DNA from: Luteirhabdus pelagi
GTDB lineage: Bacteria; Bacteroidota; Bacteroidia; Flavobacteriales; Flavobacteriaceae
Assembly: GCF_016827595.1 (NCBI RefSeq)
Contig: NZ_JAECMS010000002.1
Span: 248,001-312,000 of the forward strand
Length of the DNA: 64,000 nt
Direction: 5' to 3'
Each line of letters starts with the position of its first letter. Positions within the stretch are counted from its first letter, which is position 1. The translations under genes were made by a program, and so were the position numbers. Of this stretch, positions 1 to 64,000 are shown in pieces. The notes below the pieces were generated by a model. The model ran no database searches and was not told where the DNA came from. It worked only from the letters and a program-made list of their open reading frames with translations.

Positions 1-993
1 GCCCTTCCGTATGTTTTGTGAAACGATTCGGGCCTCTTGAGATGACGTAGGCGTTAACGGTAAACTTCCACTCGCCGATACATCGCCACAGGCATAAACC
101 GAGGGATTCGTCGTATTTTGAAGATATTCATTCACGGAAACACCTGCTTTTTCAAATGCTACATTTCCTTTCTCCAAATCGAGCATATCGATAGAGGGCA
201 CTCGTCCAGCGGTATTGAACACTATTGCAGCGTCTACTGTTTCGGTCTTCCCATCCTTTTCAAACGAGACCCGATAATTCTTTTGAAGTTTTTCCACCGC
301 CGAAACCTTCGCATTAAAGTGAAAGTCAATCCCCAATGCCTCTGAAGCTTCCGTGAGGTGGGAAACAACATCATGATCGAAAGGTGCCAAAGGTCGGTCG
401 TCTGCTTCCACTACTGTGACTTTCGCTCCGCAGCGAGCCGCGATATGGGCAAATTCCATCCCGATATAGCCTGCGCCGACAAAAACGATACTTTTTGGCA
501 ATTCTTCAAGATCCAAGAAATCATCGCTTACCTTCAAGTATTCGCGACCGAGAATGGGCAATTCCATTGGTTTTTGACCTGTCGCAATCACAATTTTTTT
601 TGCTTTAACCGTCTTTCCTTCCACCGAAAGGGTATTTTCATCCAAAAACTGTGGCGACTGATGGTACATCTCAATTCCTGCTTCCTTTAAATCACGTTCA
701 GTAGCAGCTGGTACCGCTTCGGTAAACGTATTTTTAAAAGCTTGTAACTCCTCCCAATTGATTTCTGGTATTTCAGAAATTCCTTTTCCCTTCAATTCCT
801 GAGCCCGTTGCCATGCTTCGGTTACGCCTACCAACACTTTCTTTGGGTCGCAGCCGCGATTAGCACAGGTTCCTCCAAATTCACGGTTATCGGCAATCGC
901 TACTCGCATACCTTCGGCAGCGCAGTCGTAAGCGACACTTTTTCCGGCAGTTCCCGTTCCAATCACGAAAACATCAAACGATTCTATTCCCAT
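1..993 (-). CDS. Pyridine nucleotide-disulfide oxidoreductase (partial)
   Basis: A FAD/NAD(P)-dependent class I disulfide reductase, cut at its C-terminus by the window edge; 331 codons are visible. The N-terminus has a dinucleotide-binding GTGTAGKS motif. The redox pair is C43 and C48 in GGTCANRGCDPKKVL. A second Rossmann motif, FVGAGYIGMEFA, lies near residue 175, and the FAD-binding YACGDVSASG comes near the end of the visible part. The catalytic C-terminal dimerisation domain is not visible, so lipoamide dehydrogenase, mercuric-reductase-like and glutathione-reductase-like roles cannot be separated. The sequence reads most like the soluble 'NAD(P)/FAD-dependent oxidoreductase' group and not Lpd itself. 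The ATG at 993 lies 2 bp after the SDR stop, so it is the third gene of a DoxX-SDR-reductase operon, perhaps for redox or detoxification work (inference). Confidence 0.85.
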   Translation of the reverse strand, partial: MGIESFDVFVIGTGTAGKSVAYDCAAEGMRVAIADNREFGGTCANRGCDPKKVLVGVTEAWQRAQELKGKGISEIPEINWEELQAFKNTFTEAVPAATERDLKEAGIEMYHQSPQFLDENTLSVEGKTVKAKKIVIATGQKPMELPILGREYLKVSDDFLDLEELPKSIVFVGAGYIGMEFAHIAARCGAKVTVVEADDRPLAPFDHDVVSHLTEASEALGIDFHFNAKVSAVEKLQKNYRVSFEKDGKTETVDAAIVFNTAGRVPSIDMLDLEKGNVAFEKAGVSVNEYLQNTTNPSVYACGDVSASGSLPLTPTSSQEARIVSQNIRKG

Positions 994-995
994 AT

Positions 996-1778
996 TTATA
1001 TTGTTTTGACGATACCACCTTCCGCTCTAATACTTGCTCCGTTTGTAGCGGATGATAACGGACTGGCGAAATATACGATGGTATTGGCTACCTCTTCAGG
1101 TGTGGTAAACCGTTGAATAATCGATGTCGGCCTTCCCTCTGAAAAGAATTCCTCTTCTGCCTTTTCCTTGTCTTCTTCACTTTCAATATCCATCATATCC
1201 TTTACTCCGTTAGAAAGCGTTGGTCCCGGTAAAATTGAATTGACACGAACCTCTGTACCTTCGGTCAGTTCTGCAACCCCTCTGGCGACAGCTAACTGCG
1301 CCGTTTTGGTCATCCCATAATGAATCATTTCCGTGGGAATATTAAGTGCACTTTCAGAAGAGATAAATAAAACACGACCCCAATCCTGCTTCATCATTTT
1401 GGGCAGCAAGGCTCGTGTGAGTCGAACGCCACTTAAGACGTTTACTTCATATAATTCCTTCCATTCATCATCTGGAATATCGAAAAAATCCTTGTTTTCA
1501 AAAATGCCTACGTTGTTGATAAGGATATCGATGCTTCCTAATTTTTCAATCAGCGAATCGATTTCAGAAACGTTGGCAAAATCGCATGGTATTCCCGAAA
1601 AATCACCATTGGGAACTTCTTCTTTCAACTTTGAAAGCGCTTCATTTACTGAATCGTTACTTCTACCATTAATTATTACGGTGGCACCTTCTTCACCTAA
1701 GAGCTTCGCCGTAGCAAAACCAATACCTTTGGTCGATCCAGAGATAAAAGCTCTTTTATCCTTCAGTTGTAAATTCAT
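996..1778 (-). CDS. SDR family oxidoreductase
   Basis: A classical short-chain dehydrogenase/reductase of 260 residues, using the ATG at 1778 (MNLQLKDKRAF). An upstream ATG at 1817 would add 13 residues of no family character and a long overlap. The cofactor motif SGSTKGIG is near residue 12, NNVG follows the fourth strand, and the active site is a Ser in SSESA plus YGMTK. The C-terminus is standard for the fold. The start overlaps the end of the upstream DoxX gene by 23 bp, so the two are probably translationally coupled, and the flavoprotein gene follows after 2 bp. The substrate cannot be read from sequence; the DoxX neighbour suggests a quinone or small carbonyl compound (inference). Confidence 0.88.
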   Translation of the reverse strand: MNLQLKDKRAFISGSTKGIGFATAKLLGEEGATVIINGRSNDSVNEALSKLKEEVPNGDFSGIPCDFANVSEIDSLIEKLGSIDILINNVGIFENKDFFDIPDDEWKELYEVNVLSGVRLTRALLPKMMKQDWGRVLFISSESALNIPTEMIHYGMTKTAQLAVARGVAELTEGTEVRVNSILPGPTLSNGVKDMMDIESEEDKEKAEEEFFSEGRPTSIIQRFTTPEEVANTIVYFASPLSSATNGASIRAEGGIVKTI

Positions 1779-2205
1779 TTGTCGTATTCTTTTTATTGAT
1801 ATCGAGTGCAATCGCATTCGAGTGTAAATTCTTAATCAGTAGGAATATGAAAATAGCATACACCATCTGGGTTCCAACAGCGCCCCAATCTTCACGAATA
1901 CCAGATCCCAGAATAAGAAAAGCGATAAAAATGCCTAATCCTGCTGCTACTTTCCGTGTTTTCAGTCCCAAAAACAGTAAAAAGCCCAATATCACTTCAA
2001 CAAAAGGAATCAAATAGGCAAATCCCAACGCAATAACTGTAGGTAACAAGGTTCCTTCAAAAGAACCTGCCACTCCTTCGGCAAACTGCGATAATTTGGG
2101 TAATCGTACGGCGCCATGAATAAAAAAATTAATTCCAATCGTAATTCTCGCAATGAAAAACGCGAGTTCATCATTCGTCAACTGCTGCATTCTTACTGTT
2201 TTCAT
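1756..2205 (-). CDS. DoxX family membrane protein
   Basis: A 149-residue inner-membrane protein with four predicted membrane segments. It has the early ARITIGINFFIHGAVRL pattern seen in DoxX/DoxD-like proteins, then GFAYLIPFVEVILGFLLFLG and two further hydrophobic stretches. Family members are linked to quinone or thiosulfate redox chemistry and to oxidative-stress complexes with flavoproteins; none of that is proven here. It is the first gene of the three-gene minus-strand operon, and its end overlaps the SDR start. The ATG at 2205 gives a start close to the first membrane helix. Confidence 0.85.
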   Translation of the reverse strand: MKTVRMQQLTNDELAFFIARITIGINFFIHGAVRLPKLSQFAEGVAGSFEGTLLPTVIALGFAYLIPFVEVILGFLLFLGLKTRKVAAGLGIFIAFLILGSGIREDWGAVGTQMVYAIFIFLLIKNLHSNAIALDINKKNTTNEFTTEG

Positions 2206-2289
2206 CTAAATGTAACCAAGCCGCCTTCGATAGTCTGTTATTAAAATGATAAAGTTTAAAAAAGGCGTTTCACTACGTCCGGAAGATTT

Positions 2290-2297
2290 TATCTTTG
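2290..2297 (+). promoter_or_regulatory. Bacteroidota-type -7 box (TATCTTTG) of mfd
   Basis: TATCTTTG matches the TAnnTTTG element of the Bacteroidota housekeeping sigma factor exactly. The -33 element is weak: a TTT at 2268-2270 sits 19 bp upstream where TTG is expected. The mfd ATG begins only 6 nt after the box, so a transcript starting at the usual distance would have almost no leader. Confidence 0.6.
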
Positions 2298-2303
2298 CCG
2301 CCG

Positions 2304-5300
2304 ATGAGCAAAACATTTGTGTCTACACTCTTCTCACAGTCCGCCCCAACAGCGGAACTGCAGAAAACTATTGTCGAAAATGAAGGAAACGCGCCTACCA
2401 TCCATCTTTCCGGATTGGTCGGATCGTCGGTTTCACTGGTGTTGGCGGAGATTTTCAAAAATTCTGAACTTCCCTTTCTCTTTATTTTGAACGATAAGGA
2501 AGAAGCTGCATATCACTTAAACGACCTTGAAAATTTGTTGGGTGAAGACAACGTGCTGTTCTACCCTGGAAGTTACCGTAGACCCTACCAGATTGAAGAG
2601 ACCGACAATGCAAATGTGTTGTTGCGAAGTGAAGTGTTGAACCGTATCAATTCGCGTCGAAAACCCGCTTGTATCGTTACCTATCCTGAAGCGCTGTTCG
2701 AAAAGGTAGTTACCCGAAAAGAGTTAGAAAAGAATACGCTAAAGTTGAAGGTTGGGGAGGAAGTAACCATCGATTTTGTAAATGAAGTTTTATTCGAATA
2801 CAAATTCAAACGCACCGATTTTGTAACCGAACCAGGAGAATTCTCTGTTCGTGGCGGTATTCTGGATGTGTTTAGTTTTAGTCACGACGAGCCTTATAGA
2901 ATCGAGTTTTTCGGCGATGAAGTGGACAGTATCCGAACCTTTGATGTGGAAACGCAGCTATCAGACCAGCAGTTGAAGAAAATTTCCATCATGCCAAATG
3001 TGGATGCCGCGTCGTCGGTGGAAACGCGCATGAGCTTTTTGAAGTATATCGCCCAAAAGACAGTGGTATTCCTAAAGAATGAAGAATTGCTCAGTAGCAG
3101 TATCGACAAGCTTTTCAAAAAAGCGATGGAAGCCTTCAACCAAGCATCCGGAGAAGTAAAGCGGGCAACACCACTCGAATTATTCTGTACTTCAGAAGAG
3201 TTAAAGGAACAGTTGGGTGAGTTTAGCACAGTATATCTGCAAAAGGACGCCTCGACTGCCAGTCCGTCCGACAGGCGGGCGCTCGGCGAGACAAAAAGGG
3301 TGTCTTTCAACACAAAACCACAACCTTCTTTCAACAAGCAGTTCAACTTGCTTATCGATAACCTGAATGAAAATGCTGAAGACGGCTACCGCAATTATAT
3401 TTTCTGTAGTAGCGAACAACAGGCAAAACGATTTCACGATATTTTTGAAGATGCCGAACAGCATGTTTCACAGTTTGAAACCATCGTTTTTCCACTCTAT
3501 CGAGGGTTTATCGACGATGACCAGAAAATTGTTTGCTATACCGATCACCAAATCTTTGAGCGCTACCATAAATTTCAACTGAAAAATGGCTACGCAAAGA
3601 AGCAAGCCATTACACTAAAGGAACTGACAAATCTAGAGGTTGGCGATTACGTAACCCATATCGATCATGGAATTGGAAAATTTGGCGGACTTCAAAAAAT
3701 TGACGTAGAAGGAAAGCAACAGGAAGCAATCAAACTTATTTACGGTGAACGCGATATTCTGTACCTCAGCATCCATTCACTTCACAAAATCACCAAATAC
3801 AATGGTAAGGAAGGGAAAGAACCGAAAATCTACAAACTTGGAAGCGCCGCTTGGAAAAAACTGAAGCAAAAGACCAAAAAGCGCGTCAAGGAAATTGCCT
3901 TCAACCTTATTGAACTCTATGCAAAACGTCGCTTAAAGAAAGGCTTCGCCTACGACCCCGATAGTTATTTGCAACATGAATTGGAATCGAGCTTTATGTT
4001 CGAGGATACGCCCGACCAAAGTTCGGCCACCGAAGATGTAAAACGCGATATGGAAAGTCAACAGCCGATGGACCGACTGGTTTGTGGCGATGTAGGCTTC
4101 GGAAAAACGGAAGTGGCGGTTCGTGCTGCGTTCAAGGCGGTCGATAATGGCAAACAAGTAGCGATATTGGTGCCCACTACTATTTTAGCCTTTCAACATT
4201 ATAAAACCTTTAGTGAACGACTGTCCGAAATGCCCGTGAAAGTCGATTACCTTAATCGCTTCCGTTCGGCAAAGCAACGTCGGGAAGTATTGGATGGATT
4301 GAAGGACGGAACTTTGGATATCGTTATCGGTACCCATCAACTGACCAATAAATCGGTTTCGTTTAAAGATTTGGGCTTATTGATTATCGATGAAGAACAA
4401 AAATTCGGGGTTGCAGTAAAAGATAAGTTGAAGACTATCAAGGAAAATGTGGATACCCTAACGCTTACGGCAACGCCTATTCCGAGAACTTTACAATTTA
4501 GTTTAATGGCAGCGCGCGATTTAAGTGTTATTACTACGCCGCCACCGAACCGATATCCGGTAGAAACCCACGTGATTCGTTTTTCAGAGGAAACCATGCG
4601 CGATGCGATTCGTTATGAGATTTCTCGAGGCGGACAGGTATTCTTCGTCCATAACCGTATTGAAAACATCAAGGAAGTAGCGGGCATGTTGCAACGCCTG
4701 CTTCCGGATGCTAAAATTGGTATTGGTCACGGGCAAATGGAAGGAAAAAAACTGGAGCAATTGATGCTCGGATTCATGAATAACGAGTTCGATATCTTGG
4801 TATCGACTACCATTATTGAAAGTGGGTTGGATGTTCCGAATGCCAATACGATCTTTATCAACAATGCGAATAATTTTGGGTTGAGTGATTTGCACCAGAT
4901 GCGTGGACGTGTAGGACGAAGCAACAAAAAGGCGTTCTGCTATTTTATTACGCCTCCCTATTCTGCTATGACTGAAGAAGCACGGAAACGGATTACCGCT
5001 TTGGAACAATTCACCGAATTGGGTAGCGGCCTCAACATCGCGATGAAAGATTTGGAGATTCGTGGTGCAGGTGATTTACTTGGTGGCGAACAAAGTGGCT
5101 TTATCAATGAAATCGGTTTTGAGACCTATCAGAAGATTTTGACGGAGGCCATCGACGAGTTGAAGGAAAAGGAATTCAAAGATCTTTACGCTGGTACCGA
5201 ACACGAAAAGAAAACGTATTTACGGGAAACAGTCATTGATACCGATTTTGAGTTATTGTTCCCAGACGATTACGTGAACAACATCACCGAACGCTTGAAC

Positions 5301-5684
5301 CTCTACCAAAAGTTGAATGGCTTAAAGACTGAAGAGGATCTACAAGCCTTTGAAAAAGAACTAATCGATCGTTTTGGAGAGTTGCCTGCTGAAGCCGAGG
5401 ATTTGTTGAACAGCGTCCGCATCAAGTGGATTGCCATCAATATGGGATTGGAACGAGTAGTGATGAAAAAGAAAAAGCTGGTCGGATACTTCATCAGCGA
5501 TCAGGAAAGCGGTTTCTATCAAAGTCCCGCTTTCACACAAGTATTGCAGTATGTTCAAAGTTACCCAAACAAAGTCACTATGAAAGAAAAGAAAACCCGA
5601 AACGGACTTCGACTGCTACTTACCTTCGACGCGATTACCAATGTCGATAAAGCATTAAAGGCGTTGGAACCTTTTCAGAAGTGA
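2304..5684 (+). CDS. mfd: Transcription-repair coupling factor Mfd
   Basis: An 1126-residue superfamily 2 DNA translocase that removes RNA polymerase stalled at lesions and recruits UvrA. The N-terminal UvrB-homology modules are followed by the RNA-polymerase-interacting domain starting near residue 445 (VGDYVTHIDHGIGKF). Next comes the helicase core with Walker A GDVGFGKTEVA near 595, IIDEEQKFG near 695, TATPIPRTLQFS, and QMRGRVGRS. The C-terminal TRCF domain ends in LKALEPFQK. The chosen ATG at 2304 gives MSKTFVSTLF; a TTG three codons upstream is inside the promoter. About residue 316 there is a 15-codon GC-rich insert (see the repeat at 3249-3293). The stop overlaps the converging yraN by 10 bp. 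Confidence 0.98.
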   Translation: MSKTFVSTLFSQSAPTAELQKTIVENEGNAPTIHLSGLVGSSVSLVLAEIFKNSELPFLFILNDKEEAAYHLNDLENLLGEDNVLFYPGSYRRPYQIEETDNANVLLRSEVLNRINSRRKPACIVTYPEALFEKVVTRKELEKNTLKLKVGEEVTIDFVNEVLFEYKFKRTDFVTEPGEFSVRGGILDVFSFSHDEPYRIEFFGDEVDSIRTFDVETQLSDQQLKKISIMPNVDAASSVETRMSFLKYIAQKTVVFLKNEELLSSSIDKLFKKAMEAFNQASGEVKRATPLELFCTSEELKEQLGEFSTVYLQKDASTASPSDRRALGETKRVSFNTKPQPSFNKQFNLLIDNLNENAEDGYRNYIFCSSEQQAKRFHDIFEDAEQHVSQFETIVFPLYRGFIDDDQKIVCYTDHQIFERYHKFQLKNGYAKKQAITLKELTNLEVGDYVTHIDHGIGKFGGLQKIDVEGKQQEAIKLIYGERDILYLSIHSLHKITKYNGKEGKEPKIYKLGSAAWKKLKQKTKKRVKEIAFNLIELYAKRRLKKGFAYDPDSYLQHELESSFMFEDTPDQSSATEDVKRDMESQQPMDRLVCGDVGFGKTEVAVRAAFKAVDNGKQVAILVPTTILAFQHYKTFSERLSEMPVKVDYLNRFRSAKQRREVLDGLKDGTLDIVIGTHQLTNKSVSFKDLGLLIIDEEQKFGVAVKDKLKTIKENVDTLTLTATPIPRTLQFSLMAARDLSVITTPPPNRYPVETHVIRFSEETMRDAIRYEISRGGQVFFVHNRIENIKEVAGMLQRLLPDAKIGIGHGQMEGKKLEQLMLGFMNNEFDILVSTTIIESGLDVPNANTIFINNANNFGLSDLHQMRGRVGRSNKKAFCYFITPPYSAMTEEARKRITALEQFTELGSGLNIAMKDLEIRGAGDLLGGEQSGFINEIGFETYQKILTEAIDELKEKEFKDLYAGTEHEKKTYLRETVIDTDFELLFPDDYVNNITERLNLYQKLNGLKTEEDLQAFEKELIDRFGELPAEAEDLLNSVRIKWIAINMGLERVVMKKKKLVGYFISDQESGFYQSPAFTQVLQYVQSYPNKVTMKEKKTRNGLRLLLTFDAITNVDKALKALEPFQK
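3249..3293 (+). repeat. GC-rich repeat-like insert within mfd
   Basis: A 45-bp block inside the mfd reading frame that is about 73% GC (33 of 45) in a much more AT-rich gene. It encodes ASTASPSDRRALGET. Its ends, CCTCGACTGC and GCGCTCGGCGAGAC, resemble the two halves of the 'GAGCGCAGTCGA' palindromes that are scattered through flavobacterial intergenic regions (from memory). The middle, a CCAGTCCGTCC then GACAGGCGGG unit, looks like another repeat nested between them. The insert is a multiple of three, contains no stop, and falls between the UvrB-like region and the RNA-polymerase-interacting domain. That it is an inserted repeat is inference. Confidence 0.55.
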
Positions 5685-6037
5685 TAAAACGCATTTGGAA
5701 AATGCTCTATTTGCTCAGTTTTCTCGTTTTTCAATACCGCAATGATATCAAAACGAACTTCCACGTCTAAACCGTTTGCGATAATGTATTCGTTAGCCGC
5801 CTTCACCAAAAGCTTGATTTTTGCCGGGGTGACAAAACTTTGGGGGTCGCCGAAATAGGAACTATTTCTCGTTTTCACTTCAACCATAACCACCACATCA
5901 ATTTCACGTTGGGCAATAATGTCGATTTCCGCTTTTTGAAACCGAAAGTTACGTTCCAAGATTTCATAGCCTTCTCGAAGCAGAAATTGTACGGCTAATT
6001 TTTCACCCAACGCTCCCAATTCGTTATGAGATGCCAT
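5675..6037 (-). CDS. YraN family (UPF0102) nuclease-fold protein
   Basis: A 120-residue protein of the YraN/UPF0102 family with a restriction-endonuclease-like fold related to Holliday-junction resolvases. The pattern is visible: GALGEKLAVQFL at the start (E12), then E37, D39 and the E53-V-K55 triad in KAEIDII and MVEVKTR, the usual PD-(D/E)XK arrangement. Length is typical. The cellular role of the family is unsettled, though a DNA-processing function is likely from the fold. Its 3' end overlaps the mfd stop tail to tail by 10 bp, and it starts 25 bp downstream of the S66 peptidase gene, so it may be cotranscribed with it. Confidence 0.92.
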   Translation of the reverse strand: MASHNELGALGEKLAVQFLLREGYEILERNFRFQKAEIDIIAQREIDVVVMVEVKTRNSSYFGDPQSFVTPAKIKLLVKAANEYIIANGLDVEVRFDIIAVLKNEKTEQIEHFPNAFYHF

Positions 6038-6062
6038 TTCAGAAGAAATTATGCTGGGGAAT

Positions 6063-6962
6063 CTAAAAAGTCAAGGACACCGAGTTCTCGGTTACAGCTA
6101 AGGTACCATTTCTTCCCAAGATAAGCGCTCTATTGTCTTCAATATGACCCGCAGGAAAATTGAAACAAACGGGGTAATCGTATGCCGAGACCGCTTCCCT
6201 GATAATTTCTTCAGCCGTTTTTCCGAAGGGAATGGTATTGTCGTTCATATTGTTCATACCGCCCACAATCAATCCCCTCAAATTTTTTAGCATGCCGTTT
6301 CGCTTTAGGTTTTGCATCATGCGGTCGATATGGTATAAGTATTCATCTAAATCTTCAATAAAGAGAATCTTTCCATCGGTTTTGGGAGATGATGAACTAC
6401 CGATAAGCGAATAAAGTACCGATAAATTTCCACCAATAAGTTCTCCTTCAGCTTCGCCTATTCGATTTTTGTTTTTTTCTTCAACGGTATAGGAAATAGA
6501 ATATGGCTCATCGAAAAGCACCTTTTTTATACTAGCTAGGGTTTCTTTCGTTTTATGCTCCAACCCTAATGCAATTTGGGCGTGCAATGATTCAACACCC
6601 AAACCTTGAATATGGCAATGCAAAGCCGTAATATCGCTATAGCCAATAATCCATTTTGGATTATTTAGAAAGGAAGAAAAATCCAAGCTATCCAAAATGC
6701 GAACGGTTCCGTAACCGCCTTTGGCACACCAAATCGCTTTAACTTGAGGATGATCTAACATTTGTTGAAGATCTTTAGATCGAATTTCATCACTACCAGC
6801 AAATTGATTTTCTACCGGTCCGATAGAGGAACCTATTAAAATCCTTAGTCCGAGATTTTCCAGAAAGTCTATCGCATTAGAAAGTTCCTTTTCCTGAACC
6901 GAACGAGCCGTAGCAACCATTGCCACGGTATCGCCAGCTTGTAACTTGGGAGGTGTAACCAT
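6063..6962 (-). CDS. S66 family LD-carboxypeptidase
   Basis: A 299-residue serine peptidase of the LdcA/MccF family. LdcA members cleave the terminal D-alanine from murein tetrapeptides in the cytoplasm during peptidoglycan recycling; MccF members cleave microcin C-like amides. The expected triad is present: the nucleophile elbow IIGYSDITALH gives S109, E203 is in FIEDLDEY, and H273 is in NFPAGH. There is no signal peptide, which fits a cytoplasmic enzyme. Sequence alone does not separate the LdcA and MccF functions, but a single chromosomal copy with no resistance context favours muropeptide recycling. A perfect 16-bp palindrome lies just upstream. Confidence 0.9.
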   Translation of the reverse strand: MVTPPKLQAGDTVAMVATARSVQEKELSNAIDFLENLGLRILIGSSIGPVENQFAGSDEIRSKDLQQMLDHPQVKAIWCAKGGYGTVRILDSLDFSSFLNNPKWIIGYSDITALHCHIQGLGVESLHAQIALGLEHKTKETLASIKKVLFDEPYSISYTVEEKNKNRIGEAEGELIGGNLSVLYSLIGSSSSPKTDGKILFIEDLDEYLYHIDRMMQNLKRNGMLKNLRGLIVGGMNNMNDNTIPFGKTAEEIIREAVSAYDYPVCFNFPAGHIEDNRALILGRNGTLAVTENSVSLTF

Positions 6963-6969
6963 ACAGTTG

Positions 6970-6985
6970 TTTTAGACGTCTAAAA
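6970..6985. promoter_or_regulatory. Perfect 16-bp palindrome (candidate operator)
   Basis: TTTTAGACGTCTAAAA is a perfect palindrome with an AGACGTCT core. It lies 8 bp upstream of the S66 peptidase ATG (minus strand) and 92 bp upstream of the DUF1800 gene (plus strand). Its position across the peptidase start region would suit a dimeric repressor. No regulator in the window is clearly linked to it. Confidence 0.4.
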
Positions 6986-7077
6986 ATAAATAATTAAACC
7001 TTTGCGTTATAATCGTATCCAATACTTAAGCTAACTATTTTAAATTCAGTATTTTTAGTCTTTAGCCTCTGAAAACC

Positions 7078-8553
7078 ATGCCTATGGAAACTAGTACAAA
7101 CCTTTCCTGCAACACCTCAACCTTAGCACCTTATATTCCTGACACCGACAATCCCTGGAGCACCCAAAAGGTGGAACACACCTATAGAAGATTGGGGTTT
7201 GGAGCATCGCAAGACGATGTAGACGCCGCCTTGGCCTTATCGCCTTCCGATTTCATCGATCAATTGGTCGATACCGCTACCACTCTGCCTACTACACCTA
7301 CACCGACTTGGGGATATTGGGCAGTTAGCGACTTCAACGATTTTGAAACAGAGAACAACCAGTTTGTTTTTGATTTTCGCATTCTTGCAGGAAATGAAAC
7401 CCTTACTCAAAATGTAAGGGGCCGACTTGCCAGTTTTTGGTCGAACCATTTTGTAACGGAATTGGAAACCTATTTTTATGCGCCCTATCTTTTTCAGTAT
7501 TACAGCAAGCTTCAGGAATTTTCCGTAGGAAATTTTCGCGAATTCGTTCGGGAAATCGGCCTAACGCCTGCCATGCTTCTGTATTTGAATGGGTTTGAAA
7601 ATACCAATTTCAACCCCAATGAAAATTATGCTCGCGAACTGTTTGAGCTTTTTACTTTAGGTGAAGGCAACGGCTACACCGAAACCGATATTACGGAAAC
7701 CGCTCGAGCGCTTACAGGTTATAATCATTGGGCAGAGCCAGGTGCTCCTATCACTTTTGATACCTCTACCTTTGACGATGGCAATAAGACAATCTTTGGG
7801 CAAACTGGAAATTGGAATTATAATGACGTAATCGATATCCTGTTTCAAGAACGCGGAGCGCAAGTTGCCTTTTTTATATGTGAAAAGTTATATCGCTTCT
7901 TTGTGAGTCCCTCTGTCGATGCCGACATCGAGCAAAACATCATTCAACCTTTGGCAGATACACTTCTTGCTAATGATTTTGAAATGGTTCCCATGCTGAA
8001 GCAATTGTTCAAAAGCGAACATTTTTTCGACGAAAAAGCCTTGGGCGTAATCGTGAAAAGTCCATTTGATGTCATCTTCAACTATATCAATGAGACCGGT
8101 TTCTTTTACGACAATACGGTCATGGAATCGGTGTTATATTATGCAGGCTTGATGGGACAGGAAATTTTTGATCCGCCCGATGTTTCAGGTTGGCAGCGCG
8201 ATGAAACATGGATTAATACTTCAACCCTTACGGGACGATGGCAATTGATGGAAATCTATCACTTTTACCTCTTCGACCAAGGACTTGAAAACAATTTCCG
8301 AGATTTTGCTATCGACCTTACCAACAATAGTAACGACCCAGCCTATATTACTCAGGTTATCGTAGACTATTTGACGAGTAAGGGATTATGGACCGTTACC
8401 GATTATGATACCGCTACCGATATTTTTAAATGGGAAGTACCCCAAAATTATTATGACGAAGGACTCTGGAACCTGAATTGGGATTCTGCTCCATATCAGG
8501 TATTGCTGTTGCTGAATCATATCGCTAGAATGCCCGAATTTCAACTTAAATAA
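7078..8553 (+). CDS. DUF1800 family protein
   Basis: A 491-residue DUF1800 protein. The family signatures are RRLGFGAS near residue 37, a GRLASFWSNHFV block near 115, ENYARELFELFTLGEG near 182 and TETARALTGY near 205. The C-terminal half has the EIFDPPDVSGWQRDETWINT motif typical of the family. Function is unknown; members nearly always sit before a DUF1501 gene and are thought to be exported or surface-linked. Here the DUF1501 gene follows after 6 bp. No clear signal peptide is seen. A second ATG two codons in is equally possible. A TATTTTTAG element about 30 nt upstream may be its -7 box. Confidence 0.9.
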   Translation: MPMETSTNLSCNTSTLAPYIPDTDNPWSTQKVEHTYRRLGFGASQDDVDAALALSPSDFIDQLVDTATTLPTTPTPTWGYWAVSDFNDFETENNQFVFDFRILAGNETLTQNVRGRLASFWSNHFVTELETYFYAPYLFQYYSKLQEFSVGNFREFVREIGLTPAMLLYLNGFENTNFNPNENYARELFELFTLGEGNGYTETDITETARALTGYNHWAEPGAPITFDTSTFDDGNKTIFGQTGNWNYNDVIDILFQERGAQVAFFICEKLYRFFVSPSVDADIEQNIIQPLADTLLANDFEMVPMLKQLFKSEHFFDEKALGVIVKSPFDVIFNYINETGFFYDNTVMESVLYYAGLMGQEIFDPPDVSGWQRDETWINTSTLTGRWQLMEIYHFYLFDQGLENNFRDFAIDLTNNSNDPAYITQVIVDYLTSKGLWTVTDYDTATDIFKWEVPQNYYDEGLWNLNWDSAPYQVLLLLNHIARMPEFQLK

Positions 8554-8559
8554 AGTGCT

Positions 8560-10173
8560 ATGTGTAACGACCACCATTTTTCACCCAACAAAGCTAAACA
8601 CGAAAAACACCATGATCGTGAACATACGCTCTGGAACCGACGATCTTTCCTTCAAGCCCTAGGTCTTGCAGGAACCGGAAGTATCATGTTGGCAGGAAGC
8701 AATATTACGGCAAATAGACCTTCACCGCTTTCGGTGGCGCTCTCGCAAAGCGAAAACGACCGAATTTTGGTCATTATTCGTCTAAAAGGTGGAAATGATG
8801 GGCTAAATACCATAGTTCCTATCTACGATTATGCTACCTATGCTAACTTACGACCTACGATTCGCCATCAAGAAAATGAGTTGATAAATCTAGATGCTGA
8901 TTTTGGGATTCCTGATTATTTGACCGCTATGGAAACCATGTGGGGCGATGGAAAGATGAAGGTAGTGCACGGCGTAGGTTATCCGGAACAGAATCTTTCC
9001 CATTTTCGATCATCCGATATTTGGGCCTCGGCAGCCGATACCTACTTTGAACCAACCGGATGGTGGGGACGCTATTTTGAAGAGTTGTATCCAGATTATA
9101 TCATCAATCCGCCTGAAACGCCGCCAGCAGTTCAAATAGGAAGTATTGGAAACCTCACCTTTGAAGGTACCGAATCCAGTTACGCTTTTGCGGTTGCAAA
9201 TCCAGCGCAGCTTGCCAATGTAGCCGAGAATGGTACTATTCACGATGTTACGAACCTTCCAGAATGTGTGTACGGCGATAAACTGCTTTTTATGCGGGCC
9301 ACCGCCAACACAACTTTTACCTATGCGGGTGTTATTAGCGATGCCTACGATTCGGCCACAAACGATGTTCCCTACTCCAATGCCGATCTTGCACAGCAAT
9401 TGGCAATAGTCGCTAGAATGATTAAAGGTGGTTTAGGCACAAAAGTTTATATGGTTACCTTGGATGGTTTCGATACCCATGCGAATCAGTTAGCAGACCA
9501 CCAAACATTGTTGACCGACCTTTCAGAATCGATAAATCATTTCTTTAACGATTTGGCTACTGCTGGCTATGATGATAAGGTTTTGGCCATGACAATTTCA
9601 GAGTTTGGAAGAAGGCCTTACGAGAATGGTTCTGATGGTACCGATCACGGGGCAGCTTCTCCCGTAATGCTGTTTGGGGAAGGATTGAATGGTAGTGGTT
9701 TCGTTGGCGAGCACCCCGATTTGAATGAATGGGATAACAATGATAATCTTATTCCTTCAACCGATTTCAGAAATGTTTACGCTTCGGTGCTCACGGATTG
9801 GTTCTGCTTAGATGCTTCAGTCATTGAAGATATGCTACTCAGTGACAGTTATGATGCGCTGCCTACCGGCATGTCGTGTGCGCCGCTTTCAAATGAATTA
9901 TTTGGTACGGTTTCTAGATTCAAACATGTTCCTTTTTATCGCAACGAGAACTCCTATATCGAACTCACCTTACAAAACGGTGCTTTCGTGGAAGTGAAGC
10001 TTTTCGATATCATGGGCCGCGAGATCGGAATGCTGAAAAACGAATTGCTTTCGGCCGGTACCCACACCATTAATGTAAAAACGAGTGTGGGCACAAAACT
10101 TTCGTATGGCCATTATGTATATCAAATCAAAACAGGTGGTCAGCGCTACAGCAATAAAATCGTGATTCGTTAA
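8560..10173 (+). CDS. DUF1501 protein with Tat signal and T9SS sorting domain
   Basis: A 537-residue DUF1501 (alkaline-phosphatase-like fold) protein. The N-terminus carries a twin-arginine signal, WNRRSFLQALGLAGTGS, near residues 26-42, after a charged His-rich leader. The domain body shows RLKGGNDGLNTIVP near 75, GYPEQNLSHFRS, TLDGFDTHANQ and SEFGRRPYENGSDGTDHG, which are the usual metal-site motifs. The last 80 residues form a type A T9SS sorting domain with VKLFDIMGREIGML and ending YSNKIVIR. It would therefore be folded in the cytoplasm, cross the inner membrane by Tat, and then leave by T9SS (inference from motifs). It is the second gene of the DUF1800 pair, and its stop is 2 bp from that of the converging YheT gene. 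Confidence 0.92.
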   Translation: MCNDHHFSPNKAKHEKHHDREHTLWNRRSFLQALGLAGTGSIMLAGSNITANRPSPLSVALSQSENDRILVIIRLKGGNDGLNTIVPIYDYATYANLRPTIRHQENELINLDADFGIPDYLTAMETMWGDGKMKVVHGVGYPEQNLSHFRSSDIWASAADTYFEPTGWWGRYFEELYPDYIINPPETPPAVQIGSIGNLTFEGTESSYAFAVANPAQLANVAENGTIHDVTNLPECVYGDKLLFMRATANTTFTYAGVISDAYDSATNDVPYSNADLAQQLAIVARMIKGGLGTKVYMVTLDGFDTHANQLADHQTLLTDLSESINHFFNDLATAGYDDKVLAMTISEFGRRPYENGSDGTDHGAASPVMLFGEGLNGSGFVGEHPDLNEWDNNDNLIPSTDFRNVYASVLTDWFCLDASVIEDMLLSDSYDALPTGMSCAPLSNELFGTVSRFKHVPFYRNENSYIELTLQNGAFVEVKLFDIMGREIGMLKNELLSAGTHTINVKTSVGTKLSYGHYVYQIKTGGQRYSNKIVIR

Positions 10174-10175
10174 AA

Positions 10176-11135
10176 CTAATTGCTCTTTAGAAACGACACA
10201 GCTCTTTTTTCGGAATAATAGCGTGCATTGGTTTCATGAAACCCAACATGTCCGCCATATTTTGCATACTCAAAATATAGGCTTGAAGATTTCTCCGCTA
10301 AGGTGAAGGGGTAACTTTCTTCTGAAAGGAAAGAATCATTTTCTGCGTTCAATAGTAGGACAGGAATTGAAATATGCGGCAAAAATTGCCCAGAACTGCT
10401 TTTATCATAATAATCCGAAGCATCGGTAAAGCCATGCGCCGGTGCCGTATACAGATTATCGAAATCCAAGAGTGAACGAATTTGTTTTAGTTCAGCTTTT
10501 GTCATTTCCTCGGGGAAGTGATTCATTTTCTGCTTGTATTTCTTTCGCAGGTTTAGCAGAAAAGTAGATCGATAAATGATATTATGGAACGCCTCCAGTT
10601 GCTCCAATGTTTCTTTTAAATCTAAGGGCGTGGAAATCGCAACCGCTCGCTTGATTTCCTTAGGTACATCTCTTCGTTCTCCCAGATATTTCAACACCAT
10701 ATTCCCGCCTAGGCTAAATCCTATCAATCCAATAGAATCGTATGTATCCTTTCCCAAAAGATAGGTTATCACCGCTTCCAGATCTTCTGTTTTTCCCGCG
10801 TTATAGGATTCGTATCTAGTATTTGTTTCACCGCTACATCCTCTAAAATTGAACGCGCATGCATCCCAACCTGCCTCAACCAATGCCTTTGCTTGTCCCC
10901 GCATGTAGGTGCGCTGCGCATTACCCTCCAATCCGTGCAATAGAATCGCAATTTTTGTTGAAGGTTTATTGGAATACGAAAAATCGAGGTCCAAAAAATC
11001 GCCATCGGGTAAGGTTACTCGTTCCCGATGTTGCTCGACCTCAGGCTTCGGACGCAGTTTTGCGGAATATATGGTAGAAAAATGACCTGATTTAAATAAT
11101 CCTTTTGGTCGATATGTAGATTGAATTAGTGGCAT
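10176..11135 (-). CDS. YheT/EMB8-type alpha/beta hydrolase
   Basis: A 319-residue alpha/beta hydrolase of the YheT (EMB8) group. The oxyanion strand is ILLHGLEGNAQRTY, followed by AFNFRGCSGETN, then the nucleophile elbow GLIGFSLGGNMVLKYLGE with the catalytic Ser. A late Asp in NAENDSFL and the His in KYGGHVGFH complete the triad. The typical YheT start STYRPKGLFKSGHFSTIY supports the ATG at 11135 (MPLIQ); a longer frame would have to use a TTG. Physiological substrates of the family are poorly known; they act on short esters or lipids. It is divergent from the tetR gene, and the operator between them may control both. Confidence 0.9.
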   Translation of the reverse strand: MPLIQSTYRPKGLFKSGHFSTIYSAKLRPKPEVEQHRERVTLPDGDFLDLDFSYSNKPSTKIAILLHGLEGNAQRTYMRGQAKALVEAGWDACAFNFRGCSGETNTRYESYNAGKTEDLEAVITYLLGKDTYDSIGLIGFSLGGNMVLKYLGERRDVPKEIKRAVAISTPLDLKETLEQLEAFHNIIYRSTFLLNLRKKYKQKMNHFPEEMTKAELKQIRSLLDFDNLYTAPAHGFTDASDYYDKSSSGQFLPHISIPVLLLNAENDSFLSEESYPFTLAEKSSSLYFEYAKYGGHVGFHETNARYYSEKRAVSFLKSN

Positions 11136-11151
11136 AGAAAACTTCAAAAGC

Positions 11152-11159
11152 CAAAATTA
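11152..11159 (-). promoter_or_regulatory. -7 box (TAATTTTG) of the YheT gene
   Basis: On the minus strand TAATTTTG fits TAnnTTTG and lies 16 nt before the ATG at 11135. Its -33 region would fall on the AGATACC palindrome at 11180-11197, so a repressor bound there could block this promoter too. A clear TTG is missing. Confidence 0.4.
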
Positions 11160-11169
11160 TGTAAAAGGA

Positions 11170-11200
11170 TTGGATACTTAGATACCGATTGGTATCTTTG
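11170..11200 (+). promoter_or_regulatory. tetR promoter with overlapping 18-bp inverted-repeat operator
   Basis: TTG at 11170-11172, a 20-bp spacer and TATCTTTG at 11193-11200 give a full Bacteroidota promoter. Inside it, AGATACC (11180-11186) and GGTATCT (11191-11197) form a perfect inverted repeat around GATT. The repeat covers the spacer and enters the -7 box. This is the expected layout for autorepression by the TetR protein encoded immediately downstream; the ATG starts 4 nt after the box. Confidence 0.75.
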
Positions 11201-11204
11201 TTGT

Positions 11205-11816
11205 ATGCGAGATGCTGAAGCGACAAAAAATACCATTTTAGAGGAGAGTGCAAACCTCTTCAACACCCAAGGGTACAAGGCTACGTCGTTAAGTGATATC
11301 ACTAAGGCGACAGGCTTTACCAAAGGAGCGATTTATCGTCATTTCAACAATAAGCAGGAGTTGGAAACGGCAGCGCTCAGTAGGTTATCGACTATTATGT
11401 TTGAAGAATTAGGGGCATCAATACGAGCCGCTAATACCTTCCGCGAAAAATTTGAAGCCGTGTTTTCCTATTTTGAAAACTATATGCATTCGCCTTTATA
11501 TGAAGGGGGTTGCCCGCTAATGAACGTAGCGGTTGAAGCCGACGACAGCAATCCAATCTTACGCAGACAAGCCATGGTTATTTTAAAGGAGTTACGGCAG
11601 TCGGTAACCAAGCTTATCGAAAATGGAATTAAGAATGGTCAAGTGCTTCAGGATGTCGATAGTGCCTATTTTACAACTATCATCATCGGTTCCTTGGAAG
11701 GCGGTATTATGATGAGCCGTTTGGAACAAAATGAAAGCGCCATTCGACAGTCTGTTCAGCATTTAAGAAGCGTAGTCGATTCTATTTCAATAGAAAAAAG
11801 AAGTGAGATTGTATGA
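11205..11816 (+). CDS. TetR/AcrR family transcriptional regulator
   Basis: A 203-residue one-component repressor. The N-terminal helix-turn-helix is typical: ILEESANLFNTQGYKATSL, then DITKATGFTKGAIYRHFNNK at about residues 32-51. The ligand domain has a GGCPLMNVAVEADD segment as in the TetR C-terminal subfamilies that control efflux or fatty-acid-related genes. The ATG follows its promoter by only 4 nt, so the mRNA is probably leaderless. It overlaps the downstream hydrolase by ATGA and so heads a regulator-hydrolase-thioesterase operon. Its operator is likely the AGATACC inverted repeat; the inducer is unknown, though an acyl ester is a fair guess from the neighbours. Confidence 0.93.
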   Translation: MRDAEATKNTILEESANLFNTQGYKATSLSDITKATGFTKGAIYRHFNNKQELETAALSRLSTIMFEELGASIRAANTFREKFEAVFSYFENYMHSPLYEGGCPLMNVAVEADDSNPILRRQAMVILKELRQSVTKLIENGIKNGQVLQDVDSAYFTTIIIGSLEGGIMMSRLEQNESAIRQSVQHLRSVVDSISIEKRSEIV

Positions 11817-12679
11817 AGAAGATGATACCAAAAATATTAGGAAGCTATTTGAACCTTACCGCTCCGCTGTTTCCCAAGTTAAGTCGTGAGCATGCGTTCA
11901 AAATATTGTGTTATGTGAAGCGAACACCGCTATCGGAAGCCGGCAAACAATTTGTTGAAACAGCCGACACCCAGTTTCTGGAAGTACCAGATAGTCCCGT
12001 AGCCTTACATTCCTGGGGGCATGGCCCAAAAAATATTTTATTTCTGCATGGGTGGAAAAGCCACTCCAAACGCTGGCAACCCTATCTAGCAGAACTAAAT
12101 CCAGAGGAATATACCCTTTACTCCATCGATGCACCGGCACATGGATTTTCACCTGGAAACCAATTAAACTTGGAAATGTATCGACAGGCAGTTGCATTGG
12201 CACTTGAGGAAATCGGAAGTATCGATTGCCTTATCGCGCATTCCTTGGGAAGTCTGGTAACGGCCTATACCTATCTAGAAAATCCTGAAATTGATGTAAA
12301 ACGCTATGTTATCATGGGTGCACCTGAAGGAATGCAGTCTATTTTCGATTATTTTCAGGATTTACTGAGTCTTTCCGATAGAACTATGACAAACCTTCAC
12401 AAAAAGATCGAACCTATTTTAAAGCTTCCTGCGGAAGCAATAACGATGAAAAATTTCTTTGAAATCGTTCAGGCTCCTACACTCGTAATTCATGAAAAGA
12501 GTGATATGGTAACGCCTTTTGCCCCAATTCAACAAGCCGTTCAAAACCAAGAAAATATTGAAACCTTCTTTACCGAGGGGCAAGACCATAATTTGACAGA
12601 AGAAGAAACCTTAACCAAAATATTCGACTACCTTACGTCGACCAAAATAAAAGAAAGCTATGTATCTGAAAGAATTTGA
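11813..12679 (+). CDS. Alpha/beta hydrolase
   Basis: A 288-residue alpha/beta hydrolase. The oxyanion region is ILFLHGWKSHSKRW, then SIDAPAHGFSPG, and the nucleophile elbow CLIAHSLGSLVTAY near residue 143. A late Asp in VIHEKSDMVTPF and His in EGQDHNL complete a credible triad. No signal peptide is evident, so it is cytoplasmic. It overlaps the tetR gene by 4 bp and the thioesterase gene by 20 bp, which points to a tightly coupled operon. The chemistry is probably ester hydrolysis; the substrate is unknown. Confidence 0.88.
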   Translation: MKKMIPKILGSYLNLTAPLFPKLSREHAFKILCYVKRTPLSEAGKQFVETADTQFLEVPDSPVALHSWGHGPKNILFLHGWKSHSKRWQPYLAELNPEEYTLYSIDAPAHGFSPGNQLNLEMYRQAVALALEEIGSIDCLIAHSLGSLVTAYTYLENPEIDVKRYVIMGAPEGMQSIFDYFQDLLSLSDRTMTNLHKKIEPILKLPAEAITMKNFFEIVQAPTLVIHEKSDMVTPFAPIQQAVQNQENIETFFTEGQDHNLTEEETLTKIFDYLTSTKIKESYVSERI

Positions 12680-13139
12680 AATCCGATGGGACGATGTAGA
12701 TGCCAATCGACATTTACACAATAGTGCCTATATCGATTATATGAGCCATACCCGAATGAGCTTTTTTAGCGATAAAGGCTTCGGACAACGACATTTGGCC
12801 GAAATGAACCTCGGGCCGGTAGCCCTGTATGAGCGTATGTATTACTTCAAGGAAGTATTTCCAGGAGCACCCATTCGTGTTTCCATCGAATTGAAAGGGC
12901 TGTCGGAAGAAGGTACCTTTTTCGAGTTTCGCCATAACTTCTACGACCAAAATGGTAAAAATGTGGGTCGCTGTGAAATGCTAGGCGCTTGGATCGATTT
13001 AAAAAAGCGCAAGCTAGTGCCACTTCCAGAAGAACTATTCGATTTTCTGGATCATATAGAGAAAACGGACGATTTTAAAACCTTGACAAAGGAAGATACC
13101 CGCAGACACGGGCAATTCCCAGAAGATCTATCGGAATAA
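12660..13139 (+). CDS. Acyl-CoA thioesterase, hotdog fold
   Basis: A 159-residue 4HBT-type protein. The opening FEIRWDDVDANRHLHNSAYIDYM holds the catalytic Asp and His region of the YbgC/FadM-type hotdog thioesterases. The remainder has the expected central strand pattern ending in CEMLGAWIDLKKRKL. Family members hydrolyse acyl-CoA thioesters. The start overlaps the upstream hydrolase by 20 bp, and both are under the TetR gene, so the operon probably deals with acyl groups. Its stop lies 3 bp before that of the converging gene. Confidence 0.9.
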   Translation: MYLKEFEIRWDDVDANRHLHNSAYIDYMSHTRMSFFSDKGFGQRHLAEMNLGPVALYERMYYFKEVFPGAPIRVSIELKGLSEEGTFFEFRHNFYDQNGKNVGRCEMLGAWIDLKKRKLVPLPEELFDFLDHIEKTDDFKTLTKEDTRRHGQFPEDLSE

Positions 13140-13142
13140 GCC

Positions 13143-13505
13143 TTATTCTTCCGAATCGTAGAAAAACTGTTCCTTCACGATTTTACCGTCCTTCACTTGG
13201 TAGATGCCTATTTCAGCCATCTGACTACGCTGACCGCTAGGTTTATGGGTAGTATCCATTTCATGACGAACGCTAAACCAGTTATCGGCTACGATAGGAC
13301 TGCTGGTCTTAGTGCTATGTACTTCGAAATTCTCTTCCCACCATTCCCCTTTTTTGGCCAGTTCGTCCATCCCGTTTGCAACGGGATTTTCTCCTCCCGG
13401 CTCAATACTGACGATATTCGGACTATACAATTCTTGGTAACAGCGTGCTTCTTGTCCGCTATTACACCATTCTACTAAGTTGTTGGCAATTTCTTGAGTT
13501 GTCAT
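13143..13505 (-). CDS. SnoaL-like (NTF2-fold) protein
   Basis: A 120-residue single-domain protein of the NTF2/SnoaL superfamily, with the start at MTTQEIANNLVEWCNSG. The cone-shaped fold pattern is visible: two N-terminal helices, YSPNIVSIEPGG, then strands including NWFSVRHEMD and QMAEIGIYQVKDGKIVKEQFFYD. Such proteins act as isomerases, cyclases or ligand-binding partners; nothing here settles which. An ATG 15 bp upstream is possible but unlikely. It is monocistronic and convergent with the thioesterase gene. Confidence 0.8.
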   Translation of the reverse strand: MTTQEIANNLVEWCNSGQEARCYQELYSPNIVSIEPGGENPVANGMDELAKKGEWWEENFEVHSTKTSSPIVADNWFSVRHEMDTTHKPSGQRSQMAEIGIYQVKDGKIVKEQFFYDSEE

Positions 13506-13573
13506 CTGATTGATTTTCAACTAAAAGTACGTAAAAAATCAATTCGATTTATAACAGAAGTATGATGAAAAGG

Positions 13574-14380
13574 TTAGGGTTTTTGTTGAAAGGTATAGCC
13601 TAAGATTTCCGTAAGCTGAACCGAATTCACCTCTTTGAATTTTTGGTCGGATCGCTCCGAACGGTATTGCGGTGGTTCGAGTGAAAGTTTCCTTGCCTTT
13701 TCGGTATAATAATCTTCTTTTGTTGGGTGAAGGGGGTGTACGGCATTGAAAATATGCCCGAAGGCATCTTTCATAATAATTGCCGTTAAAATATTCAAGC
13801 AGTCTTCCCGGTGAATAAGATTAACAGGAGCCTCGCCATTGGCCAAATCGGTCCGTCCTGCTAAAAATCGAACCGGCTGACGGCTTCCGCCGACCAAACC
13901 ACCAAAGCGTACCACCGATGTTTCAAAAGCTTCCGCACGGAAAAAATCTTGCTCTACCTGAAGCAACTGTCGACCGTTTTCGGCCTCGGGCTGCGGGTTG
14001 TCCTTTTCAGTGACGCTTCCTTGGGCATCGCCATATACCGATGTGCTACTGATAAGAATAACTTTTGAAACACCCGCTTTTTCAATAGCTGAGCGATAGT
14101 GCGTCATCTTTTTCACAAAATCGGTACCTGAATTATGCCGTAATCCCGGGGGAATCATTATGATAAGAATATCGACATCTTCAAGAACGGCTCTCACTTC
14201 CCCTTCAACACCCTGCTCGGTAATCAAAAGTTTATACGCTACTATTCCTTTTTGTTGAAATTGCGCGGCTTTTTGGTTGCTACTAACCGAACCCTTCACT
14301 TTAAATCCTAATGTATTCAACCGACTATAAAGTGGCTTTCCCAACCATCCCAGTCCGGTAATTGAAATTGTGTTACTCAT
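13574..14380 (-). CDS. NAD(P)-binding epimerase-like protein (YeeZ type)
   Basis: A 268-residue Rossmann-fold protein resembling YeeZ and extended SDR epimerases. ISITGLGWLGKPLYSRL binds the dinucleotide, and VILISSTSVYGDAQG carries the Ser and Tyr-like region. VVRFGGLVGGSRQPV and LIHREDCLNILTAI are typical of atypical SDRs. Substrate is unknown; a nucleotide-sugar or lipid-linked role is often guessed for this group. The start overlaps the end of the M28 peptidase gene by 8 bp, so they are coupled. Confidence 0.85.
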   Translation of the reverse strand: MSNTISITGLGWLGKPLYSRLNTLGFKVKGSVSSNQKAAQFQQKGIVAYKLLITEQGVEGEVRAVLEDVDILIIMIPPGLRHNSGTDFVKKMTHYRSAIEKAGVSKVILISSTSVYGDAQGSVTEKDNPQPEAENGRQLLQVEQDFFRAEAFETSVVRFGGLVGGSRQPVRFLAGRTDLANGEAPVNLIHREDCLNILTAIIMKDAFGHIFNAVHPLHPTKEDYYTEKARKLSLEPPQYRSERSDQKFKEVNSVQLTEILGYTFQQKP

Positions 14381-16739
14381 CTATTTTTCTTTCTTCCGAA
14401 GCGTATACGGAATCGTTTTGAATTAGTTGAAAGGAATCGGGGTTAAATTCTTCCTTCACCACAATGGCATCGGTAATGATAAACGGTTTTGGCATCATAT
14501 CCTTAGGTCGCTTATTGATGCTAAACTGCGAATGATCCAATAAATCGAAAGAATAGGATAGCGTAGTGAAGGTCACGCCTGTTTCTGAAGCCGTAGAATA
14601 CCTAACTTCTAGAGAATCGCGATCATCCATCCAATACCGCAATAACATATTGCTTTGTCTGCTACCAATGGCATATCCAGAACTATCGATAGGAACGGTT
14701 TTCCCATTAAATTGAAGCGTATTGAACTGAACTGAGGCATCGGCATACAAATTCAACTGATTGATCTTGCGTTCAGGGTAAAACGTAAGCTGAACGTTTC
14801 TTCGTCGGTTTACGATGGTATCCCGTTGTACTTTTAAAGACACCCCTTCAACCATTTTGATGGGAGCTTCAGCAGCATAGGTATATTGGGTATTATACTT
14901 ACTTCCCGAAGCAGCCGTCACGTATTTTGATGCTTCCTCGGGTGCTTCACCCAAATAGCCTTTCGTCCAATCATCCAATAATTCATCGTAGGTAAGCCAA
15001 TACGCTTTGCCTTCTGTTTCATCTAAATAGTACAACAAACTGTTAGGCTTTTGTCGTGTATCGTCGAAATCGCTATTAGCATGGGCTCCGATTAAAAAAC
15101 CGATGGCTGCAATCAGACAGCCCGCTGCCAAGAATTTCTTCCATTGATAAGCTCCTAAGACAGGCAGCAACAATCCAAATAATAATACCGTAAACACTGC
15201 ACTGATAAAAACATGGTCGGATCCCAATCCCACAGGGAAAAATTGAATCAATGGTGAAAAGATAAAAATGGCTGGCGCTGAAAGCAAGGCTAACAACAAT
15301 AGATTTGGTCGATCCTGTTTTATGATAATCCAAAAAATGAGTAGTGCAAAATATACCGGAATAATAAAGTACGCGGCTCCTTTCAGAAAAAGAAAAACAG
15401 CCGTATTCACCAATAACCAAAGTACCAAAGGCGCCACGAATAATCCCGCCAATTGATGCTTCCGACCCCATTTTCGATATAACAAAAACATAATTGCATT
15501 GGTAAGCAGCACGAAGAAGGCGACATAAGAATGTCCGTTGTATTTAAAGCCATGTTGGACCTCAACGTATTGTGGGTAGAGATTTGTAATGAGCTCCCAC
15601 CCAAAAAACGCCACTACCCCAGAGAGTATCAATCCAACCAACAAAATCAGAAATCCTTTTCCAACGTCTCGTCCTCGAATTTTTTCCTTTTGATAGCCAT
15701 AATAGAAAATGATAAAAAACAACACTACTCCAACCAACAGCATTGGAAGAATATAGAGGAAAGGATAGTACACCATTCCGATGAAAGGCATATTGGTGTA
15801 CACATAGTCTTGATCCGCCTTCAACTTTTTAAGGCTGGAATTCGAGAAATAATCTAACAATGCCATTAAGTAACTTCCTTGATGCGCCAATGTTTCGACA
15901 TCCAGATTTTCTACGGTATCGTTGGCGGTATGGTAGTCGAAATGATCGTCGATAAAAGCAAAAAAGAAGCTATCGATATCGCCATCTTCACGAAAAACCG
16001 TAGAATCGGTATCGTTCGGCAGCATTTTGTAAACGCTATACATCAGGGAGGAAGCCACAGGGTAGGGAACATCGGCTTTGCTAAAAGCTTTGATCAGGTT
16101 TTTATTACCACCGTTGGTTTCCAAAATCATATTGCTGGGGCCACCACTTCCCCGGGCTTCAAAATTCAAAACAATTCCGACATTCTTTGCCCAACGATGT
16201 TCATTTACAAACAATCGGGCGCCATCGAGACCGATTTCCTCCGCATCCGAAAAGAGCACGATAATATCGTTCTCTGGGGTTTTTCCGCTTGCCTTGTAGG
16301 CGCGAAGGCTTTCTAAAATGGTTACGATGCCACTTCCGGCATCGCTGGCTCCTGGGGAAGGGACCAAGGCACTGTCATAATGCGACAGGAGCAATAAGGC
16401 ACGTGAGTTTTCACTTCCTTCCCAACGCGCCACGATATTCACGGGCTTATCTAACCCTCGGGCATTCGGCCTATACACAAACCCTTCCTGGGTTTCAACT
16501 TCGAAGCCGAGGGCTTTCAGTTCATCGACTAATACGTCACGAACGCGGTCGTGTTCATCACTACCGTGATAATGCGGCTTGACAGCAATCTTTTCGAGCA
16601 TTGAAAAAGCCCTCTCGGTAGAGAATGATTCTTCCGAAACATCTGAATCATCAACATTATGAGGCATCAACAATCGAAAGCTTAAGAAAATCAATAGTAA
16701 TACAAGCAGAAAAGAGAGAAGCGGAAAGCGATTTTTCAT
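14373..16739 (-). CDS. M28 family membrane metallopeptidase
   Basis: A 788-residue protein with an N-terminal anchor, an M28 (Zn aminopeptidase) domain and a polytopic C-terminal part. Zinc ligands and catalytic residues are readable: LLLLSHYDS gives His, SPGASDAGSGI the bridging Asp, FSDAEEIG the Glu pair, VLNFEARG the next acidic residue, and FDYHTANDT the last His. From about residue 310 come eight or so hydrophobic segments and then a soluble beta-rich tail. The layout recalls the yeast vacuolar membrane protease and ER metallopeptidase 1. The peptidase domain would face the periplasm. It probably trims exported peptides; the physiological substrate is unknown. Confidence 0.92.
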   Translation of the reverse strand: MKNRFPLLSFLLVLLLIFLSFRLLMPHNVDDSDVSEESFSTERAFSMLEKIAVKPHYHGSDEHDRVRDVLVDELKALGFEVETQEGFVYRPNARGLDKPVNIVARWEGSENSRALLLLSHYDSALVPSPGASDAGSGIVTILESLRAYKASGKTPENDIIVLFSDAEEIGLDGARLFVNEHRWAKNVGIVLNFEARGSGGPSNMILETNGGNKNLIKAFSKADVPYPVASSLMYSVYKMLPNDTDSTVFREDGDIDSFFFAFIDDHFDYHTANDTVENLDVETLAHQGSYLMALLDYFSNSSLKKLKADQDYVYTNMPFIGMVYYPFLYILPMLLVGVVLFFIIFYYGYQKEKIRGRDVGKGFLILLVGLILSGVVAFFGWELITNLYPQYVEVQHGFKYNGHSYVAFFVLLTNAIMFLLYRKWGRKHQLAGLFVAPLVLWLLVNTAVFLFLKGAAYFIIPVYFALLIFWIIIKQDRPNLLLLALLSAPAIFIFSPLIQFFPVGLGSDHVFISAVFTVLLFGLLLPVLGAYQWKKFLAAGCLIAAIGFLIGAHANSDFDDTRQKPNSLLYYLDETEGKAYWLTYDELLDDWTKGYLGEAPEEASKYVTAASGSKYNTQYTYAAEAPIKMVEGVSLKVQRDTIVNRRRNVQLTFYPERKINQLNLYADASVQFNTLQFNGKTVPIDSSGYAIGSRQSNMLLRYWMDDRDSLEVRYSTASETGVTFTTLSYSFDLLDHSQFSINKRPKDMMPKPFIITDAIVVKEEFNPDSFQLIQNDSVYASEERKIDE

Positions 16740-16817
16740 TTGATCTTATTGTAGTTTTTAAATGTACAACTTTTTTGTCCGAAGTGGGTGCGTGAAACCT
16801 ATATCAGGAAATTTCAG

Positions 16818-16825
16818 TATCTTTC
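16818..16825 (+). promoter_or_regulatory. Possible -7 box (TATCTTTC) of the CBS gene
   Basis: TATCTTTC differs from TAnnTTTG only at the last base and lies 22 nt before the ATG at 16848. No clear -33 TTG. It supports placing the start at 16848 and not at the upstream in-frame ATG at 16788, which would precede it. Confidence 0.35.
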
Positions 16826-16847
16826 TATAAACCAAAAACCTAACAGT

Positions 16848-17312
16848 ATGGGCATTAAAAATTACATTGGAAAAAGGGCAAAGCCGAAGAAGGGCTCGAC
16901 CGAAAATATTAAGGTCTCCGATTATATGAGTCGAAACCTAACCACCTTTCGCCCCGAGCAGACGGTCTTGGAAGTGATGAATACTTTAATTAAAAAGAAG
17001 ATTTCTGGCGGACCCGTGGTGAATGGAAAAAATGAACTGGTTGGCATCATCAGTGAAGGCGACTGTATGAAACAGATCAGTAACAGTCGGTATTACAATC
17101 AGCCGATGGAAGATGTTCGGGTGGAAGATCACATGGTTAAGGAAGTTGAAACCATCGATGGCGAGATGAATGTCTTCGATGCCGCCGATAAGTTCCTAAC
17201 CGCTAGACGACGCCGTTTCCCCATCGTCGAGAATGGAAAGTTGGTTGGGTTAATCAGTCAGAAGGATGTCTTGAAAGCTGCGCTACAATTGAAAGGGCAC
17301 AGCTGGAAATAG
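16848..17312 (+). CDS. CBS domain protein
   Basis: A 154-residue protein made of a tandem CBS pair (Bateman module) after a basic leader MGIKNYIGKRAKPKKGS. The first CBS is VSDYMSRNLTTFRPEQTV through ELVGIISEGDCMK, the second VEDHMVKEVETIDGEMNV through KLVGLISQKDVLKAAL. Such modules sense adenine nucleotides. No effector domain is attached, so it may bind an unlinked partner. An in-frame ATG 20 codons upstream gives an unrelated extension and is rejected. The stop is 1 bp from the converging zinc-ribbon gene. Confidence 0.9.
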   Translation: MGIKNYIGKRAKPKKGSTENIKVSDYMSRNLTTFRPEQTVLEVMNTLIKKKISGGPVVNGKNELVGIISEGDCMKQISNSRYYNQPMEDVRVEDHMVKEVETIDGEMNVFDAADKFLTARRRRFPIVENGKLVGLISQKDVLKAALQLKGHSWK

Positions 17313-17313
17313 T

Positions 17314-17670
17314 TTATAGGGTAAGTTCCGTTTTCACTAATAAATACCAATCCCCTTCCAACGGTAAATACCCTTGATCGTATACATAGTAATATACCGT
17401 TCCCGTTTTGGTAACGTATTGACTCGTAAAAAAAGAGAAATTAAAACCATGCTTTTGCAGCGTGGTTTTTTTGACCTTGGTCTTTTCTTTGGTATTAAGG
17501 GTTTCGAGAATCCTGTAATTCTTTCGCAGACGGTTGTTGATATTTCGGACAAGATTTTTATTGTCCTTGTTCAAGGCATTATTGAACGCGTTGCGGCAAG
17601 CATCGCTACAAAACTTTTTATCGGCTCTGCCGATTACTCTTTCGCCGCATTCTTCGCATTGTCTAGCCAT
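17314..17670 (-). CDS. Small zinc-ribbon protein
   Basis: A 118-residue basic protein that starts with a zinc-binding motif: C5, C8, C21 and C25 in CEECGE and FCSDACRNAFNN. Behind it is a Lys/Arg-rich helical region (NINNRLRKNYRILE) and a beta-rich tail with YYYVYDQGYLPL. I do not recognise a named function. The zinc knuckle and charge suggest nucleic-acid binding. Its start lies within the upstream NUMOD4/HNH gene, overlapping it by 37 bp in a different frame, which implies coupled translation and a shared role. Confidence 0.75.
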   Translation of the reverse strand: MARQCEECGERVIGRADKKFCSDACRNAFNNALNKDNKNLVRNINNRLRKNYRILETLNTKEKTKVKKTTLQKHGFNFSFFTSQYVTKTGTVYYYVYDQGYLPLEGDWYLLVKTELTL

Positions 17671-18233
17671 GGCTTGTCATAATCAACATGACCCCAATTC
17701 TCGCCACTTTTGATTCTATAGAGCTGCATTTCGGAGATTCCGAACTGCTTTGCAATCATGCGCATGCGCGTCTTTCGATTGGGATCAAAAATTTTCTGCT
17801 TAATGAGCTTTACACGACCTGCGGTTAGCTTTGAATACTTTGGGTTTTTCAATGCCTTTTTCTTCGCTGCGATTACCGCTGGATTCTTTTTATTATGCTC
17901 GGTTAGCTCCTTTCGGTCCACATACATGAGGTTTTCAACCTTATTGTTTTTCTTGTCAAAATCCTTGTGGATGACATAAGGTTTATCTTCTTGTGGTTCC
18001 AAAAAGAGTTCTGCAACGGATCTGTGGATATAGATCAAATCCGTTTTGCCGTTTTCCTTAATAGTCGAAAAAACCTCGTAACCACTTAACGTATATGGAT
18101 TTAGCAATTCACCTTCCGGATCATATTTATATCGCTTTACGCGACCATAATTTGAGATTTCGTAAATCTCATTACTACGCCAAGTGGGTTTGGAGAGTGA
18201 TTTCCAAACTTCACCTTTCAAATTAATTATCAT
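17634..18233 (-). CDS. NUMOD4/HNH homing-endonuclease-like protein
   Basis: A 199-residue protein with the module order of free-standing homing nucleases. NUMOD4 covers about residues 8-36 (EVWKSLSK, EIYEISNYGRVKRY). An HNH_3-type region covers 66-106, with H70, H89, N97 and N101 in IYIHRSVAELF and VIHKDFDKKNNKVENL. A C-terminal helix-turn-helix near 137-176 has SKLTAGRVKLIKQ and AKQFGISEMQLYRIKSG. Such proteins nick or cut DNA at defined sites or have been tamed as DNA-binding regulators. No intron or intein surrounds it, so it is free-standing. It overlaps the zinc-ribbon gene by 37 bp. Confidence 0.85.
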   Translation of the reverse strand: MIINLKGEVWKSLSKPTWRSNEIYEISNYGRVKRYKYDPEGELLNPYTLSGYEVFSTIKENGKTDLIYIHRSVAELFLEPQEDKPYVIHKDFDKKNNKVENLMYVDRKELTEHNKKNPAVIAAKKKALKNPKYSKLTAGRVKLIKQKIFDPNRKTRMRMIAKQFGISEMQLYRIKSGENWGHVDYDKPWLDNAKNAAKE

Positions 18234-18285
18234 AAAACTGGGGAGTTTGGGGTAAAGATAGAAAATACAATCTAAACAACACCAA

Positions 18286-19218
18286 TTATTCTGCTCTTGT
18301 ATCCTGTTTTTTAGACACTTCGCTATTTATGTGGAAGCGATAGACAGCTTCAATTTTAACAAAAATACTACCGTTCATTTCTGGGTTAAGTCGCTGTCTT
18401 TCATCACCAAAACTAAATGCCGATAGCCCTAAGTCAATTTTTTCACCCGTTGCGTACACTTCATAGTTACTACTCGAATACCCTGCTTTGGCCCGTAATA
18501 ACAAGCTTTTCTGTAAAGTATTGAACTGAAGGTAAGCCGAAAAATCCAAGGAACTGAAATCGACATACGTATCCGAATCTTCTTCTTCACCATACAATCG
18601 AAAACTTCTTCCGATTCCGAAGTAATCCACACCAACCGTCGTGCTTCCCAAACAATAATTGATATTTGCCGAAATAGGCAAAGAGAGGTCCATTTCGAAC
18701 CTATTGTTCGGACTTTTATAATACGCACCGACGATTGGAGTGGAAAATAGCCCAAAAGCTTCTTCCGAAGCATATAGCCCAAAACGATATAGCAACTGTT
18801 CGCTTTTCTTCATTTTCAGCAAACCAAAACCACCGAAATAGATATCTTCTCCTTCAATTCTTTGGTAGTCGGAAGCCGCCTTCGGCAATAAAACGAGGGT
18901 GGTGCTCCACTTTTCCGACCAAGTAGAAGCCAATCCAACTTTCAATGTCGTACTATATAAGTTTGTATAATCCGCATCAGGGAAGAGTTGTAAATTATTT
19001 CTACTAAAAGACACCCCGGTAATCGCAGCATGATTATCGTTCAACACCACAGGAACGGTTATGTCGGCATCAAAAAATCGAACGTAGGTGCTTTCGGAAG
19101 TCCCTTCAAAACTATTATTGAAGGTTTGCCCATAGCCAATGGTAGCTAAATCGACATAGTCTTGTGAAAAGACCAAAAACGGAAAAATGCCAACTAGGGC
19201 GAAGAGGATATGTTTCAA
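18286..19218 (-). CDS. Outer-membrane beta-barrel protein, DUF6268-like
   Basis: A 310-residue exported protein. The signal peptide is MKHILFALVGIFPFLVFSQ, cleaved about residue 19. The rest is alternating polar/hydrophobic strands with many Tyr, Phe, Gly and Ser, as in a 10-14 strand barrel: ITGVSFSRNNLQLF, TTLKVGLASTWSEKW, NRFEMDLSLPISANI and others. It resembles DUF6268-type proteins, which have no assigned substrate. The short C-terminal tail after the last strand is charged. It is monocistronic. Confidence 0.75.
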   Translation of the reverse strand: MKHILFALVGIFPFLVFSQDYVDLATIGYGQTFNNSFEGTSESTYVRFFDADITVPVVLNDNHAAITGVSFSRNNLQLFPDADYTNLYSTTLKVGLASTWSEKWSTTLVLLPKAASDYQRIEGEDIYFGGFGLLKMKKSEQLLYRFGLYASEEAFGLFSTPIVGAYYKSPNNRFEMDLSLPISANINYCLGSTTVGVDYFGIGRSFRLYGEEEDSDTYVDFSSLDFSAYLQFNTLQKSLLLRAKAGYSSSNYEVYATGEKIDLGLSAFSFGDERQRLNPEMNGSIFVKIEAVYRFHINSEVSKKQDTRAE

Positions 19219-19339
19219 AAATATCGGTTTTCGGCTAAAGATAGGTAATTAATAGAAGTATGTCGCTACCTCCTGTTTTATAGCAACAAAGCCTTATAAT
19301 TGGCTGCGTTTCAGTATGGTTATTTTCAGCAAAATTGCG

Positions 19340-19359
19340 TACTTTCGCGCCAATCTTTG
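19340..19359 (+). promoter_or_regulatory. Probable ileS promoter region
   Basis: Two -7-like boxes lie in a row: TACTTTCG (19340-19347), a common one-base variant of TAnnTTTG, and AATCTTTG (19352-19359). Either would give a leader of about 30-45 nt before the ileS ATG at 19394. There is no convincing TTG at -33 for either. Confidence 0.4.
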
Positions 19360-19393
19360 TAACAAGATATTGAATAATTGAAACCGTAAGGCG

Positions 19394-22300
19394 ATGAGTA
19401 CCAAATTTAAGGAATACAAGGGATTGGATCTCCCACAACTCGGAAAGGATATACGCAACTTTTGGAAAGAAGAGAACATCTTCGAAAAGAGTATTGAAAT
19501 TCGTGAGGACAAGACGCCTTTTGTGTTCTTTGAAGGACCGCCTTCAGCAAACGGACTACCGGGTATTCACCACGTGATGGCGCGTACCATCAAGGATATT
19601 TTTTGTCGCTATAAAACCCAGAAAGGGTTTAAGGTAGAACGAAAAGCAGGATGGGATACCCACGGCCTGCCCATAGAATTAGGGGTTGAAAAGGAACTCG
19701 GCATCACCAAGGAAGATATCGGTAAAAAGATTTCTGTTGAAGCCTATAATGAAGCGTGCCGAAAAGCGGTCATGCGCTATACCGATGTATGGAATCGACT
19801 TACGGAAGATTATGGCTATTGGGTTGATATGGACGATCCCTACATCACCTACAAGTCGAAATACATGGAAACGGTTTGGTGGCTGTTGAAAGAGGTTTAC
19901 AATAAAGGGCTGATGTATAAAGGCTATACCATTCAGCCATACTCTCCTAAAGCTGGAACGGGACTAAGCTCACACGAGCTAAACCAACCGGGCACCTATC
20001 AGGATGTTACCGATACTACGGCCGTTGCCCAATTTAAGGCAATTGCTGATACACTTCCCGATTTTCTTGCCGAAGAAAGCAACACCATCTATTTTTTGGC
20101 ATGGACGACCACGCCATGGACCTTACCGAGTAATACGGCATTGACGGTTGGTCCGAAGATCGATTATGTATTGGTGAAAAGCTTCAATCAATATACTTTC
20201 GAACCGATTAATGTAATACTTGCCAAAAGTTTGGTTGAAAAACAATTTGGCGGGAAGTACGATAAAAAAGACAATGAAGAAGCCCTTGACGGCTACAAGC
20301 AGGGCGATAAAAAAATTCCTTATTATATCGTAAAAGAATTTAAGGGAAGCGATTTGGTTGGTATTCGATACGAACAACTATTACCATACGCCAAGCCGTA
20401 TGGCAACCCAGAAAACGCTTTCCGCGTTATTGCGGGCGATTTCGTTACGACGGAAGATGGTACCGGAATTGTACACACCGCTCCAACCTTTGGTGCCGAC
20501 GATGCCAAAGTAGCGAAGGAGGCGACACCAGAAGTCCCACCACTGTTGGTAAAAGATGAAAACGACAACTTAGTGCCTTTGGTCAACTTGCAAGGAAAGT
20601 TCCGACCAGAAATGGATGAGTTGGCTGGGAAGTATGTAAAAAATGAATACTATGCCGATGGCGAAGCACCCGAGAAATCTGTAGATGTTGAAATCGTCAT
20701 AAAACTAAAGGAGGAAAACAAGGCCTTCCATGTTGAAAAATACGTTCACAGTTATCCAAATTGCTGGCGAACCGATAAGCCTATCTTGTATTATCCATTG
20801 GACTCATGGTTTATTAAGGCCACCGATTTTAAGGATCGCATGTTCGAATTGAATCAAACCATAAACTGGAAGCCTGCAGCTACGGGTGAAGGTCGCTTCG
20901 GAAATTGGCTTGCCAATGCCAACGACTGGAACCTTTCACGTTCGCGGTATTGGGGAATTCCACTTCCCATCTGGCGTACCGAAGACGGGAAAGAGGAAAA
21001 ATGTATCGGCAGCGTTGAAGAGTTAAAGGCTGAAATGCAGAAAGCGGTTGAAGCCGGCGTAATGGAGAAAGACATTTTTGCGGATTTCAAAGTAGGTGAT
21101 TTTTCAGAAGAGAATTATGAAACGGTCGATCTTCACAAAAATATTGTAGACGATATTATCCTGGTTTCCGATGGCGGTAAACCGATGAAGCGCGAAGCCG
21201 ACCTTATCGATGTTTGGTTCGACAGTGGCAGTATGCCTTATGCCCAATGGCATTACCCCTTCGAGAATAAGGAAAAAGTTGAAAATACGTGGCGTAAAGC
21301 CGATTTTATCGCGGAAGGTGTCGATCAAACCCGTGGATGGTTCTATACCCTTCACGCCATTGCGACGATGATTTTTGATGATGTCGCGTATAAAAATGTC
21401 GTGAGTAACGGCTTGGTCTTGGATAAAAACGGCCAAAAGATGTCGAAACGATTGGGCAATGCTGTCGATCCCTTTGAAACCTTGGAAACCTATGGCCCGG
21501 ATGCTACACGCTGGTATATGATTAGCAATGCGAATCCTTGGGACAATTTGAAATTTGACAGCGATGGAATTTCAGAAGTACGCAATAAGTTCTTCGGAAC
21601 GCTTTACAATACCTATAGTTTCTTCAGCTTGTATGCGAATTTGGACGATTTCAATTATAGTGAAAAAGACATTGCTTTCGAGAAACGTCCAGAAATCGAC
21701 AGATGGATTCTTTCAGAATTACATACGCTTATCAAAAAAGTGGATGCTTTTTACGCCGATTATGAGCCAACGAAGGCAACGCGCGCCATTTCAGAATTCG
21801 TACAGGAAAACCTCAGCAACTGGTTTGTTCGTCTGAGCAGAAGAAGATATTGGAAGGGAAGCTATAACGATGATAAGATATCGGCCTATCAAACCCTTTT
21901 TAGCTGTTTGGAAACCGTGGCACGACTGAGCGCTCCTGTAGCGCCCTTCTTTATGGATCGTTTGTATCAGGATTTGATGAAAGGAGTTGTAAAAGAAGAA
22001 AAAGAATCGGTTCACTTAAGCGACTTTCCTGTGGCGAATGAAGCATTTATCGACAAAACCTTGGAACGAAAAATGCAACGTGCACAAACAATAAGTAGTT
22101 TGGTCCTCTCGTTACGTCAGAAAGAGAAGATAAAGGTTCGTCAGCCGCTCCAAAAAATTATGATTCCAGTGTTGAATGATGACACACGTAAAGAAATTGA
22201 AGCGGTAGCCGATTTGATTAAATCGGAGGTTAATGTGAAGGAGATTGAGCTAATAGATGAAGGTTCCGGTATTTTGGTGAAGCAGATCAAGCCTGATTTT

Positions 22301-22798
22301 GCCAAATTGGGACCCCGTTTTGGAAAAGAGATGAAGCAGGTAGCAGGCACGATTGCTAGATTCGGTCAGGAAGAAATCGCTACCTTGGAAAAAGATGGGG
22401 AAATATCAGTTTCCATTAACGGAAAAAACGTTACATTGAGCCTCGATGACGTATTGATTAGTTCCCAGGATGTTGAAGGTTGGTTAGTTGCCAATACTGG
22501 CGGCGTAACGGTTGCTTTAGATGTTACCGTGACTCCAGAATTGAAAAAAGAAGGAATTGCAAGAGAGCTTGTCAATCGAATTCAAAACTTACGAAAAGAC
22601 TCTGGGTTTGAAGTAACCGATCGCGTAGAAGTAACGCTTCAGGAAGATGCCGAATTGAAACCAGCGGTTACCGAAAACCTAACCTATATTAAAGAAGAAA
22701 CATTAACGGCGATACTGAAGTTTGAAGACGCCGTACAAAACGGAACAGAAATTGCGTTTGACGGTATCGAGACCAAATTGAATATCAAAAAACATTAA
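19394..22798 (+). CDS. ileS: Isoleucine--tRNA ligase
   Basis: A 1134-residue class I aminoacyl-tRNA synthetase. The ATP-binding signature is PSANGLPGIHH near residue 51 (HIGH motif as GIHH). The editing domain in the middle has AWTTTPWTLPSNTAL and EDGTGIVHTAPTFGADD. The KMSKR loop is GQKMSKRLGN near 681, followed by the WFDSGSMPYAQWHYP-type catalytic core parts and the anticodon-binding helix bundle. No C-terminal zinc cysteines are visible, as in the eukaryote-like IleRS type found in Bacteroidota, which is often mupirocin-tolerant (family knowledge). The dksA-like gene follows after 11 bp. Confidence 0.98.
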   Translation: MSTKFKEYKGLDLPQLGKDIRNFWKEENIFEKSIEIREDKTPFVFFEGPPSANGLPGIHHVMARTIKDIFCRYKTQKGFKVERKAGWDTHGLPIELGVEKELGITKEDIGKKISVEAYNEACRKAVMRYTDVWNRLTEDYGYWVDMDDPYITYKSKYMETVWWLLKEVYNKGLMYKGYTIQPYSPKAGTGLSSHELNQPGTYQDVTDTTAVAQFKAIADTLPDFLAEESNTIYFLAWTTTPWTLPSNTALTVGPKIDYVLVKSFNQYTFEPINVILAKSLVEKQFGGKYDKKDNEEALDGYKQGDKKIPYYIVKEFKGSDLVGIRYEQLLPYAKPYGNPENAFRVIAGDFVTTEDGTGIVHTAPTFGADDAKVAKEATPEVPPLLVKDENDNLVPLVNLQGKFRPEMDELAGKYVKNEYYADGEAPEKSVDVEIVIKLKEENKAFHVEKYVHSYPNCWRTDKPILYYPLDSWFIKATDFKDRMFELNQTINWKPAATGEGRFGNWLANANDWNLSRSRYWGIPLPIWRTEDGKEEKCIGSVEELKAEMQKAVEAGVMEKDIFADFKVGDFSEENYETVDLHKNIVDDIILVSDGGKPMKREADLIDVWFDSGSMPYAQWHYPFENKEKVENTWRKADFIAEGVDQTRGWFYTLHAIATMIFDDVAYKNVVSNGLVLDKNGQKMSKRLGNAVDPFETLETYGPDATRWYMISNANPWDNLKFDSDGISEVRNKFFGTLYNTYSFFSLYANLDDFNYSEKDIAFEKRPEIDRWILSELHTLIKKVDAFYADYEPTKATRAISEFVQENLSNWFVRLSRRRYWKGSYNDDKISAYQTLFSCLETVARLSAPVAPFFMDRLYQDLMKGVVKEEKESVHLSDFPVANEAFIDKTLERKMQRAQTISSLVLSLRQKEKIKVRQPLQKIMIPVLNDDTRKEIEAVADLIKSEVNVKEIELIDEGSGILVKQIKPDFAKLGPRFGKEMKQVAGTIARFGQEEIATLEKDGEISVSINGKNVTLSLDDVLISSQDVEGWLVANTGGVTVALDVTVTPELKKEGIARELVNRIQNLRKDSGFEVTDRVEVTLQEDAELKPAVTENLTYIKEETLTAILKFEDAVQNGTEIAFDGIETKLNIKKH

Positions 22799-22809
22799 GA
22801 ATTAGTATT

Positions 22810-23193
22810 ATGGCAGAAGATGTAAAAAACCGGTATAGCGATAAGGAACTGGAGGAATTCAGAACCCTTATCCAAGAAAAGATTGACAAGGCGAAGGCAC
22901 AATTGGAATTGATTAAAAGTGCCTATAAAAATGACAGTAATAACGGAACCGATGACACCTCACCTACTTTTAAAGCTTTCGATGAAGGAAGTGAAGTTAT
23001 GAGTAAGGAGGCGAATTCGCAATTGGCCATTCGTCAGGAGAAGTTTATCCGCGACCTTAAGAATGCTATTATCCGTATCGAGAACAAGACCTATGGAGTG
23101 TGTCGCGTAACTGGCAAATTGATCAATCCAGATCGTTTGCGCTTGGTTCCGCATGCTACGTTGAGCATCGAGGCTAAGAATATGCAAAAATAA
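22810..23193 (+). CDS. DksA/TraR-like protein lacking the zinc site
   Basis: A 127-residue DksA/TraR family protein, cotranscribed with ileS. The coiled-coil part runs from about 10 to 90 with KIDKAKAQLELIKSAYKN and an acidic tip region near DDTSPTF. The C-terminal 'finger' keeps the fold pattern YGVCRVTGKLINPDRLRLVP but has a single Cys, so zinc cannot be bound by four Cys as in E. coli DksA. Cysteine-poor DksA paralogs are known and work without zinc. It would enter the RNA polymerase secondary channel and tune transcription. A strong terminator follows it. Confidence 0.88.
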   Translation: MAEDVKNRYSDKELEEFRTLIQEKIDKAKAQLELIKSAYKNDSNNGTDDTSPTFKAFDEGSEVMSKEANSQLAIRQEKFIRDLKNAIIRIENKTYGVCRVTGKLINPDRLRLVPHATLSIEAKNMQK

Positions 23194-23233
23194 ATCTTCG
23201 CGCATCTCGCGAGATACAATCTTTGAATGAAAT

Positions 23234-23254
23234 AGCCCCAATACCCTTGGGGCT
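23234..23254 (+). terminator. Hairpin after the dksA-like gene
   Basis: AGCCCCAA and TTGGGGCT form an 8-bp stem around a five-base loop, followed by TTTG. It sits 40 nt after the stop of the dksA-like gene and only 5 nt before the ATG of the next gene, so it could also act as a leader hairpin for that gene. A 12-bp palindrome ATCTCGCGAGAT lies just upstream at 23204-23215. Confidence 0.7.
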
Positions 23255-23259
23255 TTGTT

Positions 23260-23907
23260 ATGCTTAGAAACATTTTTCTTTATTTCTGTTTTATTGCACC
23301 CCTTATAGGTACTGCCCAGAAAGTTCTTCAAAAGGAATGGGATAGTCATGCTTATAAAGCAATAGAGATTGTATCGGACCAACTTTTTAGTGTGAAGGTA
23401 ACCAATGGTGAAACGACCAAAATCAAGCTTTCGACCTATATCGCTGGTGAAACTTCAGAAAATGCTGTGGTACAGGTTTCAGATACATTGCTGAACCCTT
23501 CAGATACCAGAAAGACACTTCACATCACAACGGGATTCCCTAGTTTCTTTCACCCAAAGAACGATAAACTAGCTGCTCATAAAGTATTGGCGATGGAGAT
23601 GGTATTGGAGGTCCCGAAAAAATATACTGTTCGTATTCAATCTAAAAAAGCGAATGTTTTGGCAACCGGCCACTATTCTAATTTCTCAACGTCGTTGGAA
23701 GAAGGACGCTGTGAACTACTGGATTTTTCAGGTAATGCGGAATTACAAAGCCTTACGGGAACGATTGAGGTCGTGGCCGAACAACGGGTTTCTGGCGAAG
23801 CTGTTTCAGAATATGGTGACGTTATTAATGAATTAAACAATAAAGGTCGCTGGCGAATTACAGCCGAAAGTCGCTTCGGAAATATTCACCTACGGTATAC
23901 AGAATAA
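23260..23907 (+). CDS. Exported adhesin-like protein (DUF4097-type repeats)
   Basis: A 215-residue protein with a signal peptide, MLRNIFLYFCFIAPLIGTAQ. The rest is beta-rich and shows repeated short strand-turn units such as KYTVRIQSKKANVLATGHY, SLTGTIEVVAEQR and ESRFGNIHLRY, similar to the beta-helix of DUF4097-type proteins. No catalytic residues are evident. It is probably periplasmic or surface-bound; function unknown. It starts 5 nt after a terminator-like hairpin, so it must either have a promoter that overlaps that region or depend on read-through. lspA follows 62 bp on. Confidence 0.7.
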   Translation: MLRNIFLYFCFIAPLIGTAQKVLQKEWDSHAYKAIEIVSDQLFSVKVTNGETTKIKLSTYIAGETSENAVVQVSDTLLNPSDTRKTLHITTGFPSFFHPKNDKLAAHKVLAMEMVLEVPKKYTVRIQSKKANVLATGHYSNFSTSLEEGRCELLDFSGNAELQSLTGTIEVVAEQRVSGEAVSEYGDVINELNNKGRWRITAESRFGNIHLRYTE

Positions 23908-23913
23908 TATGAT

Positions 23914-23921
23914 TATTTTTG
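23914..23921 (+). promoter_or_regulatory. Possible -7 box (TATTTTTG) of lspA
   Basis: TATTTTTG matches TAnnTTTG and lies 48 nt before the lspA ATG. A TTG at -33 is not seen. Confidence 0.45.
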
Positions 23922-23969
23922 CGCGTCGCCTATTGAAAAATCGGTGCGCACTTTCAAAACTATTGCTGC

Positions 23970-24584
23970 ATGAAATTGAATAAAGCCATTCTTCTGATCA
24001 TCTTGGTCCTCTTAATCGACCAGATTTCAAAGATTTATATCAAGACCCATTTTGTATTGGGTGAGGAAGTCGAGGTGTTCGAATGGTTCCGTATCCTATT
24101 TGTGGAAAATGAAGGAATGGCCTGGGGCGCCAAAATCCCTGGGGAATACGGGAAATTAGCATTAACATTGTTCAGACTTGTAGCCATAGTGGGAATCGGG
24201 TATTGGCTTTGGGATTCCGTCCGAAAGCATGCTTCTCGCGTACTAATTGTTTCTATTGCCTTGATTTTCGCAGGTGCGATGGGGAATATCATCGATTCCG
24301 TTTTTTACGGAATTATCTTTGAGGACAGCCATCACCAAGTAGCGGCAATGTTCCCAGAAGCTGGTGGTTATGGCACGCTGTTTCACGGGAAGGTAGTCGA
24401 CATGCTCTATTTTCCGCTGTGGAAAGGCTATTTGCCTGAATGGATTCCTTTTTGGGGAGGCGATTATTTCACTTTCTTTGAACCCGTCTTCAATATTGCG
24501 GATACTTCCATAAGCGTAGGGGTAGCATTATTGCTTATCTTCCACAAGAAGGCATTCCCTAGCGATAAAAAATCTGAAGACTAA
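23970..24584 (+). CDS. lspA: Lipoprotein signal peptidase (signal peptidase II)
   Basis: A 204-residue inner-membrane aspartyl protease that cleaves prolipoproteins before the lipid-modified Cys. Motifs match: DQISKIYIKTHF at the first helix, FVENEGMAWG, GAMGNIIDSVFYG with the first catalytic Asp, GKVVDMLYF, and FNIADTSISVGV with the second. Four membrane segments are visible. It is slightly longer than E. coli LspA, because of an insert around HHQVAAMFPEAGGYG, as in other Bacteroidota. It serves the lipoproteins seen elsewhere in the window. Its TAA overlaps the stop of the converging receiver gene by 4 bp. Confidence 0.96.
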   Translation: MKLNKAILLIILVLLIDQISKIYIKTHFVLGEEVEVFEWFRILFVENEGMAWGAKIPGEYGKLALTLFRLVAIVGIGYWLWDSVRKHASRVLIVSIALIFAGAMGNIIDSVFYGIIFEDSHHQVAAMFPEAGGYGTLFHGKVVDMLYFPLWKGYLPEWIPFWGGDYFTFFEPVFNIADTSISVGVALLLIFHKKAFPSDKKSED

Positions 24585-25000
24585 GCACTTACCCTTTTAA
24601 AAAACAGGTTTTCAAATTGCATCAGATTAAGCGGCTTGATAAGGTAGTCGCTTACCAAACCATACGATTTCGCTTTATCGATTTCTGAAGCATCGTCGGA
24701 TGAGCTTACTATATATAGCGATCCGGGTAATTCTGAGGCTGTTGTTACTTGAGAAAAGTTCTGTAAGAAATCCCAGCCGTTCATAACGGGCATATTAAGG
24801 TCGAGTAATATTAGCTCGGGAAAAACGGAAGCATCGCGATCTTCGTATAGTGCGGAAAAGTAGTCTAACGCTTCTTTGCCATTTCTAAAGATGAGGAGCT
24901 TTTCGCATAGTTTTTTAAGTTCTACAACCTTTTTGACCAGGTTTACATATACGTTATCGTCGTCGATAACGCATGCAAGCTTAACAGGAGGAGTCGTCAT
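24581..25000 (-). CDS. Single-domain response regulator (receiver)
   Basis: A 139-residue CheY-like receiver without an output domain. Key residues are the acidic pocket ACVIDDDNVY, the phospho-acceptor Asp in ELILLDLNMPVMNGWDF, the Ser in YIVSSSDDASE and the Lys in DYLIKPLN. It lies 30 bp downstream of the histidine kinase gene on the same strand, so the two form a pair. Receivers of this type in Bacteroidota often take part in phosphorelays or act through protein partners. Confidence 0.93.
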   Translation of the reverse strand: MTTPPVKLACVIDDDNVYVNLVKKVVELKKLCEKLLIFRNGKEALDYFSALYEDRDASVFPELILLDLNMPVMNGWDFLQNFSQVTTASELPGSLYIVSSSDDASEIDKAKSYGLVSDYLIKPLNLMQFENLFFKRVSA

Positions 25001-25030
25001 AAATTTTTGAGTTAGTAATATGTTGGTTAG

Positions 25031-26170
25031 TTAAAATTTTATTGTGAAGGTGGAACCTTTTTGAGGTTCGCTTTCCACCATTATCGTTCCTTTTAAAATC
25101 TCTATTTGGTTTTTAGTGATGAATAGGCCAACTCCTACAGCCTCTTCGTGGTCATGAAAGGTTTGATACATATTAAAAATTCGGTCGCCATATTTTTCAA
25201 GATCGATTCCGAGTCCATTGTCTTGCACTTTCAAAAATCTATCTTCACCTTCTGTATAGGTGAAAATGTTGATGGAGGGCACTCGATCTGGATGTTTATA
25301 TTTTATGGCATTGGTAATGAGGTTCAAGAGAATGCTTTCCATATAGGCGGGGACATACGCTATTTCCTCTAGCTCAGAAAAATCGTAATAAATCTGAGCT
25401 TCACTTTTTATTATTTTTCTATTCAGGGAATGTAATACTTCTTGTAATATTTCTTCAAAACGGACTGTTTTTCTGCCATCTGTAGCTTTATTTTGAACAG
25501 AGGCTACTTCACTTAAATGACTAATAGTAGCATTCAGACCTTTTGAAATGTCATAGATACTTTGCATTAACTCTGCTTCTTCCTTTTCATCCTCAATCGA
25601 CTTCAACAATTCTAATGTAAGTTGAAGATTACTGGCATGCGAGCGTAAATTGTGTGAAACAATGTGGGCAAAGTTGATAAGCCGTTTATTCTGCGATTCA
25701 ACCAGTGAAAGTGAATTCTGAAGATCAAGTTGCTTCACCTTTTCAGCATTCATATCCTGAAACACCCCTCGAATACCGATTACTTCCTTTTTCTCATTAA
25801 AGATAGGATTGCCCGTAGCGCGTGCCCAAAATAGCTTTTGGTCGTAGGAAAGCATTTTCACGGTAGTACTAAAAGGGGTTCCGGTTGCGCATTGATTGTA
25901 AAGTTCAAACACTCTTTCGTGTTCTTCTGGGGCATAAAAACGCAAACCATCGTTAAGGGAAGGACGAAAGTTTTCAGGAACTTTCAAGATACGACGTCCC
26001 TCTTCATCCAAATAACTTTTCTTCGCCAAAAAATCGACCTTCCAACTACCCGCGGCGGTCAATTGGGCAAGTTCTTTATAATAAAAGTCGGAAAATGGGT
26101 CTTCCAATGCCGATTTCTTCATTCCTCTTTTGAGAATACTGCTATTGTTTCCTTTCACTGACAGTTGCAT
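25031..26170 (-). CDS. PAS-domain sensor histidine kinase
   Basis: A 379-residue cytoplasmic kinase, start ATG at 26170 (a TTG three codons upstream is less likely). A PAS/PAC domain spans about 30-135 (GSWKVDFLAKKSYLDEEG to VIGIRGVFQDMN). A short coiled coil leads to the phospho-acceptor H in FAHIVSHNLRSHASNL. The HATPase domain has the N box NLITNAIKYKHPD, the G1 box VQDNGLGIDL, and GVGLFITK. No membrane segments, so the signal is probably internal. The receiver gene follows after 30 bp. TATCTTTTG at 26191-26199 (minus) may be its -7 box. Confidence 0.93.
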   Translation of the reverse strand: MQLSVKGNNSSILKRGMKKSALEDPFSDFYYKELAQLTAAGSWKVDFLAKKSYLDEEGRRILKVPENFRPSLNDGLRFYAPEEHERVFELYNQCATGTPFSTTVKMLSYDQKLFWARATGNPIFNEKKEVIGIRGVFQDMNAEKVKQLDLQNSLSLVESQNKRLINFAHIVSHNLRSHASNLQLTLELLKSIEDEKEEAELMQSIYDISKGLNATISHLSEVASVQNKATDGRKTVRFEEILQEVLHSLNRKIIKSEAQIYYDFSELEEIAYVPAYMESILLNLITNAIKYKHPDRVPSINIFTYTEGEDRFLKVQDNGLGIDLEKYGDRIFNMYQTFHDHEEAVGVGLFITKNQIEILKGTIMVESEPQKGSTFTIKF

Positions 26171-26221
26171 ATACCACAAGTATTGGGACTCAAAAGATAG
26201 GGATTTTTTTCGATTGCATAC

Positions 26222-26638
26222 TTAGATATTGGGCGCCAAGTAAATAAATGGGTCGAATGGCAGATTTCTTGCCACCCAAAACAATACGACAAGAATGGCA
26301 AAAGCTTTCACAAAACTGTTCTTATAAAATATAGAAACGCGATGTTTTGTATCCTTTACGTAATTATAAATGCGAAGTCCCAGTGCGTAAAGCAAAATAG
26401 GCAATGTAAGAAGTAAAAGCGCATTCATTTGGAAGGCTTGCCAGAATTCGCCATGAAGCAGCAGGTGAATGGCGCGTTGCGACCCACAGCCAGGACAATG
26501 TAAGCCTGTTAGACTATGAAAGGGACAGGAAGGAAAAAAAGAATACTCGAGTGGATTGAAGACCGAAAATAGCACCAGAAAGGCAACAGCCATCAATCCA
26601 CCGACGAATATCCATATGGCCTTTTTAGTAACCACCAC
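26222..26638 (-). CDS. DUF2752 membrane protein
   Basis: A 138-residue membrane protein of the DUF2752 family with a characteristic CPFHSLTGLHCPGCGSQRA block near residues 38-56 and HLLLHGEFWQAFQMNALL after it. Three hydrophobic segments. Function is unknown. Its start overlaps the end of the CD225-type gene by 14 bp, and the two families co-occur often, so a joint membrane function is likely. Confidence 0.85.
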   Translation of the reverse strand: MVVTKKAIWIFVGGLMAVAFLVLFSVFNPLEYSFFPSCPFHSLTGLHCPGCGSQRAIHLLLHGEFWQAFQMNALLLLTLPILLYALGLRIYNYVKDTKHRVSIFYKNSFVKAFAILVVLFWVARNLPFDPFIYLAPNI

Positions 26639-26909
26639 TCATAATGCCTCCTGCAACACCTATTCCAATAAGGATAAAATAAATCACCCAAACAGCAATG
26701 GCAGCCACGGCACTCCAAATAGCCCACTTTTTGGCTTCTTCAGATGCTTTCTGTGCTTCGTCGTAATGACCGGCAGCATAGTGCTCATTCACTTTTGTTG
26801 ATTTTATAATTGAAACAATTCCAAGTGGCAAGCAACATAGTACCGTACTTAGAATGGCCCAAACCAAATGGTTATCGGGCTTTGGAGGTTGATTGGATAG
26901 ATTTTCCAT
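26625..26909 (-). CDS. CD225/dispanin family membrane protein
   Basis: A 94-residue protein with two membrane segments. The first holds the CD225 signature NHLVWAILSTVLCCLPLGIV followed by SIIKSTKVNEHYAAG; the second is WSAVAAIAVWVIYFILIGIG. The eukaryotic family includes the interferon-induced IFITM proteins; bacterial roles are unknown. It overlaps the DUF2752 gene by 14 bp and is the first gene of the pair. Confidence 0.88.
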   Translation of the reverse strand: MENLSNQPPKPDNHLVWAILSTVLCCLPLGIVSIIKSTKVNEHYAAGHYDEAQKASEEAKKWAIWSAVAAIAVWVIYFILIGIGVAGGIMSGGY

Positions 26910-26952
26910 GGTTGATTGGTTTTTAGTTGATGGCTAAGATAGGATAGTATTT

Positions 26953-27513
26953 CTAAAAATGAAAGACTTTCTCGGGTGTGATGCAACTATGCAAGGGAAC
27001 ATCGGTACTCTCAAAGAAGATATTTTTCTCTGGCGGAAAAAAAGAAAGCCCTATAAATCTAGCATCCCTTTTACACTTTGAAAGGAAGCGGTCGTAGAAA
27101 CCTTTTCCATAACCAATGCGATTGCCTTGCTCATCGTAGGCCAACAATGGAACAAAAATGACATCCAGTTGTTCTGCCGGTACCTCTATACCTGAAACCG
27201 GTTCTGGAATGCCCATATCGGTTATGGCAATTTTGGTGTTATCCTGAAGTAGGATATGGTCCATCTCACGATCTTCAAAACGTGCTTTCGGCACGACAAT
27301 ACTCTTATCCTTTCCGTGAAGAATCTGAAGCAAGTATTCGGTATTGACTTCTTTTTTGTTTGAAATGGGAAGAAATATATGATAATACTCCTTTTCCCAA
27401 AGGGGAAGGGTTAGCGCTTGGTTCGCTATTTTCAAGCTCAGTTCTTCTACTTCGTCATCGCTTAACGAGGCTCTTCGCATACGGTATTCTTTCCGAAGTG
27501 TCCGCTTATCCAT
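26953..27513 (-). CDS. 5-formyltetrahydrofolate cyclo-ligase
   Basis: A 186-residue enzyme that uses ATP to convert 5-formyl-THF to 5,10-methenyl-THF. The start is the ATG at 27513 (MDKRTLRKEYRMRR), with the basic N-terminal pattern of the family. The late motif NRIGYGKGFYDRFLSKC carries the ATP/phosphate loop. The ligand pocket has PLLAYDEQG. The start overlaps the end of the AspA-like gene by 8 bp. It is the last gene of the rimK cluster, apparently a housekeeping rider. Confidence 0.93.
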   Translation of the reverse strand: MDKRTLRKEYRMRRASLSDDEVEELSLKIANQALTLPLWEKEYYHIFLPISNKKEVNTEYLLQILHGKDKSIVVPKARFEDREMDHILLQDNTKIAITDMGIPEPVSGIEVPAEQLDVIFVPLLAYDEQGNRIGYGKGFYDRFLSKCKRDARFIGLSFFPPEKNIFFESTDVPLHSCITPEKVFHF

Positions 27514-28483
27514 TTGTCGCAGTTTCAGTTGAAATATGAAAAATCGCATCACCTTGGTGAACAATTGGTGCCTGATTCACATTTATAATATACCCTTCAT
27601 TGGGTGCGATAACTTTATGGCGCATCGTGCCATACGGATCGGTGATGGTAGCCAAAAACTCTCCCTTTTCTACATGCTTGTTACAAGGTATCTTCACGTG
27701 AAGCAACCCGCTTCGCTGCGCACGGATCCATCGACTTTTTTCAATTACGACAGTTTCCGAAGTAGTTTCAGGCACTTCAAACTTACGTCGTAACATATCC
27801 AAATGATTCAAGATGCGCATGACACCCTCAACGCCGTGGGTTACAATGTCTTTATGACTTTCCAGTGACTTCCCACCTTCGTATAATAACACTGGAATGT
27901 TCTTTTGGTCGCAGGTGGCGCGATAGGAGTTTTTGATAAGGGATGAATAGACCGTGAACGGACTGTTGAAGATTTTTGCCAATTCCAAGGAACCTTCATC
28001 GTTCGGCTTTACCCGAACCTGGGGCGCATTAAAGCGACTAGCACCTCCCGTATGGAAATCGAGGCAATAGTCGGCATGCGGCAAAATACTTTTGGTGAAA
28101 TGATAGGCTACGCGACTCGCTAAAGAGCCCGTTTTGGTTCCTGGAAACTTACGGTTCAGGTCCTTTCCATCAGGAAATTCGCGTTGGGTATTTAAAAATC
28201 CGAATATGTTAAGAATAGGGATGCAGATGATGGTTCCAATCTTGGGTCGATTGATTTTCTTGGCAATCAGTTGTCGAACGATTTCAACCCCATTAATTTC
28301 ATCGCCATGAATCCCAGCCGTGATTAAAACTGTAGGTCCGGGCTTTTTGGCTCTTTCAATAATTACAGGAATTTCAACCTTGGTCGATGTATACAGCTTC
28401 GCAATGCTGAAATCGATTACCTTGCGTTCGCCAGGACCGATTTTTTGGTCGAGTATGATTAAATCTTCCTGTTCCGAAGCCAT
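27506..28483 (-). CDS. Succinylglutamate desuccinylase/aspartoacylase family protein
   Basis: A 325-residue zinc-dependent M14-like carboxypeptidase/amidohydrolase. TAGIHGDEINGVEIV gives the zinc-binding His and Glu (GxHGxE), and the third ligand is in YCLDFHTGG. The C-terminal third carries a barrel-sandwich-like domain with VHQGDAIFHIS at the end. The AstE/AspA fold removes acyl groups from amino acids or peptides. It lies 3 bp after rimK, so it may trim or remove the glutamate or acyl tags made by it (inference). Not a typical AstE, as there is no arginine succinyltransferase pathway next to it. Confidence 0.9.
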   Translation of the reverse strand: MASEQEDLIILDQKIGPGERKVIDFSIAKLYTSTKVEIPVIIERAKKPGPTVLITAGIHGDEINGVEIVRQLIAKKINRPKIGTIICIPILNIFGFLNTQREFPDGKDLNRKFPGTKTGSLASRVAYHFTKSILPHADYCLDFHTGGASRFNAPQVRVKPNDEGSLELAKIFNSPFTVYSSLIKNSYRATCDQKNIPVLLYEGGKSLESHKDIVTHGVEGVMRILNHLDMLRRKFEVPETTSETVVIEKSRWIRAQRSGLLHVKIPCNKHVEKGEFLATITDPYGTMRHKVIAPNEGYIINVNQAPIVHQGDAIFHISTETATNG

Positions 28484-28486
28484 ATG

Positions 28487-29359
28487 CTAAACGTTTTTCT
28501 CGATATACTTTATTATAATGGTTGCAATATCCTTCCCAGTTGCCTTTTCGATACCTTCCAAACCTGGTGAAGAATTCACTTCCAACACCAATGGGCCGCG
28601 GTCGCTTTGTAACATATCCACTCCCGCAATATCCAAGCCTAAAGCCTTGGCGGCTTTAATGGCTGCTATTTCCTCTTCATCGGAAAGCTGAATAACGGTT
28701 GCCGAACCACCCCTATGTAAATTCGAACGGAATTCACCATCTACTGCTTGTCGCTTCATCGCTCCGACGACATGACCATTAACAACGAACGCCCTAATAT
28801 CTGCTCCTTTTGCTTCTTTTATATACTCTTGCACAATAACGCGGGCTTGCAGATTATTAAAGGCTTCGATTACCGATTCGGCTGCCTTTTTGGTTTCTGC
28901 TAAAATAACCCCTAAACCTTGCGTCCCTTCCAATAATTTGATGATGACTGGTGCACCACCTGCCTGCTCCACGATTTCCTTTACGTTTCGGGAATAATTT
29001 GTGAAAACAGTTTTTGGCATTCCAAGACCGGACCTGGATAAAATCTGGAGGCTTCGCAATTTATCACGAGAACGGACCAATGCCATCGATTCGGTGGTAG
29101 AAAACACTCGCATCATTTCAAACTGACGAACTACTGCCGTTCCATAAAAGGTTACCGAGGCACCGATTCTCGGAATAACGGCATCGGTCGGACTCAGCAC
29201 TTTTCCCCTGTAATAGATACATGGGTTTTTCTTTTCGATAACAATATCGCATTTGGTATGGTTAATAACTTCCACCTCATGCTTGCGCTTCTTGGCAGCT
29301 TCAACCAGTCGTTTGGTTGAATATAGATTGGCATTTGCCGATAATATCTTGATGTTCAT
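28487..29359 (-). CDS. rimK: RimK family ATP-grasp L-glutamate ligase (copy 1)
   Basis: A 290-residue ATP-grasp ligase. It carries the RimK motifs [33 protein letters not shown] for ATP binding, [30 protein letters not shown] and [14 protein letters not shown]. coli RimK adds glutamates to the C-terminus of ribosomal protein S6; related enzymes make poly-glutamate or modify other proteins. The ATG at 29359 overlaps the stop of the RimK-linked protease gene by 1 base (TAATG), so they are coupled. A second RimK copy lies two genes upstream. Confidence 0.95.
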
Positions 29360-29796
29360 TATGCTTGTTTGCTTTTCATTTTATAGGATAGGTTCGTTCG
29401 GTTGCTATCCACCACAAATTTTTTGGTCAAGAAGTTTCGACCCAAAAGTACGGGGAATTTCATTGCTTTTCGATCGGTTAAGGTCAAGAAAATAGGATAG
29501 GTAGTATCGAACAATACGATTTCAGTTTCAATACGATACCGTTGTTCTACCTGTCCATTGCTACTTTTTACTTCCTTTTGATCAAAGTTTTCAAAAACAA
29601 ATTCCTTTTGATGGTATAGTGGATGTTCGGGATCGAGGAAGCGACATTTCAGCAAATCATCTTCAATTTCCATGTCGTGACAATGAATAGAGGAGGTAAA
29701 AGCGCCCGTATCGACTTTAATGTCAATATTTTCCAATCCTAATACAGGAAAATCGGCTTTATCTATACGTCCGATTACAGGTTTTTTGTCTTTCAT
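29359..29796 (-). CDS. RimK-linked retropepsin-like protease (RimB type)
   Basis: A 145-residue protein of the ATP-dependent zinc protease / RimB family, with a retropepsin-like fold. [29 protein letters not shown] (shown by its ends: [11 protein letters not shown] and [13 protein letters not shown]) holds the catalytic [13 protein letters not shown] is the second core motif. The start is the ATG at 29796 ([10 protein letters not shown]). In Pseudomonas RimB works with RimA and RimK on ribosomal protein S6 (family knowledge). Here it lies between two RimK genes, a good sign that it acts on their product. Confidence 0.92.
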
Positions 29797-29858
29797 ATTT
29801 CTTAAGATAGCAAAATCGGTTGCCAACCGGAAAAAGTAGAAATGTGTTTAGGAAAACT

Positions 29859-30740
29859 TTAAGACCCACGCGGTTTGTTGCGTTCAATATAGCCAATAAT
29901 ACTTTTGGAAACACTTCTTCCCGTAGTGGTTTCAATACCCTCCAAACCGGGAGTAGAATTTACTTCCAAAACCAATGGGCCACGTTCCGATTGCAATATA
30001 TCTACACCGCATACTCCGAGTTTTAACGCCTTGGCCGCTCGAATAGCACTTCGTTCTTCATCGTGGCTTAGTTTAATTTCTGAAGAAGAACCACCGCGAT
30101 GGAGATTAGACCGAAAATCGCCATCCTTGCTCTGCCGTTTCATCGCTGCTACCACAACACCATCTACAACAATAGCTCGTATATCGCAGCCGTTGCTTTC
30201 TTCAATATATTCCTGTATCACGAAACGCTGTCGACCTGTCAATAAAGTTTCGATAATGGGTAACGCTTTTTCGCGACTTTCAGCTAGAATGACACCGTGG
30301 CCGTGCGTACCCTCCAATACTTTTATGATGATAGGGCCAGACGGAAAGCGCTTTAATTGTAATTCATAATCGCTATAATCTACCAATGCCGTATTCGGAA
30401 CCGCAACGTTTGCCGCCGCCAATACCTGAAACGAATGCCATTTATCGCGCGATTGCAAAATGCCATGTGCCTTTACCGTCGAAAACACGTCCATACTTTG
30501 AAAATGCCTAACGACATTAGCGCCATAAAATGTATGGGAAGCTCCAATTCTAGGGATAACCGCATGAAGATCGTCCACTACCTCATCCCGAAAATATAAC
30601 TTTGGTTCCCCCTGCTCGACTGCTAGGGTGCAATGTTGCGGATCTAGCACTTCCATATTGTGGTTTCGCGCTTCCCCAGCTTTCAGCAAGCTTTGGGTTG
30701 AGTATAAGGAATAGCCCCGCGAGAGAATGGCGATGTTCAT
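29859..30740 (-). CDS. RimK family ATP-grasp L-glutamate ligase (copy 2)
   Basis: A 293-residue paralog of the downstream RimK. All core motifs remain: [64 protein letters not shown] and LEVNSTPGLEGIE. The ATP-loop differs (GTHGHG against GTQGLG), so it may use another acceptor or nucleotide mode. The gene is first in the minus-strand run rimK2 - protease - rimK1 - AspA-like - folate ligase. Its -7 box may be TACATTCG at 30759-30766 (minus). Two intact ligases in one run suggest distinct targets and not mere redundancy. Confidence 0.93.
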   Translation of the reverse strand: MNIAILSRGYSLYSTQSLLKAGEARNHNMEVLDPQHCTLAVEQGEPKLYFRDEVVDDLHAVIPRIGASHTFYGANVVRHFQSMDVFSTVKAHGILQSRDKWHSFQVLAAANVAVPNTALVDYSDYELQLKRFPSGPIIIKVLEGTHGHGVILAESREKALPIIETLLTGRQRFVIQEYIEESNGCDIRAIVVDGVVVAAMKRQSKDGDFRSNLHRGGSSSEIKLSHDEERSAIRAAKALKLGVCGVDILQSERGPLVLEVNSTPGLEGIETTTGRSVSKSIIGYIERNKPRGS

Positions 30741-30758
30741 ACTAAATTATTAGAAACA

Positions 30759-30766
30759 CGAATGTA
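30759..30766 (-). promoter_or_regulatory. Possible -7 box of the rimK cluster (TACATTCG)
   Basis: On the minus strand TACATTCG is a one-base variant of TAnnTTTG and ends 18 nt before the ATG at 30740. No TTG is clear at -33. Confidence 0.35.
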
Positions 30767-30810
30767 ACGTAAATTTGGGGTGACTACAACCATGAGCCTC
30801 TTGGAAGAAA

Positions 30811-31542
30811 TTATTTTTCACTATCCCTTGGAAGAAATAATGAAATAGAATGGAATACTGCTTCATCTAAATGCCCCATTTTGGATCTATCTTCTGTAAT
30901 CAGATGAATGTGAAGGTAAGAGTCGTGATGGGTAAATATGCCTTGATGTTCGGTTGAAAAAAAGCCGAGCATCGTTACTTTTTTATTCTGAAGTTTATAG
31001 TTTGTTTGCCCTTGATGTGCTTCGGCAGGTGACGATACGGTGGTTCCCTTCGGAAGATTTTGGACGTGTATGGTTGCTGAAGTAACCGTTCCCTTCACCA
31101 AAAAGGGAAAAGGTCTATCGTTATCTTGGGAAACTTGATCGATAAATTTCTCTAATTGTTGAAGTGTTTGAACCGTGTCGGGAATTTTTACTTCTTCCCA
31201 ATCGGAAATATACGAATGCACAAAAAAGGGCGCGGAAGCTTCTTCTGAAATTGAAACGGTCATGGTTGAATCTGATGTTACCTTGGAAACATAGGTTTCA
31301 CTATCCAAGATCATGATCTCGCCCCTTAAATAACTCGACGGTCCCAGTCCGTACAATCCCTTTTTAGGTTGAAGTGTATCGAAGGCAATCGCAGGTCCCA
31401 ATTTGCCTTTCCACATCACATCTTTCATGGCAGCGGTAGCAACGACCTCATAGGAACTTTTTTCGGCACCTTCTTTTTCTTTTGAATTACATGCCGATAG
31501 TAAAAAAAATATCAGACAACCATAAGTGAGTATATATTTCAT
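30811..31542 (-). CDS. Acetolactate decarboxylase-like lipoprotein
   Basis: A 243-residue protein with a lipoprotein signal, MKYILTYGCLIFFLLSAC, lipidated on C18. The body follows the acetolactate decarboxylase (BudA/AlsD) family: YGLGPSSYLRGEIMILD near 64-80 with E75, a QTNYKLQNKKVTMLGFFS strand near 179-196, and the metal site H211-I-H213 then H224 in MGHLDE. The H-x-H-x10-H spacing is that of the zinc site in the cytoplasmic enzymes. Known BudA proteins turn acetolactate into acetoin in the cytoplasm; this one would lie outside the inner membrane, so its substrate is likely different or it has a new role (inference). A GNAT gene lies 2 bp upstream. Confidence 0.85.
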   Translation of the reverse strand: MKYILTYGCLIFFLLSACNSKEKEGAEKSSYEVVATAAMKDVMWKGKLGPAIAFDTLQPKKGLYGLGPSSYLRGEIMILDSETYVSKVTSDSTMTVSISEEASAPFFVHSYISDWEEVKIPDTVQTLQQLEKFIDQVSQDNDRPFPFLVKGTVTSATIHVQNLPKGTTVSSPAEAHQGQTNYKLQNKKVTMLGFFSTEHQGIFTHHDSYLHIHLITEDRSKMGHLDEAVFHSISLFLPRDSEK

Positions 31543-31544
31543 CT

Positions 31545-32069
31545 TTATTCTGTTGCACGGTTTAGTTGAAACAAAAGTAATTCTTTGTCATCATTCGGAA
31601 GGTAAACAAGTCCCTTCAAAGTGAAACCAAGTTTTCCGAGCAAGCGTTGCGAGGCCCTGTTTTCTTCTGACGTATAAGCGTTCAAAACCGCAATATTGAA
31701 ATTTGTAAAAGCAGCTTGTTTTAATCTATTGGCAGCTTCATACGCATAGCCTTTTCCTTCAAATTGAGGTAAAAAGGCATACCCAATATCGACGCCTTCA
31801 ACACCTTCCCGATCGTACAGGCCACAAGTTCCTATTTTAACGCCATCGGTTTTTCGAATCACAGTATTATTGGCATAGCCCAGGCGCTTCAATTGTGGAA
31901 GCATTCGTTCTTCGATATAGCGTTTCGCGTCGTCTTCACTTTTAAGATTTCGATCTCCTATATACTGTAACCATTTAGGTGAATTCAATAGTTCAAAGAT
32001 AAAGCTGGCGTCTTCTGTTGAAGTAGGTCGAAGCCATAAACGTTCGGTTTCAAATGTTTTGTAAGTCAT
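31545..32069 (-). CDS. GNAT N-acetyltransferase (RimJ type)
   Basis: A 174-residue GNAT protein of the RimJ/RimL/Acetyltransf_3 kind. FETERLWLRPTSTEDASFIFELLNS opens the fold (shown in part as TERLWLRPTSTEDA), then GTCGLYDREGVEGVDIGYAF, the acetyl-CoA P-loop QFEGKGYAYEAA, and ENRASQRLLGKLGF. The substrate is unknown: N-termini of proteins or small amines. The acetolactate decarboxylase-like gene follows after 2 bp. Confidence 0.92.
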   Translation of the reverse strand: MTYKTFETERLWLRPTSTEDASFIFELLNSPKWLQYIGDRNLKSEDDAKRYIEERMLPQLKRLGYANNTVIRKTDGVKIGTCGLYDREGVEGVDIGYAFLPQFEGKGYAYEAANRLKQAAFTNFNIAVLNAYTSEENRASQRLLGKLGFTLKGLVYLPNDDKELLLFQLNRATE

Positions 32070-32185
32070 TACTTTAATCAGTATATAAATCCTTAAAATT
32101 CGTCAAATTTTTTAAAAATGGTTTATCGGTCATGTTTGTTCCCTTTCCAAATTTCTTAAAAACAAATTGGGAACGCGGTATTTAG

Positions 32186-32305
32186 TTAGTCTTGTTCCTT
32201 GTCTTTATTATATTTCGTCGGTCCCAATTTGTAGATAAGCCAACCGAATCCGACCACCAAATGAACTACGATTAGAATGATGATTATTTTAGTTATAAGT
32301 GACAT
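32186..32305 (-). CDS. 39-residue single-pass membrane peptide
   Basis: A small reading frame of 39 residues: MSLITKIIIILIVVHLVVG, then FGWLIYKLGPTKYNKDKEQD. It has one hydrophobic helix and a short, charged cytoplasmic-type tail. From memory, similar short proteins occur as unnamed genes across Flavobacteriaceae. It is preceded by a normal ATG and ends in TAA. I see no other feature in the surrounding gap. Function unknown. Confidence 0.6.
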   Translation of the reverse strand: MSLITKIIIILIVVHLVVGFGWLIYKLGPTKYNKDKEQD

Positions 32306-32505
32306 GAGTGTGTTATTTTTCAGAAAAGTAGCACTGAAATACCTATTTAAACAGGAGAAATGTCATACTTGTTTAATTTTAATTGAAATCGATTCATCCC
32401 TCTGTTCATAGCACTTCCCGCCATTTTTAAACAATTACAAACGTTTACAAATAACTTCAAACGAAAGTAAATGATTCCCAACCGATTAAAGCTTTTCCGC
32501 CGTCG

Positions 32506-32513
32506 CATCTTTG
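32506..32513 (+). promoter_or_regulatory. Possible -7 box (CATCTTTG) of ssb
   Basis: CATCTTTG is one base away from TAnnTTTG and would leave an 80-nt leader before the ssb ATG at 32595. A weak 5-bp inverted repeat (GCCTG at 32558-32562, CAGGC at 32574-32578 approximately) sits in the leader. The rest of the gap 32306-32594 shows no other signal I can support. Confidence 0.35.
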
Positions 32514-32594
32514 CCCTGTCGGATGATCTCATTCGATTTTGATCTTAACTGTTTAACCTGCCTGTTGTCATACAGGCCTAAAAAATCAAAAATT

Positions 32595-32927
32595 ATGAAC
32601 GCATTAAGAAACAAAGTACAGTTAATTGGACGCTTAGGGCAAGACCCAGAAATTGTAACCTTTAAGGATGGTAACAAAATGGCCAAATTCACCTTGGCTA
32701 CAGACGACAGCTACAAGGACAAGAACGGCGAGAAGGTGGAACGCGCTTATTGGCATAATGTAATTGTACGTGGCGGTCTTACGAACGTGGTAGAAAACTA
32801 TGTCACCAAAGGACAAGAAATTGCCGTTGAAGGCAAACTCACGAATCGCTCGTATGAGGACAAGGATGGCAACAAGCGCTACATCACCGAAATTCTTTGT
32901 AATGAGCTGTTGATGTTGAGTAAATAA
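32595..32927 (+). CDS. ssb: Short single-stranded DNA-binding protein
   Basis: A 110-residue OB-fold SSB. It starts MNALRNKVQLIGRLGQDPEI and shows WHNVIVRGGLTNVVENYVTKG and NRSYEDKDGNKRYITEI. It lacks the disordered, acidic tip (such as DDDIPF) that binds repair partners in full-length SSB, so it is a tailless paralog. Flavobacteria usually carry a second, longer SSB (family knowledge). The chosen ATG matches the conserved start; the open frame continues 28 codons upstream with no conservation and through a promoter. A terminator follows. Confidence 0.92.
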   Translation: MNALRNKVQLIGRLGQDPEIVTFKDGNKMAKFTLATDDSYKDKNGEKVERAYWHNVIVRGGLTNVVENYVTKGQEIAVEGKLTNRSYEDKDGNKRYITEILCNELLMLSK

Positions 32928-32950
32928 GTGAGTATCATTTATAAATAGAT

Positions 32951-32976
32951 AAAGCCTGGCCATTGCGCCGGGCTTT
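32951..32976. terminator. Terminator between ssb and the small Cys-rich gene
   Basis: AAAGCCTGGC pairs with GCCGGGCTTT (one T.G wobble), followed by ATTTTTT. It ends transcription of ssb. It also lies right after the stop of the converging 53-residue gene, so it probably acts in both directions. Confidence 0.8.
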
Positions 32977-32981
32977 ATTTT

Positions 32982-33143
32982 TTATATCCCACAAATTGAA
33001 AGATTCTCAAACCGTTCTTTCCGTTCCCACTCTGGAAGATCGAAGCTGGGACACCGTTTACAGCGCTTGTGCTCACCCTTTTTAAGGTATTTATCGCAAC
33101 ATTTCTTCTTAAGTCCCTTCTTCTCCTTCTTTTTCTTTCCCAT
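32982..33143 (-). CDS. 53-residue Lys/Cys-rich small protein
   Basis: A short frame of 53 residues that starts MGKKKKEKKGLKKKCCDKYL, then KKGEHKRCKRCPSFDLPEWE and ends in ICGI. It has a strongly basic N-terminus and a CC...C..C cluster (C15, C16, C28, C31, and a last Cys), which could bind a metal or nucleic acid. It is in the same direction as, and 23 bp downstream of, the deacetylase gene. I know similar short Lys/Cys-rich proteins from other Flavobacteriaceae but no function. Confidence 0.6.
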   Translation of the reverse strand: MGKKKKEKKGLKKKCCDKYLKKGEHKRCKRCPSFDLPEWERKERFENLSICGI

Positions 33144-33166
33144 CTACATTTCCCAATATATATCCA

Positions 33167-34069
33167 TCAGAAAAACAAATCCTGTGCCAATCGGTACGTA
33201 TTAGCGTGTGCCTCTACGATAATTTTTAATTCTTTAGAATAGCCTCCGCCCATACTTACTTGAACCGGCAACTTTCTATCACGAAGGGTTTCCAGCACAA
33301 ACCGATCGCGCTCCTTGCAGCCTTCAACAGTACACGCCAATCGTCCCAACTTATCGGTTTCTAAAATATCAACGCCGCTTAAATAAAATACGAATTCTGG
33401 CTTCACTCTCTCAATGAGGTTGGGCAAGGTATCTTTTAATTTCTGAAGGTATTCTTCATCTCCAATGCCATCCGCCAACCCAATATCCAAATCGCTTTTT
33501 TCTTTTTTAAAGGGATAGTTTCCCGCCCCGTGCATGCTGAAGGTATATACAGACGGATCGTTTTCAAAAATCTTTGCGGTGCCATTCCCCTGATGAACAT
33601 CCAAATCGATGATCAAGATTTGGGAAGCTAACGTATTCCTTTGTAAGTGTCGTGCCGCCACGGCTTGGTCGTTAAAGATGCAAAACCCTTCCCCATGACC
33701 GGCATACGCATGATGCGTTCCGCCCGCGATGTTCATGGCAATACCGTATTCCAGAGCATAATGACAGCCGTCGATGGTGCCTTGGGTGATGATGTGTTCT
33801 CGCTTCACCAACCCCTCCGATAGCGGAAAGCCTATTTTTCTTGCAGCACGTCTTTCAACCGAAAGGTTTCGTAGGTTTTCAACATATTCAGTATCATGTA
33901 CAGCCAAAATATCTTCATCGGAAGGCATGTTGGGAGCAAAGAAATTATCTTCAGCACACGTTCCCTCATATAGCAGCTGCTGTGGAATCAGCTCATATTT
34001 CTCCATCGGAAACCGATGTCCTTCCGGTAAGGAATGTTTGTAGATAGGGCTGTGGGCTATTTTGAGCAA
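33167..34069 (-). CDS. Histone deacetylase family (class II-like) amidohydrolase
   Basis: A 300-residue zinc-dependent deacetylase of the HDAC/AcuC/acetylpolyamine amidohydrolase superfamily. GGTHHAYAGHGEGFCIFND gives the His pair and active-site Asp region; LIIDLDVHQGNGTAKIF gives the metal ligands D and H; FYLSGVDILETDKLGRL the last Asp. The family starts with MLKIAHSPIYKH, so the TTG at 34069 is the start; there is no ATG at this point. It probably removes acetyl groups from lysine or polyamines. It is preceded by an exported-protein gene whose stop is 3 bp upstream. Confidence 0.92.
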   Translation of the reverse strand: MLKIAHSPIYKHSLPEGHRFPMEKYELIPQQLLYEGTCAEDNFFAPNMPSDEDILAVHDTEYVENLRNLSVERRAARKIGFPLSEGLVKREHIITQGTIDGCHYALEYGIAMNIAGGTHHAYAGHGEGFCIFNDQAVAARHLQRNTLASQILIIDLDVHQGNGTAKIFENDPSVYTFSMHGAGNYPFKKEKSDLDIGLADGIGDEEYLQKLKDTLPNLIERVKPEFVFYLSGVDILETDKLGRLACTVEGCKERDRFVLETLRDRKLPVQVSMGGGYSKELKIIVEAHANTYRLAQDLFF

Positions 34070-34072
34070 TAA

Positions 34073-35515
34073 TTACATTTTATACAAATAATAGTTCTTT
34101 TCTTTCTTATCAAAATACCCAAAATAGAGTTTATCTTGATGGAAGAATACATCTTCCGCTGTATCGTATTTTACCTCTTTTTTAAATTCTTTAATCCTTT
34201 CAAAAATATTGGCTTCTTCTTCTTTCTCAACATAATTATAATCCAAATCGAATCTTGTATTGAAGAAAGTTGATTTTGTGCTGTTATAAGAAGTATACGA
34301 ATACCACACTGGATTGTAGGTAGGTATTGAGATGTTTCCGGCCGATACATTTGTATAAGTGCCCGCTCCACCAGGCATCATCATCATACCACCTCCACTT
34401 TGCACATTCTTATAACCCCCGATTGTAAAATAATATTCTCCATTATCCAAGTAACCCGTAACCCCAATTTTGCCCGAGGTCACCTTACGCAAAAACTTCG
34501 ATGTTTCTTCCATTTCTCTTCTATTTACAAAGGGCAAAGCAGTTCTTCCTTCTTGTATTATGGGTGAATTTTTAATAGCAATAGGTTCATCCCTATCGAT
34601 ATAATACTCCTTGAAAACCGAACCATCAAAATCTTTAATTTGAATAACCATTTCATCCCTACTACTCCCCAATTGTATAATACGATCATCAAGAATAAAT
34701 GAGTTAAAAGTTTCTAAGTCGTCCTTTTTCCCTTTGGGATAATCATATACCTTGGTTGTAAGCGTTAAAGAATTTAAATCTATAATGTGAAGACTAGTTT
34801 TCAATTCATCATCATTTTCCAATGTTAAATATAAAACGTCATCCTTTTGATAAAGTTTATTGGCATTTGCCGTCTGTTCAATTGCATTTGGAACCCGGTT
34901 CTCAATTTTTGTGACGTTAGATGATGCACTTCCAAATAAACCAACGGTAAAAAACCCACTATTCAATAGTTTTTGATCCTTTTGATCCACTTCAATCGGA
35001 AAACTTTTTACCACAGAAAACGTATTAGCTGCATCTAATTTTCGTAGCACAAACTTGTTTTCTTTAGTGGCAGTGATTAAATACAGATCATTATTGAACT
35101 GAAATGTTTCTAAGAATTTCTCTTTTCCAAAATCAAACTTCAATTCTTCGATAGAGGAGGACTTTGAATCGAAGTCAAAGGTTTGTACAGCATATTTTCT
35201 TTTATTATTGGTTGCCGCAACAACACGGTAGCTATTTCCTTTTACGCTATACCCAATTATATCCTTATACTTTCTGCGTATAACCTCCGACTCTAAAGAT
35301 CCCTTTTTATTAAAATCTGAATCAAATAAATTTCCATGTGCCTCTCTGTTTTGCATAAGTACTAATGCGAGGTCTCCATTTTCTTCATTGGAAAAAGAGT
35401 AGCCTTCGCTATTTCCGTTCTCTGCATTATTTATTGTAAAAGCAAGAACTTCTTTTTGCGCATGTACTGTGATGCAAATTATTAAAAAGGACAATAAGGA
35501 TATAAAGTGTTTCAT
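34073..35515 (-). CDS. Exported protein of unknown function
   Basis: A 480-residue protein with a signal peptide, MKHFISLLSFLIICITVHAQ, cleaved about residue 19. The rest is beta-rich with repeating strand pairs (LYLITATKENKFVLRKL, IQLGSSRDEMVIQIKDFDG), as in a beta-propeller or large sandwich. A Gly/Met run, GGGMMMMPGGAG, sits in a loop near 375. The gene seems more AT-rich than its neighbours. No homolog is known to me. It lies 34 bp after metG, so it may be read through from it, and 3 bp before the deacetylase gene. Confidence 0.75.
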   Translation of the reverse strand: MKHFISLLSFLIICITVHAQKEVLAFTINNAENGNSEGYSFSNEENGDLALVLMQNREAHGNLFDSDFNKKGSLESEVIRRKYKDIIGYSVKGNSYRVVAATNNKRKYAVQTFDFDSKSSSIEELKFDFGKEKFLETFQFNNDLYLITATKENKFVLRKLDAANTFSVVKSFPIEVDQKDQKLLNSGFFTVGLFGSASSNVTKIENRVPNAIEQTANANKLYQKDDVLYLTLENDDELKTSLHIIDLNSLTLTTKVYDYPKGKKDDLETFNSFILDDRIIQLGSSRDEMVIQIKDFDGSVFKEYYIDRDEPIAIKNSPIIQEGRTALPFVNRREMEETSKFLRKVTSGKIGVTGYLDNGEYYFTIGGYKNVQSGGGMMMMPGGAGTYTNVSAGNISIPTYNPVWYSYTSYNSTKSTFFNTRFDLDYNYVEKEEEANIFERIKEFKKEVKYDTAEDVFFHQDKLYFGYFDKKEKNYYLYKM

Positions 35516-35549
35516 TTTATAGACTAATAAGGGATTTTGTTTTGTGATT

Positions 35550-37691
35550 TTAATTTATCGCCGCTCCATTCTCAATATCCTCCCCATCAGGATTGACAAA
35601 TCGAAGTTTTCCATCCGCTGTCTCGGTCATTAAAATCATTCCTTGGCTTTCAACGCCACGAAGTTTTCTTGGCGCTAGGTTTACAAGGACGGTTACTTTT
35701 TTACCGATAATTTCCTCTGGTGAAAAGCTTTCCGCAATTCCAGAAACAATAGTCCGGGTATCGATACCCGTATCGACCTTCAACACCAATAGGCGATCGG
35801 CCTTCGGCATTTTTTCGGCTTCTATAATGGTTCCGATACGCATATCGAGTTTGGTGAAATCGTCGAATTGAATGGTTTCCTTCTGCGGAACAATATTTTT
35901 CGCTATCTCCTTTTCTGCGGCGTTATCCATTTTAGTCTTTTTTAGTTTTTCCAATTGTTGTGAAATCGTCTCGTCTTCAATTTTACTGAAGAGCAAATCG
36001 GCCTTATTGATGGTATGGCCGGGAGGGAGTAAACTTACATCCCCTCCGACAGCACTTCCCTCCAGCGAAGGTGCTGCCACCTCCCCTTCAGAAGGGGAGG
36101 AACTAGTAATCGTATTCCAAGATAAGTTGTTGAAGGCATCGGAGTCGATGTTCAAAATCTGTTTTAGCTTAGTTGACGTAAACGGTAAAAACGGTTCACT
36201 TAAGACCGCTAAGGCTGTTGCTATCTGAAGTGCCGTAAACATCACAGTCTTCGTCCGTTCCTCATCGGTTTTGATGGTTTTCCACGGCTCTTCATCGGCT
36301 AAGTATTTGTTTCCTAATCGCGCAACATTCATCAGTTGTTGTTGGGCTTCGCGGAAGCGATACCGCTCAATACTACTAGCGATTACATCGGGATAGGCAG
36401 CCAGTTCCTTCAACGTTTGTACATCGATTCCAGCAAAATTTCCTGGAGTCGGTATTTCCCCATCATAATATTTATGGGTAAGCACGACCACGCGATTGAT
36501 GAAGTTTCCGAAAATCGCCACCAGTTCATTATTGTTTCGCGCCTGAAAATCGGCCCACGTAAAATCATTATCCTTGGTTTCAGGAGCATTGGCCGTTAAC
36601 ACATAGCGCAACACATCCTGTTGGTTTGGAAACTCCTTCAAATATTCATGCAACCAAACTGCCCAATTTTTAGAAGTAGAGATTTTATTTCCCTCTAAAT
36701 TCATGAACTCGTTGGCAGGCACATTGTCCGGTAGTACATAACTTCCTTCTGCCTTCAACATGCTTGGAAAAATGATACAGTGAAAAACAATATTATCCTT
36801 TCCGATAAAATGGAGCAATTTGGTGTCCTCATCCTTCCAATACTGTTCCCAATCCTTTCCTTCACGCTCAGCCCATTCCTTGGTCGAGGAGATATAACCT
36901 ATCGGCGCATCGAACCAAACATACAGCACTTTCCCTTCGGCTCCTTCAACAGGGACGGGGATTCCCCAATCTAAATCGCGGGTTACCGCTCTCGGACGTA
37001 AGCCATCATCGATCCAGCTTTTGCACTGGCCGTATACATTCAATTTCCAATCTTTTTTATGGTCCTTCAGTATCCATTCCTTCAAAAACCCTTCATACTG
37101 ATCCAACGGTAAAAACCAATGCTTGGTTTCTTTCAACACAGGAACATCACCGGTAATCGTACTCTTAGGATCTATTAGGTCAGTAGCATTGTGCGACGTT
37201 CCACAGCGTTCGCACTGATCGCCATAACTTTCTTCATATCCACATTTCGGACAGGTACCCACTACAAAACGATCCGCCAAAAACTGTTGGGCTTCCTCGT
37301 CATATAGTTGTTCGGTTACCTGTTCGGTAAAATGCCCTTCTTCATACATCTTCCTGAAAAAGTTTGAAGCCGTTTCGTGGTGTACAGGTGAAGAGGTACG
37401 TGAATAATTATCGAACGAAATTCCGAATTCCTCGAATGAATCCTTGATAAGGGTATGATACTTATCGATGATTTCCTGAGGGGAAACGCCCTCTTTCTTG
37501 GCGCGCATTGGAATGGCGACACCGTGTTCATCGCTGCCGCAGATAAAAGCGACATCCCGTTGTTGAAGCCGTTGATAACGCGCATAAATATCGGCGGGTA
37601 CATACACGCCGGCCAAATGACCGATATGAATGGGTCCGTTCGTATACGGCAACGCTGCCGTAATGGTATATTGTGAAGGATTGGTTTTCAT
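35550..37691 (-). CDS. metG: Methionine--tRNA ligase
   Basis: A 713-residue class I synthetase. The catalytic HIGH motif is PIHIGHLAG near residue 20. A four-Cys zinc knuckle follows ([18 protein letters not shown] near 146). The KMSKS loop is [10 protein letters not shown] near 335. The C-terminus has the tRNA-binding domain [20 protein letters not shown] and ends in [15 protein letters not shown]. Between the anticodon-binding helix bundle and this domain there is a strange insert, near residues 530-552, that comes from a palindromic repeat (see 36037-36105). The frame is intact, so the protein should still work. Confidence 0.97.
36037..36105 (-). repeat. Palindromic repeat element inside metG
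   Basis: A block of about 69 bp in the metG frame. It contains a perfect 10-bp-arm palindrome, CCTCCCCTTC-A-GAAGGGGAGG (36080-36100), and a second hairpin with AGCAC (36051-36055) and GTGCT (36071-36075). The coding strand reads [20 protein letters not shown] then GGDV, a run unlike synthetase sequence. The 'CTCCCCTTC' palindrome is of the kind found in flavobacterial intergenic regions (from memory). The reading frame stays open. That the piece is an inserted repeat is inference. Confidence 0.6.
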
Positions 37692-37777
37692 AAATTGTTT
37701 TGAAAGCTACAAAAATAGGGAAATTCGTCGCGTTTCCATTGTCATCTTATGGTGGATTAAAGGCATTTCAAATTTCG

Positions 37778-37785
37778 TATCTTTG
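37778..37785 (+). promoter_or_regulatory. -7 box (TATCTTTG) of the yicC-gmk-nadD operon
   Basis: An exact TAnnTTTG match, 44 nt before the yicC ATG at 37830. The -33 region has no good TTG. The leader contains the hairpin at 37798-37814. Confidence 0.5.
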
Positions 37786-37797
37786 CCATTCGAATCG

Positions 37798-37814
37798 AAG
37801 GCGCTATGCGCCTT
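37798..37814 (+). promoter_or_regulatory. Hairpin in the yicC leader
   Basis: AAGGCGC-TAT-GCGCCTT is a perfect 7-bp inverted repeat with a three-base loop, followed by TTC. It lies between the -7 box and the yicC ATG. It looks like a small terminator or an mRNA-stabilising leader stem. Confidence 0.5.
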
Positions 37815-37829
37815 TTCTAAATACTATCT

Positions 37830-38687
37830 ATGATTCAATCCATGACCGGGTACGGCAAAAGTGTTTTGGAATTGCCAAACAAAAAAATCACCATCGAAAT
37901 TCGCTCGCTAAACAGCAAGAATTTGGATGTGAACGCGAGAGTTCCTTCGGCCTATCGCGAAAAGGAATTAGACCTTCGGAAACAGATTTCTAATTCACTC
38001 CATCGCGGAAAAGTAGATTTCAATCTTTATATGGAATTTACGGGCGATTCGACCCCGACGGTTATCAATGAAGGTGCTGTAACAAGCTATATGAAGCAAT
38101 TGGCGAAGATTCAGGATGGTCACCCCGTAGAATTGATGAAGATGGCGGTTCGTTTTCCCGATGCCTTGACGACGGAACGCGAGGAAATTGATGATGCAGA
38201 GTTTGAAAAAATTTCCAAGGCAGTTGATGACGCCCTTACCTCCATCAATGAATATAGAAGTGATGAAGGAAAAGCATTAGAAGCCGACTTCAAAAAGAGA
38301 GTCACAAATATCTCTTCACTTTTGGAAAAGGTAAGCGATATGGATTCCGATAGGATTGAAGATGTAAAGGAACGTCTTACGAAAGCCGTTAGCGATTTGA
38401 AGGAGTCGGTAGACGAGAACCGTTTCGAGCAGGAATTGGTGTATTATCTTGAAAAATACGACATTACCGAGGAAAAAGTCCGCTTGAAAAACCACCTTTC
38501 CTATTTTTCTGAAACCATGGAATCGCCAAAAAGCAACGGAAAAAAACTTGGTTTTATTTCTCAGGAAATCGGTCGTGAAATCAATACCATTGGTAGCAAG
38601 GCCAATTATGCTCCCATGCAGCAATTGGTTGTTCAGATGAAGGATGAATTGGAGAAAATTAAGGAGCAAGCCTTAAACGTATTGTAA
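37830..38687 (+). CDS. YicC family endoribonuclease
   Basis: A 285-residue YicC family protein. MIQSMTGYGKSVLELPNKKI and EIRSLNSKNLDVNARVP are the classic N-terminal motifs, and the C-terminus ends in KLGFISQEIGREINTIGSKA then MKDELEKIKEQALNVL. The family has been shown to have RNase activity that acts on small RNAs in E. coli; the exact targets here are unknown. The stop overlaps the gmk ATG by 1 base (TAATG), so the genes are coupled. Position next to gmk is common in bacteria. Confidence 0.95.
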   Translation: MIQSMTGYGKSVLELPNKKITIEIRSLNSKNLDVNARVPSAYREKELDLRKQISNSLHRGKVDFNLYMEFTGDSTPTVINEGAVTSYMKQLAKIQDGHPVELMKMAVRFPDALTTEREEIDDAEFEKISKAVDDALTSINEYRSDEGKALEADFKKRVTNISSLLEKVSDMDSDRIEDVKERLTKAVSDLKESVDENRFEQELVYYLEKYDITEEKVRLKNHLSYFSETMESPKSNGKKLGFISQEIGREINTIGSKANYAPMQQLVVQMKDELEKIKEQALNVL

Positions 38688-39280
38688 TGAAGGAGGGAAA
38701 ATTATTTGTCTTTTCGGCCCCTTCCGGAAGTGGGAAAACCACCATCGTTCGGCATTTATTGGAGCAGGAACGCTTGAACCTGGAGTTCTCTATTTCTTGT
38801 ACTTCCAGAGAACCACGCGGCGGCGAAGAGCATGGAAAAGATTACTATTTCATCAGTCTAAAGGATTTTAAACAGCATATCAAAAATGGCGATTTTCTTG
38901 AATGGGAAGAAGTATATCGCGATAATTTCTATGGTACGCTGAAGACTGAAGTGGAGCGCATTTGGGCGAAAGGAAAAAACGTGATTTTCGATATAGATGT
39001 GGCCGGTGGCTTGCGAATCAAGAAAAAATTTCCCGACCATACGCTGGCGGTGTTTGTAAAACCTCCGAGCGTTGATGAACTAAAGCGAAGATTGAAGAAA
39101 CGACAGACCGAAAGCGACGAGCGTATCAATATGCGAATCGCGAAGGCTTCGGTTGAATTGGCCACGGCGCCACAATTCGATGTTATCATCAAAAATCACG
39201 ATTTGCAAACAGCTTTGGCCGAGGCCGAAGAGTTAGTCGAAAACTTCATCAAAAACGGTCACAGTAGCGAAGAAGAATAG
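38687..39280 (+). CDS. gmk: Guanylate kinase
   Basis: A 197-residue enzyme that phosphorylates GMP to GDP. Walker A is FSAPSGSGKTTIV near residue 9. The GMP-binding part SISCTSREPRGGEEHGKDYY is near 35-54, and the lid region is VKPPSVDELKRRLKKRQTES. Length is typical. It overlaps yicC by 1 base and is 1 base from nadD, so it is the middle gene of a three-gene operon. Confidence 0.97.
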   Translation: MKEGKLFVFSAPSGSGKTTIVRHLLEQERLNLEFSISCTSREPRGGEEHGKDYYFISLKDFKQHIKNGDFLEWEEVYRDNFYGTLKTEVERIWAKGKNVIFDIDVAGGLRIKKKFPDHTLAVFVKPPSVDELKRRLKKRQTESDERINMRIAKASVELATAPQFDVIIKNHDLQTALAEAEELVENFIKNGHSSEEE

Positions 39281-39281
39281 T

Positions 39282-39866
39282 ATGCAGAAGAAAATCGGAC
39301 TCTTTTTCGGAACCTTCAACCCTATTCATGTTGGTCATCTTACCATTGCCAACCATATGGCGGAGTACAGCGATTTAGATGAAATTTGGATGGTCGTTAC
39401 ACCCCACAATCCACACAAGAAAAAGAAAACCCTTTTAGAAGACCATCATCGATTGGCGATGGTTCGTATTGCCGTTGAGGATTATCCAAAACTAAAGGCG
39501 AGCAATATCGAATTCGATTTACCGCAACCGAACTATACAGTTAACACGCTAGCACACTTAGAGGAAAAATATCCGGAGCAACAGTTTTGTTTGATTATGG
39601 GGGAAGATAATTTGAAGAACCTTCACAAATGGAAGAACTATGAAGTGTTGGTAAATCGATATCCTTTATATGTCTATCCTAGGATATCCGAAGGCACCGT
39701 GCAACCACAGTTTAAGGAAAATGTGAGTATCACGAGGGTTGAGGCGCCCATCATGGAATTAAGCTCTACTTTCATCCGAAACGGTATCGCGGAAGGAAAA
39801 AATATCCGTCCCATGCTTCCTTGCGAGGTTTGGAAATATTTGGACGAGATGAACTTCTACAAATAA
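39282..39866 (+). CDS. nadD: Nicotinate-nucleotide adenylyltransferase
   Basis: A 194-residue nucleotidyltransferase of NAD synthesis, joining NaMN and ATP into NaAD. The start IGLFFGTFNPIHVGHLTIA holds the (T/H)xGH signature; FCLIMGEDNLKNLHKWKNY and APIMELSSTFIRNGIAEGK (the ISSTxIR type) are the other key motifs. It follows gmk after 1 base and is the last gene of the yicC-gmk-nadD operon. A terminator lies just past its stop. Confidence 0.97.
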   Translation: MQKKIGLFFGTFNPIHVGHLTIANHMAEYSDLDEIWMVVTPHNPHKKKKTLLEDHHRLAMVRIAVEDYPKLKASNIEFDLPQPNYTVNTLAHLEEKYPEQQFCLIMGEDNLKNLHKWKNYEVLVNRYPLYVYPRISEGTVQPQFKENVSITRVEAPIMELSSTFIRNGIAEGKNIRPMLPCEVWKYLDEMNFYK

Positions 39867-39911
39867 AAACCGCCCCACATCTGGCTTAACTTACTCCAGC
39901 GGGGGCGGTTT
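39867..39911. terminator. Terminator after nadD
   Basis: AAACCGCCCC (39867-39876) pairs with GGGGCGGTTT (39902-39911), a perfect 10-bp stem that starts right after the nadD stop. An inner CTGG/CCAG stem (39881-39884 and 39896-39899) makes the loop structured. It can also serve the converging lipoprotein gene. Confidence 0.75.
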
Positions 39912-39934
39912 CAACTAACCAACCAAAAAATCGT

Positions 39935-40852
39935 TTATGCTTTTATGAGATTTTCAATCTCTTTGGCAACCTCGGCGTTGGATTTCCTCAGTTTACCTTC
40001 GTTGTTTTTATATTGAATAAAACCTCTTCCTCTAAAACGATATAAGGTTCCACTCGTGTTGTGAAATAACTCTATCGTGTTGTCATTCATAACGTAGAGT
40101 TCAAAATATTCATTGCCCAGATAATCATAATCCAATGTTAAATGTTTCAGGTAGGGCTCTCCGGCAATATCATCCACTTCATAAATACCACTATAATCCC
40201 AATACAGATAGTCAATATTCGTGCCATTGCCATCTCGTGAACTTCTGAAGTTACCATCCCCTTGCGCCGGTAAAAACTGAAGGAAATTCTCATAATCGAA
40301 TTCATTTAACGCACCGTATTCACTCGTATAGATTTTTTCCCATGCTACGTATTCCTGTAGGAAATAATGAAGGTTTTCATAGAACAATTTATCATAGTCG
40401 AAGGTACTGCGCTGATATCCTACCAAAATATAGCGAAGCTTTTTGGACGGATAATAGAGTTCAATCGTAGTGTCGTTCAATTGCGTAACAATAAAGCGAT
40501 GAAAGCCATCAATGTCGTGCGATATTTCAAGTACATCTTCGTAGGCATCGTAATACCCAACATCAATTCCAAAACCATACCCTTGATCGCCAATACCTAC
40601 AAGGTTGTTATTCGCATGCAAAGTGCCGTTTCGAAATGACATGGTAAAGGCTTTTTGAACAAATGGAATGTAGCCATTTCCCGAAGACTGGTTGATGTCT
40701 ACATACCATAATTCGTATGAAGACAATAGCTGACGCAACGTCAAGGTAGGAGTAGTATCAACATATTCGTCCTCTACAATTACTTCGGTATAACAAGAGG
40801 ACAGCATAAAAAATGCAACAAACGGAATCAAAAATAGTTTTACAGTCTTCAT
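39935..40852 (-). CDS. Lipoprotein of unknown function next to nadD
   Basis: A 305-residue lipoprotein. The signal is MKTVKLFLIPFVAFFMLSSC, with C20 as the lipidation site. The domain is rich in Tyr, Asp and Phe with repeated strands (LTLRQLLSSYELWYVDINQ, FTMSFRNGTLHANNNLVG). Homologs are sometimes named 'nicotinic acid mononucleotide adenyltransferase' in databases (from memory), but it has no nucleotide-binding motif; that name is likely copied from the neighbouring nadD. It is convergent with nadD, and monocistronic. Confidence 0.8.
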   Translation of the reverse strand: MKTVKLFLIPFVAFFMLSSCYTEVIVEDEYVDTTPTLTLRQLLSSYELWYVDINQSSGNGYIPFVQKAFTMSFRNGTLHANNNLVGIGDQGYGFGIDVGYYDAYEDVLEISHDIDGFHRFIVTQLNDTTIELYYPSKKLRYILVGYQRSTFDYDKLFYENLHYFLQEYVAWEKIYTSEYGALNEFDYENFLQFLPAQGDGNFRSSRDGNGTNIDYLYWDYSGIYEVDDIAGEPYLKHLTLDYDYLGNEYFELYVMNDNTIELFHNTSGTLYRFRGRGFIQYKNNEGKLRKSNAEVAKEIENLIKA

Positions 40853-41010
40853 AACGTCCGATTTTAGGGGTTACTGTAGTTAAGAAAACGAAAAACGTGC
40901 CACTTTTACAATAAGCTGAATATCAAATATTTAAAATTAGTAATTTAGGTTAATAGCTTTGACTTCCCTTAGTAATTCAATCTTCCGGCTTCTTCCCCTT
41001 AATATTTATG

Positions 41011-41018
41011 TATTTTTG
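41011..41018 (+). promoter_or_regulatory. Possible -7 box (TATTTTTG) of gpsA
   Basis: TATTTTTG matches TAnnTTTG and lies 20 nt before the gpsA ATG at 41039. The -33 position is not well defined. Confidence 0.45.
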
Positions 41019-41038
41019 ATAGTGTTGAAATAATCTTT

Positions 41039-42043
41039 ATGGAAGACAAACCAAAATTTGCGGTTTTCGGAGGCGGTAGCTGGGCTACAGCTATCGTAAA
41101 AATGCTATGTGAAAATCTAGAGGAAGTCGGTTGGTATATGCGAAGCGTATACGCGGTTGAACACATCAAAAAACAGGACCATAACCCGAATTACCTAAGC
41201 TCTGTCGAATTTAAGGTGAACCAACTGAAGCTCAGCAACGATATTGATGAGATGATCAACTATGCCGACTATTGTATTTTTGCGATTCCTTCGGCTTTTG
41301 TTGAAAAAGAACTTCAGAAAATATCCGTTTCCTTAGATGATAAAATCATCTTTTCTGCGATTAAGGGTATTGTACCTGAAAGCAGTTTAATCGTAGGGGA
41401 TCATTTCAACACGCATTATGGTGTGCCTTTTCATAACATCGGCGTTATTTCCGGACCTTGTCACGCCGAAGAGGTCGCTCTAGAACGCTTGTCCTACCTT
41501 ACCATTGCCTGTGCTGATGAAGATAAGGCAAAGTGCGTGGCCAAGCATCTTAGCAGCGATTATATTAAATGTACGACGAGTGATGATATCATCGGAACCG
41601 AATATGCTGCCATGTTGAAGAATATTTATGCTATCGCTGCCGGTATCGCACATGGGCTTGGTTATGGCGATAATTTCCAAAGCGTTTTGATGAGCAATGC
41701 CATTCGTGAAATGAAGCGTTATGTGAAGAAGGTGCATAAAATGAAGCGAAACATCAACGATTCCGCTTACCTAGGCGATTTATTGGTAACGGGCTACTCT
41801 GTTTTTAGTCGCAATAGAATGTTCGGTAATATGATCGGGAAAGGCTATACCGTAAAAAGCGCCCAGATGGAAATGAGCATGGTTGCGGAAGGCTATTATG
41901 CTACGAAAAGCGCTTATGAACTAAACAAGGCCAAAGGCAAGAAAAAGGCTAAAACACCTATCATTAATGCTGTGTACGATGTTTTGTATGATGGCAAAGA
42001 CGCTAAAAAGATATTCCAGAAATTGACTGAAAAGTTAGATTAA
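41039..42043 (+). CDS. gpsA: NAD(P)H-dependent glycerol-3-phosphate dehydrogenase
   Basis: A 334-residue enzyme that reduces dihydroxyacetone phosphate to sn-glycerol-3-phosphate for phospholipid synthesis. The Rossmann motif is FAVFGGGSWATAIVKML at the start; ISGPCHAEEVALERLSYL and the catalytic Lys region GTEYAAMLKNIYAIAAGIAH follow. The C-terminal helical domain is normal. The enzyme is cytoplasmic or membrane-associated. The stop overlaps that of the converging gene by 4 bp. Confidence 0.95.
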   Translation: MEDKPKFAVFGGGSWATAIVKMLCENLEEVGWYMRSVYAVEHIKKQDHNPNYLSSVEFKVNQLKLSNDIDEMINYADYCIFAIPSAFVEKELQKISVSLDDKIIFSAIKGIVPESSLIVGDHFNTHYGVPFHNIGVISGPCHAEEVALERLSYLTIACADEDKAKCVAKHLSSDYIKCTTSDDIIGTEYAAMLKNIYAIAAGIAHGLGYGDNFQSVLMSNAIREMKRYVKKVHKMKRNINDSAYLGDLLVTGYSVFSRNRMFGNMIGKGYTVKSAQMEMSMVAEGYYATKSAYELNKAKGKKKAKTPIINAVYDVLYDGKDAKKIFQKLTEKLD

Positions 42044-42435
42044 CGGGCAAGCACTCCTTCCTTTTCCATAACGGGAAGCGTAACCGCATTATCTTCAATA
42101 GCTGCGTTTGCGGGAATTTCAAATCGCTTATCGAATAGTTTTCCTTCCAAAAAGTAGGTTACGGTGAAGTAATTCGGAAGTTTCAGTACATTTACCTCCA
42201 AAAATTCAATCTTAGCAAAGCCTTTCGCAGGTAAGGTGGAAAGCGTTCGACGCATTGGGGCGGTCATTTTGGAATCATCGTACGCTTGAGAAACGATGAT
42301 AACGGTTTCCAAAGGTTCCGAATTATTATTGATGATGTAAGCATTCCATTCATCAACCTTGAACTCTTCGTTGAATTCCTGAACTGCTGCAACATACACT
42401 TCCTTTACTTCAGGAATTTCGATATCCTTACGCAT
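42040..42435 (-). CDS. Conserved hypothetical protein
   Basis: A 131-residue soluble protein with a likely alpha/beta fold: DEWNAYIINNNSEPLETVII, AKIEFLEVNVLKLPNYFTVT and FLEGKLFDKRFEIP. It is a small protein found near pheS in flavobacteria (from memory) with no assigned function. The gene starts 1 bp downstream of the 55-residue membrane protein gene and is the last of the pheS run. Confidence 0.75.
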   Translation of the reverse strand: MRKDIEIPEVKEVYVAAVQEFNEEFKVDEWNAYIINNNSEPLETVIIVSQAYDDSKMTAPMRRTLSTLPAKGFAKIEFLEVNVLKLPNYFTVTYFLEGKLFDKRFEIPANAAIEDNAVTLPVMEKEGVLAR

Positions 42436-42436
42436 C

Positions 42437-42604
42437 TTAGTCGGTCTTCTTTTTCCACATAATCCAAACCCCTAGCAAGGCAAAGGCACAAATTACGAGA
42501 AAGATACTTCCGATAACGATTTCAAAAACGGCCACCACAAAAGTTAGATAACCCACAACCAACAGCGCCAATACTAAAAGCGCAATAATTAAATACTTTT
42601 TCAT
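42437..42604 (-). CDS. 55-residue membrane protein coupled to pheS
   Basis: A frame of 55 residues: MKKYLIIALLVLALLVVGYL, then two further hydrophobic stretches (TFVVAVFEIVIGSIFLVI, CAFALLGVWIMWKKKTD). It has two membrane helices and positively charged ends. Its ATG overlaps the pheS stop as ATGA (42601-42604), so it is translated by coupling. The next gene's ATG follows 1 bp after its TAA. No function is known to me. Confidence 0.7.
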   Translation of the reverse strand: MKKYLIIALLVLALLVVGYLTFVVAVFEIVIGSIFLVICAFALLGVWIMWKKKTD

Positions 42605-43620
42605 AATACGCTTTTAAACTGATCTAAGAATCGAATATCGTTTTCGCTTAACATTCGAATGTCCGGAATTTGATGCAATAGCAGTGCAATACGATCGATA
42701 CCCATTCCAAAGGCGAAGCCAGAATATTCCTCGGGATCGATATCACAATTTTTCAATACATTGGGATCTACCATTCCACAGCCCATGATTTCAAGCCAGC
42801 CGGTACCCTTCGTCATTTTATAGTCGGTTTCCGTTTCCAACCCCCAGTATACATCTACTTCAGCACTTGGCTCCGTGAAGGGGAAATAGGACGGACGCAA
42901 TCGGATCTTCGATTTTCCGAACATTTCAGTAGTAAAATATTGTAGGGTTTGCTTTAAATCGGCAAAACTCACGCCTTTGTCCACATACAATCCTTCCACT
43001 TGGTGAAAGAAGCAGTGCGAACGCGCTGAAATGGCTTCATTTCTATAAACACGCCCAGGTGAAATTGTACGGATAGGCGGTTTGTTATTCTCCATATACC
43101 GAACCTGAACCGTACTGGTATGAGTCCGCAATAAAAGATCAGGATCCTTTTGAACGAAAAAGGTATCTTGCATATCGCGTGCCGGGTGATACTCCGGAAG
43201 GTTAAGGGCCGTAAAGTTATGCCAGTCGTCTTCGATCTCTGGGCCTTCAGATACATTGAAACCGATGCGCGAAAAAATCTCTACAATCTTATTTCGAACT
43301 AAGGAAATCGGGTGACGCGACCCTAACGGAATCGGTTCTCCTGGTCTTGACAAATCGCCATACACACCTTTAGCTGTTTCCTTATCCTCTAAGGCTTGCT
43401 TCAACGTATCGACTTTTTCCTGAGCCGTTTGTTTCAGGGTATTCACCGCTTGGCCAAAATCCTTTTTCTGCTCGTTTGGAACGTTTTTAAATTCCGCGAA
43501 GAAGTTATTTAAAATACCCTTCTTCCCCAGATATTGAATACGGAATTGTTCCACTTCTTCTTTGGAAGTAGCCGTAAAGGCTTCCACCTTCGCAATATGG
43601 TCCTTGATCTTTTGTATCAT
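42601..43620 (-). CDS. pheS: Phenylalanine--tRNA ligase, alpha subunit
   Basis: A 339-residue class II synthetase alpha subunit. The N-terminal coiled coil is about 1-90, then HPISLVRNKIVEIFSRIGF, motif 2 in TISPGRVYRNEAISARSHCF, RPSYFPFTEPSAEVDVYW and GWLEIMGCGMVDPNVL, and motif 3 AFGMGIDRIALLLHQIPDIR. It pairs with PheT, which is not in the window. The gene is followed by two small coupled genes. Confidence 0.97.
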   Translation of the reverse strand: MIQKIKDHIAKVEAFTATSKEEVEQFRIQYLGKKGILNNFFAEFKNVPNEQKKDFGQAVNTLKQTAQEKVDTLKQALEDKETAKGVYGDLSRPGEPIPLGSRHPISLVRNKIVEIFSRIGFNVSEGPEIEDDWHNFTALNLPEYHPARDMQDTFFVQKDPDLLLRTHTSTVQVRYMENNKPPIRTISPGRVYRNEAISARSHCFFHQVEGLYVDKGVSFADLKQTLQYFTTEMFGKSKIRLRPSYFPFTEPSAEVDVYWGLETETDYKMTKGTGWLEIMGCGMVDPNVLKNCDIDPEEYSGFAFGMGIDRIALLLHQIPDIRMLSENDIRFLDQFKSVL

Positions 43621-43669
43621 AGCCTAAAACATTCAGGTGGGCAAAATTACGCATTTTCTTTTGAAAGCA

Positions 43670-44359
43670 TTAGGCCGTATCGGTCTTTTGGAAAGCCAAT
43701 CGTTCATCATCCAAAAACAAGTAACGCATCAAGAAAAAGACAGAAACCGCTCCGAACGAATGCCATAACCAATGGGTGCCCATCGGCAAAATGTCAAACT
43801 CATTATCTAGGGTTCTACAGCTTAGCGCCAAGGCAAATGCGACTACCGCCCACAGTATGTTCTGAGCGAATTTCCATTGATTTTGGTAACTGTAAATAAT
43901 CAACGGCAATAGAAGCGCGACGGTTGTTGCTAAATACCCAATTGAAATCGTCGTTCCAGGAATCTGACGAACACCGTAGACAAATACTAAAATTCCTAAA
44001 GTGAACAACAGGCCTTTGGCTGTTGTATTGACTGACTTAAAAATAAAGTAGACTGAAACGGAAAATGTTAGCAATACAATCGGCACCCAGTCCAATAATA
44101 ACCATATTTCCGCACTTCTAGTGGCGTGATAAATCGTTCCACCAACGAAGCATATAAATAGCACCGGTAAGGTATACGCTAAAAACTGATGTTTTTTATA
44201 ATCGCGATATACTTTGAAGGCGAAGTAGAGGAAAATCGCTAAAAATAGAAAGTTGCTAAAGGTATTAAAGGGTTCTACTGGAAATCTGCCTTCCACCGTT
44301 TCCTTATAAATAGGACCACTGTCGCCAGGAAACTGCTGTAATAAATGGAAGGGTATCAT
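43670..44359 (-). CDS. CREST-type membrane protein (ceramidase-like)
   Basis: A 229-residue protein with seven predicted membrane helices. Motifs of the CREST superfamily (alkaline ceramidase, PAQR, hemolysin III) are visible: EPFNTFSNFLF in the first part, GGTIYHATRS with the His, LLLDWVPIVLL with the Asp, and GTHWLWHSFGA with two more His. Those could bind a metal and hydrolyse a lipid amide. Bacteroidota do make sphingolipids, so a lipid role is reasonable, but the precise substrate is not known. The 118-residue gene upstream ends directly before it. Confidence 0.75.
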   Translation of the reverse strand: MIPFHLLQQFPGDSGPIYKETVEGRFPVEPFNTFSNFLFLAIFLYFAFKVYRDYKKHQFLAYTLPVLFICFVGGTIYHATRSAEIWLLLDWVPIVLLTFSVSVYFIFKSVNTTAKGLLFTLGILVFVYGVRQIPGTTISIGYLATTVALLLPLIIYSYQNQWKFAQNILWAVVAFALALSCRTLDNEFDILPMGTHWLWHSFGAVSVFFLMRYLFLDDERLAFQKTDTA

Positions 44360-44716
44360 TTACAGGATGACTTCTTTTTCTAGAAAGTAATGGACAATAG
44401 CTTCTTTCATCAATACGGACTGCTCTCCTGCCTTTAAAGGAGGTAGTTGCTCCAACATTTTATAATGCGGCCAGCCCTCTTCATCGATATAATCGAATTC
44501 GTAATACCCAAAAGGTTCCAGCAAACGGCAGATAGCGATATGCATCAAATTTACTTTATCATCCTTTCGGAAACGTCGGTGCAGTTGACCCAGTTCTTGA
44601 ACTCCAATCAAGTAGATGATACCATCTAAATCCAATTCCTCTCCGTCGGCGAAGCGATTACTTAAAAAACGGACCAATTCGTCCCATCGTTGCCGCAACT
44701 GTTCATCTCTAGCCAT
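44360..44716 (-). CDS. Conserved hypothetical protein
   Basis: A 118-residue soluble, acidic protein: RQRWDELVRFLSNRFADGEE, IIYLIGVQELGQLHRRFRKD, and FGYYEFDYIDEEGWPHYKML. It is of a type found in Bacteroidota with no assigned function. Its stop directly precedes the ATG of the CREST-type gene (no gap), so they are cotranscribed. Confidence 0.75.
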   Translation of the reverse strand: MARDEQLRQRWDELVRFLSNRFADGEELDLDGIIYLIGVQELGQLHRRFRKDDKVNLMHIAICRLLEPFGYYEFDYIDEEGWPHYKMLEQLPPLKAGEQSVLMKEAIVHYFLEKEVIL

Positions 44717-44793
44717 GCAACAAAAATAGTTGTTCTAGTTCAATAAAACCATCCTTTCAACGATTGTAGTATCTTTATGCCAAAAGCATCGCA

Positions 44794-45375
44794 ATGACCA
44801 CCATCGACATTATACTTGGCGTGATTTTACTAATCGCATTCTATTTTGGATATAAGAAAGGACTTTTTGTAACCCTGGCATCTTTAATAGGACTCATCGC
44901 AGGTGTTTATGGCGCTATTCATTTTTCCCATATTGTTGGCAACTGGCTTTCGGAACGCTATGATTGGAGCATACAAACCACCAACATTGTTGCTTTTGCC
45001 GTTACCTTTCTCATCATTGTATTCGTAATATCGTTAGCAGGTAAATTCTTAACCAAGGTAGCCGATTTCGCTGCTCTAGGATTGGTGAACAAACTTCTAG
45101 GAGGCGTTTTCAGCATGCTGAAATATGCATTTATCGTAAGTGTTGTTTTTATGTTGGTCGATGCTTCCGATAGTTATCGAATGGTTTCGATGGAAGAACG
45201 GGAAACTTCAGTGCTCTATCCGCCAGTCGCTTCCTTGGCACCCTTAGTATTACCTCAAATTTTGGAAGAGGTAGACGATTTCAGAAACGATCCGCCTGAG
45301 GTGTTGGAAGAATACAAGCAATCGGATAACGATTCGCTTCCAAGTGAAGCAAGTGATAGTATCGGTGAAGAGTAA
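44794..45375 (+). CDS. CvpA family membrane protein
   Basis: A 193-residue CvpA-type protein. IDIILGVILLIAFYFGYKKGL opens the family pattern (seen as GVILLIAFYFGYKKGLFV), then ASLIGLIAGVYGAIH and a further two membrane helices, with a short charged C-terminal tail (DNDSLPSEASDSIGEE). CvpA was first linked to colicin V production in E. coli and to envelope stress; its molecular role is unclear. TATCTTTA at 44770-44777 is a possible -7 variant. A strong terminator follows. Confidence 0.9.
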   Translation: MTTIDIILGVILLIAFYFGYKKGLFVTLASLIGLIAGVYGAIHFSHIVGNWLSERYDWSIQTTNIVAFAVTFLIIVFVISLAGKFLTKVADFAALGLVNKLLGGVFSMLKYAFIVSVVFMLVDASDSYRMVSMEERETSVLYPPVASLAPLVLPQILEEVDDFRNDPPEVLEEYKQSDNDSLPSEASDSIGEE

Positions 45376-45396
45376 TCACTCATAAAACGTACTGAA

Positions 45397-45433
45397 ACTA
45401 AAAAAGCCTGGCGATATACCAGGCTTTTTTAGT
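45397..45433. terminator. Bidirectional terminator between cvpA and sulP
   Basis: ACTAAAAAAGCCTGG (45397-45411) and CCAGGCTTTTTTAGT (45419-45433) form a perfect 15-bp inverted repeat around a 7-base loop. A run of A on one side and T on the other let it stop transcripts from both converging genes. Confidence 0.92.
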
Positions 45434-45449
45434 AATGGAATACATCAAA

Positions 45450-47048
45450 TTAGCGATCTATCCGTAACTCATCCTTTTTCTTTCTTTTGAAAAATTCAGC
45501 ATAGCTTTGTGGATTTTTTTCCTCTCCACGTTCCGAAATCAAGGTTACATCGATATTTCTATCCTTCGCCTTGATTCTGAAATCATCAAAAACTTCGATA
45601 ACATCATTATCCAAAAAGCGTGTTTTGGTCGTATCGATTTCCAACAACGTATTTTCTTCAAGCTTATCCAATTCCTTGATAATGGCACCTTTGTTAATAA
45701 AGGTAACTTCTTCAGCTAAGGTCATCTTAACAACGTCAACGTTATTTTCCTCCGACTTACGAATGTGAAGGAAGTGGCTGTTTTGGTAGTTTTTGATCAG
45801 TACTACCACAATTCCAACAGCTAGTCCAAGGCTAATACCGATTAGTAAATCGCCAAATACAATACCGATGATGGTAATAAAGAACGGAACATATTGTTTC
45901 CATCCCTTTTGGATCATTTCCTTGAATAAGGAAGGTTTTGCCAATTTATATCCTACCAAAAATAGGATTGCTGCCAATACTGAAAGTGGAATTAAGTTTA
46001 GAACAGTTGGAATAAGAATTACTGAAATCAGTAACAAGAATCCGTGCATGATCGCAGAGGCTTTTGTTTGTCCGCCCGACTGAATATTCGCCGAACTCCG
46101 TACAATTACCTGTGTTACTGGCAGCCCGCCGATTAAACCGGAAAGCATGTTACCAGTTCCCTGTGCGAACAGCTCTCTATTTGTTGGGGTAGTCCTTTTA
46201 TGTGGATCGAGTTTATCTGTTGCTTCCACACAAAGTAATGTTTCCAAACTTGCTACCAATGCGATTGTGAAGGCAGTTACCCAAACCTGTGGATTTCCGA
46301 TGATACTAAAATTTGGAAATGTAAACTGCCCTAAAAAAGAATCGACATCATCCGGCACCGGCACGGCGACCAAATGATCTTTCGAAATGGCGAGACTCTC
46401 GGAATCTTGCGTCAACAAGTAGAAAATAATACCTGCAGCAACAGCTACCAGCGGCCCTTGAATTAATTTAAAGATTTTGTATTTCTTGCTGAGTACTGCT
46501 TCCCATAAAATTAGGATAGCCATACCGATAATAGCAATTACGGTAGCTCCTGGGCTGATATTTCCAAAAATATTTCCAAGTTCAGAAAAGGTATTCTCTC
46601 CATCTACCTGTAAAAAGGCCCAATCGCCTTCAGGATCGGCATCGTAACCAAAGAAGTGAGGAATTTGCTTTAGGATAATGATAATTCCAATCCCGGTAAG
46701 CATTCCCTTAATTACAGAATTTGGAAAATAGTACCCAATAATTCCGGCTCGTAATACTCCAAACAGAATTTGAATAGCACCTCCCAATACCACGGCTACC
46801 AAAAAGTTTTCCCAACTTCCGAGTGTCGCTAAAGCGGCCAATACAATTGCTGTTAGACCGGCTGCTGGACCACTAACCCCTAAGCTAGAACCACTAATAG
46901 CTCCTACTACAATACCTCCGACAATACCGGCGATTAAACCAGAAAAAAGAGGCGCCCCACTTGCCAAGGCGATTCCCAAACACAAGGGAATAGCCACGAA
47001 AAATACGACTACCGAAGCAGGAAAGTCATTTTTAAAATTTTTGAACAT
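45450..47048 (-). CDS. SulP family anion transporter (likely bicarbonate)
   Basis: A 532-residue SLC26/SulP transporter. The N-terminus, DFPASVVVFFVAIPLCLGIA, then GIVGGIVVGAISGSSLGVSG and AAGLTAIVLAAL are family features. About twelve membrane segments fill residues 10-420, followed by a STAS domain near 430-510 that starts at TLAEEVTFINKGAIIKEL. The beta-carbonic anhydrase gene lies 34 bp upstream in the same direction. SulP proteins of this pairing (BicA-like) take up bicarbonate, so it likely moves HCO3- with Na+ (inference). Sulfate remains possible. Confidence 0.93.
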   Translation of the reverse strand: MFKNFKNDFPASVVVFFVAIPLCLGIALASGAPLFSGLIAGIVGGIVVGAISGSSLGVSGPAAGLTAIVLAALATLGSWENFLVAVVLGGAIQILFGVLRAGIIGYYFPNSVIKGMLTGIGIIIILKQIPHFFGYDADPEGDWAFLQVDGENTFSELGNIFGNISPGATVIAIIGMAILILWEAVLSKKYKIFKLIQGPLVAVAAGIIFYLLTQDSESLAISKDHLVAVPVPDDVDSFLGQFTFPNFSIIGNPQVWVTAFTIALVASLETLLCVEATDKLDPHKRTTPTNRELFAQGTGNMLSGLIGGLPVTQVIVRSSANIQSGGQTKASAIMHGFLLLISVILIPTVLNLIPLSVLAAILFLVGYKLAKPSLFKEMIQKGWKQYVPFFITIIGIVFGDLLIGISLGLAVGIVVVLIKNYQNSHFLHIRKSEENNVDVVKMTLAEEVTFINKGAIIKELDKLEENTLLEIDTTKTRFLDNDVIEVFDDFRIKAKDRNIDVTLISERGEEKNPQSYAEFFKRKKKDELRIDR

Positions 47049-47082
47049 ATGTTACGTTTTTAAAATTCCTTTTATGTTTGGT

Positions 47083-47712
47083 TTAGTTATAGAATGTTAC
47101 GCTTCCATCGGAAACGTCGTACATAGCGCCGACGATCTTAATCTCGCCGTTATCTTCCATTTCTTTTAGCAATGGACTCTGGCTACGCATGTTTTCCAAT
47201 GTTTTCTCTACGTTCTTCTTTGAAACTGCATTTACGAAATCGAGGTTAGACGATGTTCGCTTATCCGCTTCTTTTGGTTCTTTCACGGCTTCAACTGCTG
47301 GTTTTATTTTGCTCACCAATGCAGTGATGTTTCCAAGCTCTACATCGTCGCAAGCGCCTTTCACTGCACCGCATGCCGTATGGCCCATTACCACAACCAA
47401 TTTTGAGCCTGCTACCTTACAGGCGTACTCGATACTTCCTAATACGTCTTCATTGACGAAGTTTCCAGCAACCCGAGCGCTAAAAATATCACCAATCCCT
47501 TGGTCGAATACGATTTCAGCGGGCACGCGAGAATCGATACAACTCAATACCGCGGCGAACGGATATTGACCTCCTGTTGTTTCCTTTACCTGTTGGTTCA
47601 AGTCGCGGTCTGCTTGCTTCTTGCTAAGAAACCGTTGGTTTCCTTCTTTTAGACGTTCAATTCCTGCGCTAGGCGATATAGCCGATTGCGCTTGTTTGTC
47701 AAGTGCTTTCAT
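47083..47712 (-). CDS. Beta-class carbonic anhydrase
   Basis: A 209-residue zinc enzyme that interconverts CO2 and bicarbonate. The zinc ligands are in AAVLSCIDSRVPAEIVFD (C-x-D-x-R) and VVMGHTACGAVKGACDD (H and C). ARVAGNFVNEDVLGSIEYA is also conserved. No signal peptide, so it is cytoplasmic. It is the first gene of the pair with sulP; together they would supply carboxylating enzymes with bicarbonate. Confidence 0.96.
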   Translation of the reverse strand: MKALDKQAQSAISPSAGIERLKEGNQRFLSKKQADRDLNQQVKETTGGQYPFAAVLSCIDSRVPAEIVFDQGIGDIFSARVAGNFVNEDVLGSIEYACKVAGSKLVVVMGHTACGAVKGACDDVELGNITALVSKIKPAVEAVKEPKEADKRTSSNLDFVNAVSKKNVEKTLENMRSQSPLLKEMEDNGEIKIVGAMYDVSDGSVTFYN

Positions 47713-47818
47713 AGTAAAATTTTAATAGTTAAAATGTATAACATTCCCCCGAAAGAGGAACTTGATATATAGTAAAATGAGAAGATAGCAGCCAATAGGA
47801 CGCTATCGAATAAAATTC

Positions 47819-48115
47819 TTAGGATAGAAAAAATTCAGGAGGCGGAGAATGGGTTTCTGAGTATACCCACTGCCAAGTAGCGTTATAATAAAACCCTTCC
47901 TTTGCATCCAAATCCTCGGCAAATACTGCCGCAAAGGCATCTTCCGATTGCGAGTCTTTCTGCTTGGGCTCCACTTTATAGCTATCGGACGTTTCTTCTT
48001 CAGTCATTGAAAAGTAGGTGTTTACATCAACTTGAAGCTTTGCAAGCGTAAGCACGGCAGGTGCTGCTAGAAAGCTGCTGAAAATCACCAAAAAGAATAT
48101 ACTTTTCAATCGCAT
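47819..48115 (-). CDS. Small exported hypothetical protein
   Basis: A 98-residue protein with a signal-like helix, MRLKSIFFLVIFSSFLAAPA, and an acidic rest. The end, YYNATWQWVYSETHSPPPEF, is Trp/Tyr/Pro-rich. I know similar short genes from Flavobacteriaceae without a function. It stands alone, 107 bp downstream in map terms of the carbonic anhydrase start. Confidence 0.6.
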   Translation of the reverse strand: MRLKSIFFLVIFSSFLAAPAVLTLAKLQVDVNTYFSMTEEETSDSYKVEPKQKDSQSEDAFAAVFAEDLDAKEGFYYNATWQWVYSETHSPPPEFFLS

Positions 48116-48186
48116 AGATCAGAAATTCCTGAAAAATTCAAAATTACGTTTTCAGTATGACAATCCTGTTAAGAGAATCTTAAAAC

Positions 48187-48975
48187 CTAAAGGCGTTTCA
48201 CGTCTGAAACGGGCATCCATCCATCTTTACCGTCCACTAATGAAATCCGAATCCAGTTTCCTTCCGACTCCAAAATTTGAACTTTTGTGCCTTCATGTAG
48301 TAAAAATGATGTGGAACTTCCCAAGTTCGGCTCGCTTTTAATTTCTGCTTCTTCTGCAAAGACAATCGCAGGAGTGTCTGAAGTCGTATCGCCATACACC
48401 GTATACGCCATACTAATCGCTACAATCGCAATTATTACTGAAACCAAAGAAGATGTAAAGAACAATCGTTTGCGACCGCTAGAGGCCGAAAACCAATACA
48501 GCAAAAAGAGTAAGGCAAATAGAAAAGTCATTATTACGGTAGCTATTGCCCAACCATTGAAGGTCATGATGCCTGAAATATTCTGGTACCATCTAGAAAA
48601 GACTGACTGTGGCAACGGTTCGATAGCATCGATACGCGCGTTTTCAGCAAAGGCTAAGTTGTTCCTTATATCGCTATCGTTTGGTGCCAATTGTAAGGCT
48701 TTTTCATAATAATAGATACTCGGCCCGATGTTATTCAACTTGTAATGTGCATTTCCTAGGTTATAGTATACTTCGGAAGAATGCTGGCCGTCATCCAAAA
48801 TTTGCATCCAAGCATTTATGGCTTCTTGATACTGTCCATCCCGATAGCGTTCCTTGCCTTGTTCGAAGAAGGCTTGGTTTTGCGCAACTCCGAGGGTAAG
48901 ACTTACTAGCGCCAAAACGAAAGCTAGAGCTGTCTTACGATATGATGTTCCAAAATGTTTCACTATACTGTTCAT
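48187..48975 (-). CDS. batE: BatE-type TPR and SH3 protein
   Basis: A 262-residue protein: signal or anchor helix near 15-31, TPR repeats about 32-110 (AINAWMQILDDGQHSSEVYY, NLGNAHYKLNNIGPSIYYYE), two membrane helices about 140-195, and a bacterial SH3 domain about 205-260 (IKSEPNLGSSTSFLLHEGTK). BatE is the last gene of the bat (Bacteroides aerotolerance) operon, where it probably acts as a scaffold in the periplasm or membrane. The BatD gene ends 3 bp upstream. Confidence 0.88.
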   Translation of the reverse strand: MNSIVKHFGTSYRKTALAFVLALVSLTLGVAQNQAFFEQGKERYRDGQYQEAINAWMQILDDGQHSSEVYYNLGNAHYKLNNIGPSIYYYEKALQLAPNDSDIRNNLAFAENARIDAIEPLPQSVFSRWYQNISGIMTFNGWAIATVIMTFLFALLFLLYWFSASSGRKRLFFTSSLVSVIIAIVAISMAYTVYGDTTSDTPAIVFAEEAEIKSEPNLGSSTSFLLHEGTKVQILESEGNWIRISLVDGKDGWMPVSDVKRL

Positions 48976-48978
48976 AGC

Positions 48979-50757
48979 TTACCTTTTGAATTGTTTATCT
49001 ATTTCCGAAACTACCGTAGCGGCTTTATTATAATCTTCTTTCATGGTTTCTGAAGAAGCGGGTGTATACCTTGCAAATTCGCAACTCTTCAACAGACCGA
49101 TAAATTTGTCGATCGTAGCTTTGTCTACATTGTTTTCGGCTAGCAGACTTTCAATTCGCTCTTTGCTGAACTCACTAGTTACGATATCCAGTTTTGCCTT
49201 CAAATAATTGTGAAGCGCCCGTTCCAAGGCATCATAAAAGGCTACTTTGTCTCCTAAGTTCCGCTTGGCTTCACTTAAATACTTTTTCGCCAATTTGTTG
49301 GCACGGCGTAAACGGTTTCCTTCCACATCGGCTAAACGTTCCTTGCGTTTTTTTCCGACAAACATCAAAATTGGAATCAATAAAAGGGGTGCTCCTACCA
49401 GCGACCAAAATAAGGTAGACTGAAAGAAACTATCTTGTTCAACCGAGGATAAGGAAGTGCTCGTTTTTATATACTTAAACTGATCTTCAGAAAGTGTCAC
49501 GGGTTGCTTGGCGGTATTTTCATCGTTTGCTGAAGCGACCGGCGTAACAGGACCTTGCTCAACATTGATTACGATTTCATTTGAAGTCTTCGTTTTGTAC
49601 GTTTCCGTCATCGGATCGAAAAAGGAAAACGTCAACGGTCGAATAGGATACTTCCCTTTGAATTGTGGTACTACCGTGTAGGTCTCTGTAATATCGCCTT
49701 CCATTCCCGAACGCGTCGTACGAACATTTTCGGAACGTTCTGGCTCATACACTTCAAGTGAGCTTGGTAGTTTTACCGAAGGCGGATCGAAGAGTTTCAA
49801 GTTTCCATTTCCTGAAACCGATACTTGAAGCTCCAGCGATTCCGTTGCATCCAACGTCTCTTTCGATGTTTTCACTTCAAAATCGAAATCGCCAACAGCA
49901 CCAGCAAAATCGTCGGGGCGACCTTCCAGCGGTAATGGTTTCACATTAATCGTTCGTTTTCCTGCGGAAATCGTTTTATTTACTCGAGTCGTTAAGCGTC
50001 TTCCAAAGAAATCGCGACGATTGGATGGCACATCGATAGGAACATCTAACGTTAGCGGCTCAATTTCAAGTTCTCCTGTTTTCTGCGGATATAGTACGGT
50101 GGTACGAAGAATTACATAGCGATAGCTTTCACCTTTATACGTGCCATCATATACCTTATAATTTCCTCTTGTATCGATATTCTGACTCCAGAAATCGGCA
50201 TACTTTGGTGAATCCAATTCGCGCCACTGACTGGTAATACTAACGTCGCGCGAAACATACATTTTGTAGGTTACCGTAATCGCCTCATTTAAATACGGAT
50301 TGGTTTTGCTAATCTCAGCAACCAGATGCACGTTTTCACTTGCTACATAATCGGCATTGTTGCCATCTTGGGGCTTTTCTACCGCTTGGGTTACGGTCAC
50401 TTTAATGGGTAAGCTCTTATACGTTTCTCCTTCAATCTCGATGGTTGCCTGCCCGATGGTAAAGGAGCCCTGTGCTTGGGGTGCTAGAAAATAGCTATAG
50501 GTCTTACTGTAGCTTCGCTTTCCATTGATATAGGAATTGCTGATGGCCTGGTTGGGACCGCCCACCACGCGAAACCCGTCAAAGTCCGGCGGATTGAAGT
50601 TATCGCCATCCTTGTTCATTTCAAAATCGATGCGCAGTCGCTCGTTAACTCCGAGCCGTTCTTTACTGACTTTCGCATCGAAGGTTACCTGTGCAAATCC
50701 CGAAAACCCGAGAAATAGCACAAGTATCAAAGAAAGAATTGATTTCAGCTTCATCAT
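48979..50757 (-). CDS. batD: BatD (oxygen tolerance) protein
   Basis: A 592-residue exported membrane protein. The start is ATG at 50757 (MMKLKSILSLILVLFLGFSG), with a signal peptide. Several Ig-like beta domains follow (VTFDAKVSKERLGVNERLRI near 25; YVSRDVSITSQWRELDSPKYA), then a single membrane helix near 445 and a helical cytoplasmic tail (LRRANKLAKKYLSEAKRNLG, ALERALHNYLKAKLDIVTSE). BatD is part of the aerotolerance complex with MoxR and VWA proteins; mechanism is unclear. Its ATG is 2 bp after the TPR gene. Confidence 0.9.
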   Translation of the reverse strand: MMKLKSILSLILVLFLGFSGFAQVTFDAKVSKERLGVNERLRIDFEMNKDGDNFNPPDFDGFRVVGGPNQAISNSYINGKRSYSKTYSYFLAPQAQGSFTIGQATIEIEGETYKSLPIKVTVTQAVEKPQDGNNADYVASENVHLVAEISKTNPYLNEAITVTYKMYVSRDVSITSQWRELDSPKYADFWSQNIDTRGNYKVYDGTYKGESYRYVILRTTVLYPQKTGELEIEPLTLDVPIDVPSNRRDFFGRRLTTRVNKTISAGKRTINVKPLPLEGRPDDFAGAVGDFDFEVKTSKETLDATESLELQVSVSGNGNLKLFDPPSVKLPSSLEVYEPERSENVRTTRSGMEGDITETYTVVPQFKGKYPIRPLTFSFFDPMTETYKTKTSNEIVINVEQGPVTPVASANDENTAKQPVTLSEDQFKYIKTSTSLSSVEQDSFFQSTLFWSLVGAPLLLIPILMFVGKKRKERLADVEGNRLRRANKLAKKYLSEAKRNLGDKVAFYDALERALHNYLKAKLDIVTSEFSKERIESLLAENNVDKATIDKFIGLLKSCEFARYTPASSETMKEDYNKAATVVSEIDKQFKR

Positions 50758-50759
50758 CG

Positions 50760-51623
50760 TTACCAATCTTTGTTCGACTTCACTTTTGCGCCTTTTTGTT
50801 TTTTAGCGTTGATTTTATCCTGAACTTTTTTCTCTTCATTATTCATCGCCTCTAACAGGCTCTTCACCTGCTGGGGAGATAGTTTTCCTGGAACAGGCTG
50901 TTGGGGCTGCTGCTGTTTGTCGCCTTCACCTTTGTTTTGATCTTTCGGCTGCCCTTGATCGTCTTCTTCATCGCCTTGCTTATTCTTGTCCTTCTGATCG
51001 CCTTCATCTTTGTTTTCCTTATCATCCCCTTGATCACCTTGGTTGTTATCCCCTTGGTTATCCTTATTTTCCTGATCTTTATTCTGATCTTGCTGATCTT
51101 TGTTGTCGTCGCCACCGCCACCTTGGGGAGGATTCTTTTCAAGCATTTCCTTTGCTAACGCCAAGTTATAGCGGGTTTCTTCATCGGTTGGGTTATTGCG
51201 AAGCGCATTTTTATACGCTTCCACCGCTTCCTGGTATTTTTTGTTGTTCATAAAGCCATTGCCGAGATTGTGGTAGGCTTTATGCTTTTCGGCCTTTGAT
51301 TGTGCTACGGAAGCAGCCTGCTTAAAACGCTGGATGGCTTCATCGTTTTGGGCGCGGTTGTAATACGCCGTTCCAAGGTTATATTTTAACGTTTCACTCT
51401 TCGGATTTAAGGCAATAGCCTTTCGATAATCGGCTTCTGCCATCGGGAATTGTTCCTCGCGCAAGGCTTCTTGTGCTTCACGAGCGAATACATCGGCTTG
51501 CTTTAGCACTTTCTGTTGTTCCTTATCGAGTTCCTGCCCCCAAACTTGAGTAATTCCCAAGCATAGAACAAGCATCCATACACTTTTAAGAAAACCCGTT
51601 TTATTTATATCTGAGATCTTCAT
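50760..51623 (-). CDS. batC: BatC-type TPR protein with low-complexity tail
   Basis: A 287-residue exported protein with a signal peptide ending near residue 29 (ITQVWGQ). Four TPR units span about 30-160, e.g. EADYRKAIALNPKSETLKYN and YQEAVEAYKNALRNNPTDEE. Next comes an 80-residue hydrophilic stretch made almost wholly of D, K, Q, N, E and G, and the end KLSPQQVKSLLEAMNNEEKK then KSNKDW. The tail is a known trait of this bat gene. The long repetitive run gives an open frame on the other strand (a shadow). Confidence 0.88.
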   Translation of the reverse strand: MKISDINKTGFLKSVWMLVLCLGITQVWGQELDKEQQKVLKQADVFAREAQEALREEQFPMAEADYRKAIALNPKSETLKYNLGTAYYNRAQNDEAIQRFKQAASVAQSKAEKHKAYHNLGNGFMNNKKYQEAVEAYKNALRNNPTDEETRYNLALAKEMLEKNPPQGGGGDDNKDQQDQNKDQENKDNQGDNNQGDQGDDKENKDEGDQKDKNKQGDEEDDQGQPKDQNKGEGDKQQQPQQPVPGKLSPQQVKSLLEAMNNEEKKVQDKINAKKQKGAKVKSNKDW

Positions 51624-51638
51624 GCTACATACTTCAAA

Positions 51639-52685
51639 TTACGACCGTTTATCACGTTCGCCGAAAAGGTTCAATCGTTTTACCCATTCGGTTTTTCGTT
51701 CCAATAGGAATACATCCAATACAAGCAAAAACAATGCCCCGCCTAAAAACCACTGAAATTGGTCTTTAAAATCGGTAAATTGTTTCGCTTCAAATTCCTT
51801 TTTATCCATTCCATTGAGGATAGCTGTCACATTGTCAACCACTTCCTGTGTATTGCTGCCATCGATATACTCACCATTGGCTTCTTCGGCAATTTCCTGA
51901 AGGGTTTCTTTTCCAAGCCGTGTGATGACCTGCTCGTTATTTTCGTCCCTTTTATAATATTGAAGAATACCGTTTCGCTTGATCGGAATCGGCCCTCCTT
52001 GTTCGGTCCCTACCCCAATTGTATAAATTTTAATGCCTTTTTCTGCAGCCTGTTCTGCTATTGAAGCCACATTGCCTTCATGGTCTTCTCCATCTGAAAC
52101 AATGAAAAGTACTCTATTTACTTGTTCTTCATCGTTGTAATAGGTTTCCGCCATCTGAATGGCTTCGGTAATTGCCGTTCCTTGGCTGGAGACCATATCG
52201 GTATTCATACTCGTCAAGAAAAGCTTCGCCGAACCGAAATCGGTTGTAATAGGGACCTGTGGAAACGCACTTCCGGCGTAGCCGATAATCCCAATCCGAT
52301 CGCCTGCAAGGCTATTGATTATTTGCGATACCAATTGCTTCGACTTTTCCAGTCGGTTGGGAGCGATATCTTCTGCCAACATACTTTTGGAAACATCCAA
52401 GGCGAAGACCACATCTACACCTTCGCGTTTTACGGTTTCAATCTTGGTTCCGATTTTGGGATTGACCAAGGCAAAACTCAAGCAAAAAATGGCTAAACAA
52501 AGGATAATAATTTTTAGCGTTGCTTTAAATACCGAACGGTTTGGTGCGAGCTTCTTCAACAATGGCCGATCGGAGAATCGCTTTTGAGCCTTTCGCTGCC
52601 ATAGCAATACCGCAAAAAACAACAACAGCACCACTGGAATCGCCAGCAATACGTAAAAATAGATCGGTTGTTCTAATTGGTACAT
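51639..52685 (-). CDS. batB: BatB, VWA-domain membrane protein
   Basis: A 348-residue protein with membrane helices at about 8-28, 57-77 and 310-330 that frame a von Willebrand A domain. The metal-binding MIDAS site is seen: DVVFALDVSKSMLAED (DxSxS), MVSSQGTAITEA (Thr) and FIVSDGEDHEGN (Asp). The aerotolerance VWA proteins BatA and BatB form membrane complexes in the periplasm. BatA lies 12 bp upstream. Confidence 0.93.
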   Translation of the reverse strand: MYQLEQPIYFYVLLAIPVVLLLFFAVLLWQRKAQKRFSDRPLLKKLAPNRSVFKATLKIIILCLAIFCLSFALVNPKIGTKIETVKREGVDVVFALDVSKSMLAEDIAPNRLEKSKQLVSQIINSLAGDRIGIIGYAGSAFPQVPITTDFGSAKLFLTSMNTDMVSSQGTAITEAIQMAETYYNDEEQVNRVLFIVSDGEDHEGNVASIAEQAAEKGIKIYTIGVGTEQGGPIPIKRNGILQYYKRDENNEQVITRLGKETLQEIAEEANGEYIDGSNTQEVVDNVTAILNGMDKKEFEAKQFTDFKDQFQWFLGGALFLLVLDVFLLERKTEWVKRLNLFGERDKRS

Positions 52686-52697
52686 CTTATCTTTTCT

Positions 52698-53699
52698 TTA
52701 TACAAATCCTTTGAATACGGTGTAGCGCAACAGTAGCTCCAGCCCTAATAATCCGAGCCCTAAAAATACCCACCAACGGAATTGCTCTTCGTAGTTGGTA
52801 TAGCGAAATTCTTCGATATCGGTTCTTTCAAGCTTGTTGATTTCATCATAGATCTCATTCAACTTGGTTGTACTGGTGGCTCTAAAATATTGGCCTCCGG
52901 TGGTTTGTGCAATTTCCTCCAACAAGGTTTCATCTATTTCAACCTGAATACTATTATATTGAAACGTGCCATCTTGTTTTAATCCGATAGGCGACATGGC
53001 CATGCCGTTTGTTCCCAGTCCAATGGTATAAACCTTAATTCCAAATTCTACCGCGAGTTCACTGGCGATCTTCGGATCGATAAACCCACTGTTGTTCACT
53101 CCGTCGGTAAGCAGGATGATGACCTTACTCTTCGCCTTGCTTTCCTTTAATCTATTCACCGAGGTGGCCAATCCCATGCCAATAGCCGTTCCACCTTCAA
53201 TAATCGTATTATACTTAATGCTTTTTAAAGACGACAACACGATGCTTTTGTCGCTGGTAAGGGGTGTTTTGGTGTAGCTTTCCCCTGCATATTCCACCAG
53301 TCCAATTCGGTCGTTCGGACGGTTATTGATAAATCGTCCAGCCACATTCTTCAACGCTTCCAATCGATTCGGCTTTAAGTCTCGTGCCAACATGCTAGCC
53401 GAGACATCAATTGCCATAACAATATCGATACCCTTGGTAGTTTTAGTCCGTGTGGTTTCATCAACATTACGCGGACGTGCAATGGCAACGATAAAGGCGG
53501 TAATAGCAAGCAAGCGAAGAATAAATAAAATCGGTTTCAGTCGTGCCAACCAGTTATTTTTGGTTTTAAACCCTTTGATGCTCGATATGGAAAGCGAAGC
53601 CGATTGCTGTTTTCGTTTCCAGAAATACCAGCCCATAAGCAATGGAAGCACCAAAAGCAGCCAAAAGAACTCGGGATGTACAAATTCGAACTGTTGCAT
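52698..53699 (-). CDS. batA: BatA, VWA-domain membrane protein
   Basis: A 333-residue VWA protein, paralogous to BatB, with the same frame of membrane helices (about 10-28, 57-76 and 305-325). MIDAS residues: IVMAIDVSASMLARDL, IEGGTAIGMG and LLTDGVNNSGF. The start is ATG at 53699; one codon upstream is a GTG. The ATGA overlap with the preceding gene indicates coupling. It is one of two VWA partners of MoxR. Confidence 0.94.
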   Translation of the reverse strand: MQQFEFVHPEFFWLLLVLPLLMGWYFWKRKQQSASLSISSIKGFKTKNNWLARLKPILFILRLLAITAFIVAIARPRNVDETTRTKTTKGIDIVMAIDVSASMLARDLKPNRLEALKNVAGRFINNRPNDRIGLVEYAGESYTKTPLTSDKSIVLSSLKSIKYNTIIEGGTAIGMGLATSVNRLKESKAKSKVIILLTDGVNNSGFIDPKIASELAVEFGIKVYTIGLGTNGMAMSPIGLKQDGTFQYNSIQVEIDETLLEEIAQTTGGQYFRATSTTKLNEIYDEINKLERTDIEEFRYTNYEEQFRWWVFLGLGLLGLELLLRYTVFKGFV

Positions 53700-55351
53700 C
53701 ACTGAGTAACGGTTTGAGAGGAAGCCGGAACTTCCAGTTCAACTGAATTGAGGATACGCTCTTGAATGCCTTCAGCGTATTTACCATCGTCTTGATATAC
53801 CAATAGTATTTGTTGTAGATAGCCCGGCTGTGCAAAAAGCAATAATTCGTAGTGACTATCGACATTTAATATTTTATCCTCGGAAACCTTGACATTCAGT
53901 TTTCCGAAGGCTTTTAGACCCGTAATCCCTTTTTGGGTTTCGAAGGCTTCGCGCTTTACCAACAGATTTGTTGCTCCGCGCTCTTCAAGTGTTTCCAAAG
54001 CGACATCCATCGCCTGTTCGAGTCCTACCTTTTGTTCCACTTGAAGTGATACCGTGCTTACCGAAATATAGAACGGTTCGGTTAGTGCTCCTGTTTCGAA
54101 AGTAGTACCCTTTCCGGTAGAATCAACCTTACGCACCAAAATTTCAGGAGTTTCGATAATAATCTGTGGACTGCCGTATTCACTTTTGTACCAACGACCT
54201 TCGGCCAACTCGCGCATTTCGTTTCCGAATACTTTATCACGCAGATTATCGAAGCCCGTCAGACTTCCATAAATGGCTCCAGCCAGCACAATAGCTACCA
54301 ATACACCAACTCCAGCATAGATCCATTTTCTGCGTTGTCGCTTTCGTCGTTGTGCTTCTTGATATTCCAAATCGGCCTGCAGTTCTTCTTCCGTTGGTTC
54401 TGGAATGGCTTCTTCGGTTTCATTGATAATTTCCTCGATGCTTTTTCGATCGCTGATGGCTTGCCCTTCAGCTTGTTCCATTTTTGCGAACTTCACCAAG
54501 TCGGCGCGACGTAGAATTTCCTCTAGTTTTCGAAGGGTGTTGGTGTCGAAATCGAAATGACCAGCGTCCTTATGCATTTGCAGGCGGGAAATCAATTCAC
54601 CGGTAGTAGCTTCCAACGCAATATCATCTACTTCACGGTCTAGGTAACGTTTCACGATTTCCGTAAGGTGTGAATAATATTCCTTCGATTTCCGTTCTTT
54701 CAGATACGGTGAATTGTCTAATTCATGAAGCGCTGTAATGGCTTCTTCATATGGTGGCAACTGCTGTTCTGCTTCTTCCTTTCGTTTCTTTCTTCTGAAA
54801 TACCAAAACAAACCTGCGCCTATAATGAGCAAAGGCACCAACCACAGTAGCAATGCGATCCAATTGAAGGGAGGACGTTTAACTTCCATCGCTGGCTTAA
54901 TGTCGAACATCCTCTGCTGTGTCGTATCCACAGGAACGTTTCGAACTTCAACCTGAAACGAATCGGTAACCAACGCTTTATCGTTATACATGACCCGCTG
55001 TGGCGGAATGGTATAGCTTCCGGAGTCGAATTGGGTCAGGCCATATTTCTTGATTAATCGATACTTCGCTTGTTCGAAGGTGGTGTCTATTTTATACGAT
55101 TCGATGACCTCTAAGGGTGAAAAGGTCTGTCCGTCGGGAAAGACGATCAGATCTGTGGAATCGGCTACGACTTCCATGCTATATCGAATTTCTTCTCCTA
55201 TGCGAATCGTGGTAGTGTCTAAAGAAGCAGTAACTTGCTGTGCAACTGAAGTTGTGTGAATTGCGCATAAAGCAACGATGAAAACCATGAGCTTCAGGTG
55301 AAGCAATCGGCTCCATTTCATAAATACTCTTTTATGTCGGTTTTGCACCAT
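53699..55351 (-). CDS. BatD-like membrane protein of the moxR-bat operon
   Basis: A 550-residue protein with a signal peptide (LKLMVFIVALCAIHTTSVAQ), a beta domain to about 140 (TASLDTTTIRIGEEIRYSME), a first membrane helix near 167-190, a cytoplasmic helical domain with YYSHLTEIVKRYLDREVDDI, a second helix near 340-362 and a C-terminal periplasmic domain. The helical part resembles DUF4381. It sits between DUF58 and batA as in other Bacteroidota. Function unknown apart from the complex. An ATG 10 codons on (MKWSRLLHL) is an equally good start. Confidence 0.85.
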   Translation of the reverse strand: MVQNRHKRVFMKWSRLLHLKLMVFIVALCAIHTTSVAQQVTASLDTTTIRIGEEIRYSMEVVADSTDLIVFPDGQTFSPLEVIESYKIDTTFEQAKYRLIKKYGLTQFDSGSYTIPPQRVMYNDKALVTDSFQVEVRNVPVDTTQQRMFDIKPAMEVKRPPFNWIALLLWLVPLLIIGAGLFWYFRRKKRKEEAEQQLPPYEEAITALHELDNSPYLKERKSKEYYSHLTEIVKRYLDREVDDIALEATTGELISRLQMHKDAGHFDFDTNTLRKLEEILRRADLVKFAKMEQAEGQAISDRKSIEEIINETEEAIPEPTEEELQADLEYQEAQRRKRQRRKWIYAGVGVLVAIVLAGAIYGSLTGFDNLRDKVFGNEMRELAEGRWYKSEYGSPQIIIETPEILVRKVDSTGKGTTFETGALTEPFYISVSTVSLQVEQKVGLEQAMDVALETLEERGATNLLVKREAFETQKGITGLKAFGKLNVKVSEDKILNVDSHYELLLFAQPGYLQQILLVYQDDGKYAEGIQERILNSVELEVPASSQTVTQ

Positions 55352-55352
55352 C

Positions 55353-56219
55353 TTACGCTCTTCGTTTAAAATATCCCAATAGCTTTTTCACGTAGCTTTC
55401 ATCTACTCGGCAACTCAAGGCGCCCGCACCGCTTTTAGTGAAGCTCTCTTGAAAATAGTCCACTCGACCGCGATAGTACTTGTGGTATTCCTGTCGAACT
55501 TTTTTAGAACCCGTATTCACAAGCATTCGTTCACCCGTTTCTTCATCCCGCATCTGCACCATCCCGATATTCGGCATTTCGGCTTCACGTTTGTCGTACA
55601 CTCGAATTCCGGTAACATCATGTTTGTTCGCCACAATTTTTAAAGTATCACGATAGTCATCAGCGATAAAGTCGGATAGGACGAAAAGAATCGCTTTTTT
55701 CTTAATCACGTTCGTCATATAGCGCAAGGCCTGTGCTACGTCCGTTTTTTTGCTTTGCGGTTCAAACTCCAGTAATTCACGAATAATTCGGAGTACGTGC
55801 GATTTTCCTTTTTTGGGTGGAATGAAGAGTTCAATTTCATCGGAAAAAAGGATCAATCCGATTTTGTCGTTATTCTGAAGTGCTGAAAATGCTAGCGTTG
55901 CAGCAATTTCCGTAATGATTTCATTCTTGAACTGGGCATCGGTACCGAAAAATTCCGAACCGCTGATATCGGCCATCAACATCATGGTCAGTTCCCGTTC
56001 CTCCTCAAATACCTTCACAAACGGTTCATTGTAACGAGCCGTAACGTTCCAATCGATATTTCGGACATCGTCGCCAAACTGATATTGACGTACTTCACTG
56101 AAGGTCATTCCACGTCCTTTGAACGTACTATGGTACTCGCCCCCAAACACATGATCGCTCAAGCGTCGGGTCTTGATCTCGATTTTTCGAACTTTTTTGA
56201 GTAACTCCTTGGTATCCAT
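55353..56219 (-). CDS. DUF58 domain protein
   Basis: A 288-residue soluble DUF58 protein. VFGGEYHSTFKGRGMTFSEV, REYQFGDDVRNIDWNVTARY-like text (here RQYQFGDDVRNIDWNVTAR) and FVKVFEEERELTMMLMADIS are the classic motifs; the last begins a degenerate VWA fold. DUF58 proteins are regular partners of MoxR. The gap of 90 bp to moxR holds no clear signal. The following gene starts 1 bp after its stop. Confidence 0.93.
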   Translation of the reverse strand: MDTKELLKKVRKIEIKTRRLSDHVFGGEYHSTFKGRGMTFSEVRQYQFGDDVRNIDWNVTARYNEPFVKVFEEERELTMMLMADISGSEFFGTDAQFKNEIITEIAATLAFSALQNNDKIGLILFSDEIELFIPPKKGKSHVLRIIRELLEFEPQSKKTDVAQALRYMTNVIKKKAILFVLSDFIADDYRDTLKIVANKHDVTGIRVYDKREAEMPNIGMVQMRDEETGERMLVNTGSKKVRQEYHKYYRGRVDYFQESFTKSGAGALSCRVDESYVKKLLGYFKRRA

Positions 56220-56309
56220 TCTTTTGTAGTCGATAGTCGTTTTTCAGTGGTCGTTGGCGTTCTTCAATAAATAAAACAACGGTGTACTGCTTAGGTAATG
56301 GTCCAGTGA

Positions 56310-57314
56310 TTACGGTACTTCGATTACATTCACAATTTTGTTGATGATGTCTTCTGAAGAAATGTTCTCGGCTTCCGCTTCGTAGGTAATACCGATACGG
56401 TGACGCAACACATCGTGTACCACAGCGCGAACATCTTCTGGCACCACATACCCACGTCTTTTTATGAAGGCGTAGCATTTTGAAGCCAAGGCTAGGTTAA
56501 TACTTCCCCTTGGCGAAGTTCCAAAACCGATTAAAGGCTTTAAGTCTTCAAGTTTATGTTGCTCTGGATTTCGCGTAGCGAAGATGATATCGAGTATGTA
56601 TTTTTCGATTTTTTCGTCCATATACACTTCACGAACCGCGTTTTGTGCGCGCAGAATCTGATCGATCGTGACAACTGGATTCACCTGTTCAAAACCACCT
56701 TTAAGGTTTTGGCGCATGATAAGTTGTTCTTCCGAAAGCTGTGGATAATTGATAACCGTCTTCAACATAAAACGGTCTACCTGTGCTTCAGGTAATGGAT
56801 AGGTTCCTTCTTGTTCGATTGGGTTTTGGGTTGCCATTACTAAGAAAGGCTTATCGAGTTTAAAGGTTTCTTCTCCAATGGTAACCTGCTTTTCCTGCAT
56901 CGCCTCGAGCAAGGCCGACTGTACTTTCGCAGGCGCTCGGTTAATCTCATCGGCCAATACGAAATTTGCAAAAATAGGTCCTTTCTTAATGCTGAAATCG
57001 TTCACCTTCATATTGTAGATAAGGGTTCCGATAACATCCGCAGGAAGAAGGTCGGGCGTAAACTGGATTCGACTGAAACTTCCGTGTACCGCTTTTGATA
57101 GAGTATTAATGGCAAGGGTTTTTGCCAGACCAGGTACTCCTTCCAGTAGAATATGGCCCTGTCCTAACAAGCCAATCAACAATCGTTCGACCATTTTTTT
57201 CTGGCCTACGATTACTTTGTTCATTTCCATCGTCAAGATATCGACGAAGGCACTTTCCTTTTCAATTTTTTCATTCAAGGCACCGATGTCCAATTTGGAA
57301 TCTGTTTGCTCCAT
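56310..57314 (-). CDS. MoxR family AAA+ ATPase
   Basis: A 334-residue AAA+ ATPase, first gene of the operon. Walker A is LLEGVPGLAKTLAINTLSKA near 75; Walker B FANFVLADEINRAPAK near 135; sensor 1 VMATQNPIEQEGTYPLPEAQ near 175, then VDRFMLK. GFGTSPRGSINLALASKCYA is the sensor 2 region. MoxR proteins act as chaperones for VWA proteins, here BatA and BatB. The eight genes down to BatE have short gaps or overlaps and so form one operon of about 9 kb. Confidence 0.95.
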   Translation of the reverse strand: MEQTDSKLDIGALNEKIEKESAFVDILTMEMNKVIVGQKKMVERLLIGLLGQGHILLEGVPGLAKTLAINTLSKAVHGSFSRIQFTPDLLPADVIGTLIYNMKVNDFSIKKGPIFANFVLADEINRAPAKVQSALLEAMQEKQVTIGEETFKLDKPFLVMATQNPIEQEGTYPLPEAQVDRFMLKTVINYPQLSEEQLIMRQNLKGGFEQVNPVVTIDQILRAQNAVREVYMDEKIEKYILDIIFATRNPEQHKLEDLKPLIGFGTSPRGSINLALASKCYAFIKRRGYVVPEDVRAVVHDVLRHRIGITYEAEAENISSEDIINKIVNVIEVP

Positions 57315-57600
57315 AACACAATTATTTTCAGTATAACTAGCGGGATTTTCAACCGTGCAAATTGGGTATTTATACGAGAAAATCCTGTTAAATATAGGTT
57401 AAATTAGCCATCGTAAAGACGAGGCCATTTTCAAAACGTTTCAATAAAGCAAAGCTTCAAGAAGACAATTGCTATTGCCAGAACGATGGCAAAAATAAAA
57501 TTTTTATAATTTCTTCTATAATGTTCTTGAAAACAGGTTTTCACAATAAAAAAAAGGATCGCAAGCGCGACCCTTTCCTTCACTATTTACTAACTAAATC
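57315..57600. other. Gene-free stretch upstream of moxR
   Basis: It holds the presumed moxR promoter, which I cannot place with confidence, and two GTTAA motifs on the plus strand 11 bp apart (57387-57391 and 57398-57402). The left part of the downstream gene's terminator is at 57551-57577. I see no gene in it; the two short frames are not convincing. Confidence 0.5.
57551..57577 (-). terminator. Terminator of the 147-residue exported protein gene
   Basis: On the minus strand AAAGGGTCGC and GCGATCCTTT pair (with one mismatch) about a short loop, followed by TTTTTATTG. It is 24 bp after the stop of the gene at 57601-58044. Confidence 0.7.
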
Positions 57601-58044
57601 TTATTTATCGAAATTGACAGTACCGAGTGCTGTGACTTCACCAATTGCAATTTCGACATCATTAAAAACTTCAATATTATCTGGAGCACCATATTCATTT
57701 TTTGTTATGATGGAAACTGTATACGTTCCTTTTTCAAAGCCATTAATGAAAAATTCGCCATTCGACTCTATAGTTCCAGTGACTGTTTCTGAACCATTCG
57801 TTGCCTTTATTTGAACATCGGCTGCCGGTTTTTCCGTAATCACGCTTCCTAAGATGGCCCCATCTGAAGGTGCTTCTTCCTTTTCAACTAACTCAAAATC
57901 TTTGGTACCATCAGTAGCTTCCGAATGATTTACCATGGCTATATCCTGTGCGCCAATGTCATTCGTATTTTCTTCTACCATTGAGGTTACCACTGCAGCC
58001 GGCAGTCCGATGAACAATAAGTATAATGAAATCTTCCAGATCAT
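57601..58044 (-). CDS. Exported protein with carboxypeptidase-like regulatory domain
   Basis: A 147-residue protein with a membrane/signal helix (MIWKISLYLLFIGLPAAVV) and an acidic spacer. The C-terminal 85 residues match a carboxypeptidase regulatory-like beta-sandwich: GAILGSVITEKPAADVQIKA, GTIESNGEFFINGFEKGTYT and VEIAIGEVTALGTVNFDK. Such domains bind or hold surface structures. The domain type is shared with the C-terminus of the lipoprotein gene upstream. A phased TTAAC array lies 59-110 bp upstream. Confidence 0.75.
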   Translation of the reverse strand: MIWKISLYLLFIGLPAAVVTSMVEENTNDIGAQDIAMVNHSEATDGTKDFELVEKEEAPSDGAILGSVITEKPAADVQIKATNGSETVTGTIESNGEFFINGFEKGTYTVSIITKNEYGAPDNIEVFNDVEIAIGEVTALGTVNFDK

Positions 58045-58102
58045 AATTTTCGTTATTTGTTTGATTCAAATTTACGGACAGATAGAAGGCAAACCATATT
58101 GC

Positions 58103-58154
58103 TTAACATTGATTAACAGCAGCTTTAACCAGCGATTAACTTAAAAACTTTAAC
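58103..58154. promoter_or_regulatory. Phased TTAAC array 1
   Basis: TTAAC occurs at 58103, 58113, 58125, 58136 and 58150, with steps of 10, 12, 11 and 14 bp, close to one helical turn. It lies 59 bp upstream of the exported-protein gene at 57601-58044 (minus). Read on the minus strand the boxes are GTTAA, like the core of the LytTR-family direct repeats. That link is inference. Confidence 0.45.
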
Positions 58155-58179
58155 AACAAAATCATTTCGGGGAATACAA

Positions 58180-58205
58180 AAAAAGCGGACGATTGTCCGC
58201 TTTTT
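58180..58205. terminator. Terminator after the DUF4382 gene
   Basis: AAAAAGCGGAC (58180-58190) and GTCCGCTTTTT (58195-58205) pair perfectly over a GATT loop. Reading the minus strand, the second arm runs into a T-rich stretch, so it ends the DUF4382 gene. Confidence 0.9.
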
Positions 58206-58227
58206 AATTTCGAAAATTTTTTCTACC

Positions 58228-59031
58228 CTATAGCTCCAATTCAATCGTTTCGAGCGTCGTTTCGGCATTCGCATTTACCTCAACATCTGGAATTGTAATC
58301 GGAGGAAGATTTACTTCCTCTGCAATATTAATCGTTACATCATAGGTTCCAACGGGTAATGCCATTAGCGTAAATGTACCATCCGTATTCGTATACGAAG
58401 TTGCTTCGAAGGTCCCGTTTGTTGCAGTAACACTAGTTTGTACCACTCCTGCAGGTAAAATGATCCCGGTGATGCTACCCGTTCCTATAACTTGTTCGGC
58501 ACGGATAACGGGTTTTAATGTATAACCACCGTTTCCTTGTTCTACGATAGAAGCATCTACATCGAAATCCAACACGACATCATAAACTTCTTCGTATTCT
58601 AGGTCCATATCTACGTTTACTTTCAACCCAGATTGTTGTGCACTAGGGGTCGCTAATGGATAGGTTTCGCCATCGACCACTATAGTGTTATCACCGCCTA
58701 AGATTAAACGAATTTGTTTGATGTTTCCAGCTTCCACTTCTCCATCAAATAATTCGGCCGTAACGCCACCCGTAAGTTCTAGCAGGTTATAGATACCAGC
58801 ATTCACATTTCCAACGGAAATTTCATTCTCGTCGTCGCCATACTTCACTACAACATCTTCCACATCTACATACACCGCTTCATAGTCGCCAGGGGCATCC
58901 ACCATTTGAACTGATAGCTGCGCCGTTCCATTGTTAGGATTATCATTTGGGTTCGAATCATCATCGCTACAAGAGTACACTACTACAGCCAAAAGCATTA
59001 TTAACGCGAGATTTGTTACATTCTTAATCAT
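58228..59031 (-). CDS. DUF4382 lipoprotein with carboxypeptidase-like domain
   Basis: A 267-residue lipoprotein. The signal is MIKNVTNLALIMLLAVVVYS with lipidation at C21, followed by an Asp/Asn-rich spacer. A DUF4382 domain covers about 36-185 (QLSVQMVDAPGDYEAVYVDV, GVTAELFDGEVEAGNIKQIR). A carboxypeptidase regulatory-like domain closes the protein (GSITGIILPAGVVQTSVTAT, YDVTINIAEEVNLPPITIPD). It is probably surface-exposed. The sequence has a low pI. A phased TTAAC array stands upstream, between it and the divergent SDR gene. Confidence 0.9.
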   Translation of the reverse strand: MIKNVTNLALIMLLAVVVYSCSDDDSNPNDNPNNGTAQLSVQMVDAPGDYEAVYVDVEDVVVKYGDDENEISVGNVNAGIYNLLELTGGVTAELFDGEVEAGNIKQIRLILGGDNTIVVDGETYPLATPSAQQSGLKVNVDMDLEYEEVYDVVLDFDVDASIVEQGNGGYTLKPVIRAEQVIGTGSITGIILPAGVVQTSVTATNGTFEATSYTNTDGTFTLMALPVGTYDVTINIAEEVNLPPITIPDVEVNANAETTLETIELEL

Positions 59032-59093
59032 ATCAAGTATTTTTAGGTTTGCGATTTCAAACTTAGAAGCATGACAGCCTTGAAATTTGTTTC

Positions 59094-59133
59094 TTAACAG
59101 GAATTAACGCACATTTTAACGCACCTTAACGAT
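59094..59133. promoter_or_regulatory. Phased TTAAC array 2
   Basis: TTAAC occurs at 59094, 59104, 59116 and 59126, with steps of 10, 12 and 10 bp. Two copies extend to TTAACGCAC. It lies between the divergent DUF4382 gene (start 59031) and SDR gene (start 59158). The 10-12 bp pattern copies that of array 1. An inverted repeat GTTTG/CAAAC at 59047-59062 is also present near the DUF4382 start. Confidence 0.45.
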
Positions 59134-59157
59134 ATTCATTTTACTTAAAAACCACTT

Positions 59158-59910
59158 ATGACAAAAACAGCATTCATTACGGGAGCTACTTCGGGAATAG
59201 GAAAAGCCACGGCAACACTCTTTGCTGAAAAAGGACTTCGACTCATTCTTTGTGGCCGTCGTGGAGAACGATTACAAAAGTTACAAGAAGCACTCTCACA
59301 ACTGACGGACGTATATACATTATCATTCGATGTTCGGGATAAAGAAGCTGTCTTTTCCCAAATCGAAAATTTACCTGAAGCTTTCAATACTATTGATATC
59401 CTGATAAACAATGCCGGAAATGCCCATGGGCTGGACTCGATTCAAGATGGTGATACCAATGACTGGGATGCGATGTTGGATATTAATGTGAAGGGATTAC
59501 TATATGTTAGTAAGGCGGTTTTGCCATCCATGTTGAAAAGGGAAAAGGGGCATATCCTACATATCGGATCGACGGCAGGGAAGGAAGTGTATCCTAAAGG
59601 AAATGTGTATTGTGCCAGCAAACATGCTGTGGACGCGCTAAATGAAGGGATGCGGTTAGACCTCAACGGAACGGGCATTAAGGTAAGTGCCGTCAATCCC
59701 GGCTTGGTACAGACGGAATTCAGTGAAGTTCGTTTTAAAGGGGATTCCAAAAGAGCGGAAAAGGTATATGAAGGGTATACTCCATTAAAACCTGAGGATG
59801 TAGCCGAAGTGATTTGGTTTACCGTTTCGCGTCCGCCACACGTTGTTCTCGCTGATGTAACTATGATGTGCTTAGACCAGGCATCGTCGACGGTGGTTAA
59901 TAAGAATTGA
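59158..59910 (+). CDS. SDR family oxidoreductase (YdfG-like)
   Basis: A 250-residue classical SDR. TKTAFITGATSGIGKATATL is the NAD(P) motif, LINNAGNAHGLDSI follows, then HIGSTAGKEVYPKGNVYCAS and KHAVDAL with catalytic Ser, Tyr and Lys. PGLVQTEFSEVRF is also typical. It resembles YdfG (3-hydroxy acid dehydrogenase) from the motif order, so serine or 3-hydroxy acid oxidation is a plausible role. It is divergent from the DUF4382 gene. Confidence 0.9.
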   Translation: MTKTAFITGATSGIGKATATLFAEKGLRLILCGRRGERLQKLQEALSQLTDVYTLSFDVRDKEAVFSQIENLPEAFNTIDILINNAGNAHGLDSIQDGDTNDWDAMLDINVKGLLYVSKAVLPSMLKREKGHILHIGSTAGKEVYPKGNVYCASKHAVDALNEGMRLDLNGTGIKVSAVNPGLVQTEFSEVRFKGDSKRAEKVYEGYTPLKPEDVAEVIWFTVSRPPHVVLADVTMMCLDQASSTVVNKN

Positions 59911-60007
59911 AATTATTACTTATTTTCATTGTTATTTTTTATTTGAAGTATAAAAGACAATTAGGTAAGGATGGTTACCGAAGAAACAACTTATTAAACA
60001 CCCCTCT

Positions 60008-60048
60008 ACACCTGGCCATAGTCAGGTGTTTCTCCCCTCGAAGGGAGA
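60008..60048. repeat. Double hairpin upstream of the AlbA_2 gene
   Basis: ACACCTG and CAGGTGT (60008-60014, 60023-60029) form one hairpin; TCTCCC and GGGAGA (60031-60036, 60043-60048) form the next. The second resembles the CTCCCCTTC palindrome in metG. The region 59911-60082 has no gene. It may be a repeat relic or a terminator of the SDR gene. Confidence 0.5.
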
Positions 60049-60082
60049 TATAAAATATCAACTAAATAGTGAATCAATATTC

Positions 60083-61219
60083 ATGATCAACAAACGCCTT
60101 CTTATCAAAAACTTACTCGCGCATAACGATGAGAGTAGTTTCTATGACAAGAAGCGCAAGATCGATTTGGGTAGTAAGGAAGGAAAGGCGAAATTCCTAA
60201 AACATATCTGTGCGCTCAGCAATAGCAATCCGAAAAATAACAGCTTTATCGTGATTGGGGTTGAAGATGAAACAAATGAGATTAATGGAGTTGACTTTTT
60301 CGATGATAGCAAGATTCAGAATTTGGTGAACGCGTATCTTACCAACCCCCCTATTATCTCGTATGAAAATGTGATGTTTCCACACCTGCCCGCCGATAAG
60401 GTGGTTGGGCTTGTAACGATTCGTCCGAATGGGAAAATCACTTCCCTCCGCAAAAATATCTGGAAATATTGGGGTGGTTCTATCTTCTTGCGCGACGGCA
60501 GTATTTCGATGCCAAAAGATTTCGATATTGAAATTAGGGATGTCAATTCTGAAATCGTAAAATCGATTGAAAATCGAGCCAAGAATAATATTGAACATAC
60601 CCTTGATGGGGTCATCGACTTTTTAAACAACCGTCACGATGAACTCGAATCGCATTATAAGGTTTTTAAGGAGCAGTTTGTGGTATGTTGGGCAGGCATT
60701 AAAAAGCAGGTAAAGGACAAGTCGTATTATTCGCGAGTGGACATTGAATTGATCAACGAACAGGTTCGTTTGTTTTATTCTGCTTTGGATGAAGTACGGA
60801 TCGAGGTAACCGACGATTACTTCAAAACCGTTGAATATGTGAGTCTCGGTCTTACCGAACCGCAAAAATATTACCCGTTGGAAGAGGTTATTATTCACTT
60901 CCGCGAAAACGGTTCCTATATTATCGATTCAAAATTGATTTTTGAACCTCCTCGTTTTGATAAAAAATCGCTTCATCATATCTTTAACAGTAATAATGCG
61001 CTGATTGAAAAGTTGAAAAAAGATATTCCGCTTCACTCTTCAGAAGAAAAAGACCTTCGAAACCTTCCAGAAACCTATCTTATCTGTTATTTGAATGGTT
61101 TTGAAAAGGCGTTGGAAAAATTATACGACTCAAAAGTCTATCTAAAAAATGTGAACGGAGAGGTATACCAGGCCTATAAGGAAGCCACTCGAATTTTAAG
61201 GAAGGTGAGGTACAATTAA
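60083..61219 (+). CDS. AlbA_2/Schlafen-type ATP-binding protein
   Basis: A 378-residue protein. The N-terminal 150 residues form an AlbA_2 (Schlafen-like) domain: LIKNLLAHNDESSFYDKKRK, FLKHICALSNSNPKNNSFIV and IGVEDETNEINGVDFFDD. The rest is alpha/beta and not known to me. AlbA_2 domains are found in regulators and in some defence proteins. The start is ATG at 60083 (MINKRLLIKN), because the frame further upstream crosses the double hairpin. It stands alone, so a regulatory role is as likely as defence. Confidence 0.82.
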   Translation: MINKRLLIKNLLAHNDESSFYDKKRKIDLGSKEGKAKFLKHICALSNSNPKNNSFIVIGVEDETNEINGVDFFDDSKIQNLVNAYLTNPPIISYENVMFPHLPADKVVGLVTIRPNGKITSLRKNIWKYWGGSIFLRDGSISMPKDFDIEIRDVNSEIVKSIENRAKNNIEHTLDGVIDFLNNRHDELESHYKVFKEQFVVCWAGIKKQVKDKSYYSRVDIELINEQVRLFYSALDEVRIEVTDDYFKTVEYVSLGLTEPQKYYPLEEVIIHFRENGSYIIDSKLIFEPPRFDKKSLHHIFNSNNALIEKLKKDIPLHSSEEKDLRNLPETYLICYLNGFEKALEKLYDSKVYLKNVNGEVYQAYKEATRILRKVRYN

Positions 61220-61254
61220 ATTCACTACATTTAAAGTATCAACAATTTTGCTTT

Positions 61255-62268
61255 ATGAAGATTTCACTATTCGCTATCATTTTTTCAATAGGATTTATAT
61301 ATCAAATGTCTTCGCAATGTGAAGTTGACCCTTATATTCAATCTGAATATAATTTGGGCGCGATTTTTTTAGCGATGCGGGAAATCTTGAGCGACCCCGC
61401 AGATCCGGATTATGATAACCCCTATCTTCCCGAAAGTAGAATTACTCCTTATTTGGAAAAGCTTTCAGCTATTTATGAAAACCCTGAGAACAGTGAAACC
61501 ATCGATTCGCTTTTCAATGAATTCAAAATTAAGGTAAACCAAGAATATAATTTTCCAATTGGCTATAAACAAATTGTGTTTAGTGTTGCTACAGATTTGC
61601 CTTGGGTTGAAGATTTTAAAAATACGGGGGTTTCAGGAATACCGGAATTGGATGATTTAATGATGGAATATCAATTCTCGTTAGAGAGTTTTTTAGACTT
61701 GAGCGTATGTGAGTGTACCCATTTTCATATTGAAACGGATATCGCATTTTTAAATCTTTATGCTTTATTAGATGATTTTGAAGCAGTGGAAGATATAGAT
61801 ATTGTTGAGGTATCATTAGAAGATGCATTTGAAGCACGTACCAATTATGAGGGTATCCCGTTTTTGCTGAACGGTTGGGAATTAGAAGTTGCCGATATTC
61901 AAGTACAGGATAATATTTATCAATTCTCTGTCTATTCGGGAGATTGTTTAGCAGGCTGTATGTATCAAAAATCGTGGTATATTGAAGTATCGGAAGACTG
62001 TAATACAGTTACGTTGCTTTCCTCCCCAAGGTACGACGTATCCAATTTGGAGGTCTACCCCAATCCAGCCGGAAACCAATTGTATATTAAAGGAATTCCG
62101 CATTCGCATAATGTTTCTGCTACCATATTTTCTATCCAAGGTCAAGTCATTAAAACAATCCAAAATATAAGCAATGGCCTATCACTTTCAGATATAGCCG
62201 CTGGCGTATATTTCGTCAAACTAGAAATTGAAAACCAAAGTATCATTAAGAAAATTATTAAACAGTAA
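61255..62268 (+). CDS. T9SS type A sorting-domain protein
   Basis: A 337-residue exported protein. Signal peptide MKISLFAIIFSIGFIYQMSS, cleaved about residue 20. The middle is helical with an acidic character and Cys pairs (SVCECTHFHIE, CLAGCMYQKSW). The C-terminal 75 residues are a type A T9SS sorting domain: SNLEVYPNPAGNQLYIKGIP, ATIFSIQGQVIKTIQN, LSDIAAGVYFVKLEIE. It is therefore secreted or fixed on the cell surface. Function unknown. Confidence 0.88.
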   Translation: MKISLFAIIFSIGFIYQMSSQCEVDPYIQSEYNLGAIFLAMREILSDPADPDYDNPYLPESRITPYLEKLSAIYENPENSETIDSLFNEFKIKVNQEYNFPIGYKQIVFSVATDLPWVEDFKNTGVSGIPELDDLMMEYQFSLESFLDLSVCECTHFHIETDIAFLNLYALLDDFEAVEDIDIVEVSLEDAFEARTNYEGIPFLLNGWELEVADIQVQDNIYQFSVYSGDCLAGCMYQKSWYIEVSEDCNTVTLLSSPRYDVSNLEVYPNPAGNQLYIKGIPHSHNVSATIFSIQGQVIKTIQNISNGLSLSDIAAGVYFVKLEIENQSIIKKIIKQ

Positions 62269-62271
62269 CCA

Positions 62272-63408
62272 ATGGGTATTTTCGACAAAATAAAAGAGAA
62301 GCTAAGTCATGAGTTTATCGATATAATCGAATGGCTCGACTATACCGACGACACCATTTGTCATCGGTTTGAGCGCTACCAAAATGAAATAAAGAACAAT
62401 GCTAAACTCATCGTTCGTGAGGGACAAACCGCTGTGTTCTTAAATGAAGGTCAGTTGGCCGATGTCTTTGGGCCTGGAACGTATACACTCAATACCAAAA
62501 ACCTTCCCATACTAACAACCCTAAAAGGTTGGAAGTACGGTTTTGATAGTCCATTTAAGGCGGAAGTGTATTTTGTGAATACCCACCTCTTCACCGATGA
62601 AAAGTGGGGTACTAAAAATCCGATTACGCTAAACGATGAGCGTTTCGGCTTAGTTGAAATCCGTGCCTTTGGAACGTATGCCTTTAAGATTAGTGATCCT
62701 GGAAAATTTATTATCGATATCGTAGGAACGGATAACAATTTCACCAATTATGAAATTAATGAGCACCTAAAAAGTTTGATCGCTACCCGTTTCACCGATA
62801 CCGTTGGAGAGGCCAATCTTCCAATCGAATTGTACGCCGCGAACACCACGGAATTGTCCGATACCTGTCGCGAAGTGATGAAGCCGGAATTTCAGACAGT
62901 GGGAATTTCTCTGGAGAAATTCTATATTGAAAACGTTTCGATGCCGGAAGATTTGAAGAAGGAGATCTTCGAGTATAGCCGAATCGATAAATTGGATTTG
63001 GACAAACTGACCAAATTCAAAACCGCTAAAGCAATCGAAGCCGCCGCCCAAAATGAAGGTGGCACCGCAGGTGCAGGCATGGGAATGGGAATGGGCTTTG
63101 TGCTTGCCCAACAAATGGGCGGTATGATGCAACCTCAAATGCAGCAACAGCAGGCGATGCCGCAACAGCAAGCAGTTGGCGGACCACCACCCGTACCTCA
63201 AGCCGTACAATATTATTATGCGGTGGATGGGAACCAACGCGGACCGGTAGGCTTCGAACAACTTCGATCGCTGTTCGCCGGACGAACCGTAAATAAGGAT
63301 ACGCTCGTTTGGAAAGCAGGGATGCAAAGTTGGCAACCGCTACAAGAAGTAGAGGAACTAAAAGCCTTTTTAGGGGGTAATACCCCACCACCGTTACCGA
63401 ATTCGTAA
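62272..63408 (+). CDS. SPFH-domain protein with C-terminal GYF_2 domain
   Basis: A 378-residue protein of the YdjI ('virion core protein') SPFH type. SPFH covers about 30-240: AKLIVREGQTAVFLNEGQLA, VFGPGTYTLNTKNLPILTTL, VEIRAFGTYAFKISDPGKFI. A Met/Gln/Gly linker with QMGGMMQPQMQQQ leads to a GYF_2 domain: YYAVDGNQRGPVGFEQLRSL, DTLVWKAGMQSWQPLQEVEE. It starts 3 bp after the T9SS gene. In Bacillus YdjI works with a zinc-ribbon protein (YdjG) and PspA-type proteins at the membrane; the next gene is such a zinc-ribbon protein. Confidence 0.9.
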   Translation: MGIFDKIKEKLSHEFIDIIEWLDYTDDTICHRFERYQNEIKNNAKLIVREGQTAVFLNEGQLADVFGPGTYTLNTKNLPILTTLKGWKYGFDSPFKAEVYFVNTHLFTDEKWGTKNPITLNDERFGLVEIRAFGTYAFKISDPGKFIIDIVGTDNNFTNYEINEHLKSLIATRFTDTVGEANLPIELYAANTTELSDTCREVMKPEFQTVGISLEKFYIENVSMPEDLKKEIFEYSRIDKLDLDKLTKFKTAKAIEAAAQNEGGTAGAGMGMGMGFVLAQQMGGMMQPQMQQQQAMPQQQAVGGPPPVPQAVQYYYAVDGNQRGPVGFEQLRSLFAGRTVNKDTLVWKAGMQSWQPLQEVEELKAFLGGNTPPPLPNS

Positions 63409-63421
63409 TGTATTTACAATT

Positions 63422-63454
63422 AAACCTCACAGGTTTCAAAAACCTGTGAGGTTT
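63422..63454. terminator. Perfect 15-bp hairpin between SPFH and zinc-ribbon genes
   Basis: AAACCTCACAGGTTT (63422-63436) and AAACCTGTGAGGTTT (63440-63454) pair perfectly around CAA. It begins 13 bp after the SPFH stop and ends 14 bp before the TTG of the next gene. The sequence 'AACCTCACAGGTTT' is, from memory, a frequent repeat in Bacteroidota genomes. It may end transcription, partly, within the operon. Confidence 0.7.
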
Positions 63455-63468
63455 CTTTCTACACCAAC

Positions 63469-64000
63469 TTGGAAACTCCTGCTTCAAAAAAAACCGAACT
63501 CAAAAAATCCTGCGTCAATTGCGGGGCGGAACTGAAATATGCGCCTGGCACCACGGAATTGGAATGCGAATATTGTGGCTACACCCAAGAAATTCCAAAA
63601 TCGGAAAGCAGTTTTGAAGAGCTGGAGCTTAAGCCATATCTCCAAGAATTAGGAAGACAATCGCATAGCGAAGAAATCATGATGCTGCAATGTAAAAATT
63701 GTGGTGCGAATCAGCATATCGAAGAAAACTATAAATCCTTGCATTGCGTCTATTGTGGTTCTCCACTTATTGTTGAAGATGCCCAAAAAGAATCATGGAT
63801 TTTGCCAGGTGCGGTCTTACCCTTCAAAATTGATCAACAAGAGGCACATCAGATCTTTAAAAAATGGGTTAAGGGACTTTGGTTTGCGCCAAACGACCTT
63901 AAGAAAGCAGCGCTCGATCCGCAGTATACCAAAGGACTGTATGCGCCGTATTGGACCTTCGATGCGCAACTATATGCCGATTATACCGGTCAGCGTGGCG
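63469..64000 (+). CDS. TFIIB-type zinc-ribbon protein (partial, YdjG-like)
   Basis: An open frame that runs off the window. It has two zinc ribbons: SCVNCGAEL with CEYCGYTQE, and LQCKNCGANQ with HCVYCGSPL. After these come VLPFKIDQQEAHQIFKKWVK and LYAPYWTFDAQLYADYTGQR, as in the YdjG-type partner of SPFH proteins. No ATG precedes the first Cys pair and an in-frame TAA lies at about 63421, so the likely start is the TTG at 63469 (then ETPASKKTELKK). The gene would form a unit with the SPFH gene, save for the hairpin in between. Confidence 0.85.
   Translation, partial: METPASKKTELKKSCVNCGAELKYAPGTTELECEYCGYTQEIPKSESSFEELELKPYLQELGRQSHSEEIMMLQCKNCGANQHIEENYKSLHCVYCGSPLIVEDAQKESWILPGAVLPFKIDQQEAHQIFKKWVKGLWFAPNDLKKAALDPQYTKGLYAPYWTFDAQLYADYTGQRG

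Follow-up and report, generated by a model that had tools for sequence, protein, structure and literature searches.

A Luteirhabdus pelagi lipoprotein with the acetolactate decarboxylase fold belongs to a distinct clade and may bind metal at the cell envelope

Acetolactate decarboxylase (ALDC; AlsD, BudA or AldB) is represented by the Pfam family PF03306, the equivalog model TIGR01252 and the Brevibacillus brevis structure 4bt2. Some ALDCs are exported, and the Brevibacillus brevis enzyme is a known exoenzyme. Glu65, Arg145 and Glu253 have functional roles in ALDC, which we take here to be those assigned in the work on 4bt2. A more distant relative is the human zinc protein C11orf54/PTD012 (DUF1907, PDB 1xcr), whose fold is distantly related and holds a zinc site of three His, and which was recently reported to be a 3-dehydro-L-gulonate decarboxylase (PMC12435205). 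The accessory proteins of CusCBA efflux systems (CusF-like, DUF3347 and HYC_CC_PP) are the third point of comparison. We compared with these systems a lipoprotein gene located in a 64,000-nucleotide stretch of the L. pelagi genome, referred to as the window.

The gene lies at 30811..31542 on the minus strand, starts with ATG and codes for 243 amino acids, exactly the reading frame of the original prediction, which had assigned an ALDC fold to its product. This assignment holds well: the protein matches PF03306 at 66.9 bits (E 2e-18), above the gathering cut-off of 25, and phmmer matches it to 4bt2 at E 2e-10. Structure prediction, the check proposed at the time, agrees. An AlphaFold2 model of moderate confidence (pLDDT 77.6, pTM 0.75, 11-sequence input) gave only ALDC or ALDC-like proteins among its first 14 Foldseek matches (best E 1.5e-12, TM 0.67), followed by PTD012 (E 3e-6) and then by PPC-type proteins. 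PTD012 differs in belonging to another Pfam family and reaches a TM of only 0.4-0.5 to the window protein, in which Pfam reported PF03306 alone and no DUF1907 match. Family and fold thus place the window protein in the ALDC superfamily. No other protein of the host genome matches PF03306, and a PHROGs search with the window protein returned no match. Against the ALDC equivalog TIGR01252, in contrast, it scores 56.4 bits, far below the cut-off of 180.65, which is passed by two Arg/Gly/Ala-type relatives that were scanned (L002 and L004, with 192.6 and 195.2 bits).

Active-site residues were mapped on a MAFFT alignment of the window protein, 4bt2 and Bacteroidota relatives. The H-x-H-x10-H metal site described originally is indeed present as H211, H213 and H224. 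The predicted metal ligands His211 and His213 (30904..30912, minus strand) align with His194 and His196 of 4bt2 and the predicted ligand His224 (30871..30873, minus strand) with His207, and all three are invariant in the relatives that we term H-type. Of the 'RGE' motif (residues 73-75; 31318..31326, minus strand), also read earlier as an ALDC feature, only the Glu survives comparison with 4bt2 and the relatives: Glu75 is the equivalent of ALDC Glu65 and is invariant among 55 H-type sequences wherever the region is present, whereas Arg73 is variable (T, A, K or R) and is not the catalytic Arg of ALDC. The position of that residue, Arg145, is occupied by His159 (31066..31068, minus strand), the hallmark of the clade, found in all 31 of the first relatives and later in 55 of 55 sequences. 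A pairwise phmmer alignment with 4bt2 instead sets Q161, two residues on, opposite Arg145; neither alignment has an arginine there. ALDC Thr58 is replaced by Pro68 (P or A across relatives). The window protein has 19 residues beyond the third His, where 46 are needed for Glu253, and the corresponding tail is mostly 15-20 residues long in H-type proteins versus about 42-49 in full-length Arg/Gly/Ala-type ones, so Glu253 cannot exist in most H-type proteins. The claim of an intact ALDC active site must therefore be given up: loss of the active-site Arg, named beforehand as evidence against it, is what the alignment revealed, and the tail with Glu253 is missing as well.

H-type proteins have also gained residues. 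His199 and the T204-H205-H206-D207 loop (30922..30948, minus strand) are near-invariant in the clade, and the two-residue insert H205-H206 in this loop before H211 is absent from Arg/Gly/Ala-type ALDC; further gains are His199 itself and, often, His176. The residues H159, G193, S196, T204, H211, H213, G223, H224 and D226 are invariant over the 55 H-type sequences. Judged from the sequences, the polar ones besides the ligands (S196, T204 and D226) resemble a catalytic pocket, so that an enzyme is possible. Such a protein would be a metal-dependent member of the superfamily that works outside the cytoplasm on another substrate, for instance as a decarboxylase of beta-keto or sugar acids, or as an esterase or lyase, with His159 as a new catalytic residue. 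This proposal agrees with the invariance or near-invariance of Glu75, the three His, Ser196, Thr204 and Asp226 and with the decarboxylase activity reported for the fold relative C11orf54 (PMC12435205), but the loss of Arg145 takes away the residue expected to hold the carboxylate of the substrate.

A maximum-likelihood tree of 64 sequences (48 H-type and 16 Arg/Gly/Ala-type, midpoint-rooted for drawing only) separates the two types with 100/100 support and long branches. The H-type is one clade, distinct from Arg/Gly/Ala-type ALDC. Within it, the sister group of the window's own group (H1) is H2, which we defined by the motif Y-A-[LI]-G-A; this definition omits two loci typed as H1, L116 and L117, of which L116 carries L075, a protein that falls within the sister branch of the tree. 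The distribution of H1 is patchy and its gene neighbours are not fixed, as would be expected of a degenerate, functionless protein kept by chance, but nine residues are invariant in 55 divergent sequences and the reading frames are intact in nearly all H-type members. Conservation thus largely refutes this explanation, which we consider extremely improbable. One genome (G178) carries an H-type protein together with the other type, which argues that the two are not interchangeable and hence against ALDC activity of the H-type. The Arg loss alone is not decisive in this respect, because the Gly/Ala-type proteins L002 and L004 still pass TIGR01252. What is decisive against ALDC is the Arg loss, the tail loss and the failed TIGR01252 cut-off jointly.

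Several members of the family deserve mention in their own right. L002-L007 are Flavobacteriaceae lipoproteins that score 200-229 bits with PF03306 and carry Gly or Ala in place of Arg145. L153, on an Acinetobacter plasmid (NZ_CP024012.1), is a distant H-type relative outside Bacteroidota; it adjoins an ammonium transporter and transposases, and its annotation is acetolactate decarboxylase, with a GO term for acetoin synthesis. L019 and L073 (context loci L050 and L114) are H-type domains fused to an FmdE domain, both directly downstream of an ArsP-type permease.

The protein carries a signal peptide, MKYILTYGCLIFFLLSA (residues 1-17; 31492..31542, minus strand), with an L-S-A-C lipobox kept in relatives. 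Its N-terminus, MKYILTYGCLIFFLLSAC, has a clear lipobox (LLSA followed by C18), and Cys18 (31489..31491, minus strand) is predicted to be lipidated; the window also contains a lipoprotein signal peptidase (signal peptidase II) gene at 23970-24584 (317.7 bits, cut-off 200). The lipoprotein signal noted at the outset is thus well founded, and a lipobox occurs in most relatives, some H-type members having an ordinary signal peptide instead. It had been argued from this location that the substrate is not acetolactate made by the cell itself. That this is probably so is supported by the replaced Arg145, the missing tail, the failed TIGR01252 cut-off and a host that has no acetolactate synthase. The argument from location is only partly right, since the Arg/Gly/Ala-type ALDCs of Bacteroidota are often lipoproteins, with a lipobox even in Arg-type members (L082, L085, L086 and L088), and export alone is therefore no evidence against ALDC activity.

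The host genome is 99.92% complete. It has no match to catabolic acetolactate synthase (TIGR02418) and none above cut-off to the biosynthetic enzyme (TIGR00118), MenD being its only TPP_enzyme_N protein. Ketol-acid reductoisomerase is likewise not found above cut-off, and the only IlvC-like match is adenosylhomocysteinase. Lack of both enzymes predicts branched-chain amino acid auxotrophy. An acetoin pathway in the host, which we also considered, is ruled out by the lack of acetolactate synthase. More widely, acetolactate synthase was found above cut-off in 28 of the 36 genomes tested, and the other eight, one of them 76% complete, are all H-type carriers; it is missing from 8 of the 31 H-type genomes searched. 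A true ALDC might still use acetolactate present in the medium or released by neighbouring cells, as an exoenzyme like that of Brevibacillus could, and the PF03306 score above cut-off, the kept metal triad and Glu65 equivalent, and the Arg145 kept in other Bacteroidota lipoproteins of the family would suit it. With the Arg145-to-His change and the missing Glu253 tail clade-wide, the failed equivalog and a host without acetolactate synthase, we regard it as very unlikely.

The immediate surroundings of the gene offer few clues to function. A GNAT acetyltransferase gene (31545..32069, minus strand) lies directly upstream with a 2-bp gap, an order also found in a same-genus relative with 88% identity to the window protein (L031), and the two genes likely share a transcript. 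The acetyltransferase has no known functional link with the ALDC-fold lipoprotein, and a promoter and terminator scan around the gene gave matches no commoner than in shuffled sequence. On the other side is a cluster of RimK, RimB-like retropepsin, RimK and AstE/AspA-like genes (27506-30740, minus strand), in which the RimB-like protein is below its cut-offs and the second RimK (28487-29359) alone scores above the equivalog cut-off for S6 glutamate ligase. This cluster adjoins the ALDC-fold gene only in the window and in L031.

None of the metal genes tested occurs in the 64 kb of the window, and the gene is not in a copper-efflux operon. No conserved operon partner emerged for H1 in about 37 loci either; the neighbours are small and varied (YdeI/OmdA, META, sulphur transporters, GMC oxidoreductase and amidohydrolase). 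Metal genes are near 5 of the 37 H1 loci, which is not significant (Fisher p 0.15). A Cu-ATPase is 10-11 bp away in L039 and L040, and a cation-efflux gene is 28 bp away in L061, with MerT nearby. Some H-type contexts would suit an enzyme with a changed substrate, since L067 joins a sialate O-acetylesterase (SASA) domain to the H-type domain in a single 520-aa reading frame and a GMC oxidoreductase gene is 5 bp away from L058. However, H1 has no conserved metabolic neighbours, and metal efflux rather than carbon metabolism is the one context that recurs within the clade. We see this enzyme as the main rival reading, with the probabilities leaning somewhat against it.

The metal context is seen most clearly in H2, which is linked to copper operons. 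H2 genes are found in copper/silver efflux (cus-type) gene clusters in 12 of 16 loci, whereas none of 20 Arg/Gly/Ala-type loci has any of these metal genes closer than about 6 kb (Fisher p 1.5e-6; 0.0018 for all H-type; these values and that for H1 ignore shared ancestry), and the H2 targets share 31-86% mutual identity (median 43%). Their operon companions are CusA, CusC, CusB, DUF3347 and Cu-ATPase. For example, the order in L126 is CusA, CusC, DUF3347, H2, Cu-ATPase, PepSY and CusB, where CusA passes TIGR00914, Cu-ATPase passes TIGR01511, and the H2 gene starts 6 bp after DUF3347 and overlaps Cu-ATPase by 4 bp. H2 genes thus hold the operon position of the CusCBA accessory proteins, although no sequence relation was found between these and the H-type, and the window gene lies outside such operons. 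A copper or heavy-metal role for H2 is likely. In 201 Flavobacteriaceae, the co-occurrence of H-type proteins with Cu-ATPase or CusA was uninformative, the latter two having matches in 200 and 164 of them, and in the literature we found no paper tying acetolactate decarboxylase to copper efflux, lipoproteins or FmdE.

Very divergent ALDC-fold copies, annotated as hypothetical, are present on two Hymenobacter plasmids (L154 and L155) directly after an efflux adaptor gene; in one plasmid record the copy precedes an annotated RND pump. Both islands have copper-binding proteins, and one has a multicopper oxidase. These copies keep the Glu and the three His and have lost H159 and the THH loop, so that a role in copper operons does not depend on the extra His.

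We favour the reading that the window protein is a metal-binding accessory protein of the envelope derived from the ALDC fold, because the metal site is what these proteins share at their core, the parts that handle the carboxylate are gone, and metal efflux is the only recurrent link; with copper as the best candidate metal, we give this reading about an even chance of being correct. As a mechanism, a lipid-anchored, secreted protein would keep the three-His/Glu metal site of the fold, having lost the Arg and the C-terminal Glu that presumably handle the acetolactate carboxylate and gained His159 and usually the His-rich loop. It may bind a transition metal at the envelope, for which copper is the best candidate, and the metal-bound protein would support efflux or tolerance as an accessory facing the periplasm or the surface. 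We infer both the binding and the identity of the metal, and by analogy the window protein may share the copper role of H2. Several observations are at odds with a metal-binding accessory role: no tested metal gene occurs in the 64 kb of the window, H1 as a group is rarely near them, the Hymenobacter copies in copper surroundings do without H159 and the THH loop, and the pocket-like S196, T204 and D226 leave an enzyme possible. More tentatively, and with a little less confidence, we suggest that the H-type may constitute a new class of ALDC-fold proteins that serve copper or heavy-metal tolerance at the envelope, liable to be misnamed ALDC, of which the window protein would be a stand-alone member.

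The clade matches a Pfam family named acetolactate decarboxylase, and the evidence from sequence, host and operons indicates that for all its members this name is probably a misnomer. Should the link with copper prove true, the fold of a carbon-metabolism enzyme would have been reused in metal efflux, and the Cus operons of Bacteroidota would have a component undescribed in the literature that we searched.
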